Source: Candidatus Eremiobacteraceae bacterium (GTDB taxonomy: Bacteria > Vulcanimicrobiota > Vulcanimicrobiia > Eremiobacterales > Eremiobacteraceae). From it: a stretch of DNA of 39,513 nt. Below are positions 1 through 39,513 of the stretch, in pieces. Every line of letters starts with the position of its first letter. Within the stretch, counting starts at the first letter, position 1. A program made the position numbers and the translations under genes. Under the pieces are notes generated by a model. The model worked only from the letters and a program-made list of their open reading frames with translations, searched no databases and was not told where the DNA came from. The DNA lies in the NCBI GenBank assembly GCA_035314825.1, contig DATFYX010000064.1, positions 1-39,513 on the forward strand. Direction: 5' to 3'.

Positions 1-199
1 GCCCTTCGAAAAACGGGCCGACCGCGAGCAGGGGCAGGAGCAAGGCCGCGACAAGCGCCGGCATCAGCCAGCGCGGGCCAAGCGTCAGGTGCGGCGGCAA
101 CATGACGTAGAGGACCGTCGCCGCGATCGTCGCCAGCGAGGCGGGCCAGCGCGACTCTGAGCGCCGTCTTTGTTCCTGGCGATCCGGCTTGGCCGTCAT
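1..199 (-). CDS. Integral membrane protein, N-terminal part only
   Basis: The start codon is the ATG reading leftward from 199, and the window edge removes the rest, leaving about 66 residues. A basic, polar N-terminus rich in R, Q and E is followed by two hydrophobic stretches (about residues 20-35 and 47-62) separated by a short proline-rich turn with LTLGPRW. This is the look of a small multi-pass inner-membrane protein. It begins 25 nt after the stop of the ATP-grasp-like gene on the same strand, so the two are probably co-transcribed. Function cannot be assigned from the fragment. Confidence 0.6.
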   Translation of the reverse strand, partial: MTAKPDRQEQRRRSESRWPASLATIAATVLYVMLPPHLTLGPRWLMPALVAALLLPLLAVGPFFEG

Positions 200-224
200 G
201 CGGGCGCTCGCGGGCGGAAGGCGC

Positions 225-1685
225 TCAGTATCCGTTGTCTGAGATGGCGCATGGCGCCATCACTGCGGTGGACATGCCGTGGATCAGCCGCTTGTCCGCC
301 GGCACGATCGTGGCGAGGACGCCGCTGAGCTTCGCCTCGTCGCCGTTGACAAAATAATAGGGGCATAGGCGCACGCGGCCTTCCATCGTCACGACGTCGC
401 CGGCGGCCGGATCGAAGTAGGGGATCTGCACGCGCCGGCCCTTGTGGAAGCGCTGCAAGATGTGCGGCGTCTTGTCGAACACCGCGAGCCCGCCGTCGAG
501 CACGGCCATCCATTCGTCGCGCGTCAGGTCGTCGCCGACGTAGACGCCTTTGCTGCCCCACGACAGCTCGGAAAAGCCGGACGGCTTGACCACGTACACG
601 CGCTCCGATTTCGACAGGTGATAGAGCTGTGTCCACGTGTGCACCGGACGGCCCTCGGCGGTCAACCCGAGCACGACCGCTTGCGGCGGCATCGGCCGCG
701 GATCGAGGATCCAGGTCTGCGGGAAGATCTTGGCGATGCGGTCGTACGTCTCGTCGCCGATGTCAGCCCGCCATAGCGGTTCGAGCGTGGTATGGTGGAA
801 CAGCGCGAAGGTCAGCTTCTCTTCGAAGAACGACTTGGCCGGCGGCGTGATCTCCACGCGCTTGTGACGCGCCGCGTAGAAGAACAGCTCTTGCTTCGGG
901 ATGTTGAGCAGGTCGAACAGCTCGAAGAAGCGATACAACAGGTCCACGGTGCGCCGCCCCGACGGCGTGTCGATCACCAGCGCCTCTTCGGTGAACACGA
1001 CCTCTTCGGGCTTGACCGTCACCGCGTCGGCGAGCCCCGCGCGGCCGAGCGCGCTCGCCAGCCAGATCATCTCGCCGCGATAGTCTTCGGACTCCTTGGA
1101 GACCACGATCGCGATGACCGGGCGCTCCTTGCCGGTGAGCGAGCGCGCCATCGAAGCGAAGCCGCGCACGATGCCGTCGAACTCGCCGACCTGGTCAAAA
1201 CCGAGCTCGCAATACGTCTCGCCCATCGCGCCGACGAAGCCCATGCCGCCCGGCACGGCGTCGAGCTCTGCGGCGATCATGCCGTCGTCGATCACGCCTT
1301 CGGTGAGGATGACGTCAGGCCGGATGACGGAGGGCGTGTCCTGCTTGAAGCGGTTTTGGCGCTGGAGGCGCACGATCTGCTCCGGCTTGCCCAGCTCGAG
1401 ATACTCGCGCACGAAGGCGGGCGCGGTGCCGCGCACGCTCTGGAAATAGAGCTTGTTGAGGGCGCGATAGAACTTGAGGAGGTCCGAACCGAGCGTCTCG
1501 AGGCGAAAGACGGTGGCCGGCGTGAGCGGAAACGGTTCAGGGGTGATGCGCCATGCGATCTGGGCGGCTTCGGGAGCCGCTTGCCCGGCGACGCTGCGGA
1601 ACAGATGCGGCGAGAGATGTTCGCTGATGTAGCGGGCTCGCTCGACCGGCGAAGCGGGAGCGAGGACGTTGGCGCTGCAGGGCAT
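225..1685 (-). CDS. ATP-grasp-like protein of unknown function
   Basis: A 486-residue protein if started at the ATG at 1685. The frame stays open upstream to 1811, but those residues look like random coding. The C-terminal third carries VVKPSGFSELSWGSKGVYVG, then HILQRFHKGRRV. This resembles the lysine-and-glycine-rich nucleotide loop of circularly permuted ATP-grasp or glutathionylspermidine-synthase-like proteins. An acidic stretch in the N-terminal half (VIRPDVILTEGVIDDG) precedes a conserved-looking PGGMGFVGAMGETY. If the fold is right it would join a carboxylate to an amine or thiol using ATP, but no substrate can be read from the sequence. It diverges from the ABC exporter genes and sits upstream of the membrane protein at 1-199. 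The gene itself is secure; the fold is a moderate-confidence guess. Confidence 0.65.
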   Translation of the reverse strand: MPCSANVLAPASPVERARYISEHLSPHLFRSVAGQAAPEAAQIAWRITPEPFPLTPATVFRLETLGSDLLKFYRALNKLYFQSVRGTAPAFVREYLELGKPEQIVRLQRQNRFKQDTPSVIRPDVILTEGVIDDGMIAAELDAVPGGMGFVGAMGETYCELGFDQVGEFDGIVRGFASMARSLTGKERPVIAIVVSKESEDYRGEMIWLASALGRAGLADAVTVKPEEVVFTEEALVIDTPSGRRTVDLLYRFFELFDLLNIPKQELFFYAARHKRVEITPPAKSFFEEKLTFALFHHTTLEPLWRADIGDETYDRIAKIFPQTWILDPRPMPPQAVVLGLTAEGRPVHTWTQLYHLSKSERVYVVKPSGFSELSWGSKGVYVGDDLTRDEWMAVLDGGLAVFDKTPHILQRFHKGRRVQIPYFDPAAGDVVTMEGRVRLCPYYFVNGDEAKLSGVLATIVPADKRLIHGMSTAVMAPCAISDNGY

Positions 1686-1879
1686 CAGAGCGTGCGGCCG
1701 TCGGCCTGCGGCGCACGACATGTACACGCCGGCGGAAGTTTGGGGCGCTTCAGATAGCGGAAGAGATGATGGGCCATCGGGAGCGTAGACTTGGTACGTC
1801 CCGGCGGCCAATCCTGCAGTATGGCCGACTCCGCTCGTGCGAGGATTCGCGCGCGGTGCGCGAAGAAGCGTCGCGGGCT
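1686..1879. promoter_or_regulatory. Divergent intergenic region
   Basis: About 194 nt between the ATP-grasp-like gene (leftward) and the ABC ATPase gene (rightward). Both transcripts must start here or inside it. I could not identify a convincing -35/-10 pair or operator. Both neighbouring frames happen to stay open across part of the region, so longer N-termini are formally possible but look unlike protein. Confidence 0.4.
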
Positions 1880-2806
1880 ATGACGTACCCTGAGTCCGCA
1901 GCCGTCGAGGCGCGCGATCTCACAAAACGCTACGGGACGTTCGAAGCGGTGCGCGGCATCGACTTCCGCATCGCGCCGCGCGAGTGCTTCGGCTTCTTGG
2001 GCGTCAACGGCGCCGGCAAGACCAGCACGATGAAGATGATCTACTGCCGCACGACCAAGTCGTCCGGCACGCTCGACGTCTTGGGTATGGACGCGGCCAC
2101 GCACCCGCAGACGATCAAGCGCCGCATCGGCGTCGTCACCCAGGAAAGCGCGCTCGATCCCGAGCTGACGGTCGAAGAGAACGTGCTGCTCTATGCGGCG
2201 TTCTTCGGCATCCGCGGCGCCGCCGCGCGCGCGAAGTGCGCTTCGTTGCTGCACACGATGAATCTGGAGAGCAAAGCGCGCGCGCGCATCGCCGAACTCT
2301 CCGGCGGCATGAAGCGGCGGCTGGCGATCGCGCGCGGCCTGGTGAACGATCCAGAGATGATGGTGCTCGACGAACCGACGACCGGGCTGGATCCGCAGGC
2401 GCGGCTGCTGATGTGGCACCTGCTGCTCGGTCTGCGCGAGCGCGGCATCACGCTCATCCTGACCACGCATTATATGGAAGAAGCGGCGCGGCTGTGCGAC
2501 CGGCTGGTCATCATGGACGAAGGCAAGATCCTCGCGGCGGGCACGCCGCGCGAGCTGGTCGAGCGCTACGCAGCGGCGGACGTGCTCGAGGTCATCGGTG
2601 TCGACCCGGAGACGATCGGTCCGTTCGACGGTTTGATCCGCCGGCGCGAGCGCCACGGCGAGACCACCTACCTCTATAACGACGACAATCGCGTGCTGCT
2701 GCGCCGTCTGGCCGAGCGCGGCGTCGAGGCTGTGCGCCACGTGGCGCGCCCGGCCACACTCGAAGACGTGTTCTTGAACCTCACGGGGCGCGAGCTCGAG
2801 GAATGA
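1880..2806 (+). CDS. ABC transporter ATP-binding protein (NodI/DrrA type)
   Basis: A 308-residue ATPase for an ABC-2 exporter. Walker A (GVNGAGKT) lies at about 41-48, the Q-loop near VVTQES (85-90), the signature LSGGMKRRL at about 140-148, and Walker B MVLDEPTTGLD at about 161-171. A switch histidine follows in ILTTHYMEEA. The C-terminal extension after about residue 220 and the end LEDVFLNLTGRELEE are typical of NodI/DrrA subunits. ATG 1880 was chosen because the family starts a few residues before LTKRYG; the open frame upstream to 1766 is not protein-like. The stop overlaps the permease start by 4 nt (ATGA), so the two are translationally coupled. The substrate is not deducible. Confidence 0.93.
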   Translation: MTYPESAAVEARDLTKRYGTFEAVRGIDFRIAPRECFGFLGVNGAGKTSTMKMIYCRTTKSSGTLDVLGMDAATHPQTIKRRIGVVTQESALDPELTVEENVLLYAAFFGIRGAAARAKCASLLHTMNLESKARARIAELSGGMKRRLAIARGLVNDPEMMVLDEPTTGLDPQARLLMWHLLLGLRERGITLILTTHYMEEAARLCDRLVIMDEGKILAAGTPRELVERYAAADVLEVIGVDPETIGPFDGLIRRRERHGETTYLYNDDNRVLLRRLAERGVEAVRHVARPATLEDVFLNLTGRELEE

Positions 2807-3579
2807 ACCCGCTCGCCGCGCTGTTCCACCGCAATTCGTGGAACGTGTTCCGCCGCGACTACAGCGCTTGGCTGAAGTATGCAGGATCGAGCATCGCCAT
2901 CAACATCTTCGAGCCGATGGCGTATTTTCTCGCGCTCGGCTTCGGGCTCGGGGCGTACTTGACACTTGGCGCCAAAGGCTCGCTGCTGCAGTTCATGGCG
3001 CCCGGGATGCTGGGGCTCGCCGCGCTCAACGCGGCGACGTTCGACGCATGCTGGGGTGCGTTCGAGCGGCTGCATCACAACGGCGTGTACGAGTCGATGG
3101 TGACCGCGCCGGTCGATCCGCTCGAGATAGCCGCCGGCGAGTACATCTGGGAAGGCTTCCGCGCCACGCTGTACGGCGGGATCTTCTTGGCGGTCATCAC
3201 GCTCTTCGGATTGGTGCACTCGTGGTGGGCGCTGCTGAGCCTGCCGCTGCTCGCGCTCACCGGCATCGTCTTCGCGATGCCCGCGTTCGCGGTCGCGATG
3301 ATGGTGAAGACGCAGGAACATCTGTTCTACTATTTCTCGATGGTCGCCACACCGATGGTGATGATCGGCGGCATCTTTTTCCCGCTCGACAAAGTGCCGC
3401 ACTGGTTGCAGGTCATCGCCTGGTGCACGCCGCTGTACCACGCCGTCATCGTGTTCCGCGCGTTGGTCAACGGGCAACTCTCATGGGGTCTGTGGAACCA
3501 CGTGGCGTGGCTCGTGGTCGCGGGTGCGCTGCTCGCCTACTTACCGGTGAAGTTCTTACGCGACAAGCTCGCGCGTTAA
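2803..3579 (+). CDS. ABC-2 type permease (NodJ-like)
   Basis: A 258-residue membrane partner of the preceding ATPase. About six hydrophobic helices are visible. A conserved-looking loop (MLGLAALNAATFDACWGAFERL) is followed by the ABC-2 region ending in GGIFFPLDKVPHWLQVIAWCTPLYHAV, the ABC-2 C-terminal signature with FFPLDxxP and a PLYH. Length and motif order match NodJ-type exporters, which in other bacteria move lipo-oligosaccharides or hydrophobic drugs. A link to envelope glycans here is only inference. Its TAA stop overlaps, on the opposite strand, the TAA of the convergent DUF4760-like gene (shared TTAA, 3576-3579). Confidence 0.9.
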   Translation: MNPLAALFHRNSWNVFRRDYSAWLKYAGSSIAINIFEPMAYFLALGFGLGAYLTLGAKGSLLQFMAPGMLGLAALNAATFDACWGAFERLHHNGVYESMVTAPVDPLEIAAGEYIWEGFRATLYGGIFLAVITLFGLVHSWWALLSLPLLALTGIVFAMPAFAVAMMVKTQEHLFYYFSMVATPMVMIGGIFFPLDKVPHWLQVIAWCTPLYHAVIVFRALVNGQLSWGLWNHVAWLVVAGALLAYLPVKFLRDKLAR

Positions 3580-4133
3580 CCTCGCGGCAAGGACTCCTCG
3601 GGCGCCAGCGGCATCCGCCGGACACCCCGCGGGTAGATGCCGTTCGGGTTGCGCGCGATGTAATCTTCGGACAGCACGGCGAGGTATTCGAAATTCTCCA
3701 TGAGCGCTTGCGTCTGGAGGACGCGGCGTCTGATCGTGGTGACGGGCAATAGCGAATTCCAGGCGGTCAGCACGACGCCGGACCACAGATCACAGGCGAT
3801 CTCTCTGTCGATGATGCCGTGCTTGACGAACGCGCCGAGATTCTCGAAGAAATTGCCGACGAAGTTGATCGCCTGCAGCTCGTCGTCCAAGACGCGGCGC
3901 TCGAAGCGCGCCGCCGTTCCGGGCTGCTCGAGGAGGACCGGCAGATCTTCTTGGATGAAGCGCCGCGCCTTGAAGAACTCCGGCGATTCGATGACCTCGC
4001 GACACTCGGTGAGCGCGGAGATCTGATTGCCGCCGCGCATGTGGCGCAGCTGGATGATCGCAGTGACCGCGGTCGCGGCGATGACGACGAAGGTTCCGAG
4101 CGACGCGATCGTGCTTACAAGTTCGAGCGACAG
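3576..4133 (-). CDS. DUF4760-like single-pass membrane protein, probable CTG start
   Basis: The conventional start is ATG 4040 (154 aa). Upstream of it the frame continues for 31 sense codons that encode ELVSTIASLGTFVVIAATAV, then TAIIQLRHMRGGNQISALTE. That is a transmembrane helix followed by a basic stop-transfer segment, the N-terminal layout I associate with DUF4760-like proteins. No ATG, GTG or TTG exists in that stretch. A CTG at 4133 lies 6 nt after a perfect GGAGG (4140-4144), and an in-frame TAG lies two codons further up. I therefore annotate 185 residues from CTG. The rest is soluble, helical and rich in aromatic residues. The gene follows the acyl-CoA ligase gene across a REP-like hairpin. 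Function is unknown. Confidence 0.7.
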   Translation of the reverse strand: MSLELVSTIASLGTFVVIAATAVTAIIQLRHMRGGNQISALTECREVIESPEFFKARRFIQEDLPVLLEQPGTAARFERRVLDDELQAINFVGNFFENLGAFVKHGIIDREIACDLWSGVVLTAWNSLLPVTTIRRRVLQTQALMENFEYLAVLSEDYIARNPNGIYPRGVRRMPLAPEESLPRG

Positions 4134-4139
4134 GAACTA

Positions 4140-4144
4140 CCTCC
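4140..4144 (-). promoter_or_regulatory. Shine-Dalgarno GGAGG for the CTG start at 4133
   Basis: On the minus strand GGAGG is followed by a 6-nt spacer (TAGTTC) and then CTG. The site touches the foot of the REP-like hairpin at 4145-4171, so folding of the repeat could affect ribosome access. The next possible start, ATG 4040, is 93 nt downstream and has no comparable site. Confidence 0.6.
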
Positions 4145-4171
4145 AGCCCGGGCTCAAGAGCCCGGGACTAC
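4145..4171 (-). repeat. REP-like palindrome, GTAG family, copy 1
   Basis: Read on the minus strand it starts with GTAG and continues as TCCCGGGCTC-TTG-AGCCCGGGCT, a stem of about 10 bp with one bulge. A GTAG or GGAG tetranucleotide just 5' of an imperfect hairpin is the hallmark of REP sequences mobilised by TnpA-REP (RAYT) transposases. It lies between the stop of the acyl-CoA ligase gene (4173) and the Shine-Dalgarno of the DUF4760-like gene. It could protect mRNA ends, but there is no T-tract for intrinsic termination. Related copies are at 7005-7029 and 28226-28249. Confidence 0.75.
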
Positions 4172-4172
4172 A

Positions 4173-5759
4173 TCACGTCGCGGCCGGCTCCTTCGAGAAC
4201 GCGTCGCGCAGCTCGCGCTTGAGGATCTTGCCCGTGCCGCCTTTGGGCAGCGAATCGACGAAGCGCACGTGCTTGGGCACTTTGAAATGCGCGAGCGTCG
4301 AGCGCGTGTGCTCGACCAGTTCCGCCACGTCCAGCTTGGCGCCGGGCTTGAGCACGATGATGGCGGCCGGCACCTCGCCCCACTTCTCATCAGGCACGCC
4401 GATGACCGCGCATTCGAGCACCGCGGGATGATCGTAGATCGCCTTTTCGATCTCGATCGAGGCGACGTTCTCGCCGCCGGTGATGATGATGTCTTTCTTG
4501 CGGTCCACGATCGACACGTACCCCCGGTCGTCGATGGAGCCCATGTCGCCCGTGTGGAACCAGCCGTCGACGATCGAGTTCGCGGTCTCCCCCGGCTGCT
4601 TCCAATAGCCGGCGAAGACCGAGTTGCCGCGCGCGCAGATCTCGCCGACGCTGACGCCGTCATGCGGCACCGGCGCGCCGTTCTCGTCGAGGATCTCGAT
4701 CTCGACCCCGGGCAAAGGCACGCCCGCGGTGGCGCGCACCGGCACAGAGGCGGTCTTGTCGAGATGCAGGTACGCGCCGGGCAACGCGGTCGTCAATATC
4801 GGCGACGTCTCCGAGAGCCCGTAGCCGCAGTGCACGACCGCGTCGGGTAGGCGCTCGTCCATCGCCCTGAGCAGCGCCGGCGGGGTCGCGGCGCCGCCGA
4901 ACATGATCCGGGTCACCGCGCTCAGATCGCGCGTGCGCCATGACGGCGCGCTCATCAGCGCGACCGCCATGGTCGGCACCATGAACATCCTCGTCACGCG
5001 TTCGCGCTCCATCACTTCGAGCACGTGCTCGGGATCGAAGCGCGGGACCATGACGTGCCGGCCGCCGACCATCGTGAGCGTGTGCGGCGTGCCCCAACCG
5101 TTCACATGGAAGAGCGGGATGCTGTGGAGGATCACGTCCATGTCTGAGACGTGGACGCACGCCATCGCGGAGTACGCGTGCGTCACCAGATTGCGATGCG
5201 TGAGCATCACGCCCTTCGGACGCGCGGTCGTGCCGCTCGTATAGAAGAGCTCGGCGACGTCGTCTTCATCGATCGGCGGCGGCGAGAATTCGGCCGGCGA
5301 TCCTGCGATCAACGCTTCGTAATCGGTGCCGCGCACCGGCATGTCGGCTTTGGGGTCGCCACCCATCAGGACGACGTGTTTGACGGACGGCAACGACGGC
5401 AGAATCGGCGCGAGCAGGCCGACGAGCTGGCGGTCGATCACGACGGTCGAGGCGCCGGCATCGGTGAGGATGTACGCGATGTCCGGCGGCGTCAGCCGGA
5501 TGTTGATCGGCAACAGGATCGCGCCGATCTGCGGAACCGCGTAATAGCCCTCGAGCAGGCGGTGACAGTTGAACGAGATGTAGGCGACCACATCGCCGCC
5601 GTTGACGCCCATGCGCACCAGCGCGTTCGAGAACCGGTCGATGCGTTCGGCTAGCTGCCCATACGTGAAGCGCTCGGCGCCGCACACGACCGCCGTCGCG
5701 TCGCGGAACACCGTGCGTCCGCGTCTGAGGAAATCGGTCACCAGCAATGGGCTTTTCAT
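4173..5759 (-). CDS. Long-chain fatty acid CoA ligase / AMP-dependent synthetase
   Basis: A 528-residue adenylate-forming enzyme that activates a carboxylic acid with ATP and CoA. The P-loop-like motif YTSGTTARPKGV is at about 173-184 and GYGLSETSP at 312-320. The aspartate motif GWFHTGD is at 399-405, the hinge DRKKD at 419-423, and the catalytic lysine is K511 in PKGGTGKILKREL. Length and motifs fit FadD-like or medium/long-chain acyl-CoA synthetases; chain-length preference cannot be read. The ATG at 5759 follows GGAGAG by 9 nt and is only 3 nt after the stop of the unknown gene 5763-6425, so it belongs to the ExeA-like operon. A role in making a lipid or acyl group for an envelope machine is possible but unproven. 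Confidence 0.93.
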   Translation of the reverse strand: MKSPLLVTDFLRRGRTVFRDATAVVCGAERFTYGQLAERIDRFSNALVRMGVNGGDVVAYISFNCHRLLEGYYAVPQIGAILLPINIRLTPPDIAYILTDAGASTVVIDRQLVGLLAPILPSLPSVKHVVLMGGDPKADMPVRGTDYEALIAGSPAEFSPPPIDEDDVAELFYTSGTTARPKGVMLTHRNLVTHAYSAMACVHVSDMDVILHSIPLFHVNGWGTPHTLTMVGGRHVMVPRFDPEHVLEVMERERVTRMFMVPTMAVALMSAPSWRTRDLSAVTRIMFGGAATPPALLRAMDERLPDAVVHCGYGLSETSPILTTALPGAYLHLDKTASVPVRATAGVPLPGVEIEILDENGAPVPHDGVSVGEICARGNSVFAGYWKQPGETANSIVDGWFHTGDMGSIDDRGYVSIVDRKKDIIITGGENVASIEIEKAIYDHPAVLECAVIGVPDEKWGEVPAAIIVLKPGAKLDVAELVEHTRSTLAHFKVPKHVRFVDSLPKGGTGKILKRELRDAFSKEPAAT

Positions 5760-5762
5760 GAT

Positions 5763-6425
5763 CTACGTCTCTCCAAGCAAGCCGCGCAACGTCGAGAGCA
5801 GGTTGACCGCTGCAGCGTCGCGTTCGCGTTCGAGATCGGCAGCGGCAGGCGCGCCCAAGGCGGCGTTCCACGCGTGGATGAGCGCCGCCGTGCGGTAGGC
5901 CGACAGCGCCGCCGCCGCCAGTCCCGTCGAGGCGGGCTCGGCGCCCGCGATGCCGGTCGGCAATGCCGCCGCGCGCACGAGGCGCAGGCCAGCCGCTCTG
6001 GACGTGCGGCGCACGCCCTGCTCCACAGCAGCGACGTCGTCCGCGCTGAGTGTGACGTGCAATGTCGGAACGCCTTCGGGCGGCGCCGACAGCGCCAGCG
6101 GCACGACCGCTACGAGGCTTTGCTCGAAAGGCCGTGCGGACGGCGGGCCGATCGGACAGCACACGATGGCGGTTTGCAGCGCCTCGTGGTCGACCGTCGA
6201 GCTCCAGTGCTGCGCCGCCAGGCTCACTTGCCCGAGCGGCCGGTAGAGCACGAATGCGGGCGGCGCTTCGTCGGAGGCGCTGGTGGTCTGGCTGATCAAC
6301 GCGTCGTCGAGCAGCTCGTCAGCCTCGGCCGCGGCAGGTAACGGCGCCGGCGCAGCCGCGCCGGCCGCGCGCCGACGCTGCTCGAGCAAGAGCATGTCGG
6401 CGGGAATGCGCCGCGTATCGCTCAT
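5763..6425 (-). CDS. Hypothetical protein coupled to ExeA-like ATPase
   Basis: A 220-residue protein I do not recognise. The ATG at 6425 overlaps the TGA of the ATPase gene (ATGA), giving translational coupling. The N-terminal 50 residues are low-complexity and rich in A, P, R and E. The rest is A/V/L-rich with two short recognisable stretches (FVLYRPLGQVSLAAQHW and TAIVCCPIGPPSARPFEQSLVAVVPLAL). No signal peptide, membrane helix or catalytic motif is evident. A role as adaptor or cargo of the ATPase is a guess from gene order only. Codon bias is like its neighbours and the frame is uninterrupted. Confidence 0.65.
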   Translation of the reverse strand: MSDTRRIPADMLLLEQRRRAAGAAAPAPLPAAAEADELLDDALISQTTSASDEAPPAFVLYRPLGQVSLAAQHWSSTVDHEALQTAIVCCPIGPPSARPFEQSLVAVVPLALSAPPEGVPTLHVTLSADDVAAVEQGVRRTSRAAGLRLVRAAALPTGIAGAEPASTGLAAAALSAYRTAALIHAWNAALGAPAAADLERERDAAAVNLLSTLRGLLGET

Positions 6426-7333
6426 CGCGCCGCGGTCCAGCGTTGCCACCACGGGCGGTTCGAACCCACCGGCGTTGGCGGGGCTGGCGCATTCGTCGCG
6501 GGCTGCGACGGCGGCAAGCGGCGCGTCGCGTCCGCGACGTCGCCCGGCCGGATGTCGCGGCTGCCGCGTTCAGCGGCGATCTCCATCGCTTCGCGCGCCA
6601 GCGCCCCGAGACGGCGCGGCACGCCGGCCGAGCGCCGCCAGATGTCGTGCACCGCAACGCTGTCGAACGGCGAGCGATCGCCCGCAAAACCGGCGCGCCG
6701 CAGGCGATGATCGATGAGGCCCGCCGCCTCCGACTCGGTGAGCGGCGCGATGTCGAGCCACACCGCGACGCGATCGCTCAAGTTCGGCCGGCGCACGATC
6801 GCGGACGCGATCTCGGCCTGCCCCGCGAGTCCGATGGAGAGCAGTTTGCGCTCGTCGAGCTGGAAGTTGAGCAGCGAGCGCAGGCTCTCGAGCAGCTCGT
6901 CCGGCAAGAGCTGGGCCTCGTCGATCAGCAAGATCGCTTGACGGCCATCGGCTGCGGTCGCTTCGAAGAGCTGATGCTTCAGATGTTCGCGCAGGTCACG
7001 CGGACCAGCGCGCAAGAGCGCGGGACTACACGAAGGGAAGCCGAGCGCTGCGGTGACCGCCTCGAGGAGCTGCGATTCGTCGGCGAACGTCGGGTCCAAG
7101 ATGAGTCCGACGAGAAAGCGCGGGTCATCGACCAAGCGCTCGGTGACCGCGTTGAAGAGCGACGTCTTGCCCGCGCCCACCGGACCGAGCACGACGGCGA
7201 GGCCGCGGCCGCCGGCGAGACACTCGAAGAGGCGGCGCCGATTATTGGCCGTCGCGATCGTCTCATAGTAGAACGCGGGATCCGCGGTGTCGATAAAGGG
7301 GTCGCGCTGCAACCCGAAGGCCTCGAGCAGCAT
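6422..7333 (-). CDS. ExeA/MshM-type AAA ATPase
   Basis: A 303-residue P-loop ATPase of the GspA/ExeA/MshM group, which helps assemble secretins or pilus machinery at the inner membrane. It starts with the family hallmark MLLEAFGLQRDPF, has Walker A GPVGAGKTS at about 50-58, Walker B AILLIDEAQ at 133-141, and a sensor/lid region (PLTESEAAGLIDHRLRRAG, then AGVPRRLGALAREA). No peptidoglycan-binding domain or membrane helix follows, so this is the short, MshM-like form. Residues 102-111 (CSPALLRAGP) are encoded by a REP-like palindrome and lie in a loop after the Walker A domain. The stop overlaps the next gene by 4 nt. PilT at the right end of the window is consistent with a type IV pilus or related machine in this host. 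Confidence 0.88.
   Translation of the reverse strand: MLLEAFGLQRDPFIDTADPAFYYETIATANNRRRLFECLAGGRGLAVVLGPVGAGKTSLFNAVTERLVDDPRFLVGLILDPTFADESQLLEAVTAALGFPSCSPALLRAGPRDLREHLKHQLFEATAADGRQAILLIDEAQLLPDELLESLRSLLNFQLDERKLLSIGLAGQAEIASAIVRRPNLSDRVAVWLDIAPLTESEAAGLIDHRLRRAGFAGDRSPFDSVAVHDIWRRSAGVPRRLGALAREAMEIAAERGSRDIRPGDVADATRRLPPSQPATNAPAPPTPVGSNRPWWQRWTAAR
7005..7029 (-). repeat. REP-like palindrome, GTAG family, copy 2, inside the ATPase gene
   Basis: Minus strand: GTAG, then TCCCGCGCTCTTGCGCGCTGG. It matches copy 1 except for swapped C/G pairs in the stem and a few missing bases, and it keeps the terminal GCTGG. The core stem is CGCGC/GCGCG with a TCTT loop. It is read in frame as CSPALLRAGP within the ExeA-like ATPase and does not break the frame. 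Confidence 0.65.
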
Positions 7334-7379
7334 ACGTCATGGAGTTCCACGCGTGCGCGCAGCGGCCCCCCGTGAACGA

Positions 7380-7754
7380 TCAGGGCAGCGGCACGTCCTC
7401 GTGCGCCGCTTGCGCGGCTGAGGCTTGCTGCGCGTCGAAGGCGCGCATCTGCGCCTGGACCTGCAGCGCGGCGTTGAGATGCGCGGCCGCGCGCGCCGAC
7501 CACAGGGCCGATTGCGCATTCGCGGCCCAGCGATGCGTGATGAGGTACTGCAGACCGTCAGAGCCGAGCGTCGCCGCCCACTGCTCGGCGTAGCCGTTGG
7601 GGTGGACGAAAGGATGCGCGATGAATTCGTTTTCGTGTCCGTTGTAGGGCGGCGCGAGGATGTGCTGCGTCGCGTTGATGTCGAGCGCTTGCGCCGACAG
7701 GACGGCGACAGCGAGCAGTATCTTGTTCCACGGCGTTATCGACAGCAGTATCAC
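7380..7754 (-). CDS. Small membrane-anchored hypothetical protein
   Basis: About 124 residues from a GTG at 7754. The frame also has a TTG at 7814, but its first 20 residues look unstructured, and neither start has a clear Shine-Dalgarno. The N-terminus holds one hydrophobic segment (ILLSITPWNKILLAVAVLSA). A distinctive region rich in H, N and aromatics follows (ILAPPYNGHENEFIAHPF), then an alanine-rich helix ending in acidic/proline residues. I do not recognise the family. It lies 46 nt upstream of the ExeA-like ATPase gene on the same strand and could be the first gene of that operon. Confidence 0.5.
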   Translation of the reverse strand: MILLSITPWNKILLAVAVLSAQALDINATQHILAPPYNGHENEFIAHPFVHPNGYAEQWAATLGSDGLQYLITHRWAANAQSALWSARAAAHLNAALQVQAQMRAFDAQQASAAQAAHEDVPLP

Positions 7755-7985
7755 AAAAAGCGGGCTTCGGCGTTGCGTCCCGCAATGCCCGTATGGTAAG
7801 ATACCAGAGCGCAAGTTTAGGATCAGAAATGCGCCATTTGCCCGCGGCCTTCGGTCGTGGGAGGTGTGCCCTCCCGGTCACACCCCGATCCTAGTGAACG
7901 GTCGCCCAGCGACTGTTGTGGCTGTCAAACGGACGGTCGAGTAAACTCGACCGCTCCATAGGGCGGCTTAGGGAAAGGTTTTCGC
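7755..7985. promoter_or_regulatory. Intergenic region upstream of rpsB with hairpin and REP-like repeat
   Basis: About 230 nt between the leftward small membrane protein gene and rpsB, so it should hold the promoter of the housekeeping block. A perfect 6-bp hairpin GGGAGG-TGTGC-CCTCCC lies at 7859-7875, and a GGAG-family REP-like palindrome lies at 7934-7957. AAAGG at 7974-7978 is a well-placed ribosome site for the rpsB ATG. TAAGAT near 7798-7803 could be a -10 box, but no good -35 was found. A ribosomal-protein autoregulatory leader is possible; nothing here proves one. Confidence 0.4.
7934..7957 (-). repeat. REP-like palindrome, GGAG family, copy 1
   Basis: On the minus strand GGAG is followed directly by CGGTCGAG-TTTA-CTCGACCG, a perfect 8-bp stem with a 4-nt loop. 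The same sequence, identical over 25 nt including one flanking base, recurs at 16992-17015. Here it lies in the 5' leader of rpsB, 28 nt before the start codon. GGAG 5' of a hairpin is the alternative REP tetranucleotide. Confidence 0.75.
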
Positions 7986-8834
7986 ATGTCTTCCATCATC
8001 TCCATGAAGCAACTGCTCGAAGCGGGCGTCCATTTCGGGCACCAGACGCGCCGTTGGAACCCGAAGATGGCCAAGTACATCTTCCAAGAGCGCAACGGCA
8101 TCTATATCATCGATCTGCAAAAGACCGTGCTCAAACTGCGCGAGGTGTACGGCGTGGTCAAAGAGATGGCCCGCCAAGGCAAAGTCTTCTTGTTCGTCGG
8201 CACCAAGAAGCAGGCGCAAGAGGCGGTCAAAGAAGAGGCCGAGCGCGCCGGCATGTTCTACGTGAACCAGCGCTGGCTGGGCGGCACGCTGACGAATTTC
8301 CAAACGATCCAAAAGCGCATCCAGCGCCTGCGCGAACTGGAGCGCCAGCGCGACACCGGCGTCTTCGAAGTGCTGACCAAGAAAGAAGTCGGCCTGCTCG
8401 AGGACGAGCTGCGCAAGCTGGATCGTTTTCTCGCCGGCATCAAAGACATGCCCAAGCTGCCGGACGCCGTGTTCATCGTCGATCCCCGCAAGGAGCGAAT
8501 CGCGGTGCTCGAGGCGCGCAAGCTGAAGATCCCGATCATCGCGGTCATCGATACGAATTGCGACCCCGACGAGATCGATTACGCGATTCCCGGCAACGAC
8601 GATGCGATCCGCGCGGTCAAGCTGATGAGCAGCAAGATCGCCGACGCGATCATCGAGGGAAAGACCGAAGCCGAATCGGCGGACTACATGGGCTCGACAC
8701 CCGATGCGGCCGCTGCCGCAGCGCCTCCGGCCGGCGCCGAACCGTCGACCGCACCGCAGGCGGTGCCGGAAAGCGCTGCGCCGGCGCCGCAAGCGACGGC
8801 GCCCACGACCGAAGCGACGCCTGCAGCCACATAG
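7986..8834 (+). CDS. rpsB: 30S ribosomal protein S2
   Basis: A 282-residue S2 protein. It opens with the family start [20 protein letters not shown] and contains [33 protein letters not shown] and the signature [49 protein letters not shown] follows and completes the core by about residue 235. The remaining 45 or so residues are a low-complexity tail almost entirely of A, P, T, E and Q. Such disordered tails occur in S2 of other high-GC bacteria. It binds the 30S head-platform junction and helps S1 docking. It is the first gene of the block rpsB-tsf-pyrH-frr. The ATG has AAAGG seven nt upstream. Confidence 0.98.
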
Positions 8835-8852
8835 AAGCTCGAGCCCCTACGA

Positions 8853-8884
8853 ACGCGCGAACACGAACTGGGTTCGCAGCGCGT
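8853..8884 (+). terminator. Hairpin between rpsB and tsf, possible attenuator
   Basis: ACGCGC-GAAC pairs with GTTC-GCA-GCGCGT (about 10 bp with a 3-nt bulge and a 9-nt loop) just after the rpsB stop. It is followed by CCCTTTG rather than a real T-run, so full intrinsic termination is unlikely. In E. coli a partial terminator sits between rpsB and tsf, and this hairpin could play a similar role. Confidence 0.35.
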
Positions 8885-8932
8885 CCCTTTGCGCGCGACT
8901 CGGCGCGGCCGCACGCGTGAGAGGGAACGTCA

Positions 8933-8954
8933 ATGATACGAGGAAACGGGACAC

Positions 8955-8968
<14 letters not shown>
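8933..8968 (+). CDS. Possible 11-codon leader ORF overlapping the tsf start
   Basis: ATG 8933 lies 7 nt after a good Shine-Dalgarno (AGAGGG, 8920-8925) and reads MIRGNGTRGND before TGA at 8966-8968. The stop falls a few bases inside tsf, so translation of the leader would deliver ribosomes onto the tsf start. It is the best ribosome site in the rpsB-tsf gap, better than the one for tsf itself. The peptide is basic and glycine-rich with no obvious function. It may be a coupling device or simply chance. Confidence 0.3.
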
Positions 8969-10818
<1,850 letters not shown>

Positions 10819-10822
<4 letters not shown>

Positions 10823-11031
10823 GCGTCCTGCTTGCGCCGGCTCACGAGGACCTTATCAACGCGTCGTACGAGCACGCGCGTCGCCGTTTGCACGGTGTCG
10901 ACCTGTTCGTGCGCGTGCTGACGCCTATGCATCCGAGCGCGGGGACCGGGCAGTTGCACGTGGTCCGCGCGACCGAACATGGCGGCGGCCTCGAACTCGT
11001 CCTGACCTACGCGGACTACGTCCGGCTGTGA
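10819..11031 (+). CDS. Small hypothetical protein between frr and cdsA
   Basis: Seventy residues starting at a GTG that overlaps the frr stop by 4 nt, and ending in a TGA that overlaps the cdsA GTG by 4 nt. Both junctions are GTGA. The perfect packing argues that it is a real gene. The sequence has an N-terminal helix (AHEDLINASYEHARRRLHG) and an amphipathic strand-like C-terminal half (TGQLHVVRATEHGGGLELVLTYADYVRL). No known motif is seen. In many bacteria uppS occupies this slot, but this protein is far too short and lacks any UppS signature. Confidence 0.6.
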
Positions 11032-11885
11032 GCGTCACCGTCGCCAATCATATGGACGCCGGCCAGCGGCTGCGCCAAGAGCTGTCGCTCAAACGCATCG
11101 GTATCGGCCTGCTCGTGGCGGCGGTCGGCATCGGCTGCGTCTTCGCGCGGCCGCTGTTCGGGCTGCTGATCCTCGTCATCTGCCTGTTGAGCGTGGTCGA
11201 GTTCGCGCGGCTGACGCAGCGCGCGGGCGCGGCGGCGTCGCTGTGGGTGGCCATACCGGCGGTCGCCGCCTACGTCATCGAGACGTACTTCAACCTGCGC
11301 GTCGAACCGAGCATGGTCGTCGTGGTCGTGATCGCCGCGATGATCGCGGCGCTAGCCGGCGGCGTGGACCGTTTCGCGGTGCGCTGGGGCACGACCGTGA
11401 TCGCAGCGCTGTATCTGGGCAAGATCGCGTCCTACTTGATCGCCATTCGCGGCATCAATCCCGCGCATACCGGCGCCGCGTACACGCTGTGGCTGATCAT
11501 CATCGTCGCGCTGACCGACATCTCCGGCATGCTGGTCGGGCTGCAGTTCGGACGCACGCCGCTCGCACCGCGCATCTCGCCCGGCAAGACGTGGGAAGGC
11601 GCCATCGCGGCGTTCGTGATCCCGACGGTCGCCGGCACGCTCTTAGGACTGTTGCCTCAGGTCGGTGCCCCGTGGTATCTCGGCCTCACGTTTGCGGCGA
11701 GCGTTTCGCTGGCGGCGCAGCTCGGCGACTTGGTCGAGTCCGCGCTCAAGCGCAACGCCCAGGTCAAGGACTCGGGCCAACTGATCGTCGGCCACGGCGG
11801 CGTGCTCGACCGGTTCGACTCGTACTTCTTGGCGGGCGTGGTCGGGTATTCGATTCTCTTATGGTTCGGCCGCGTCACCCCCTGA
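11028..11885 (+). CDS. cdsA: Phosphatidate cytidylyltransferase
   Basis: A 285-residue multi-pass enzyme making CDP-diacylglycerol from phosphatidate and CTP. About seven hydrophobic helices are visible. The C-terminal family signature is intact: SALKRNAQVKDSGQ, then HGGVLDRFDS, with the two aspartates needed for metal and CDP binding. ISPGKTWEGAIAA precedes it, as expected. The GTG start at 11028 overlaps the stop of the 70-residue ORF (GTGA); an in-frame ATG at 11052 is an alternative. It supplies phospholipid synthesis and sits in the classical cdsA-dxr-rseP-ispG order. Confidence 0.96.
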   Translation: MSVTVANHMDAGQRLRQELSLKRIGIGLLVAAVGIGCVFARPLFGLLILVICLLSVVEFARLTQRAGAAASLWVAIPAVAAYVIETYFNLRVEPSMVVVVVIAAMIAALAGGVDRFAVRWGTTVIAALYLGKIASYLIAIRGINPAHTGAAYTLWLIIIVALTDISGMLVGLQFGRTPLAPRISPGKTWEGAIAAFVIPTVAGTLLGLLPQVGAPWYLGLTFAASVSLAAQLGDLVESALKRNAQVKDSGQLIVGHGGVLDRFDSYFLAGVVGYSILLWFGRVTP

Positions 11886-11889
11886 CGCG

Positions 11890-13071
11890 ATGAGACGCGT
11901 CTGCGTCCTCGGGTCGACCGGTTCCATCGGATCGCAAGCGCTCGAGGTCATCGGCCGGCATGGCGACATGCTGAGCGTGGCCGCGTTGGCCGCGCGCGAC
12001 AACGTCGCGGAGCTGGCGCGTCAGGCCAACCGCTTCCGGCCGGCCCGGCTATCGATCGGCTCGCCTGAACTGGTCTCGCAGCTGCGCGCCGAGCTGACCT
12101 ACGAACCGCAAGCGATCGGCCACGGTGCGGGCGGCCTCTTGCAAGCGGTCGAGGGCGATGTCGAGTGCGTTCTTGCGGCGACGGATGGCATGGCCGGGTT
12201 GGACGCCGTCCTGGCTGCGGTCGATCGCGGGCTCACGGTGGCGTTGGCGAACAAAGAACTAGCGGTGGCGGCAGGCGATCCGCTATTCGCGCGCGCGCGC
12301 GCAGCGGGCGCGGTCATTCTGCCGGTGGATTCGGAGCACAGCGCGGTATTCCAGTGCCTGGCCGGCGAGCGCATCGAAGATGTCCGCCAGGTCGTGCTGA
12401 CCGCGAGCGGCGGCCCGTTCTGGGAGCATAGCGCCGAGCGCATGCGCGACGTGACGCCCGAGCAGGCGCTCGCCCACCCGACCTGGGCCATGGGTCCGAA
12501 GAACACGCTGGATTCGGCGACCATGATGAACAAGGGGCTGGAGATCATCGAGGCGAGCCGTTTCTTCGGTCTGTCAGCCGATCAGCTCGAGATCGTCGTG
12601 CACCGCCAAAGCGTCGCGCACGCATTCGTCATCTTCACCGACGGCAGCGTCAAAGCGCAGCTGGCCGCGCCCGACATGCGCATCCCGATCGGCTACGCGC
12701 TCGCCTACCCGCGCCGGCTGCCCGGCGCGGACGCGACGAAGACGCGCACCGCCATCGGGTTGGGCGGCGAGACGGCGCGTCTGACGTTTGAACCATTGGA
12801 CGAAAGTCGCTTTCCCGCCGTCGCGCTCTGCTTCCGCGCACTGCGAGCCGGGGGGACGTACCCGGCAGTTCTCTCGGCCGCGAATGAAGAGGCAGGACGC
12901 GCCTTTTTGCAAGGGAAAATGAAGTTCACCGATATCAGCGCGCTCGTCGGACGCGCGTTGGACGCGCACGCAGGCGGGCCGGCCACCCTCGAAGGCATAC
13001 GCGCCGCCGACGCGTGGGCGCGCGAAATCACGCGCGAGAATGTCGGTCGAATGAATTCGCTCCATATATAA
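11890..13071 (+). CDS. dxr: 1-deoxy-D-xylulose 5-phosphate reductoisomerase
   Basis: A 393-residue DXR, the NADPH-dependent second step of the MEP isoprenoid pathway. The N-terminal nucleotide-binding GSTGSIGSQ is at residues 8-16, ALANKELAVAAGD follows, and the metal/substrate motif PVDSEHSAVFQCL is near the centre. SGGPFWEHS and the flexible-loop region WAMGPKNTLDSATMMNKGLE complete the active site. Length is normal. ATG 11890 is 4 nt after the cdsA stop. The 3' end is locally AT-rich (ATATATAAAGGA) and provides the Shine-Dalgarno-like AAAGGA ahead of rseP. Confidence 0.98.
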   Translation: MRRVCVLGSTGSIGSQALEVIGRHGDMLSVAALAARDNVAELARQANRFRPARLSIGSPELVSQLRAELTYEPQAIGHGAGGLLQAVEGDVECVLAATDGMAGLDAVLAAVDRGLTVALANKELAVAAGDPLFARARAAGAVILPVDSEHSAVFQCLAGERIEDVRQVVLTASGGPFWEHSAERMRDVTPEQALAHPTWAMGPKNTLDSATMMNKGLEIIEASRFFGLSADQLEIVVHRQSVAHAFVIFTDGSVKAQLAAPDMRIPIGYALAYPRRLPGADATKTRTAIGLGGETARLTFEPLDESRFPAVALCFRALRAGGTYPAVLSAANEEAGRAFLQGKMKFTDISALVGRALDAHAGGPATLEGIRAADAWAREITRENVGRMNSLHI

Positions 13072-13075
13072 AGGA
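13071..13075 (+). promoter_or_regulatory. Shine-Dalgarno-like AAGGA ahead of a possible ATC start of rseP
   Basis: AAGGA begins at the last base of the dxr stop codon and is followed, 8 nt later, by two in-frame ATC codons (13084, 13087). The first conventional start in that frame, GTG 13129, has no ribosome site. See the rseP entry. Confidence 0.4.
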
Positions 13076-13128
13076 TAGACCCCATCATCGCCCTCATCTC
13101 GTTCCCCAGTCTCGCGACGCTCGGCCAG

Positions 13129-14169
13129 GTGGCTTTGTTCCTGCTCGTGCTGGGCGTCCTCATCATCTTCCACGAGTTCGGCCACTTCATCTTCGCCAAG
13201 CGTTTCGGCGTACGCGTGAGCAACTTCGCGGTCGGCTTCGGCCCGACGATCGTCAAATGGACGCGCGGCGAGACCACCTATCGCATCAACGCGCTGCCGC
13301 TGGGCGGCTATTGCCAGATGGTAGGCGAGGATCAGGCCGACGACGGCAGCGCCGATCCGGGCAATTTTCAGCATCATCCGCTGTGGCAGCGCTTCATCAT
13401 CATCGTCGCTGGTCCGCTGTTCAATCTCTTGCTCGCAGTCGGCATCGCGGCGGGTATCGCGTGGTCCGTCGGCATCCCGCTGGGACCGACCAATATCGTC
13501 GACAGCGTCGAAGCCAACTCGCCGGCGGCGCAAGCCGGCTTGCAGTCCGGCGATCAGATCGAGACGGTCAACGGGCAGGCGTTCACCAGCGCAAACGAGC
13601 TCATCGCGTACATCCACGCGCACCCGGACCAGACGCTGGCCGTCGGCATCTTGCGCGACGGCGCGGTCAAACACGTCGACATCCACACCGAGAAGAAGAC
13701 CCTTGGCGGACACGTCGTCGGCGCGCTCGGCTTCGTCCCTCGTCAGCTTTTCGAACATCGATCGCTCGGAGCAGCGATCGGATGGGGCTTTACCAGCACC
13801 GCGGCTTTCATCTGGCTCAACGCGGTCGGGATCGGCCAGATGTTCGCGCAGCATGACATCTCCGGTCTGTCTGGACCGGTCGGCATCTATCGGGTCTTCA
13901 CCCAGGCGTCGCAGTTGGGGGTGATGGAGGCGCTCGATCTGGTCGGCAAGATCTCTGCGCTGCTCGGATTCTTCAACTTGCTGCCGATCCCGGCGCTCGA
14001 CGGTGGCCGGCTGGTGTTCTTGTTCGTCGAGCTCGTGCGCGGCCGGCCGGTCGATCCTGAAAAAGAAGGTCTGGTCCACCTCACGGGTTTCGCGCTGTTG
14101 ATGGTGCTCGTGCTATTCGTCACCTATCACGACATCGCGATGTGGGTGAGCGGACGAGGCGGTCTGTGA
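13129..14169 (+). CDS. rseP: Site-2 metalloprotease RseP (RIP family)
   Basis: An intramembrane zinc protease that cleaves anti-sigma factors or signal-peptide remnants. From GTG 13129 it has 346 residues, with the zinc motif HEFGH at 15-19 inside the first helix. A single PDZ domain is centred on NSPAAQAGLQSGDQIETVNG (about 128-150), and the third metal ligand is in NLLPIPALDGGRLVFL (about 283-298), followed by a last helix. Only one PDZ domain is present, unlike E. coli RseP. No Shine-Dalgarno precedes this GTG. The frame is open back to the dxr stop and encodes a further hydrophobic IIALISFPSLATLGQ, so the true start may be an ATC at 13084, giving 361 residues. Confidence 0.95.
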   Translation: MALFLLVLGVLIIFHEFGHFIFAKRFGVRVSNFAVGFGPTIVKWTRGETTYRINALPLGGYCQMVGEDQADDGSADPGNFQHHPLWQRFIIIVAGPLFNLLLAVGIAAGIAWSVGIPLGPTNIVDSVEANSPAAQAGLQSGDQIETVNGQAFTSANELIAYIHAHPDQTLAVGILRDGAVKHVDIHTEKKTLGGHVVGALGFVPRQLFEHRSLGAAIGWGFTSTAAFIWLNAVGIGQMFAQHDISGLSGPVGIYRVFTQASQLGVMEALDLVGKISALLGFFNLLPIPALDGGRLVFLFVELVRGRPVDPEKEGLVHLTGFALLMVLVLFVTYHDIAMWVSGRGGL

Positions 14170-15332
14170 AGCCGGATATCGCCTCGTCAGAAACCGCGCT
14201 GCCGCCCGTGCCGGATTGGTCGGGCGTCGCGCCGCGGGTGCCAGCTCCGCCGCCGCTGCCGCCGCGGCGCAAGACGCGGGCGGTCAAGGTCGGGAACGTC
14301 GTCATCGGCGGCGACGCCCCGGTCTCGGTGCAGTCGATGACGACCACCAAGACCGATGATTGGGCCGCGACGCTCGACCAAGTCGAGCAGCTCGCCGCGG
14401 CCGGCTGCGAGATCGTGCGCATCTCGGTGCCGGATGCGAAGGCGGCCGCTGCATGTAAGAAGATAAAGGAAGGCGCGAACGTGCCGCTCGTGGCCGACAT
14501 CCACTTCGACCACCGCTATGCGCTCGCGGCCATCGAAGCAGGCTGGGACAAACTGCGCCTCAATCCAGGCAACATCCGCGACCCGCAAAAGGTGCGCGAG
14601 GTGGTCGGCGCGGCCAAGGCTCGCGTGATGCCGATCCGCATCGGCGTGAATCTGGGCTCGCTCGCGCCCGACATAATCGAGCGCTACGGTCGCACGCCGG
14701 CGGGCATGGTCGAATCCGCGCTGCGCCATATCCGCATTCTCGAAGAGCTCGATTTCCGCGACATCGTCGTGTCGCTCAAGGCGCATGACGTGCGCGTCAC
14801 CGTGGCGGCGTATCGCGAGATGGCCAAGCACGTCGACTATCCGTTCCATCTCGGCATCACCGAGGCCGGCACGACGCGCACCGGCACGGTGAAGAGCAGC
14901 GTCGGGCTCGGCATGCTGCTCGCCGAAGGCATCGGCGATACGATACGCGTCTCGCTGGCCGCCGACCCGGTCGAAGAAGTGCCCGTATGCTGGGAGATCC
15001 TCAAGTCGCTCGGGCTGCGCGAACGCGGCGTCGAAATCACGGCATGTCCGTCGTGCGGGCGCGTGCAGGTCGACATCTTGCGCCTCGCGGACGCGGTCGA
15101 AAAGATCACGGCCGAGTACAAAGCTCCTGTGAAAGTCGCCGTCATGGGTTGCGCCGTCAATGGGCCGGGCGAGGCGAGCATGGCCGATGTCGGCATCGCC
15201 GGCGGCAAGGGGATGGGCCTGCTCTACCGCGACGGCGTCATGGTCCGCTCGCTGCCCGAGGGCAAACTGCTCGACGGCCTGCGGGAAGAGATAGAGAAGG
15301 TCATCGCGGAACGCTATCCCCAGTATCTCTGA
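14166..15332 (+). CDS. ispG: 4-hydroxy-3-methylbut-2-enyl diphosphate synthase
   Basis: A 388-residue IspG, the [4Fe-4S] enzyme of the MEP pathway. The TIM-barrel part holds VQSMTTTKTDD, VPLVADIHFDHRYAL and LRLNPGNI. The cluster cysteines are in CPSCGR and in MGCAVNGPGE, whose glutamate completes the set. This is the short two-domain bacterial form. The GTG at 14166 overlaps the rseP stop (GTGA); an open frame to GTG 14142 would add eight residues. The first 35 or so residues are proline-rich and unlikely to be structured. Confidence 0.97.
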   Translation: MKPDIASSETALPPVPDWSGVAPRVPAPPPLPPRRKTRAVKVGNVVIGGDAPVSVQSMTTTKTDDWAATLDQVEQLAAAGCEIVRISVPDAKAAAACKKIKEGANVPLVADIHFDHRYALAAIEAGWDKLRLNPGNIRDPQKVREVVGAAKARVMPIRIGVNLGSLAPDIIERYGRTPAGMVESALRHIRILEELDFRDIVVSLKAHDVRVTVAAYREMAKHVDYPFHLGITEAGTTRTGTVKSSVGLGMLLAEGIGDTIRVSLAADPVEEVPVCWEILKSLGLRERGVEITACPSCGRVQVDILRLADAVEKITAEYKAPVKVAVMGCAVNGPGEASMADVGIAGGKGMGLLYRDGVMVRSLPEGKLLDGLREEIEKVIAERYPQYL

Positions 15333-15351
15333 CCAGTTCGCGTATCGTTCG

Positions 15352-15509
15352 CGGCGGCCGAGTCGTCGGGTCGGCCTTGCTCGGGGGCTTCGGTCCGTCG
15401 CCTGCCGGCTCCGGACAAGTCGCTCCCTCATTCGCCGCGCTTCTTCGGACCAACGGAAGCGCGGCTCTTCAGAGCCCTCGCCCAGGCCGACCCGACGACT
15501 CGGCCGCCG
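15352..15509 (+). repeat. 158-nt palindromic element with 26-bp perfect arms upstream of proS
   Basis: Positions 15352-15377 are the exact reverse complement of 15484-15509 (26 of 26). The 106-nt interior folds further: CGGGGGCT near 15383 pairs with AGCCCTCG near 15473, GTCCG (15394) pairs with CGGAC (15411), CCGCGCTTC pairs with GAAGCGCGG (about 15435-15463), and GGCTC-TTCA-GAGCC lies at 15463-15476. The element fills most of the 189-nt gap between ispG and proS. It has no ORF of its own and no obvious target-site duplication. It could be a MITE-like insertion, a structured leader of proS, or a processing/termination structure. Confidence 0.75.
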
Positions 15510-15521
15510 AAACGTCAGGTA

Positions 15522-16955
15522 ATGCAAGAGAAAAAGCAAGTCAAGAGCATTCCGCCCAAGGCGGACGATCTCTCCGAATGGTATACGCAGGTCTGCCTGC
15601 GCGCGCAGCTCGTGGATTATACGCCCGTGCGCGGCTGCATCGCGCTGCGGCCGTACGGATATGCCATCTGGGAGCTCATCCAAGGTGAGCTCGACCGCCG
15701 TTTCAAAGCGACCGGCCATTCCAACGCATATTTCCCGCTGCTGATCCCCGAAAGTCTGCTCGTCAAAGAAGCCGAGCACGTCGAAGGGTTCGCGCCTGAA
15801 GTCGCGTGGGTGACCCAGGGCGGCGGCGAAGTGCTCACGGAGCGCCTCGCGATCCGGCCCACGTCCGAGGCGATCATCGGCACGATGTACTCGCGCTGGA
15901 TCCAGTCGCATCGCGATCTGCCCGTGCTCATCAACCAGTGGTGCAACGTGATGCGCTGGGAAAAGGCGACGCGCCCGTTCTTGCGCACCCTCGAGTTCTT
16001 ATGGCAGGAAGGCCACACCGTCCACGCGACCGAGGCGGAAGCCGCGCAAGAAGTGCAGCGCATGCTTGAGATCTATCGCGAGGTCGCGGAGGACGTGCTC
16101 GCGCTGCCGGTCATCAAGGGCCGCAAGAGCGAAAGCGAAAAATTCGCCGGCGCGGCGGCCACGTACGCGATCGAAGCGCTGATGCCCGACGGCAAAGCCC
16201 TCCAAGCCGGCACGTCGCACGAATTCGGCCAGAATTTCTCAAAGGCGTACGACATCACGTTCACCGACGTCGACGAAAAGGTGAAACACGCGTATACGAC
16301 CTCGTGGGGCGTGTCGTGGCGCATCATCGGCGGTCTCATCATGGCCCACGGGGATGACCGCGGCCTTATCTTGCCGCCAGCGGTCGCGCCGCACCAAGTC
16401 GTCATCGTGCCGATCGTGAAGACCGGCGATGAGACGGTCATGCCGGTCGCGCGGGTGGTCCGCGACGAGATCGCGCAGCACGCGCGCGTCCTGCTCGACG
16501 ACCGCGATCAAAGCCCCGGGTGGAAATTCAGCGAATGGGAGATGCGCGGCGTGCCGCTGCGCGTCGAGATCGGGCCGCGCGACGTCGCGCAGAACAGCGT
16601 GACGGTCGTGCGCCGCGACATGCCGGGCAAGACCGTCGTGGCGCTGCCCGAGATCGCGGCGCGCGTGCCCGCGATCCTGGAAGAGATCCGCCAAGCGATG
16701 CTCGAGCGCGCGCGCGCGTGGCGCGACGCGCATACGATCGAGGTCACCGAGCGCGCCGCGTTCGTCGAGGCGCTCAAGCGCCAAGACGGCTTCGTGCTGG
16801 CGCCGTGGTGCGAGCGGCCGGAGTGCGAGCTCGACATCAAGGGCGAGACGAGCGCGGTCAGCCGCGTGATCGCGGGGCCGGCGCAACCCGGATCGGCGTG
16901 CGCGTACTGCGGCCAGCCGGCGCACGTCAAAGCGTATTTTGCCCGATCGTATTAA
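15522..16955 (+). CDS. proS: Prolyl-tRNA synthetase, archaeal/eukaryotic type
   Basis: A 477-residue class II synthetase charging tRNA-Pro. It lacks the large editing insertion of E. coli-type ProRS. It keeps class II motif 2 (MRWEKATRPFLRTLEFLWQEG), the proline pocket region LAIRPTSEAIIG, and motif 3 around HGDDRGLILPP. It has the extra C-terminal domain with a CERPEC...CAYCG zinc-like cysteine set and ends in the buried C-terminal tyrosine (YFARSY) characteristic of the Thermus/archaeal/eukaryotic group. The ATG at 15522 has only AGGT three nt upstream. The leader is the large palindromic element. The 3' end overlaps the deacetylase gene by 17 nt. Confidence 0.97.
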   Translation: MQEKKQVKSIPPKADDLSEWYTQVCLRAQLVDYTPVRGCIALRPYGYAIWELIQGELDRRFKATGHSNAYFPLLIPESLLVKEAEHVEGFAPEVAWVTQGGGEVLTERLAIRPTSEAIIGTMYSRWIQSHRDLPVLINQWCNVMRWEKATRPFLRTLEFLWQEGHTVHATEAEAAQEVQRMLEIYREVAEDVLALPVIKGRKSESEKFAGAAATYAIEALMPDGKALQAGTSHEFGQNFSKAYDITFTDVDEKVKHAYTTSWGVSWRIIGGLIMAHGDDRGLILPPAVAPHQVVIVPIVKTGDETVMPVARVVRDEIAQHARVLLDDRDQSPGWKFSEWEMRGVPLRVEIGPRDVAQNSVTVVRRDMPGKTVVALPEIAARVPAILEEIRQAMLERARAWRDAHTIEVTERAAFVEALKRQDGFVLAPWCERPECELDIKGETSAVSRVIAGPAQPGSACAYCGQPAHVKAYFARSY

Positions 16956-18186
16956 GCCCTTGCTCGCGAGCGCACTCGCGCTGATATCCGTCGGTCGAGT
17001 AAACTCGACCGCTCCAAGCGACTTGGCCCACGGATCTCCGCCGGTGGCGGCGATCCTCATGTACCATCACGTTTCCGATCGCGTCTTGCCGGGCCCGTAC
17101 GCAAAGGCGCTGACCGTCACGCCGGCCCAATTCACGAAGCAATTGAACTTCTTGCGCACGAACGGCTGCGAGACGGTCACCGTCGACACGATCGTCGCCG
17201 ACGTGCAGGCGCACGCGCTGCGCGGCTGCGAGATCGCGATCACCTTCGACGACGGCTACGTCGACGACGTGGGCGCGGCGCGCGCGCTGACCGGCGACGT
17301 GGACACGGCGACGCTGTACATCAGTTCCGGGCTTGTCGGCGCGACCGGGCACGTGACCAAAGCGCAGCTGAAGGCGCTCGCGGACGAGGGGCTGCAGATC
17401 GGCGCGCACACGGTCAACCATGTCGATCTGACCACGCGCGACGATGCGCAGGCGAGGCGGGAGATCGGCGGATCGCGCGCCAGCCTTGCGGCCTGGTCAG
17501 GCACGCCGGTGGACAGTTTCGCGTATCCCTCCGGCCGCTACGACGCGCGCATCGAGCGGCTTGTCCGAGGCTTTGGGTTTCGCAACGCGCTCACAACGCA
17601 ACCGGGGCCGCTCGCGGGCGCCGGCGTAGCGGACCTCTACGCGCTGCCGCGCTACCGCATCGAGCGCGACAGCGGCAGTGCGCTGATACGGCGCATCGTC
17701 GGAGCGCCGGCGCGACGCGGGGCATCCGCGCAAGAGCTGCGGTCGATCGCGCGCGAGCGGGTTGAGGGGAACGACCCGGCGCTCGCCGAACGCATCGGCG
17801 CCGCTCTCCTGGACGCGTCATATCCCGAACCGTTGCTGAAGGTGCGCGTGCTGCGCATCGGCGATGCGGCGTTCGTCGGGCTTATGCTCTCCGGAGTGAA
17901 GCTGCATGCGCATGTCGACCGCGACCAGTTCATGGCCGATGTCGGCGGGATGATCGACCGCGCCTTTGACGCGCGGCCGGACATCGCAGAGGTGGACGTG
18001 TGGGCCGTCACGCCGCTGCGGGTGCAGCCGTCCGCGCCGGTGTCAGGTGACTACGCGGTGCCGACGTCGCGCACCGTGTTCTCGGCGGCCGTCACACGCG
18101 CGCAGACGCAGACGGCCCTCACGCGCCGGCAGATGTTGGGAACCATGTATTGGGCACCGAGTTTCTTAGAGGAAGATCCACGATGA
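16939..18186 (+). CDS. Secreted polysaccharide deacetylase with C-terminal domain
   Basis: A 415-residue exported protein. The TTG start at 16939 gives a basic n-region (MPDRIK) and hydrophobic core (LLASALALISV); TTG 16960 is an alternative. The NodB domain shows ILMYHHVSD, the metal/base motif ITFDDGYVDD, GAHTVNHVDLT with the metal histidines, and FAYPSGRYDARI. It should deacetylate N-acetylated glycans outside the inner membrane. Residues from about 250 form a second domain (VRVLRIGDAAFVGLMLSGV, then IAEVDVWAVTP) that I do not recognise. A GGAG-family REP-like palindrome is read in frame just after the signal core (GRVNSTAP). The stop overlaps the M16 peptidase start (ATGA). Confidence 0.88.
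   Translation: MPDRIKPLLASALALISVGRVNSTAPSDLAHGSPPVAAILMYHHVSDRVLPGPYAKALTVTPAQFTKQLNFLRTNGCETVTVDTIVADVQAHALRGCEIAITFDDGYVDDVGAARALTGDVDTATLYISSGLVGATGHVTKAQLKALADEGLQIGAHTVNHVDLTTRDDAQARREIGGSRASLAAWSGTPVDSFAYPSGRYDARIERLVRGFGFRNALTTQPGPLAGAGVADLYALPRYRIERDSGSALIRRIVGAPARRGASAQELRSIARERVEGNDPALAERIGAALLDASYPEPLLKVRVLRIGDAAFVGLMLSGVKLHAHVDRDQFMADVGGMIDRAFDARPDIAEVDVWAVTPLRVQPSAPVSGDYAVPTSRTVFSAAVTRAQTQTALTRRQMLGTMYWAPSFLEEDPR
16992..17015 (-). repeat. REP-like palindrome, GGAG family, copy 2, inside the deacetylase gene
   Basis: Identical over 25 nt to the copy at 7934-7957 and in the same orientation: on the minus strand GGAG, then the 8-bp stem CGGTCGAG/CTCGACCG with a TTTA loop. It encodes GRVNSTAP right after the hydrophobic core of the signal peptide, where extra residues would be removed or tolerated. 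Confidence 0.75.
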
Positions 18187-19463
18187 GCGCCGAGCCCCAC
18201 TACGCCATGACCATGCTGCGCAACGGCGTGCGCGTGATCACCGAGCACATGCCGCTGGTGCGCAGCGCGAGCCTCGGCCTCTGGGTCGGGGTCGGCTCAT
18301 CGCATGAGGCGGCGCCGCTGCGCGGCATCAGCCATTGCATCGAGCACATGCTCTTCAAGGGCACGCGTTCGCGGTCCGCGCGCGACATCGCCGAGTTCAT
18401 GGACTCGGTCGGCGGTAACCTGAATGCGTTCACGGACAAAGAGACGACCTGCTATCATGCGCGCGTCGTCGATTCATCGGTCGACGTCACGCTCGAGCTG
18501 CTCGGCGACATGTTCCTCAACTCGGCGTTCGATCCGATGGAGCTGCGCAAAGAGCAGCAAGTGATCCTCGAAGAGATCCGCATGTACGACGACTCGCCCG
18601 AGGAAGTGGCCCACGATCTGTTCATCAGGTCGGTGTGGGCGGGCAGTCCGCTCGGAGAGCCGACCATCGGCTACGAAGAGACGGTGACGGCGGTGACCCA
18701 AGAGGCGATCCGGTCGTATATGCGCGAGCGCTACACGCCGGGCTCGGTCGTGCTCACGGCAGCGGGCAACGTCGATCACGAGGCGATCACGGCGCTTGCG
18801 CAAGACTTGTTCGGCGAGATGAAGGGCGACACGGTGCCGGCAGATCCGCCGCAGCCGCAATTCACGCCGGCCAGCGTCGTGCGGCGCAAGGATTGCGAGC
18901 AGGTCTACCTGCTGTTCGGCGTCGAGGGCACGAGCGCCAAAGACGATCGCCGCTACCCGCTTACCCTGCTCGACACGATCCTCGGCGGCGGCATGGCCTC
19001 GCGCCTCTTCCACGAGATCCGCGAGAAACGCGGCCTGGCGTATAGCGTCTACTCGTCGCACAACCCGTATCGCAACGCGGGCCTGATGACGATCTCCGCC
19101 TCGACGTCGCCCAAGAACGCGCGCGAAGTGGTCACGCTCGTGCGCGAGGAGCTGTCGCGAATGGCGCAACACGGCGTCACCGACGACGAGCTGACGCGCG
19201 CGAAACAGCATGTGAAGGGCGGCTTGCTGCTCTCCCTCGAGAGCACGAGCACGCGCATGCTGCGCCTCGGGCGCTCCGAGCTCAACGTCGGGCGCCACGT
19301 GCCCGCGCAGGAGATCATCGAACGCATCGACGCAGCCACCAAAGAGCAGGTCGAGGCGCTGGCCGCGACGCTGTTCTCGCCCGAGCGCGTCGCCCTCACG
19401 GCCGTCGGCCCGGTAGACGAGCACTTCGGCGAGGACGCGCCGCTGCTCCAAGCCTCGGCGTAA
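18183..19463 (+). CDS. M16 family zinc peptidase (processing-peptidase-like)
   Basis: A 426-residue single-chain M16B protease of the YmxG/PqqL-like group. The inverted zinc motif HCIEH is at residues 51-55 (HxxEH) in GISHCIEHMLFKGT. GGNLNAFTDKETTCYHARV follows and the distal glutamate lies about 75 residues on, in EEVAHDLFIRSVWAGSPLGEPTIG. The inactive C-terminal half holds DTILGGGMASRLFHEIREKRGLAYSVYS, the R/Y substrate-binding motif. ATG 18183 overlaps the deacetylase stop. Members lie near pnp or dut in Gram-positives; here the neighbours are envelope genes. No signal peptide is seen, so it is probably cytoplasmic. Confidence 0.95.
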   Translation: MSAEPHYAMTMLRNGVRVITEHMPLVRSASLGLWVGVGSSHEAAPLRGISHCIEHMLFKGTRSRSARDIAEFMDSVGGNLNAFTDKETTCYHARVVDSSVDVTLELLGDMFLNSAFDPMELRKEQQVILEEIRMYDDSPEEVAHDLFIRSVWAGSPLGEPTIGYEETVTAVTQEAIRSYMRERYTPGSVVLTAAGNVDHEAITALAQDLFGEMKGDTVPADPPQPQFTPASVVRRKDCEQVYLLFGVEGTSAKDDRRYPLTLLDTILGGGMASRLFHEIREKRGLAYSVYSSHNPYRNAGLMTISASTSPKNAREVVTLVREELSRMAQHGVTDDELTRAKQHVKGGLLLSLESTSTRMLRLGRSELNVGRHVPAQEIIERIDAATKEQVEALAATLFSPERVALTAVGPVDEHFGEDAPLLQASA

Positions 19464-19485
19464 GCGTGCACGAACAGCCGTCGGC

Positions 19486-20310
19486 ATGAACCCTGGCGTC
19501 TTCGTCATCGTCACCGCGCTGTTGTACATGTTCGCGACGGCGCTGCAGATGGGCACCAACGCGGCGCGGCTCGCCGGCGTGCGCACCAAGCGCGTGGCCA
19601 CCGGCCTCACGCTGTTCAACCTGTTCGGCACGACGGGCCGCTTCTTGAATCTGTTCTATCTGCCGCTGATCGGCAGCCTCGCCGACAAAGCCGGCGCGCT
19701 GCACGATCCGGGCCAGTTCGACCACGACATGCGCTGGGTGATGGGTGCCGCCACGATCGGCATCGTCATCGGCGGCGCGCTCGTACCGTGGGCGGCACGC
19801 ACGCTGGCGCGCGGCATCGCGTCATTCGAGCGGCGCGGCTCGCTGCTGCACGCGCTCTTTCAACTCGCGCGCCCGAGCGTCCTGATGTCGGTGCTGCGCG
19901 ACTTCGAACTGCCCACGCTTTCGATGTTGCGCTACAGTCCACGGAACCTGCCAAAAGGCTTCTTGGTCTGGAATATCGTCGTCATGGCGTTCTGGGTGGC
20001 CGGACCGCTGGCCGCCTACTACGCCGGCGTGCTCGAACCGGACTACCGATTGACGGCTGCGTCCTTGTCGGGTCTCATCACAGGCATCTCCACGCTCACG
20101 TTGACCTACATCGTCGACCCGACATCGGCCCTGCTCACCGACCAAGCCGCGCATCAGATGCGACCCGAGTCGGACATCAAAGCGATGATCCTGTATCTGG
20201 TGCTCACCGCGTTGATCGGCACGCTGGTCGCGCAGCTGCTGCTCGTCCCGGCAGCGGACATCATCGCGCTCGCGGCGAAATGGGTGAACAATGCCCATAT
20301 CCACCTCTAA
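19486..20310 (+). CDS. amj: Amj-type lipid II flippase (DUF2837 family)
   Basis: A 274-residue polytopic protein with about six hydrophobic helices. The segment RLAGVRTKRVATGLTLFNLF, then GRFLNLFYLPLIGSLADKA, matches the conserved N-terminal pattern I know from B. subtilis Amj (YdaH). Amj can replace MurJ in moving lipid II across the membrane. LPKGFLVWNIVVMAFWVAGPLAAYYAG and LSGLITGISTLTLTYIVDPTSALLTD further support that family. It would supply peptidoglycan precursor outside the cell. It lies 22 nt after the M16 gene and overlaps the lipoprotein gene by 20 nt. Whether the host also has MurJ cannot be seen here. The symbol is assigned by similarity only. Confidence 0.75.
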   Translation: MNPGVFVIVTALLYMFATALQMGTNAARLAGVRTKRVATGLTLFNLFGTTGRFLNLFYLPLIGSLADKAGALHDPGQFDHDMRWVMGAATIGIVIGGALVPWAARTLARGIASFERRGSLLHALFQLARPSVLMSVLRDFELPTLSMLRYSPRNLPKGFLVWNIVVMAFWVAGPLAAYYAGVLEPDYRLTAASLSGLITGISTLTLTYIVDPTSALLTDQAAHQMRPESDIKAMILYLVLTALIGTLVAQLLLVPAADIIALAAKWVNNAHIHL

Positions 20311-20965
20311 GGCCGCGGCGGCGATCTGCGTCGCCCTTGCGAGCTGTGCGCTCGCGCTCGGCGGCTGCAGCGCGTCGCTCAAGGACCGCATCGTGGACCT
20401 GCGCAACGCGCAAGCAGACGCGGCATTGCAGACCGACAATATCGTCGAGGCTGAAAAGGAATACACACTCGCGCTTGCGCTGGCCCCCAACGACGAGCAC
20501 GCGCGCACGGGCCTGGCCAAGGTCGCCTATCTGCACGCGAAGGCCGACATCGACGCCGGCGACATCGACGAAGCCAATATCGAGATCCAAAAGGCGCTCA
20601 AGTACGCGCCAAAGGATGCGTCGGCGTTGGACCTCGCGTCGGCGATCGACCAGGCGCGCATCAGACGCGACATCGTCGTCGCGAACTTCCCGACGTACAA
20701 GGCCTCAAGCGACGCGATCCGCGAGCTCCTCAAAGCCAATGCGCTGGCCAACAAGAACATCGAGCTGCAGCTGCACGATTTCAACACGGATTATGACGTC
20801 ACGCATCTGCGCAAGGCGATCGCGCTGTCAGCGGACCTCGAGGACGAGGATCATCGCGTGACCCAGCGGCTCATCGCCTATCGCGCGCAAATCGAAGCGG
20901 GCGAACCCGGCGCGACGCGCATCCAATCGACCGAAGAAGTGCCCGGCTTACTGCCTATTCCCTGA
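20291..20965 (+). CDS. Lipoprotein with TPR-like repeats
   Basis: A 224-residue protein. The signal peptide ends in a lipobox LGGC at about residues 23-26, so the mature protein should be lipid-anchored. Two TPR-like units follow (IVEAEKEYTLALALAPNDEHA and DIDEANIEIQKALKYAPKDA), and the rest is helical and charged. TPR lipoproteins usually act as scaffolds for envelope complexes; the partner is unknown. The start overlaps the Amj-like flippase gene by 20 nt, which suggests coupling. It converges with the secreted-protein gene at 20970. Confidence 0.82.
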   Translation: MPISTSKAAAAICVALASCALALGGCSASLKDRIVDLRNAQADAALQTDNIVEAEKEYTLALALAPNDEHARTGLAKVAYLHAKADIDAGDIDEANIEIQKALKYAPKDASALDLASAIDQARIRRDIVVANFPTYKASSDAIRELLKANALANKNIELQLHDFNTDYDVTHLRKAIALSADLEDEDHRVTQRLIAYRAQIEAGEPGATRIQSTEEVPGLLPIP

Positions 20966-20969
20966 GCGA

Positions 20970-21413
20970 TCAGTACGTGGGGCAAAGTGCGCTGAGAGCG
21001 GCTTCGGCGCTGGCGAGAGGCGCTGGCGACGTGAATGTGTAGCTGAAGTTATACAGCATCTCGCCCTGGCGGAAGAAGTACACGACGGAGTTCCGCCTGT
21101 AGGGCATGTCCGGCCGGGCGATCCCCGTCGCGAGCAAGCGCTTGGCTTTCTGTCCGCACATCGTGCTCTCGTCGACCTTCGCAATCACACCCGGATAGGC
21201 GGCGAGATGGTTGACGACAAAACTGGCGGTCACAGCGGGCTGGCATTCAGTGCAGTGGAGGCGAGCTGCGATCACAATGCTCGTCGTGCCGTCCGGCTCC
21301 GTTCTCTCGTATCGCGCATACTCGGCAGGGTCCGTAGAGCTCGTCGCATGCCACGGCGGCGGTAGAAAAGGGCTTGTCGCCGCGAGCGTAGCGGCGATAA
21401 ACACAGAGAACAC
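20970..21413 (-). CDS. Secreted hypothetical protein
   Basis: A 147-residue protein from GTG 21413. The frame is open further upstream, but that part is the shadow of the metallothionein gene. VFSVFIAATLAATSPF is a plausible signal peptide with weak basic character. The mature part is beta-rich with YERTEPDGTTSIVIAARLHC and ends RRNSVVYFFRQGEMLYNFSYTF. It has four cysteines, so one or two disulfides are possible. I do not recognise the family. The start is 7 nt after the metallothionein stop, so it is in the same operon. Confidence 0.6.
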   Translation of the reverse strand: MFSVFIAATLAATSPFLPPPWHATSSTDPAEYARYERTEPDGTTSIVIAARLHCTECQPAVTASFVVNHLAAYPGVIAKVDESTMCGQKAKRLLATGIARPDMPYRRNSVVYFFRQGEMLYNFSYTFTSPAPLASAEAALSALCPTY

Positions 21414-21420
21414 GGCGTGG

Positions 21421-21600
21421 TCAGGCGCAGCCGACGTGGCCGCATTGGCATGGCCCTTCGCCACGCCCGGCGCCCTCGCCGGCGCAGTAGTCGGAGCAAT
21501 ACTGCGCGGTCGAATTCGGATCCAGCTCGCAGCCGCACACCTCATTGGCGCAATCGCGCTCCGAGCCCATCTCGCGCTCATCCTCGAGCCGCTTCTCCAT
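21421..21600 (-). CDS. Small bacterial metallothionein-like protein
   Basis: Fifty-nine residues from ATG 21600, which has GAGG seven nt upstream inside the stop region of the GT39 gene. After a charged N-terminus (MEKRLEDEREMGSERD) come eight cysteines (17, 22, 24, 35, 39, 51, 53, 58) and one histidine (55), in CANEVCGCELD, YCSDYC and CQCGHVGC. The spacing, the YCSDYC central motif and the CxCGHxGC end match the SmtA/BmtA-type bacterial metallothionein layout, which binds Zn or Cd in a four-metal cluster. It is an odd member of a glycosyltransferase operon. No metal-sensor gene is nearby. The alternative start GTG 21603 adds one residue. Confidence 0.8.
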   Translation of the reverse strand: MEKRLEDEREMGSERDCANEVCGCELDPNSTAQYCSDYCAGEGAGRGEGPCQCGHVGCA

Positions 21601-21607
21601 CACGCTA

Positions 21608-21611
21608 CCTC
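21608..21611 (-). promoter_or_regulatory. Ribosome site deciding the metallothionein start
   Basis: GAGG on the minus strand, with a 7-nt spacer to ATG 21600. It overlaps the TGA of the upstream GT39 gene, so ribosomes ending there can reinitiate. Confidence 0.55.
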
Positions 21612-23091
21612 ACTTGGATCTAGTCATATCGTATACCGGCCATGCGGTGGTCGTCGGCACCTGCTCGAAGCGCTGCAGGTATGAGTACAGCGCGGGGTTG
21701 GCCTTGACCCTGCCCGGCTCGACCGCGACGAAGTAGCGCGCGCCCTTGCGCACCGCACTCTCCATGTCGAACGGCGTCCACAGCAGCGGATCTTCCTCCC
21801 AGCCCTTGCGGTTGATGAGATAGAGCACGTCCGGGCCGTAGTGCCCCATGACGATGATGCTTCCGGGCGCGAGCGTCTTGTCGAGCGCGGTCGCCGACGC
21901 ATAGACCTGACGGCTCCACGTGTAGTATGGATGGATCTCCAGCATGCCCGCATAGGTCGCGATCGCGACCACCGCAGCGATCGCGGCGCAGCTCCACGCT
22001 GAGGGCGCTTCGACGCCTGCGCGCTCGAGCAGCACGTCGAGCCCAAGCCCGGCCAGGAGAACGGCCAGCGGAAGCCACGGCAAGAGGTAATAGTCGACGC
22101 GCTCGACGTTGACCACGACGAAGGCGTAGAGCGCGAGCACGGCTGCCCAGGAGACGAACAGCCAAACGCGCGGGCGATCGAGCGATGCGGGCACGACGGC
22201 GAGCACAAGCGCGCCGAGGAGCATCAGCGTGAATAGAACCGGACCCAAGATCGTGGTCGAAAGCATGTGCACGAGATCGAGGGCCGAGCGCAACCCGGCG
22301 AGGAAGGCACCCGGGCTAGTTAGCTCCGCGCGCAGCGCCGGCAACACGTGCTTTTGCGTGATGCCGCTGAACCAATGCCACTCGGCGATCGAGCTGACGT
22401 GGCGGAAGTACAGGACGAACGGCAGTGCGGTCGCCGCGACGAAGACATAGGGCGACCAATCGGCCAGCGCGCGCCATCCGCGCCGCGCGAGCAGCACGGC
22501 GACGATCGGGGCGAGGATGAGCAGCGCCGGCGGTTTGGCGAGCCAGGCCAACGCGCCGAAACCCAGCGCCGCCACGAAATCAGCCGGCGCGCGGCGCTCG
22601 CACCAGCGCCACCAGAACAGCAGCGTGCCGGTCATGAAGAACACCATGACGCTGTCGGGCGTGACCGTGCGCCCGTAGTAGACCGCTCCGGGCGCGACGG
22701 CGAGCAACAGCGCAGCCAGCAACCCCGCGCGCGCCGAACGAAGCTCGGCACCGAGGAAGAAGACAAGCACGATCGTGCCGAGGCTGAAGAGCACGACGAG
22801 AAGACGGCCGATCGCCGGGTGGACTCCGAAGACATGATAGAGCTGGGCCGCCGCAAAGGGCACGATCTGCAGCTCGAGCTCGACGTAGTTGGGCGGCGGG
22901 CCGTCGTAGTCGACCTGCGGGTACAAGATGTCGTTGCGCAGCTGGGCGAAATTGCGGGCGATCGCCGCCTGATCGCCCTGGCGCCAGCCCGGGTGGTCGA
23001 GGATCGGGTCGCGGATGTGGTAGAGGCGAAGCAAGAGGCCGAGCACGACGATCGCGGCGAGTGCGAGAGCGGTTAGGCGCGCCTGGTTCAC
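21610..23091 (-). CDS. Glycosyltransferase family 39 / ArnT-like membrane transferase
   Basis: A 493-residue multi-pass enzyme using a polyprenyl-phosphate sugar as donor. It has the N-terminal first-loop pattern RDPILDHPGWRQGDQAAIARNF with the acidic catalytic residues. About ten hydrophobic helices follow, including RLLVVLFSLGTIVLVFFLGAEL. The C-terminal soluble tail holds GHYGPDVLYLINRKGW. The fold matches PMT/ArnT-like (PF13231) transferases that decorate lipids, glycans or proteins outside the inner membrane. The GTG start at 23091 overlaps the gtrA stop (GTGA). Confidence 0.9.
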   Translation of the reverse strand: MNQARLTALALAAIVVLGLLLRLYHIRDPILDHPGWRQGDQAAIARNFAQLRNDILYPQVDYDGPPPNYVELELQIVPFAAAQLYHVFGVHPAIGRLLVVLFSLGTIVLVFFLGAELRSARAGLLAALLLAVAPGAVYYGRTVTPDSVMVFFMTGTLLFWWRWCERRAPADFVAALGFGALAWLAKPPALLILAPIVAVLLARRGWRALADWSPYVFVAATALPFVLYFRHVSSIAEWHWFSGITQKHVLPALRAELTSPGAFLAGLRSALDLVHMLSTTILGPVLFTLMLLGALVLAVVPASLDRPRVWLFVSWAAVLALYAFVVVNVERVDYYLLPWLPLAVLLAGLGLDVLLERAGVEAPSAWSCAAIAAVVAIATYAGMLEIHPYYTWSRQVYASATALDKTLAPGSIIVMGHYGPDVLYLINRKGWEEDPLLWTPFDMESAVRKGARYFVAVEPGRVKANPALYSYLQRFEQVPTTTAWPVYDMTRSK

Positions 23092-23525
23092 GCTTGGTGT
23101 TCGGCCGGCCGATGCGTGTGGCGGAACGTCCAGTACTTATTGAAGAAGAAGTTCACGCCCATGCCGCCGACGGTGCCGCAGAGCCAGATGAGCGAGTTGC
23201 GCAGCGCGAACGCGCCGAGATGCTTGTCGAGCTCGCCGGTGATGAGGATGCCCAAGACGAGCGCGATGGCCGAGACGGTCAGGAATTGCGCGAGCTCCTT
23301 GCCCATGTGCCCGCTGGAGCGGAACGTCCACAGCCGGTTCCACCAATAGTTGTTGACCCCGCCCAAGATGAAGCCGATCGAGAACGCGAGGCGCAGGTCG
23401 AGGTGGAAATGCAGCAAGATATGGAAGGCGATGAAGCTCACGACCGCCCCCGAAAGCCCTACGATCGCGAACTTGACGAACTGACGCACGCCGCGGCGCG
23501 CCGTCAACCGGCCTGCCAGGCTCAC
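23088..23525 (-). CDS. GtrA-family membrane protein
   Basis: A 145-residue protein with four transmembrane helices and the GtrA signature: FVKFAIVGLSGAVVSFIAFH at the start, GGVNNYWWNRLWTFR in the middle and NFFFNKYWTFRH near the end. GtrA-type proteins flip polyprenyl-phosphate sugars (for example undecaprenyl-P-glucose) or assist the transferases that use them. It lies between two polyprenyl-sugar-type transferases with 4-nt overlaps on both sides (GTGA), which supports a donor-supply role for its neighbours. The GTG at 23525 is set by the overlap. Confidence 0.92.
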   Translation of the reverse strand: MSLAGRLTARRGVRQFVKFAIVGLSGAVVSFIAFHILLHFHLDLRLAFSIGFILGGVNNYWWNRLWTFRSSGHMGKELAQFLTVSAIALVLGILITGELDKHLGAFALRNSLIWLCGTVGGMGVNFFFNKYWTFRHTHRPAEHQA

Positions 23526-25066
23526 GCGAGCCAGTACCAGTCGGCGAAGAGCACCGTGAACAAGCCGAGCAACGGCAAGAACAGCGAGACGATGGCCGAG
23601 TTGACGATCGGCCGCCGCCCCCACAGCGCCATCAGCATGAACGCCGGAAACACCACAAGCTCGAAGCGCGGCATGCTCATGAGGCTTGAGGTCGACATCG
23701 GCACGAGCAGCGAGGCCGCGAAGTACCACGAGTACGAGGGCCGCAGCAACCGGAACGAGACGATCATCAGCACGAGAAATGCAAGCGTGAAGACCAGCTC
23801 GATCAGGTGGTTGACGGTCGAAGGCGACGCCAGCGGATGCGCGCCGATCAATCGTATGGTGTTGAAGATGCTCACCCACGGAAACGACAGATGCCGGTTC
23901 CAGTCGACCTGGATCTTCTGGAACGCCATCGGATCGCCGACCAACGCGTACAGATATCCCATGTATATCAGCAGGCCGGTCGGCACCAGCGCGAGGCCGA
24001 TGAGGCCGCGGAACAGCGCCGTGCTTTGTCCTTCGCGCCAGCCGCGCCACACCTCGTACAACAGCGGCAGCGCGACGAGCACGCCCTCGACGCGCGTCAG
24101 CGCGGCGAGCGCGCCGACGAGGCCGCTGGTGATGAAGTTGCCGCGGCGCGCATAGTAGACCGACGCGACGGTGAGCGCCAAGAAGAGCGACTCGGTGTAG
24201 ACCGCCGAGAAGAAGATGGCGGTCGGGAAGATCGCGATATAGAAGATCGCGTGGAACGCGGTGGTATCGTCGCCGAACTCCTTTTTGGTGAGCGCGTACA
24301 GATAGGCGAGCGCGACCAGGAACGCGACGTTGGAGATGAGCAGGCCGGCGATGAGGTTATCGCCGAGCAGCTTGCCGACCAGATGGATGAGCAGCGGATA
24401 GAGCGGGAAAAACGCGATGTCTTTGCCGTGATACCCGAACTGCGCGATATCGAGATAGTGTTGCGCATCCCAGCGGCTCCAGACGTCGAGCGCGAGCCCA
24501 TGCTGAGGCGACCAGTGGTGGCCGGCGCGCTGGCCGATGACGATCGCCGCCACCGAGGCGATGATGATCAAGGGCACGCGCGTGGCCGCGAAGACGCCGG
24601 TGACGAGCCTGACGGTACCGACGAAATACGCGAGCGCCGCGACTTTGAGCGCGATAGAGGAGAGCACCACAAGGGCCAGCACGAACGACGCCGATCCGAC
24701 CGTGCCCGGCACTTGCAACACGTACAACCACAGCGCGAGGAACGGCAGATAGCTGACCGCATCCGCCTGCAGCATCACGTCGGTGTCGACGCTCGCCCAC
24801 TCGCCGACGACGCTCGAATACAGCGCCCACACCAGCAGTGCGCCGAGCGCGCCGGCGACCAGGAAGACCAACAGGGCGAAATCGCTGGTCGCGGCGCGGG
24901 CGTGCGATGCGGCGACGTACCAGCCGAAGAATCCGGCGCTCGCGCCGGCGGCGGCGATGACCAGTGCGGCATAGCGTGCGGCGGTCGGTATAAAAGAGAA
25001 GGGGCCAGCGGTGGTGCGCGTGGCCCGGATTCCCGGCTGACGAGCGGCGTGTTGCACTGCATCCAT
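23522..25066 (-). CDS. PIG-V-like mannosyltransferase family membrane protein
   Basis: A 514-residue polytopic protein from ATG 25066. The longer open frame upstream is the shadow of the divergent gene. The hallmark is WSRWDAQHYLDIAQFGYH, followed by DIAFFPLYPLLIHLVG, typical of bacterial proteins related to the GPI mannosyltransferase PIG-V/Gpi18. AVYTESLFLALTVASVYYARRG and LAALTRVEGVLVALPLL follow. Roughly eleven or twelve helices are visible. The likely donor is a polyprenyl-phosphate sugar and the acceptor is unknown. It is the first gene of the operon with gtrA, GT39 and metallothionein, and is divergent from a CBM20-like secreted protein gene. Confidence 0.88.
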   Translation of the reverse strand: MDAVQHAARQPGIRATRTTAGPFSFIPTAARYAALVIAAAGASAGFFGWYVAASHARAATSDFALLVFLVAGALGALLVWALYSSVVGEWASVDTDVMLQADAVSYLPFLALWLYVLQVPGTVGSASFVLALVVLSSIALKVAALAYFVGTVRLVTGVFAATRVPLIIIASVAAIVIGQRAGHHWSPQHGLALDVWSRWDAQHYLDIAQFGYHGKDIAFFPLYPLLIHLVGKLLGDNLIAGLLISNVAFLVALAYLYALTKKEFGDDTTAFHAIFYIAIFPTAIFFSAVYTESLFLALTVASVYYARRGNFITSGLVGALAALTRVEGVLVALPLLYEVWRGWREGQSTALFRGLIGLALVPTGLLIYMGYLYALVGDPMAFQKIQVDWNRHLSFPWVSIFNTIRLIGAHPLASPSTVNHLIELVFTLAFLVLMIVSFRLLRPSYSWYFAASLLVPMSTSSLMSMPRFELVVFPAFMLMALWGRRPIVNSAIVSLFLPLLGLFTVLFADWYWLA

Positions 25067-25159
25067 CTTTCGCCGCGCCGCGCGCTGCCTCCTAACCTCA
25101 AGCCGCTGCGGCCACCGCGCAGCCCAGGGATTCAGGGGCGCTTGGTAAATTGGCGGGAC
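25067..25159. promoter_or_regulatory. Short divergent intergenic region
   Basis: Ninety-three nt between the mannosyltransferase and CBM20-like genes, which both read outward. Promoters for both must lie here or in the coding ends. I saw no clear -10/-35 and no palindrome. Confidence 0.35.
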
Positions 25160-26008
25160 ATGTCCGGTGCGGTGTTTGCGCTCGCGTGGAGCCTGATCGT
25201 CACGGCCCCGGCGAGTCCGCCGACGCCTTCCCCGACGCCTATCCCGAACGGCGTCCAGGCGACCTTCGTGGGGCTCTCGGAGCAACAAGGAGCCACCTTC
25301 GTGACGTTTGCGGTCGGACAGGTGCGCACGTCCTTGCCGCTGGCCGCCGGCGTGATCGTGCGCGAGCGCGCCGTGGGCGGAACGTGGAAACCGACCATCC
25401 TGAGCGCGCTGCGCGCCGGCGCGCCCATCGTCGTGTTCGAGCGCGGCCGGATGGTGACGCAGATCGATACGCTGTACGCTCAGGTGGCGACGCGTTTCGT
25501 GTTGGTGAAGAACGGCTACGGCGTGGCGCCGTCGGGCGCGATCTACCGGTTGGTCGGGCGTGCGTCCGACGAGGGCGCGGCGCTGCCGCAGGGCGCGTAC
25601 GTGCTGCTGCGCGTGGCGCCGGGGACGAACGACGCTTTCGACCTCGTGGCATCGAGCACGCCGTTCGCGGATGAGGCGTCGCGGCTGCCGAAGGTCACGG
25701 TCACGGTCGACGTGCTCGTGCCGGTGAACACGCCCTCGACGGACGTCGTCTACATGAGCACCGACGCGTTGAGCTGGACGCCCAACGCGATCCGCATGTC
25801 GCCGCTGCCGGGCAACCGCTGGACGGTGACGCTGTCGCTCACGCAAGGAACGCAGATCAAGTACAAGTACACGCGGGGATCGTGGCAGACCGACGAACGT
25901 GATCTGGCGGGCAACGAGATCGCCAACCGCACGCTCTCGGTCACCGCGAAGGGACCGGCGCAGACCGTCGACGACAGCGTCGCGCGCTGGGCCGATCGCC
26001 AGAGTTAG
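25160..26008 (+). CDS. Secreted protein with C-terminal CBM20-like domain
   Basis: A 282-residue protein. The short hydrophobic N-terminus (VFALAWSLIVTAPA) is probably a signal peptide or anchor, followed by a T/P-rich linker (PPTPSPTPIPNG). Residues about 30-180 are beta-rich and unrecognised. From about 185 a starch-binding-like beta-sandwich appears: VTVDVLVPVNTPSTDVVYMS, then GNRWTVTLSLTQGTQIKYKYTRGSWQTDERD. This matches the CBM20/CBM48-type pattern with a KYKYTRG-W core. It may bind alpha-glucans or act as a structural module. It is 10 nt upstream of glpX and probably co-transcribed. Confidence 0.75.
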   Translation: MSGAVFALAWSLIVTAPASPPTPSPTPIPNGVQATFVGLSEQQGATFVTFAVGQVRTSLPLAAGVIVRERAVGGTWKPTILSALRAGAPIVVFERGRMVTQIDTLYAQVATRFVLVKNGYGVAPSGAIYRLVGRASDEGAALPQGAYVLLRVAPGTNDAFDLVASSTPFADEASRLPKVTVTVDVLVPVNTPSTDVVYMSTDALSWTPNAIRMSPLPGNRWTVTLSLTQGTQIKYKYTRGSWQTDERDLAGNEIANRTLSVTAKGPAQTVDDSVARWADRQS

Positions 26009-26018
26009 GAGAGCCGAC

Positions 26019-26972
26019 ATGGACACGCTTGATTTCGTCAAGGTCACCGAAGCGGCGGCGCTGGCGGCATCGCGGTGGATGGGGCGCGGCGAGCGCGACA
26101 GCGCAGACCAAGCCGCCGTCGAGCGCATGCGCGAGACGCTCAACGAGATGGACATCCGCGGCAAGATCGTGATCGGCGAAGGCGAGCGCGACGAGGCGCC
26201 GATGCTCTACATCGGCGAGATGGTCGGACGCGGCGGCACCGACGTCGACATCGCGGTCGATCCCGTTGAAGGCACGAATCTGGTCGCCAACGGCTTGCCG
26301 AACTCCATCGCGGTGCTCGCCGTGACGGCCAAAGGCGGCCTGCTCAACGCGCCCGATACGTACATGGCCAAACTCGCGGTCGGTCCCAAAGCCGCGGCGT
26401 ACGTCCACATCGATGCGACCGTCGCCGAGAACCTCAAAGTCGTGGCCAACGCGCTCGAGCGGCCGATCGGCGACGTCACAGTCGTCATCTTGGATCGCCC
26501 GCGCCACAAAGAGCTGATCGACGAAGTGCGCGCTGCCGGCGCGAAGATCAAGCTCATCTCCGACGGCGACGTCGACGCCGCCATCGCGACGGCGATCGAC
26601 GGCACGGGCATCCAGGTCGCGATGGGGACCGGCGGCGCGCCCGAAGGCGTGCTCGCCGCCGCCGCTTTGCGGTGCTTGGGAGGCGGCTTCATGGGCAGGC
26701 TCAGGCCGCGCAACGAGGACGAGGTGCGACGGGCCAAAGAGATGGGCTTCGACGACGTCGAGAAAGTGCTGACCATGGACGACCTGGTGAAGACCGATGA
26801 CGTGACGTTCGTCGCCACCGGCATCACCGACGGCGACCTATGCCGCGGGGTGCGCTTCTTCGGCATGGGCGCGCGCACGCACTCGATCGTGATGAATTCG
26901 CAGTCGCGCACGGTGCGTTTCATCGAAACCGTGCACCGGCTGCGCGCCGAGCCGTTCCACAAACACGCTTGA
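26019..26972 (+). CDS. glpX: Fructose-1,6-bisphosphatase class II (GlpX type)
   Basis: A 317-residue GlpX-family enzyme hydrolysing fructose-1,6-bisphosphate, and perhaps sedoheptulose-1,7-bisphosphate, in gluconeogenesis. Signature motifs are GKIVIGEGERDEAPMLYIGE, DIAVDPVEGTNLVANG with the metal-binding DPVEGT, and MGTGGAPEGVLAAAALRCLGG. AGGAGAG lies 6-8 nt upstream of ATG 26019. The stop and the next start share an A (TGATG), so it is coupled to the HAD phosphatase gene. The context is ordinary central metabolism. Confidence 0.97.
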   Translation: MDTLDFVKVTEAAALAASRWMGRGERDSADQAAVERMRETLNEMDIRGKIVIGEGERDEAPMLYIGEMVGRGGTDVDIAVDPVEGTNLVANGLPNSIAVLAVTAKGGLLNAPDTYMAKLAVGPKAAAYVHIDATVAENLKVVANALERPIGDVTVVILDRPRHKELIDEVRAAGAKIKLISDGDVDAAIATAIDGTGIQVAMGTGGAPEGVLAAAALRCLGGGFMGRLRPRNEDEVRRAKEMGFDDVEKVLTMDDLVKTDDVTFVATGITDGDLCRGVRFFGMGARTHSIVMNSQSRTVRFIETVHRLRAEPFHKHA

Positions 26973-27475
26973 TGCGGCTGCTCACTCCCGATGCGATGGC
27001 CGAGCGCGTCGAAGACATCACGGTCGAGATGCTGCAGGGCATGGGGGTGCGCGGCGTCGCGCTCGACCTGGACAACACGATCGTGCCGTGGCATACGGCG
27101 GATCTGACGCCCACGGTGAGCGCGTGGGTCGGACGGCTGCTGTCGGGCGGCTTGAGCGTGTGCTTGGTGACCAACAACTACGCGGGTCATGCGGCTGACG
27201 TGGCTCGCGGCTTGGGTGTGCCGATCGTCGCGGGAGCGCTCAAGCCGGTGCCGATCGCGTTCCGACGGGCGCTTGCGGCGTTGCAGGTGCCGGCCGCGAA
27301 CAGCGCAGTGATCGGAGACCAGCTATTCACGGACGTGCTGGGCGGCAAGCTGCTCGGCATGCGCGCGATCCTCGTCAAGCCGATCGGCGGGCGCGAGTTC
27401 TTCACGACGCGGCTGATGCGCATGATGGAACGGCCGTTGCTCGCGCGCATGCGGCACCAGATCCACGCGCGTTGA
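26972..27475 (+). CDS. YqeG-family HAD phosphatase
   Basis: A 167-residue HAD superfamily IIIA protein. Motif I is ALDLDNTIVPW at about 30-40, motif II is VCLVTNNY, a lysine is in ALKPVPIAFRRAL, and motif III is VIGDQLFTDVLGGK. The N-terminal MRLLTPDAMAERVEDITVEML and the overall length fit B. subtilis YqeG and the mitochondrial PGP phosphatase GEP4 relatives. A phosphatidylglycerophosphate phosphatase role is possible but not proven. The TTGA junction with aroE overlaps by 4 nt. Confidence 0.92.
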   Translation: MRLLTPDAMAERVEDITVEMLQGMGVRGVALDLDNTIVPWHTADLTPTVSAWVGRLLSGGLSVCLVTNNYAGHAADVARGLGVPIVAGALKPVPIAFRRALAALQVPAANSAVIGDQLFTDVLGGKLLGMRAILVKPIGGREFFTTRLMRMMERPLLARMRHQIHAR

Positions 27476-28221
27476 CGGCGCGTTTCGCCGTGATCGGCGA
27501 TCCGGTCGCGCATTCGCTATCGCCGGCCATGTTCGACGCCGCGTTCGTCTCGGCCGGCATCGATGCGACCTACGCAGCGATCGAGGTGCGCGCCGACGAG
27601 CTGCCAGAATTCGTCGAGCGCGCACGCCGCGGGGCGTTCGCGGGATTCAACGTGACGACGCCGCTCAAGGATGGGGTGGCCGAGCTGCTCGATGATCTCA
27701 CCGACGACGCGCAGGCGGCGGGCGCGGTGAACGCCGTGCGCCGCGACGGCGACAGGCTGACCGGCCACAACACCGACGGCGCGGGACTCGTGCGCGGCCT
27801 CGCGGAGCTTTGGGGATGGAAGGCCAAAGGCGCGAGCGTGCTGCTCTTGGGCAGCGGCCCGGCGGCGCGCGCGATCGCCATCAAATTGAAGGAAGAGGGC
27901 GCCGTGCACGTGGCGTGCTGGTCGCGCAACGATGCGACCGCGCTGGGCATCGGGGCGCCGCCGCGCCGGCCGGCCGATCTCGTGGTATCGACGCTGCCGC
28001 CGAGCGCGGTCGTGCCGGATGCGGTGCTCGAGTTCGTGGATCCACGCAGCCTCGTGTTCGATGCCAACTACGGCGCGCAGCGCTTCCCCGTGCCTCCCGG
28101 GCTCGGCAGAGCGCGCAGCTGCGGACTGCCGATGCTGCTGCACCAGGGCGCGCTGTCGTTCGAATGGTGGCTGGGAACGCCGGCGCCGCTGGAGGCGATG
28201 CGCGCGGCGCTTTCGCGATAG
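27472..28221 (+). CDS. aroE: Shikimate dehydrogenase
   Basis: A 249-residue enzyme reducing 3-dehydroshikimate with NADPH. The N-terminal substrate domain has FAVIGDPVAHSLSPAMFDAAF and the catalytic lysine in NVTTPLKDG. AGAVNAV and GHNTDGAGLVRGL follow. The nucleotide fold holds LLLGSGPAARAIAIKL, with one atypical change from the GxGGA norm to GSGPA. It is slightly short. The TTG at 27472 overlaps the YqeG-like stop, matching the yqeG-aroE order seen in Firmicutes. It converges with the GT2 gene across a REP-like repeat. Confidence 0.95.
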   Translation: MTARFAVIGDPVAHSLSPAMFDAAFVSAGIDATYAAIEVRADELPEFVERARRGAFAGFNVTTPLKDGVAELLDDLTDDAQAAGAVNAVRRDGDRLTGHNTDGAGLVRGLAELWGWKAKGASVLLLGSGPAARAIAIKLKEEGAVHVACWSRNDATALGIGAPPRRPADLVVSTLPPSAVVPDAVLEFVDPRSLVFDANYGAQRFPVPPGLGRARSCGLPMLLHQGALSFEWWLGTPAPLEAMRAALSR

Positions 28222-28225
28222 GATG

Positions 28226-28249
28226 AGCCCGGCCTCAAGCCGGGACTAC
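28226..28249 (-). repeat. REP-like palindrome, GTAG family, copy 3
   Basis: On the minus strand GTAG, then TCCCGGCTTGAGGCCGGGCT, with stem CCCGGC/GCCGGG. It fills the 24-nt space between the convergent aroE and GT2 genes. The GT2 stop codon TAG (28246-28248) is part of the GTAG tetranucleotide. A bidirectional end structure is plausible. Confidence 0.7.
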
Positions 28250-29175
28250 AACTTCTTCTCGGCGATCGTCTTGGTGGTCGCGATCGGTTTCCACACGTGG
28301 AACTTGCCATGGCGCCGGCCGATAGCCGCAAACTCCGCGCGCGCGCGGACGCGCGCATACAGCTCGACGAGCGCGGCCCCGGCGAACCAGTGCGCGCGGC
28401 GCCAATCGCGGCGTAAGTACTTGAGCGTCGCCGGCAGAACGTGTCGCGACTTCATCGTCGGAACGGACATGTTGTAATCGCGTTGGACCGAAAGATTGGC
28501 GACGATCCAGCGCGTGCGCTGCTCGACGAAGTCTCGCAGATTGCCGGGTCCGCAGTTCTGGAAGAGCGCCTCGGGCGCGTACGCCGCGCGGTAGCCGCGC
28601 AGTGCGATCTCGTGTTGAACGGCCGATTCGTCGTTCAACGTCATCGGGTCGAGGCCGTCGATGACATTGCGGAACGCGCAGATCTCGCCCATCTTCGGCT
28701 CGATGAGCGACACGTCGTGATGCAGCGTCCACATCAGATTGATGGTAAAGCCGACGAACGTCTCGGGGGTGTTGATGGGCACCGCTCGTGCCCCGACGAC
28801 GCCGATGCGCGGATCGGCGAACGGGGCCGTAAGCCGTTCGACCATCGACGGATGAAACGCCAGATCCGCGCTGGTGACGATGCAGAGCGGCTGATCCACC
28901 ATCTTGATGAAGCGATTGATCGCATCGACCTTGCCATGGCGCTCGGACCGTGCGACAAGTTCGATGCGCTGGTCGGCGGCGGCGTGTTCGGTCACGATGT
29001 CGCATGTGCGGTCGGTGCAGCCGTCGGCCATCACGATCACGCGGCGGATGCGCGCGTCGACGCTCTGCCGCACCACGCCGTCGAGCAGATGGCCGATGTT
29101 GCCCTCTTCGTTGTGCGCCATGATGCCGATGGCGATGTCGGCATCCGGATGGGGCTCGTGCAAGATGTGCGGCAT
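28246..29175 (-). CDS. Glycosyltransferase family 2
   Basis: About 309 residues from ATG 29175; ATG 29214 would add 13, and neither has a clear ribosome site. It is a GT-A fold: ADIAIGIMAHNEEGNIGHLL, then VIVMADGCTDRTCDIV, and SADLAFHPSMVERL, which stands where the usual DxD is expected. PMTLNDESAVQHEIALRGYRAAYAP and QRTRWI (a QxxRW motif, as in processive synthases) follow. No transmembrane segment is clear, so it is likely membrane-associated. It converges with aroE and diverges from the CDP-sugar operon; a role in the same glycan is inferred from position. Confidence 0.88.
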   Translation of the reverse strand: MPHILHEPHPDADIAIGIMAHNEEGNIGHLLDGVVRQSVDARIRRVIVMADGCTDRTCDIVTEHAAADQRIELVARSERHGKVDAINRFIKMVDQPLCIVTSADLAFHPSMVERLTAPFADPRIGVVGARAVPINTPETFVGFTINLMWTLHHDVSLIEPKMGEICAFRNVIDGLDPMTLNDESAVQHEIALRGYRAAYAPEALFQNCGPGNLRDFVEQRTRWIVANLSVQRDYNMSVPTMKSRHVLPATLKYLRRDWRRAHWFAGAALVELYARVRARAEFAAIGRRHGKFHVWKPIATTKTIAEKKL

Positions 29176-29261
29176 TTGCGCCCCGGCACTTCCGCGCGGC
29201 GCGAGCGAAGCCATTTCGCGATGCGGGAGGAAGCCCCAAAAAGCGACTGAATCGGTCGCCG
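29176..29261. promoter_or_regulatory. Divergent region upstream of the CDP-sugar operon
   Basis: About 86 nt, shorter if the GT2 gene starts at 29214. It must carry the promoter of the nine-gene operon unless that lies inside the GT2 gene. No recognisable -10/-35 or operator was found. Confidence 0.3.
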
Positions 29262-30419
29262 ATGGACATACGGCACACGCGATGCCCCGTCTGCGGCAGC
29301 GCTGTCGAGCGCGCTTTTCTGCGCCGCAAAGGCGTGCCCGTCCACCAGAATCTGCTGATGGACGATGCGGCATCCGCGCGGGCTGTCGCACGGGGAGACC
29401 TGGAACTCGCGGCGTGCGATGCGTGCGGTTTCGTCTTCAACAGCGCGTTCGACCAGGCGAAGATGGCGTACGGCGAACGCTACGAGAACACGCAGGACTG
29501 CTCGCCCGCGTTTGCGGCGCACATGGACAAGCTCGCACTGGAGATCGCGCGCGATCTTCCCGCGGGCGCGGCGATCGTGGAGATCGGCTGCGGCAAGGGA
29601 TCGTTCTTGCGCGCCCTGCTGCGCGCCGCGCCGGGTGCACGCGGGACCGGCTTCGACCCGAGCTACGTCGGACCGGAGACCGATTGCGACGGACGCGCGC
29701 GCTTCGAGCGGCGATTCTTCGACGAACATGCGCACGTCGAAAGGGTGGACGCGGTTGTCTGCAGGCACGTGATCGAGCACATCCCCGAACCGGTGAAGTT
29801 GCTGGATGGTTTGCGCCGCATGCCCATCACACGGATGTATTTCGAAACGCCGTGCGTGAACTGGATCCTGCGCAACCGTGTGATCTGGGATGTCTTCTAC
29901 GAGCACTGCTCGTACTTCAGTCCCGGCTCGCTGACGACGGCCTTCGAACGGGCCGGCTTTACGACGACGCGGGTACGCCACGTGTTTGCCGGGCAGTATC
30001 TCTGGGCGGAAGCCGGAGCCGCGCGCGCACCTGCCTCGGCGCCGGCGAGCGGCCGCGCCGGAGAGACGCCCGCGCTGGCCCGCGCGTTCGGTGGCGCGTA
30101 TGACGGACTGGTCGACGATTGGCAGCAGCGCATCGCCGCGCTCGGCGCGCGCGGGAAGATAGCCGCATGGGGCGCGGGCGCCAAAGGGGTCACGCTGGCC
30201 AACGTCGTCGACCCGGCGCGCACGCTGCTCGAATGCATCATCGATCTCAATCCCGGCAAGCAGGGACGGTTCGTACCCGGCACGGGCCATCCGATCGTGT
30301 CGCCGCAGGATGCGGTCGCCCGCGGCGTGCGCACGGCGCTGCTCATGAATCCGAACTACCGGCAGGAGAACGAGGCGTTGGTGCGCGCTGCGGCACTGCC
30401 GATCGAGCTTCAGGCGTGA
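29262..30419 (+). CDS. Three-domain C-methyltransferase-like protein (divergent paralogue)
   Basis: A 385-residue protein with the sugar C-methyltransferase architecture. An N-terminal zinc module has CPVC (8-11) and CDAC (52-55). A SAM-binding domain has VEIGCGKG (106-113) and RHVIEHIPEP. The motif FYEHCSYFS is at 212-220. A C-terminal Rossmann-like domain runs from about 290 (KIAAWGAGAKGVTLAN, then CIIDLNPGKQGRFVPGTGHPI). The active-site motif is FYEH rather than the YHEH seen in the paralogue at 34678, so chemistry or substrate may differ. It is the first gene of the CDP-sugar operon and overlaps the next by 4 nt. Confidence 0.88.
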   Translation: MDIRHTRCPVCGSAVERAFLRRKGVPVHQNLLMDDAASARAVARGDLELAACDACGFVFNSAFDQAKMAYGERYENTQDCSPAFAAHMDKLALEIARDLPAGAAIVEIGCGKGSFLRALLRAAPGARGTGFDPSYVGPETDCDGRARFERRFFDEHAHVERVDAVVCRHVIEHIPEPVKLLDGLRRMPITRMYFETPCVNWILRNRVIWDVFYEHCSYFSPGSLTTAFERAGFTTTRVRHVFAGQYLWAEAGAARAPASAPASGRAGETPALARAFGGAYDGLVDDWQQRIAALGARGKIAAWGAGAKGVTLANVVDPARTLLECIIDLNPGKQGRFVPGTGHPIVSPQDAVARGVRTALLMNPNYRQENEALVRAAALPIELQA

Positions 30420-31285
30420 ACACGCTCGCGATCACCGGACCCACGTCGTTCGTCGGCCGCCACGTGCTGAGCGCGCTCGCCGACGAGCCTTACGACGTCC
30501 TCGCGGTGTGCAGGCATCCGGACGCGACGCTTGCTCCGCACGCGCGCTGGCTGGCGCTCGACCTGCTGGACGACGATGCGGTCGGTGCGCTCTTCGCGGC
30601 GGAGAAACCCGCGCATCTGTTGCATCTCGCGTGGTGCGCAGGCAGCCCGCACTATCGGACCGATCCGGCGAACCTGGCATGGGCGCGCACAAGCGGCGTC
30701 ATCGGGGACGCGTTCTTCGCGCACGGCGGGCGGCGGGCGGTTTTGGCCGGAACCTCGGCCGAGCACCAGGCCGCCGGTGCGCGTTCGTTGTATGCGGAGA
30801 GCAAGGCGCAGGCGGCGCAGGCGATGAGCGCACACGCTCGCTCGCGAGAGCGCCGCTTCGCGTGGGGGAGGATTTTCGTGCCCTACGGTCCCTTCGATGC
30901 GGCTTTTCGACTCGTGCCGTCCCTCATCGATGCGTTGCTCGGCGGGCGCGTGGCGCGTTGCTCGCCGGGGACGCAGGTGCGCGACTTCGTCCACGTGGCT
31001 GACGTCGCGAACGCCTTCGTCCGATTGCTCGAGAGCGAACGCGACGGACCGGTCGACATCGGCACCGGTCGCGGCGTGAGCGTGCACGGCGCGGCGCAGG
31101 AGATCGGCCGGCAGATCGGGCGCCCCGATCTATTGCGATTCGACGGTCCTGAGCCGACCGGGTCGGAGCCGCGCGTCCTCGTCGCGCAGCCCGCCGAGCT
31201 GCAAGCGCTCGGATGGCGAGCGCGCCATATCGAGACAGGATTCGCCGAGACGATCGCCTGGCACCGAACGAGGACGCCTGAGTGA
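30416..31285 (+). CDS. NAD-dependent sugar epimerase/reductase (SDR family)
   Basis: A 289-residue extended-SDR protein. The N-terminal glycine motif is changed to ITGPTSFVGRHVL, keeping the last glycine. LLHLAWCAG replaces the typical HLAA region, the active-site YAESK (YxxxK) is present, and the C-terminal part has GTQVRDFVHVADVANAFVRLLES with the conserved RDFxHVxDV. It should act on the 4-keto intermediate made by RfbG, as reductase or epimerase. The GTG at 30416 overlaps the methyltransferase stop, and the 3' end overlaps rfbF (both GTGA). The order suggests it completes the CDP-sugar. Confidence 0.9.
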   Translation: MNTLAITGPTSFVGRHVLSALADEPYDVLAVCRHPDATLAPHARWLALDLLDDDAVGALFAAEKPAHLLHLAWCAGSPHYRTDPANLAWARTSGVIGDAFFAHGGRRAVLAGTSAEHQAAGARSLYAESKAQAAQAMSAHARSRERRFAWGRIFVPYGPFDAAFRLVPSLIDALLGGRVARCSPGTQVRDFVHVADVANAFVRLLESERDGPVDIGTGRGVSVHGAAQEIGRQIGRPDLLRFDGPEPTGSEPRVLVAQPAELQALGWRARHIETGFAETIAWHRTRTPE

Positions 31286-32052
31286 AGGCGGTGATCCTGG
31301 CGGGGGGATTCGGGACTCGCATCAGCGAGGAGACGCAGACGCGCCCCAAGCCGATGGTGGAGATCGGCGGCAAGCCGGTGTTGTGGCACATCATGAAGAG
31401 CTATGCGTTCCACGGCATCAACGACTTCATCATCTGCTGCGGCTACAAAGGATACCTCATCAAGGAATATTTCGCCAACTACGCGCTGCACCAGTCCGAT
31501 GTCACGTTCGACATGCGGCGGCGCGACGTCATCATCCATCAGAGCAGCGCAGAGCCCTGGTCGGTCACCCTCGTCGACACGGGTGAAGAGACGGCGACCG
31601 GCGGCCGGCTGCGCCGCGTGGCGGGCTATCTCGACGGCGAAGACTTCTGTTTCACCTACGGCGACGGCGTGAGCGACGTCGATATCGGCGCGCTCATCAC
31701 ATTTCATCGCGAGCGCGGCACGCTCGCGACGGTCACCGCGGTGCACCCGCCCGGCCGCTTCGGCGTCCTGACGATGACGCGCGACAAGATCACCGCGTTC
31801 GCCGAGAAGTCCGAAGCCGATGCGGGTTGGATCAACGGCGGCTACTTCGTTCTCTCGCCCAAGGCCATCGAGTACGTCGCAAGCGACGACACGGCGTGGG
31901 AGCGAGAGCCGATGGAGCGGCTCGCGCGCGACGGGCAGCTGTCCGCGTTCACCCACACCGGCTTCTGGCAGCCGCTCGACACGCTGCGCGACCGCAACCT
32001 GCTCAACGATCTATGGAAGAAGGGCGAGGCCCCGTGGAAGAAATGGCCATAG
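31282..32052 (+). CDS. rfbF: Glucose-1-phosphate cytidylyltransferase
   Basis: A 256-residue nucleotidyltransferase making CDP-glucose from glucose-1-phosphate and CTP. Family signatures are complete: VILAGGFGTRISEET, then RPKPMVEIGGKPVLWHIMKSY, GINDFIICCGYKGYLIKEYF, FCFTYGDGVSDVDI and the C-terminal HTGFWQPLDTLRDRNLLNDLW. It commits the pathway to CDP-sugars rather than dTDP- or GDP-sugars. The GTG start overlaps the SDR gene. Confidence 0.97.
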   Translation: MKAVILAGGFGTRISEETQTRPKPMVEIGGKPVLWHIMKSYAFHGINDFIICCGYKGYLIKEYFANYALHQSDVTFDMRRRDVIIHQSSAEPWSVTLVDTGEETATGGRLRRVAGYLDGEDFCFTYGDGVSDVDIGALITFHRERGTLATVTAVHPPGRFGVLTMTRDKITAFAEKSEADAGWINGGYFVLSPKAIEYVASDDTAWEREPMERLARDGQLSAFTHTGFWQPLDTLRDRNLLNDLWKKGEAPWKKWP

Positions 32053-32055
32053 GCG

Positions 32056-32799
32056 ATGGCGGACATCGAAGCGAGGCTCGCGCGCTTCACGCTCTCACCG
32101 CGTAAGCTGATCGCGCGCGCCCTGCCCGCCGGCGCGACGGTCGTCGACGTCGGCTGCGGCGACTTCCACAAGACCTACAATTACCTGTACCAGACCAACC
32201 CGGAACTGCGTATCGTCGGGCTCGACCTCGGCGTCGAGCGCACGCAGTACGGCGACTCGCCCGTACCCGACCACATCGCCGCGACGGGCCGGTTCCGGCG
32301 CCTCGCCTGCGACGTGAGCGGGGAGCCGCTGCCATTCGCCGACGGATCCGTCCAGGGGGTGTACTGCTCGCACCTGATCGAGCACGTGACGCGCCAGGAA
32401 CACGTGCTGGCCGAGATGTTCCGCATCCTCGCGCCCGGCGGCTTGTTGTACTTGGAGACGCCCGGTCCTCGCTCGTTGATCGTGAAGCCCGGATCCTGGC
32501 TGAGCACCATCGCCATCTCGAACCCGCCGAATCATTGGGATGATCCGACGCATGTCAGCCCGCCGTGGAGCATCGAAGAGCTCACATCGCGCTTGCGCGG
32601 CGCCGGATTCGACGTGCTGCGCAGCGGCTATCATCGCGAGGCCGGCGCCCTCTTGGCGCCGCTGTATGCTGGCGCCATGCTCGTCGGCTTGCTGCCTGGA
32701 TTGGCGGCGCAGACGCGCGCGGTGTTGGTCGGCGCCGGATGGTGGAATCTGGTCGGCTGGCCGATCTGGGCATTGGCGCGAAAGCCGCGCAACGGGTGA
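32056..32799 (+). CDS. Class I SAM-dependent methyltransferase
   Basis: A 247-residue methyltransferase. Motif I VVDVGCGDFHK is at about 30-40, an acidic ribose-binding residue in IVGLDLG, GVYCSHLIEHV in the motif IV region, and LAPGGLLYLETPGP after it. The end is hydrophobic (LYAGAMLVGLLPGLAAQTRAVLVGAGWWNLVG), suggesting membrane association. It probably O-methylates the sugar or polymer, but the position is not predictable. It starts 3 nt after the rfbF stop. Confidence 0.88.
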   Translation: MADIEARLARFTLSPRKLIARALPAGATVVDVGCGDFHKTYNYLYQTNPELRIVGLDLGVERTQYGDSPVPDHIAATGRFRRLACDVSGEPLPFADGSVQGVYCSHLIEHVTRQEHVLAEMFRILAPGGLLYLETPGPRSLIVKPGSWLSTIAISNPPNHWDDPTHVSPPWSIEELTSRLRGAGFDVLRSGYHREAGALLAPLYAGAMLVGLLPGLAAQTRAVLVGAGWWNLVGWPIWALARKPRNG

Positions 32800-32832
32800 C
32801 GGGTCGGCAAACGCGAACGCCCCTTTAACTTC

Positions 32833-33597
32833 ATGCCGCTCACCCGTCCATGGCCGCCCCGCGCCGCATACGCGCCGTTGCGAAAGCTCTTGCTCGCGTT
32901 CGGGCTGGACGTCGAATACGTCGGGCGCGCGCGCGAGCCGGCGCTGCCTGACGGCGCCGCGTACCGGCCGCGCTTCCGGCCGTGGCTGGTCGATTCGTGG
33001 CAGCAGTGCTTCACCCTGACGCGGGGCAAAACGCTCGTATCCGACGACCGCCTCTACGTGCTCGCCTCGCTCATGCGCCAGGCGCTTGCGACGGTCGCGG
33101 GCGATGTTGCGGAGTGCGGCGTGTACCAGGGCGGCACCGCCGCCCTGCTCGCCGAGACGATGCGCGAGCGCGGCGATGCGCGGCGGCTTTTCCTGTGCGA
33201 CACGTTCGCGGGGATGCCCGACACGGATCCGGCGGTCGACATCCATCGCAAGGGAGATTTCTCCGACACGTCGCTTGCCGCCGTGCGGAGCTATCTCGCG
33301 GCATATGCGAACATCGAATACCTGCCCGGAGTGATACCCGCGTCGCTCGCCCCGCTGGCGGGCAAACGCTTCTGTTTCGTCCACATCGACCTGGATATCC
33401 ACGCGGCGGTGCTCGACGCGTCATCATTCTTCTACGAGCGCGTCGCGAGCGGCGGCTTCCTCGTGTACGACGACTACGGCTTTGCCAGCACTCCCGGCGC
33501 GCGCCTCGCAGTGGACGAGTTCTATGCGGACAAGCTCGAGACGCCGCTCGTGCTAGCAGGCGGCCAGTGCGTCGTGTTCAAAGCCGGCGCGCGTTAG
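32833..33597 (+). CDS. TylF/MycF-family O-methyltransferase
   Basis: A 254-residue protein of the macrocin O-methyltransferase family, which adds methyl groups to sugar hydroxyls. Features are LVSDDRLYVLASLMRQALA, the SAM site VAECGVYQGGTAALLAET, LCDTFAGMPDTDPAVDIHRKG with DTFAGMP, HIDLDIHAAVLDASSFFYER and the metal ligands in VYDDYGFASTPGARLAVDEF. Length fits the family. It starts 33 nt after the preceding methyltransferase gene, the largest gap inside the operon. Confidence 0.92.
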   Translation: MPLTRPWPPRAAYAPLRKLLLAFGLDVEYVGRAREPALPDGAAYRPRFRPWLVDSWQQCFTLTRGKTLVSDDRLYVLASLMRQALATVAGDVAECGVYQGGTAALLAETMRERGDARRLFLCDTFAGMPDTDPAVDIHRKGDFSDTSLAAVRSYLAAYANIEYLPGVIPASLAPLAGKRFCFVHIDLDIHAAVLDASSFFYERVASGGFLVYDDYGFASTPGARLAVDEFYADKLETPLVLAGGQCVVFKAGAR

Positions 33598-33601
33598 CGA
33601 T

Positions 33602-34681
33602 ATGGCGTTCGATGCGGTATGGTGGCGCGGCAAGCGCGTGCTGATCACGGGCCACACCGGCTTCAAAGGAGCCTGGTGCTGCTTGTGGCTGCACCGTCTC
33701 GGCGCACAGCTGCGCGGCTATGCGCTGGAGCCCGACACGACGCCGGACCTGTTCGGCGCCGCCGACGTGGCGTCGACCACAAAGAGCGTCATCGCCGACA
33801 TCCGCGATCGCGAACGGCTGCGCGGCGAAGTCGCGCGTTTCGATCCGCAGATCATCATACACATGGCGGCGCAACCGCTGGTGCGCGTGTCGTACGATCG
33901 GCCGTTAGAGACGTATGCGGTCAACGTCGTGGGCACGGCTAACGTGCTCGAAGCGGTTCGCGCGGCGCCGTCGGCGCGGGCGATCGTCGTCGTGACGAGC
34001 GACAAGTGCTACGACCTGCACGGCGCCGAGCGCGCGCACGCAGAAGAAGATGCCCTCGGCGGCGCCGACCCGTATTCCGCGAGCAAGGCCGGCGCCGAGC
34101 TGGTGACGGCAGGCATGCGGGTTTTGTCGAGGCGCGCTCGCGAAAGCACCATCGCGTGCGGCATCGCGACGGCTCGCGCCGGCAACACCATCGGCGGGGG
34201 CGACTGGGCGCGGGACCGGCTGATGCCGGATCTTATCGCTTCCTTTATCAAGGGCGAGCCGGCGCTCATCCGCAACCCGGCGGCCGTGCGGCCGTGGCAG
34301 CACATCTTGGATCCGCTCTATGGCTACTTGCTGCTGGCCCGCCGCTTGTGGGAACAGCCCGAGGCTTTCTCCCAGCCCTGGAATCTTGGGCCGCCGGATT
34401 CCAACGCGCAGTCGGTGGCCAGCGTAGCCGACGCGGCTGCTGCGCGCTTTGGGAACGGCGCTCGCTGGCGCGTGGACGAGGCCGGCCATCCGCCGGAGGC
34501 CGGCGTGCTGCGCCTCGATAGCTCGAAGGCGAAGGCACGGCTGGGCTGGAGCGCGCGGCTAGATCTGGGCAGCGCGATCGATTGGAGCGTCGGCTGGTAT
34601 CGCAGCTTCGCGCTGGGCGACAGTGCGCGAGCGTTGGTGGAGGCGGACATCGCCCGCTATGAAGCGTTGGTCGCGGCGTGA
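33602..34681 (+). CDS. rfbG: CDP-glucose 4,6-dehydratase
   Basis: A 359-residue extended-SDR dehydratase producing CDP-4-keto-6-deoxyglucose. The NAD site GHTGFKG is at 17-23, the family's RfbG-specific start (WWRGKRVLITGHTGFKGAW) is intact, and IHMAAQPLVRVSYDRPLETYAVNVVGT and the catalytic tyrosine motif DPYSASKAGAEL follow. ARAGNTIGGGDWARDRLMPD and VRPWQHILDPLYGYLLL are also diagnostic. It is the committed second step after RfbF. The RfbH/RfbI pair used for 3,6-dideoxysugars is absent from this cluster. Confidence 0.97.
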   Translation: MAFDAVWWRGKRVLITGHTGFKGAWCCLWLHRLGAQLRGYALEPDTTPDLFGAADVASTTKSVIADIRDRERLRGEVARFDPQIIIHMAAQPLVRVSYDRPLETYAVNVVGTANVLEAVRAAPSARAIVVVTSDKCYDLHGAERAHAEEDALGGADPYSASKAGAELVTAGMRVLSRRARESTIACGIATARAGNTIGGGDWARDRLMPDLIASFIKGEPALIRNPAAVRPWQHILDPLYGYLLLARRLWEQPEAFSQPWNLGPPDSNAQSVASVADAAAARFGNGARWRVDEAGHPPEAGVLRLDSSKAKARLGWSARLDLGSAIDWSVGWYRSFALGDSARALVEADIARYEALVAA

Positions 34682-35907
34682 GCGCGCCGGCGTGCAGGCT
34701 ATGCGCTCACCCGCTGGGCGAACCGTTCATCGATCTGGGCCTCTCGCCGCTTTCGAACGCGCTGCTCGGCCCCGCTGATCTCGCCGCACCGGATGTCATG
34801 TACCCGCTGAGCGCCTACGCGTGCGGACGTTGCTGGCTCGTCCAAGTGCCTGCGTGGGCGGCTCCCGAACGCATCTTCCGCGACTACCCATACTTCTCGT
34901 CGTATTCGACCACGTGGCTCGAGCACGTGCGCCGTTACGCACAGGCGATGCGCAGCCGCTTCGGCTTCGGCGCGGATTCGCTGGTGATCGAGGTCGCCAG
35001 CAACGACGGCCACCTGCTGTCCGAGTTCGCGCATGAGGGCGTGCCCGTGCTCGGGATCGAGCCGGCGCGCAACGTCGCCGAGGTGGCCGTACAGCGCGGC
35101 GTCCCGACGGTGTGCGAGTTCTTGAACGTCGACGCTGCACGGCGTCTGCGCGCGCAGGGCTACTCGGCGGACCTGCTGGTGGCCAACAACGTGCTGGCGC
35201 ATGTGCCGGCGTTGAGCGATTTCGTGGCCGCGCTGGCGACGCTGCTCAAGCCAGATGGTGTGCTGACGCTGGAATTCCCGCACCTGCAGCAGATGCTCGA
35301 ACGCGTTGAATTCGACACCATCTATCACGAGCACTATTCATACTTCTCGCTTGCGACCGCCCGTCGCGCGCTGGCGCTGCACGGCTTGACCGTCTTCGAC
35401 GTCGAGGAGCTGGCGACGCACGGCGGCTCGCTGCGGGTTTACGCCGCTCACGCAGGACGCAGGCCGCAGGGCGCGCCGGTCGCCGCGCTGTTGCGCCGCG
35501 AAGAGGCCGCGGGCCTTGCGCGCGAGGAGACGTACGCGCGCTTCGCGCGCCAGGTCGAGCGCACGCGCGCTGAACTGGCCGGCTTCGTGCGCGAGATCGT
35601 GGCCGAGGGTGCCACGATCGCCGGCTACGGGGCTCCGGCCAAGGCGACGACGCTGCTCAACTACTGCGGCATCGGCACCGGGCTGCTCCCATATACCGTC
35701 GACCGCAGCCCGCACAAGCAAGGCAAGTACATCCCCGGCGTGCGCACGCCGATCTTCGCGCCGGAGCACATCTTCGAGACGCACCCCGACTACGTGCTGA
35801 TCCTGCCGTGGAACATCGCCGATGAAGTGCGCGAGCAGATGGCGGGAGTGAGCCGCTGGGGCGGGCGCTTCGTGGTGCCGATCCCGGCCCCTGAGGTGGT
35901 GGCGTGA
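34678..35907 (+). CDS. NDP-hexose C-methyltransferase (TylCIII/TcaB9 type)
   Basis: A 409-residue C-methyltransferase. The zinc module has CRLC (6-9) and CGRC (49-52). The SAM domain has VIEVASNDGHLL (103-114) and NNVLAHVPALSDF, and the active-site motif YHEHYSYFS is at 216-224, with the catalytic tyrosine and histidine in place. The C-terminal domain has IAGYGAPAKATTLLNYCGI and DRSPHKQGKYIPGVRTPI. Family members add a methyl group at C3 next to a 4-keto group. It directly follows rfbG with a GTGA overlap, so the 4-keto-CDP-sugar is the likely substrate. Confidence 0.94.
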   Translation: MSAPACRLCAHPLGEPFIDLGLSPLSNALLGPADLAAPDVMYPLSAYACGRCWLVQVPAWAAPERIFRDYPYFSSYSTTWLEHVRRYAQAMRSRFGFGADSLVIEVASNDGHLLSEFAHEGVPVLGIEPARNVAEVAVQRGVPTVCEFLNVDAARRLRAQGYSADLLVANNVLAHVPALSDFVAALATLLKPDGVLTLEFPHLQQMLERVEFDTIYHEHYSYFSLATARRALALHGLTVFDVEELATHGGSLRVYAAHAGRRPQGAPVAALLRREEAAGLAREETYARFARQVERTRAELAGFVREIVAEGATIAGYGAPAKATTLLNYCGIGTGLLPYTVDRSPHKQGKYIPGVRTPIFAPEHIFETHPDYVLILPWNIADEVREQMAGVSRWGGRFVVPIPAPEVVA

Positions 35908-36632
35908 GCGAGCGCGAGCCATCGGATCCGGAGGCGATCCGCGCGATGGCCGCCGATCAAGAGCTGCGCGCGGCCGCGGACGAATTCGTGCTGCGCGGCT
36001 GCCGGCATCGGTATCCGTACAACTTCACCTGGCTCGGCGTGCCCGTCATCCAGTTCCCGCAGGACCTGATCGCGCTGCAGGAGATCATCTGGCGCGTGCG
36101 GCCCGGCGCGATCGTCGAGACGGGCGTAGCGCACGGCGGCGGCACGCTGTTCCTGGCTTCGATGCTTGAACTTCTCGGCGGCGACGGAACGGTGATCGGC
36201 GTCGATCGCGAGATCCGCGCGCACAACCGCCGCGCCATCGAAGCGCATCCCGCGAGCGCACGCGTGACCCTGGTCGAGGGCTCGTCCACGGACCAGCGGA
36301 TCGTCGCACGCGTTCACGAGCTCGCGCGCGGCCGGCGCACGCTGGTCGTGCTCGACTCGAACCACACCGCCGCGCACGTGCTGAACGAACTGCGCGCGTA
36401 CGCGCCGCTGGTGGATCGCGGCAGCTACATCGTCGTGCTCGACACGATCGTCGAGCGCATGTCGGCCGCGGACATCGGCAAGCGCCCATGGGGCCCAGGC
36501 AACAGCCCGATGACCGCGGTCCACGATTTCCTGCGCGAAGGCGACCGTTTCGAGATCGATCGCGAGCTCGAGAGCACGCTGCTGATCTCGGTGGCGCCCG
36601 ACGGCTACTTGCGCTGCGTCAAGGACCGGTGA
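35904..36632 (+). CDS. CmcI-family protein (cephalosporin hydroxylase / rhamnosyl O-methyltransferase type)
   Basis: A 242-residue SAM-fold protein. VIQFPQDLIALQEIIWRVRP and the SAM site IVETGVAHGGGTLFLASML are typical of CmcI-like proteins. IGVDREIRAHNRRAIEAHP follows, and LVVLDSNHTAAHVLNEL and YIVVLDTIVE carry the metal-binding residues. In polysaccharide clusters such proteins are usually O-methyltransferases rather than hydroxylases. The ATGA-type overlap (GTGA at 35904) keeps it in the operon. It would be the fifth methyltransferase-like gene here. Confidence 0.9.
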   Translation: MSEREPSDPEAIRAMAADQELRAAADEFVLRGCRHRYPYNFTWLGVPVIQFPQDLIALQEIIWRVRPGAIVETGVAHGGGTLFLASMLELLGGDGTVIGVDREIRAHNRRAIEAHPASARVTLVEGSSTDQRIVARVHELARGRRTLVVLDSNHTAAHVLNELRAYAPLVDRGSYIVVLDTIVERMSAADIGKRPWGPGNSPMTAVHDFLREGDRFEIDRELESTLLISVAPDGYLRCVKDR

Positions 36633-37699
36633 GATCCGCCCTGCCCGATCCCCGGCCGGCGATCACGACGATCATCCCCACCTTCCGGCGACCGCATCTG
36701 CTGCGCCGTGCGATCGAGAGCGTGCTGGCGCAGAACTATCGCGAGGTCGCGGTGCGCGTGTACGACAACGCGTCGGGCGACGAGACCGCGGGGGTGGTCG
36801 CGGCGATAGCAGCAGCGGATCCGCGCGTGAGCTACATCGGCCGCGCGCGCAACGTCGGCGCCGCCGAGAACTTCATCCTCGCGTCGGCGGACGTGAGCAC
36901 GCCGCTGTGCTCGTTCCTATCCGATGACGATTATCTGCTGCCCGGCTTTTTCGAGCTCGCCGTCGCCGCGCTTTCCGAGCATCCCGATGCGGGTCTGTTC
37001 GCGGGGTCGACGCTTGAGGTCGACGAGTCCGGATATGTGCGCTACGCGCCGTTGGCGTTCTGGCCGCGGGAGGGGGTGTACGAACCGGCCGACGCGGTGC
37101 TGCAGATGCTCGACAACCGGCACCCGACCTGGACGGGCGTGATCTTCCGGACGTCGGCGCTGCGCGCCGCGGGCGGGTTGGATCGAGGCGCGAGCGCCGC
37201 TCTGGATTTCGATGCCGAGCTGCGCGTCGCCATCCGCTTTCCGATCGTGGTCTCGTTCGCGCCCTGCGCGGCCTACGTCTCGCACGCGGCCTCCGTGTCC
37301 GCCGGCGAGAGCGCGGCATTGATCCCCAGCTACGAGCATATCAGCGCCACGCTCGCGGCAGCCGAAACCCTTCCAGCAGGGGTGAGGCGCGCGGCGGTGG
37401 CGCGTTTCGCGCGACAACTGCGGCTCAAACTCGTCGAGATCGGGGTGAAGGCGCAAATGCGCGGCGATGCACAGGCGGCACGCGGCGCCGCGACGCTGCT
37501 GCGCGATACATACGGCTCAGGCTTGCTCGGCGCGGCACTAGGCGCGCTCAACTGGACCTGCGCGCGCGTACCGGCGGCGCGGCCAGCCTTGCGCTGGCTG
37601 GAGGGGCGGCGCATCGCGACGCGCGCGCGCCGCGCACGGCGCTTCGCCAGGCGCAGCATCATCGGGTCGATACGGTCACCTGACGCGCCTTCGTTCTAA
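36629..37699 (+). CDS. Glycosyltransferase family 2 (last gene of CDP-sugar operon)
   Basis: A 356-residue GT-A transferase. AITTIIPTFRRPHLLRRAIESVLAQNY begins the fold, and VRVYDNASGDET and the metal motif SFLSDDDYLLPGFFE (DDD) follow. NRHPTWTGVIFRTSALRAAGG lies in the acceptor half. The C-terminal 100 residues are basic and helical, likely for membrane contact. The GTG at 36629 overlaps the CmcI-like stop. Its TAA overlaps the opposite-strand TAG of the sugar kinase. It probably transfers the finished branched sugar. Confidence 0.92.
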   Translation: MRSALPDPRPAITTIIPTFRRPHLLRRAIESVLAQNYREVAVRVYDNASGDETAGVVAAIAAADPRVSYIGRARNVGAAENFILASADVSTPLCSFLSDDDYLLPGFFELAVAALSEHPDAGLFAGSTLEVDESGYVRYAPLAFWPREGVYEPADAVLQMLDNRHPTWTGVIFRTSALRAAGGLDRGASAALDFDAELRVAIRFPIVVSFAPCAAYVSHAASVSAGESAALIPSYEHISATLAAAETLPAGVRRAAVARFARQLRLKLVEIGVKAQMRGDAQAARGAATLLRDTYGSGLLGAALGALNWTCARVPAARPALRWLEGRRIATRARRARRFARRSIIGSIRSPDAPSF

Positions 37700-38778
37700 T
37701 GCGCCGCGGGTTGTTCGATCCAGGTATCGCCTGCGGCGAGCCACGTGCGCACGCCGCGCTGATCGAATTGGAAGTCGACGACCTTGCCGCCCGCGAGCTC
37801 GAGGCGTTCGCGGATCTTGTCGCGCCGCGTGAACGGCGCGAAGATCAGCAGGAAGCCGCCGCCGCCAGCTCCCAGCAGCTTGCCGCCGATGGCGCCCGCG
37901 CGCTTCGCGATGTCGTAGAACTCGTCGATCGACGGGCTCGAGATGCCCGACGCGAGGCGCTTCTTAAGGTACCATGCGCGGTCGAGGATCTCGCCGAACT
38001 CGACGAAGCGGTTCTGCAGCAGCGAGCGTTTAAGATCCAGGGTGAGCGCTTTGAGCTCGGCCAAGCTGTCCATGACGTCGGGAACGCTCGAGACGACGTT
38101 ATCGGTCTGCTCGCGCAGGATGCTCGACGACACGCGGGTCACCCCCGTGTAGCAGAGCAGCAAATGGCAGTGGAGCTCGTTGAGCGCATCCTCGCTGATG
38201 CGCAGGGGGTTGACGAGCACGCCCTCGCTCGTGAATTCGATGAAGTTGAACCCGCCGAACGTCGCCGCATACTGATCTTGCATCCCGCCCTGGATATTGA
38301 GGTCGGTCCGTTCGACCGCGTACGCGAGATCGGCCATCTCGTAATCGGACAGATGGCGCCCTTCACGCCGCGCCAATGCCGCGATGAGCGCGACGATCAT
38401 GGCGGACGATGAGCCAAGGCCGCTGCCCGGCGGGGCGTCCGAGCTCATGTAACAATCGAGCGAATGCGTGCCGAAGCGGTGGAAGATGGTCTGTGCAAGG
38501 TCGATCGTGCCGTCGAGGGGGCCCTGGCCGCGGAACTCCGCGACGCGGTTGAGATCCGAGCTGTGAACGCGGATGCTCTCGTCATCCCGCGAGCGCAGGC
38601 TGACAAAGGCGTACTTGTCGATGGCGCACGACAGGACGCAGCCGCCAAAACGCTCGGGATACGGGGGTACATCGGTCCCGCCGCCGCAGAAGCTGATGCG
38701 GAGGGGCGCGCGGCTACGGATGACGTCGAACGAGGTCGCCGGAACCCCGGGCGCCAGAGAAACGGCTCGTCTATACAC
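37696..38778 (-). CDS. GHMP sugar kinase, D-glycero-D-manno-heptose-7-phosphate kinase-like
   Basis: A 360-residue GHMP kinase resembling HddA. The N-terminal substrate site is RAPLRISFCGGGTDVPPYPE, the ATP-binding loop is DAPPGSGLGSSSAMIVALIAAL, NIQGGMQDQYAATFGGFNFIEF lies between, and motif 3 is KLLGAGGGGFLLIFAP. GTG 38778 is the only conventional start before the first motif. The N-terminus is about 20 residues longer than in typical HddA. No GmhA, GmhB, HddC or other heptose genes are nearby, so the true sugar is uncertain. It is convergent with the GT2 gene with overlapping stops. Confidence 0.88.
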   Translation of the reverse strand: MYRRAVSLAPGVPATSFDVIRSRAPLRISFCGGGTDVPPYPERFGGCVLSCAIDKYAFVSLRSRDDESIRVHSSDLNRVAEFRGQGPLDGTIDLAQTIFHRFGTHSLDCYMSSDAPPGSGLGSSSAMIVALIAALARREGRHLSDYEMADLAYAVERTDLNIQGGMQDQYAATFGGFNFIEFTSEGVLVNPLRISEDALNELHCHLLLCYTGVTRVSSSILREQTDNVVSSVPDVMDSLAELKALTLDLKRSLLQNRFVEFGEILDRAWYLKKRLASGISSPSIDEFYDIAKRAGAIGGKLLGAGGGGFLLIFAPFTRRDKIRERLELAGGKVVDFQFDQRGVRTWLAAGDTWIEQPAAH

Positions 38779-38957
38779 GCCGCCTGTCCGGTTCGGGCGC
38801 GCGCGCCGCTTCGCCTGGGACGAAGTGTGAGCGCCTGGAAGCCCCGTGGGGCAAGGCTGCCGAAAGGGGCTAGCGAAACTGGCGCGCCCTGCCGATATTG
38901 ACTACAAAGGCCGGGCTGTGGCCCTATTCGGCTATGGCCGGCGCGGAGCGGTGAACA
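38779..38957 (+). promoter_or_regulatory. Possible structured leader upstream of pilT
   Basis: A 179-nt divergent gap. Its right two thirds contain several small hairpins in a row: GCCCC-GT-GGGGC (38841-38852), TGCC-GAAA-GG and flanking bases (38858-38867), GCTAG-CGAAA-CTGGC (38869-38883), and a GGCC-rich hairpin around 38909-38940. The GAAA tetraloops and the position ahead of a pilus gene recall c-di-GMP-I riboswitches, but the required GGCAAACC and GACGCAAAG cores are not intact. GGAG at 38945-38948 is the ribosome site. Confidence 0.35.
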
Positions 38958-39513
38958 ATGGCTGCCAATGTAAGCGATCTACTCGGACTTCGGATGGACG
39001 AACTGATGCGCGTGACGATCGAGCGCGGCGCATCGGACCTCCACCTGTCGGTCGGCCTGCCGCCGACCCTGCGGATCGACGGCCGGCTCGCGCCGACCGA
39101 GTTCCCCAAGCTCAGTCCGGAGGACACCAAGCGCCTGGTCTACAGCATCCTCACCGATGCGCAAAAGGAGCGCTTCGAGAAGAATCTCGAGCTCGATTTC
39201 TCCCACGGTCTCAAGGGCTTCGGCCGCTTCCGCGTCAACGCGTTCAAACAGCGCGGCGTCATCGGCGCCGCGTTCCGCGCCATCCCCTCGACCGTGCCGC
39301 CGCTGTCGACGCTCAATCTGCCGACGGTGATGTCGGATCTGACGCAGCGCCCCGCGGGCCTGATCCTCGTCACCGGACCGACGGGCTCGGGCAAATCGAC
39401 GGCGCTGGCCTCGATGCTCGACGTCGTCAATGCGAGCATGGCGCGCCATATCATGACGATGGAAGACCCGATCGAATATCTGCACTTCCATAAGATGTCG
39501 ATCGTCAACCAGC
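38958..39513 (+). CDS. pilT: Type IV pilus twitching ATPase PilT, N-terminal part
   Basis: The first 185 residues are visible and the window ends inside the ATPase domain. The N-terminal domain has [24 protein letters not shown], a hallmark of PilT/PilB relatives, then [28 protein letters not shown]. Walker A is [16 protein letters not shown], and the Asp box is [10 protein letters not shown]. It powers pilus retraction at the inner membrane. ATG 38958 follows GGAG by 9 nt. Together with the ExeA-like ATPase it suggests type IV pili in this host. Confidence 0.95.

Follow-up and report, generated by a model that had tools for sequence, protein, structure and literature searches.

The genes cdsA, dxr, rseP, ispG, proS and a polysaccharide-deacetylase-like gene form a single-direction run within the window, i.e. 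the whole 39,513-nt stretch of DNA analysed here, and the gaps between them are mostly small or lacking. Between the ispG stop codon (15332) and the proS start codon (ATG, 15522) lies a gap of 189 nt. A palindromic element at 15352-15509, named here E1, takes up 158 nt of it. The features of the locus are as follows.

14142-15332, plus strand: ispG (NCBIfam), upstream gene in the same co-directional run (cdsA, dxr, rseP, ispG)
15352-15377: left perfect arm of E1, CGGCGGCCGAGTCGTCGGGTCGGCCT
15378-15483, minus strand: structured core of E1, 106 nt, with the plan P1, P2 and a junction with two hairpins (folds and family plan)
15379-15385, minus strand: 3' side of P2, CCC-GA-GC (fold and GA/GA count)
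15393-15416, minus strand: second hairpin with a GA/GA internal loop, GTCCG-GA-GCC-GGCA-GGC-GA-CGGAC (fold and GA/GA count)
15434-15465, minus strand: first hairpin, GCCGCGCTTC...GAAGCGCGGC (folds)
15475-15481, minus strand: 5' side of P2, GC-GA-GGG, forming a GA/GA internal loop with 15379-15385 (fold and GA/GA count)
15484-15509: right perfect arm of E1, exact reverse complement of the left arm
15522-16955, plus strand: proS, family I prolyl-tRNA synthetase (NCBIfam)

The E1 palindrome is real and far beyond chance. An earlier, sequence-only reading had described 26-bp perfect arms 106 nt apart, filling nearly all of the gap and unlikely to arise by chance, and it was right on each point. 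The arms at 15352-15377 and 15484-15509 are exact reverse complements, and perfect arms of at least 26 nt with a spacer of at most 400 nt are expected 2.7e-6 times per 2.55-Mb genome of this base composition. In the 1.69 Mb scanned (66% of the genome, spacer of at most 400 nt), the longest perfect inverted repeats measured 26 (E1), 22, 16 and 16 nt. All others were 15 nt or shorter, with counts declining steadily as predicted by chance. A short inner stem (15379-15385/15475-15481) prolongs the arms beyond a small internal loop. The same reading had counted at least four further hairpins inside; two were clear (15393-15416 and 15434-15465), and four is somewhat high.

Known RNA signals were searched for at the locus. 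Rfam 15, at gathering and at permissive thresholds, gave no family in the window, the best score near E1 being 20.5 bits against a threshold of 60 bits; a T-box or another known leader was rejected on these grounds. No tRNA was detected in the window, and no promoter-like site was reported in the ispG-proS gap. An intrinsic terminator of the ispG operon would be in keeping with a strong GC-rich stem just past the stop codon, but the spacer is 106 nt long, no T-run follows the stem on either strand, and the terminator scan was empty across the gap, leaving this explanation a practically negligible probability.

The ispG-proS order was retained in both sister species, where E1 was missing. Their gaps (248 and 293 nt) held different, non-homologous sequence, and that of sister genome G001 contained a minus-strand ORF of 54 aa with a lipoprotein-like signal. 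E1 as a remnant of this small ORF was considered and dropped, with no clear homolog of the ORF in 66% of the present genome. The gaps measured 101 and 64 nt in two genomes from other genera. Directly after the right arm of E1 stands AAACGTCAGGTAATG, which resembles AAACGTTAGGTGATG of G001. E1 is lineage-specific and, being absent from the sister-species gaps, therefore not an inherited or conserved proS leader.

These data bear on the idea that E1 is a selected RNA, which arose in place and was kept for its function as a regulatory leader or processing stem setting proS apart from the upstream operon. Its position in a wide gap of an otherwise tight co-directional run would suit such a role, as would the 26-bp perfect duplex, a good predicted RNase III substrate. 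The predicted RNA fold of the gap was also much more stable than that of shuffled sequences (-118.8 versus -81.4 ± 4.5 kcal/mol; z = -8.3; 0 of 200 shuffles equal). Against this, both sister species have a different gap without E1, no Rfam family matched, and the GA/GA motifs described below indicate the strand antisense to proS. A selected RNA evolved in place is thus distinctly unlikely. The novel leader controlling proS, as proposed by the sequence-only reading, is not supported: the element is not conserved, it matches no known leader family, and its GA/GA motifs lie on the antisense strand of the gene.

E1 and its arms were single-copy in the whole genome, as judged by DNA similarity. No convincing match to E1 was found in 20 near relatives or in 117 genomes of the class, and none in phage or plasmid collections; the exact arm was not found in viral contigs. 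The 117 class genomes yielded two weak matches, in G098 (L166) and G037, of which the former was rejected as a relative because it sits inside an open coding frame. E1 might instead be a classical MITE, or what is left of an insertion sequence, whose 26-bp inverted ends would be recognised and moved by a transposase. Its size and terminal repeats fit, as does the empty place in the sister species. However, there was no second copy of the ends or the core in the genome or in the phage and plasmid collections, the viral contigs held no exact arm, and no direct repeat (target-site duplication) was seen by eye at the arm ends. A classical MITE is therefore very improbable. The suggestion of a recently arrived MITE-like palindrome nevertheless had a sound part. 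E1 is missing at the same place in both sister species, and a search of the genome for other copies, which found no further E1 arm or core, did reveal other palindromes built on this plan, which behave as interspersed elements do. In the strict sense E1 is no MITE, with a single copy of its arms and core and no target-site duplication seen, and the arms of the related family differ from copy to copy.

This family emerged from the long perfect repeats themselves. Among the four longest in the 1.69 Mb (26, 22, 16 and 16 nt), the 22-nt repeat (L174:16290-16421, the second longest) and one of the two 16-nt repeats (L232:10761-10879) belong together: their arms are unrelated, and their cores are 73% identical. 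A third locus, L132:18689-18817, matched the first. A covariance model of these three copies (R1) retrieved further copies in related genomes, and a second model (R2) was built from 15 copies. Searched with R2, 149 phylum genomes yielded about 90 copies (E ≤ 1e-4). These fell in nine genomes, each of them one of the 14 in this Eremiobacterota family; the other 135 phylum genomes searched had none. The most copies were carried by G004 (26), G005 (15), G013 (11), G002 (10) and G012 (10), followed by this genome (6), G001 (6), G011 (4) and G006 (2). None of four copies scanned against Rfam, two from this genome and two from related genomes, passed the threshold of any family. The palindrome family was previously unlisted and is absent from Rfam.

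The copies follow one plan, with the arms (P1), a second stem (P2) and a junction with two hairpins, the first of which has a GNRA-like loop. GA/GA loops are frequent in P2 and in the first hairpin; among the 22 copies from the genus, most carried such loops, one or two per copy, on the sense strand, and the antisense strand had none. In 29 distinct copies, 25 of 28 pairs showed two-sided changes, and 91% of the cells paired. The covariation score was 0.585, compared with 0.16 for shuffled alignments and less than 0.1 for slid partners; because the alignments had been fitted to the model, these figures favour the structure, but the contrast is still large. The arms are private, i.e. unrelated between copies and complementary inside each copy. 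Perfect arm lengths ranged from 7 to 22 nt, with a median of 12 nt when E1 is included, compared with a mean of 6.9 nt at random sites. In orthologous copies, the P1 arms drift and yet remain complementary.

Whether E1 belongs to this family was assessed in several ways. By layout it fits, with 26-bp private arms and a 106-nt multi-hairpin core (family cores are about 80-107 nt long), and by eye it first passed for a plain member. The sequence models spoke against that impression: R1 and R2 reached at best 15.6 bits on E1, out of register and not significant (E = 0.089 over the window), and a local alignment with 15 family cores did not exceed shuffles. We therefore downgraded its membership to probable. 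On the minus strand of E1, both of the two 2x2 internal loops were GA/GA, a count reached by 11 of 2000 shuffles (p = 0.0055). End motifs like those of the family were matched on the minus strand by 24 of 2000 shuffles (p = 0.012) and on the plus strand by 289 of 2000, in one version of the test; a second version favoured type A ends on both strands and was not strand-specific. A full-length alignment to the diverged copy L282:1338-1464(-), which is longer and adjoins a normal copy in G013, gave p = 0.036-0.049 for the minus strand and 1.0 for the plus strand. Copies of the diverged type in G013, whose core measures about 107 nt, include C22:53331-53457, C3:46549-46673 and C59:49711-49837. All three positive results are of modest strength, come from tests picked once the sequences had been seen, and are incompletely independent. 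A model from E1 alone (R3), run over the 14 genomes of the Eremiobacterota family, found nothing convincing elsewhere. Within 92 kb containing family copies, its best match was the same diverged copy (L282b), in register, at E = 0.45. A weak R3 match in G013 was rejected as an E1 relative, as it belongs to a separate repeat array; in that genome, L311:1450-1700 is a palindromic array of tandem GGGGCCGACGTCAGTCGGCCCGCGTGAAAGTCCTGAA units. Taken together, E1 is probably a strongly diverged family member read on the minus strand.

E1 could also be a one-off palindrome, made when template switching during replication copied part of the gap in reverse complement; it would then be no element at all, and its interior hairpins would be incidental. 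Its single copy, the lack of relatives of its core and arms in the 117 class genomes, and the ability of one template-switch event to make perfect stems (PMC8794818) agree with such an origin. However, the interior has unusual structure of its own, including two GA/GA loops on the same strand, the flanks offer nothing from which 106 nt of new core could have been copied, and the other long perfect repeats of such size in this genome are family members. We consider a one-off origin unlikely.

Family copies occupy gaps between genes as well as protein reading frames. Several are paired head to head, the two copies lying on opposite strands with some 25-60 nt between them. One in-frame copy joins a MurF part and an F420-ligase-like part of a single reading frame. 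At this place (L174:14903-17131), murF and the F420-0:gamma-glutamyl-ligase-like gene are fused in this genus, with the palindromic element in the linker; the two genes gave separate matches in the other genera examined. A second in-frame copy lies at residue 288 of Mfd (L315:2-2470, minus strand), between the UvrB-interaction and RNA-polymerase-interaction domains. This element is common to all three species of the genus, and the changes in its arms mostly remain paired. In the present genome, the peptides encoded by the murF and mfd copies are similar (...REIVPKLSGVLGAGAA... and ...RENILKLSGVPGAEAA...).

The copies at the liv locus have opposite orientations in this genome and in G002: core identity is 90.6% when one of them is reverse-complemented and 69% in direct comparison. 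The inverted part comprises the 86-nt core, and the flanking genes align in order between the two genomes. Template switching between inverted arms makes the arms identical and flips the spacer (PMC8604942, PMC8794818), and an inverted core is as expected from such a spacer inversion. A sister copy at L326, including both arms, is absent at the matching place here (L171; boundaries by BLAST). At L186 (~3957-4017) and L178 (~2450-2592), where the sister species carry the family element, a different short palindrome, AGCGCGTTC..GAACGCGCTACTACA, stands in the present genome. The same gaps thus seem to collect different palindromes.

We propose that E1 is a structured palindromic element which entered the ispG-proS gap in this lineage, probably as a diverged member of the family, and we lean towards this explanation as a whole. 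A palindromic element with template-switched arms is more likely than a terminator, a gene-specific leader or a classical MITE. The arms of E1 would be kept identical by DNA template switching between them, and such homogenisation would explain how 26 bases can match without a second copy anywhere. Template switching, together with selection on the folded core, is likewise the likely cause of a P1 stem that changes and yet stays complementary. We infer how the family copies spread, while the family, its covariation, its arm variability and the liv inversion were observed. In the ispG-proS transcript, the 26-bp duplex would form a putative RNase III target, or an insulator of proS from the upstream operon. 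A cut by RNase III would divide the message into the isoprenoid genes and proS. In Correia elements, RNase III cleaves at the terminal repeats (PMC10969869), and by this analogy E1 is a possible processing site separating proS.

Bacterial palindromic repeats are usually recognised by their shared sequence. E1 looks single-copy and probably belongs to a dispersed family visible by structure alone. Tentatively, E1 and its relatives may represent a new class of mobile structured elements, in which a conserved, covarying three-way-junction core would spread through one Eremiobacterota family, enter gaps and, in frame, proteins, and flip its orientation, while the closing stem would be rewritten in each copy and stay perfectly complementary. 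The family makes it testable whether long perfect stems are kept despite sequence change by selection or by template switching, and how important proteins, MurF and Mfd among them, come to contain structured elements in frame. A caution also follows, as perfect intergenic hairpins are not always gene-specific leaders.

Other repeats were encountered as well. This genome carries a separate, ordinary REP-like family (CGGTCGAA..TTCGACCG). The REP-like palindrome CGGTCGAG.TAAA.CTCGACCG, one side of which bears a conserved CTCCA tail, occurs at 7934-7953 and 16992-17011; copies numbered 161 here, 15 in G001 and 2 in G002, and a longer form had 311 copies in G005 and 193 in G012. The REP transposase Y1_Tnp was not found in this genome or in two sister genomes. 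The E1 arms were also considered as diverged REP copies, and this was rejected: the REP-like palindromes of the genome have other sequences, and nothing linked them to the arms. At L250:12131-12295, 22-nt near-perfect inverted repeats (TGGTTCCAGCACAGACCTGTCA) enclose a stretch with GGGTTCGATTCCCGACGTCTCCA, which resembles the 3' end of a tRNA or tmRNA; ARAGORN called no gene there.

Among known systems, REPs are conserved palindromes of 20-40 bp (PMC3733652). Like REPs, BIMEs and REPINs, the elements described here are interspersed palindromes, and the head-to-head pairs of the family resemble BIMEs; unlike the short conserved palindrome present there in many copies, E1 is single-copy. Correia and ERIC MITEs are similarly short and intergenic, with inverted ends and possible RNase III cleavage in the transcript (PMC10969869), but MITE ends are common to the copies, whereas those of the present family are private and no target-site duplication was seen. 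Rickettsia palindromic elements (RPE) are about 150 bp long, palindromic, present in many copies and inserted into unrelated protein genes without breaking the frame (PMC10969869). In murF and mfd, the family described here likewise keeps the frame, and the reading frame that it uses is homologous. It differs from RPE in its copy-specific arms and covarying core with GA/GA loops, the likeness being one of description, and E1 itself is intergenic, between ispG and proS, and not in a coding gene. The homogenised arms and the inverted spacer correspond to the signature of template-switch inverted repeats (PMC8604942, PMC8794818). The published spacer inversions in yeast genes span a few bases, whereas the inversion between the two species compared here covers a structured core of 86 nt.
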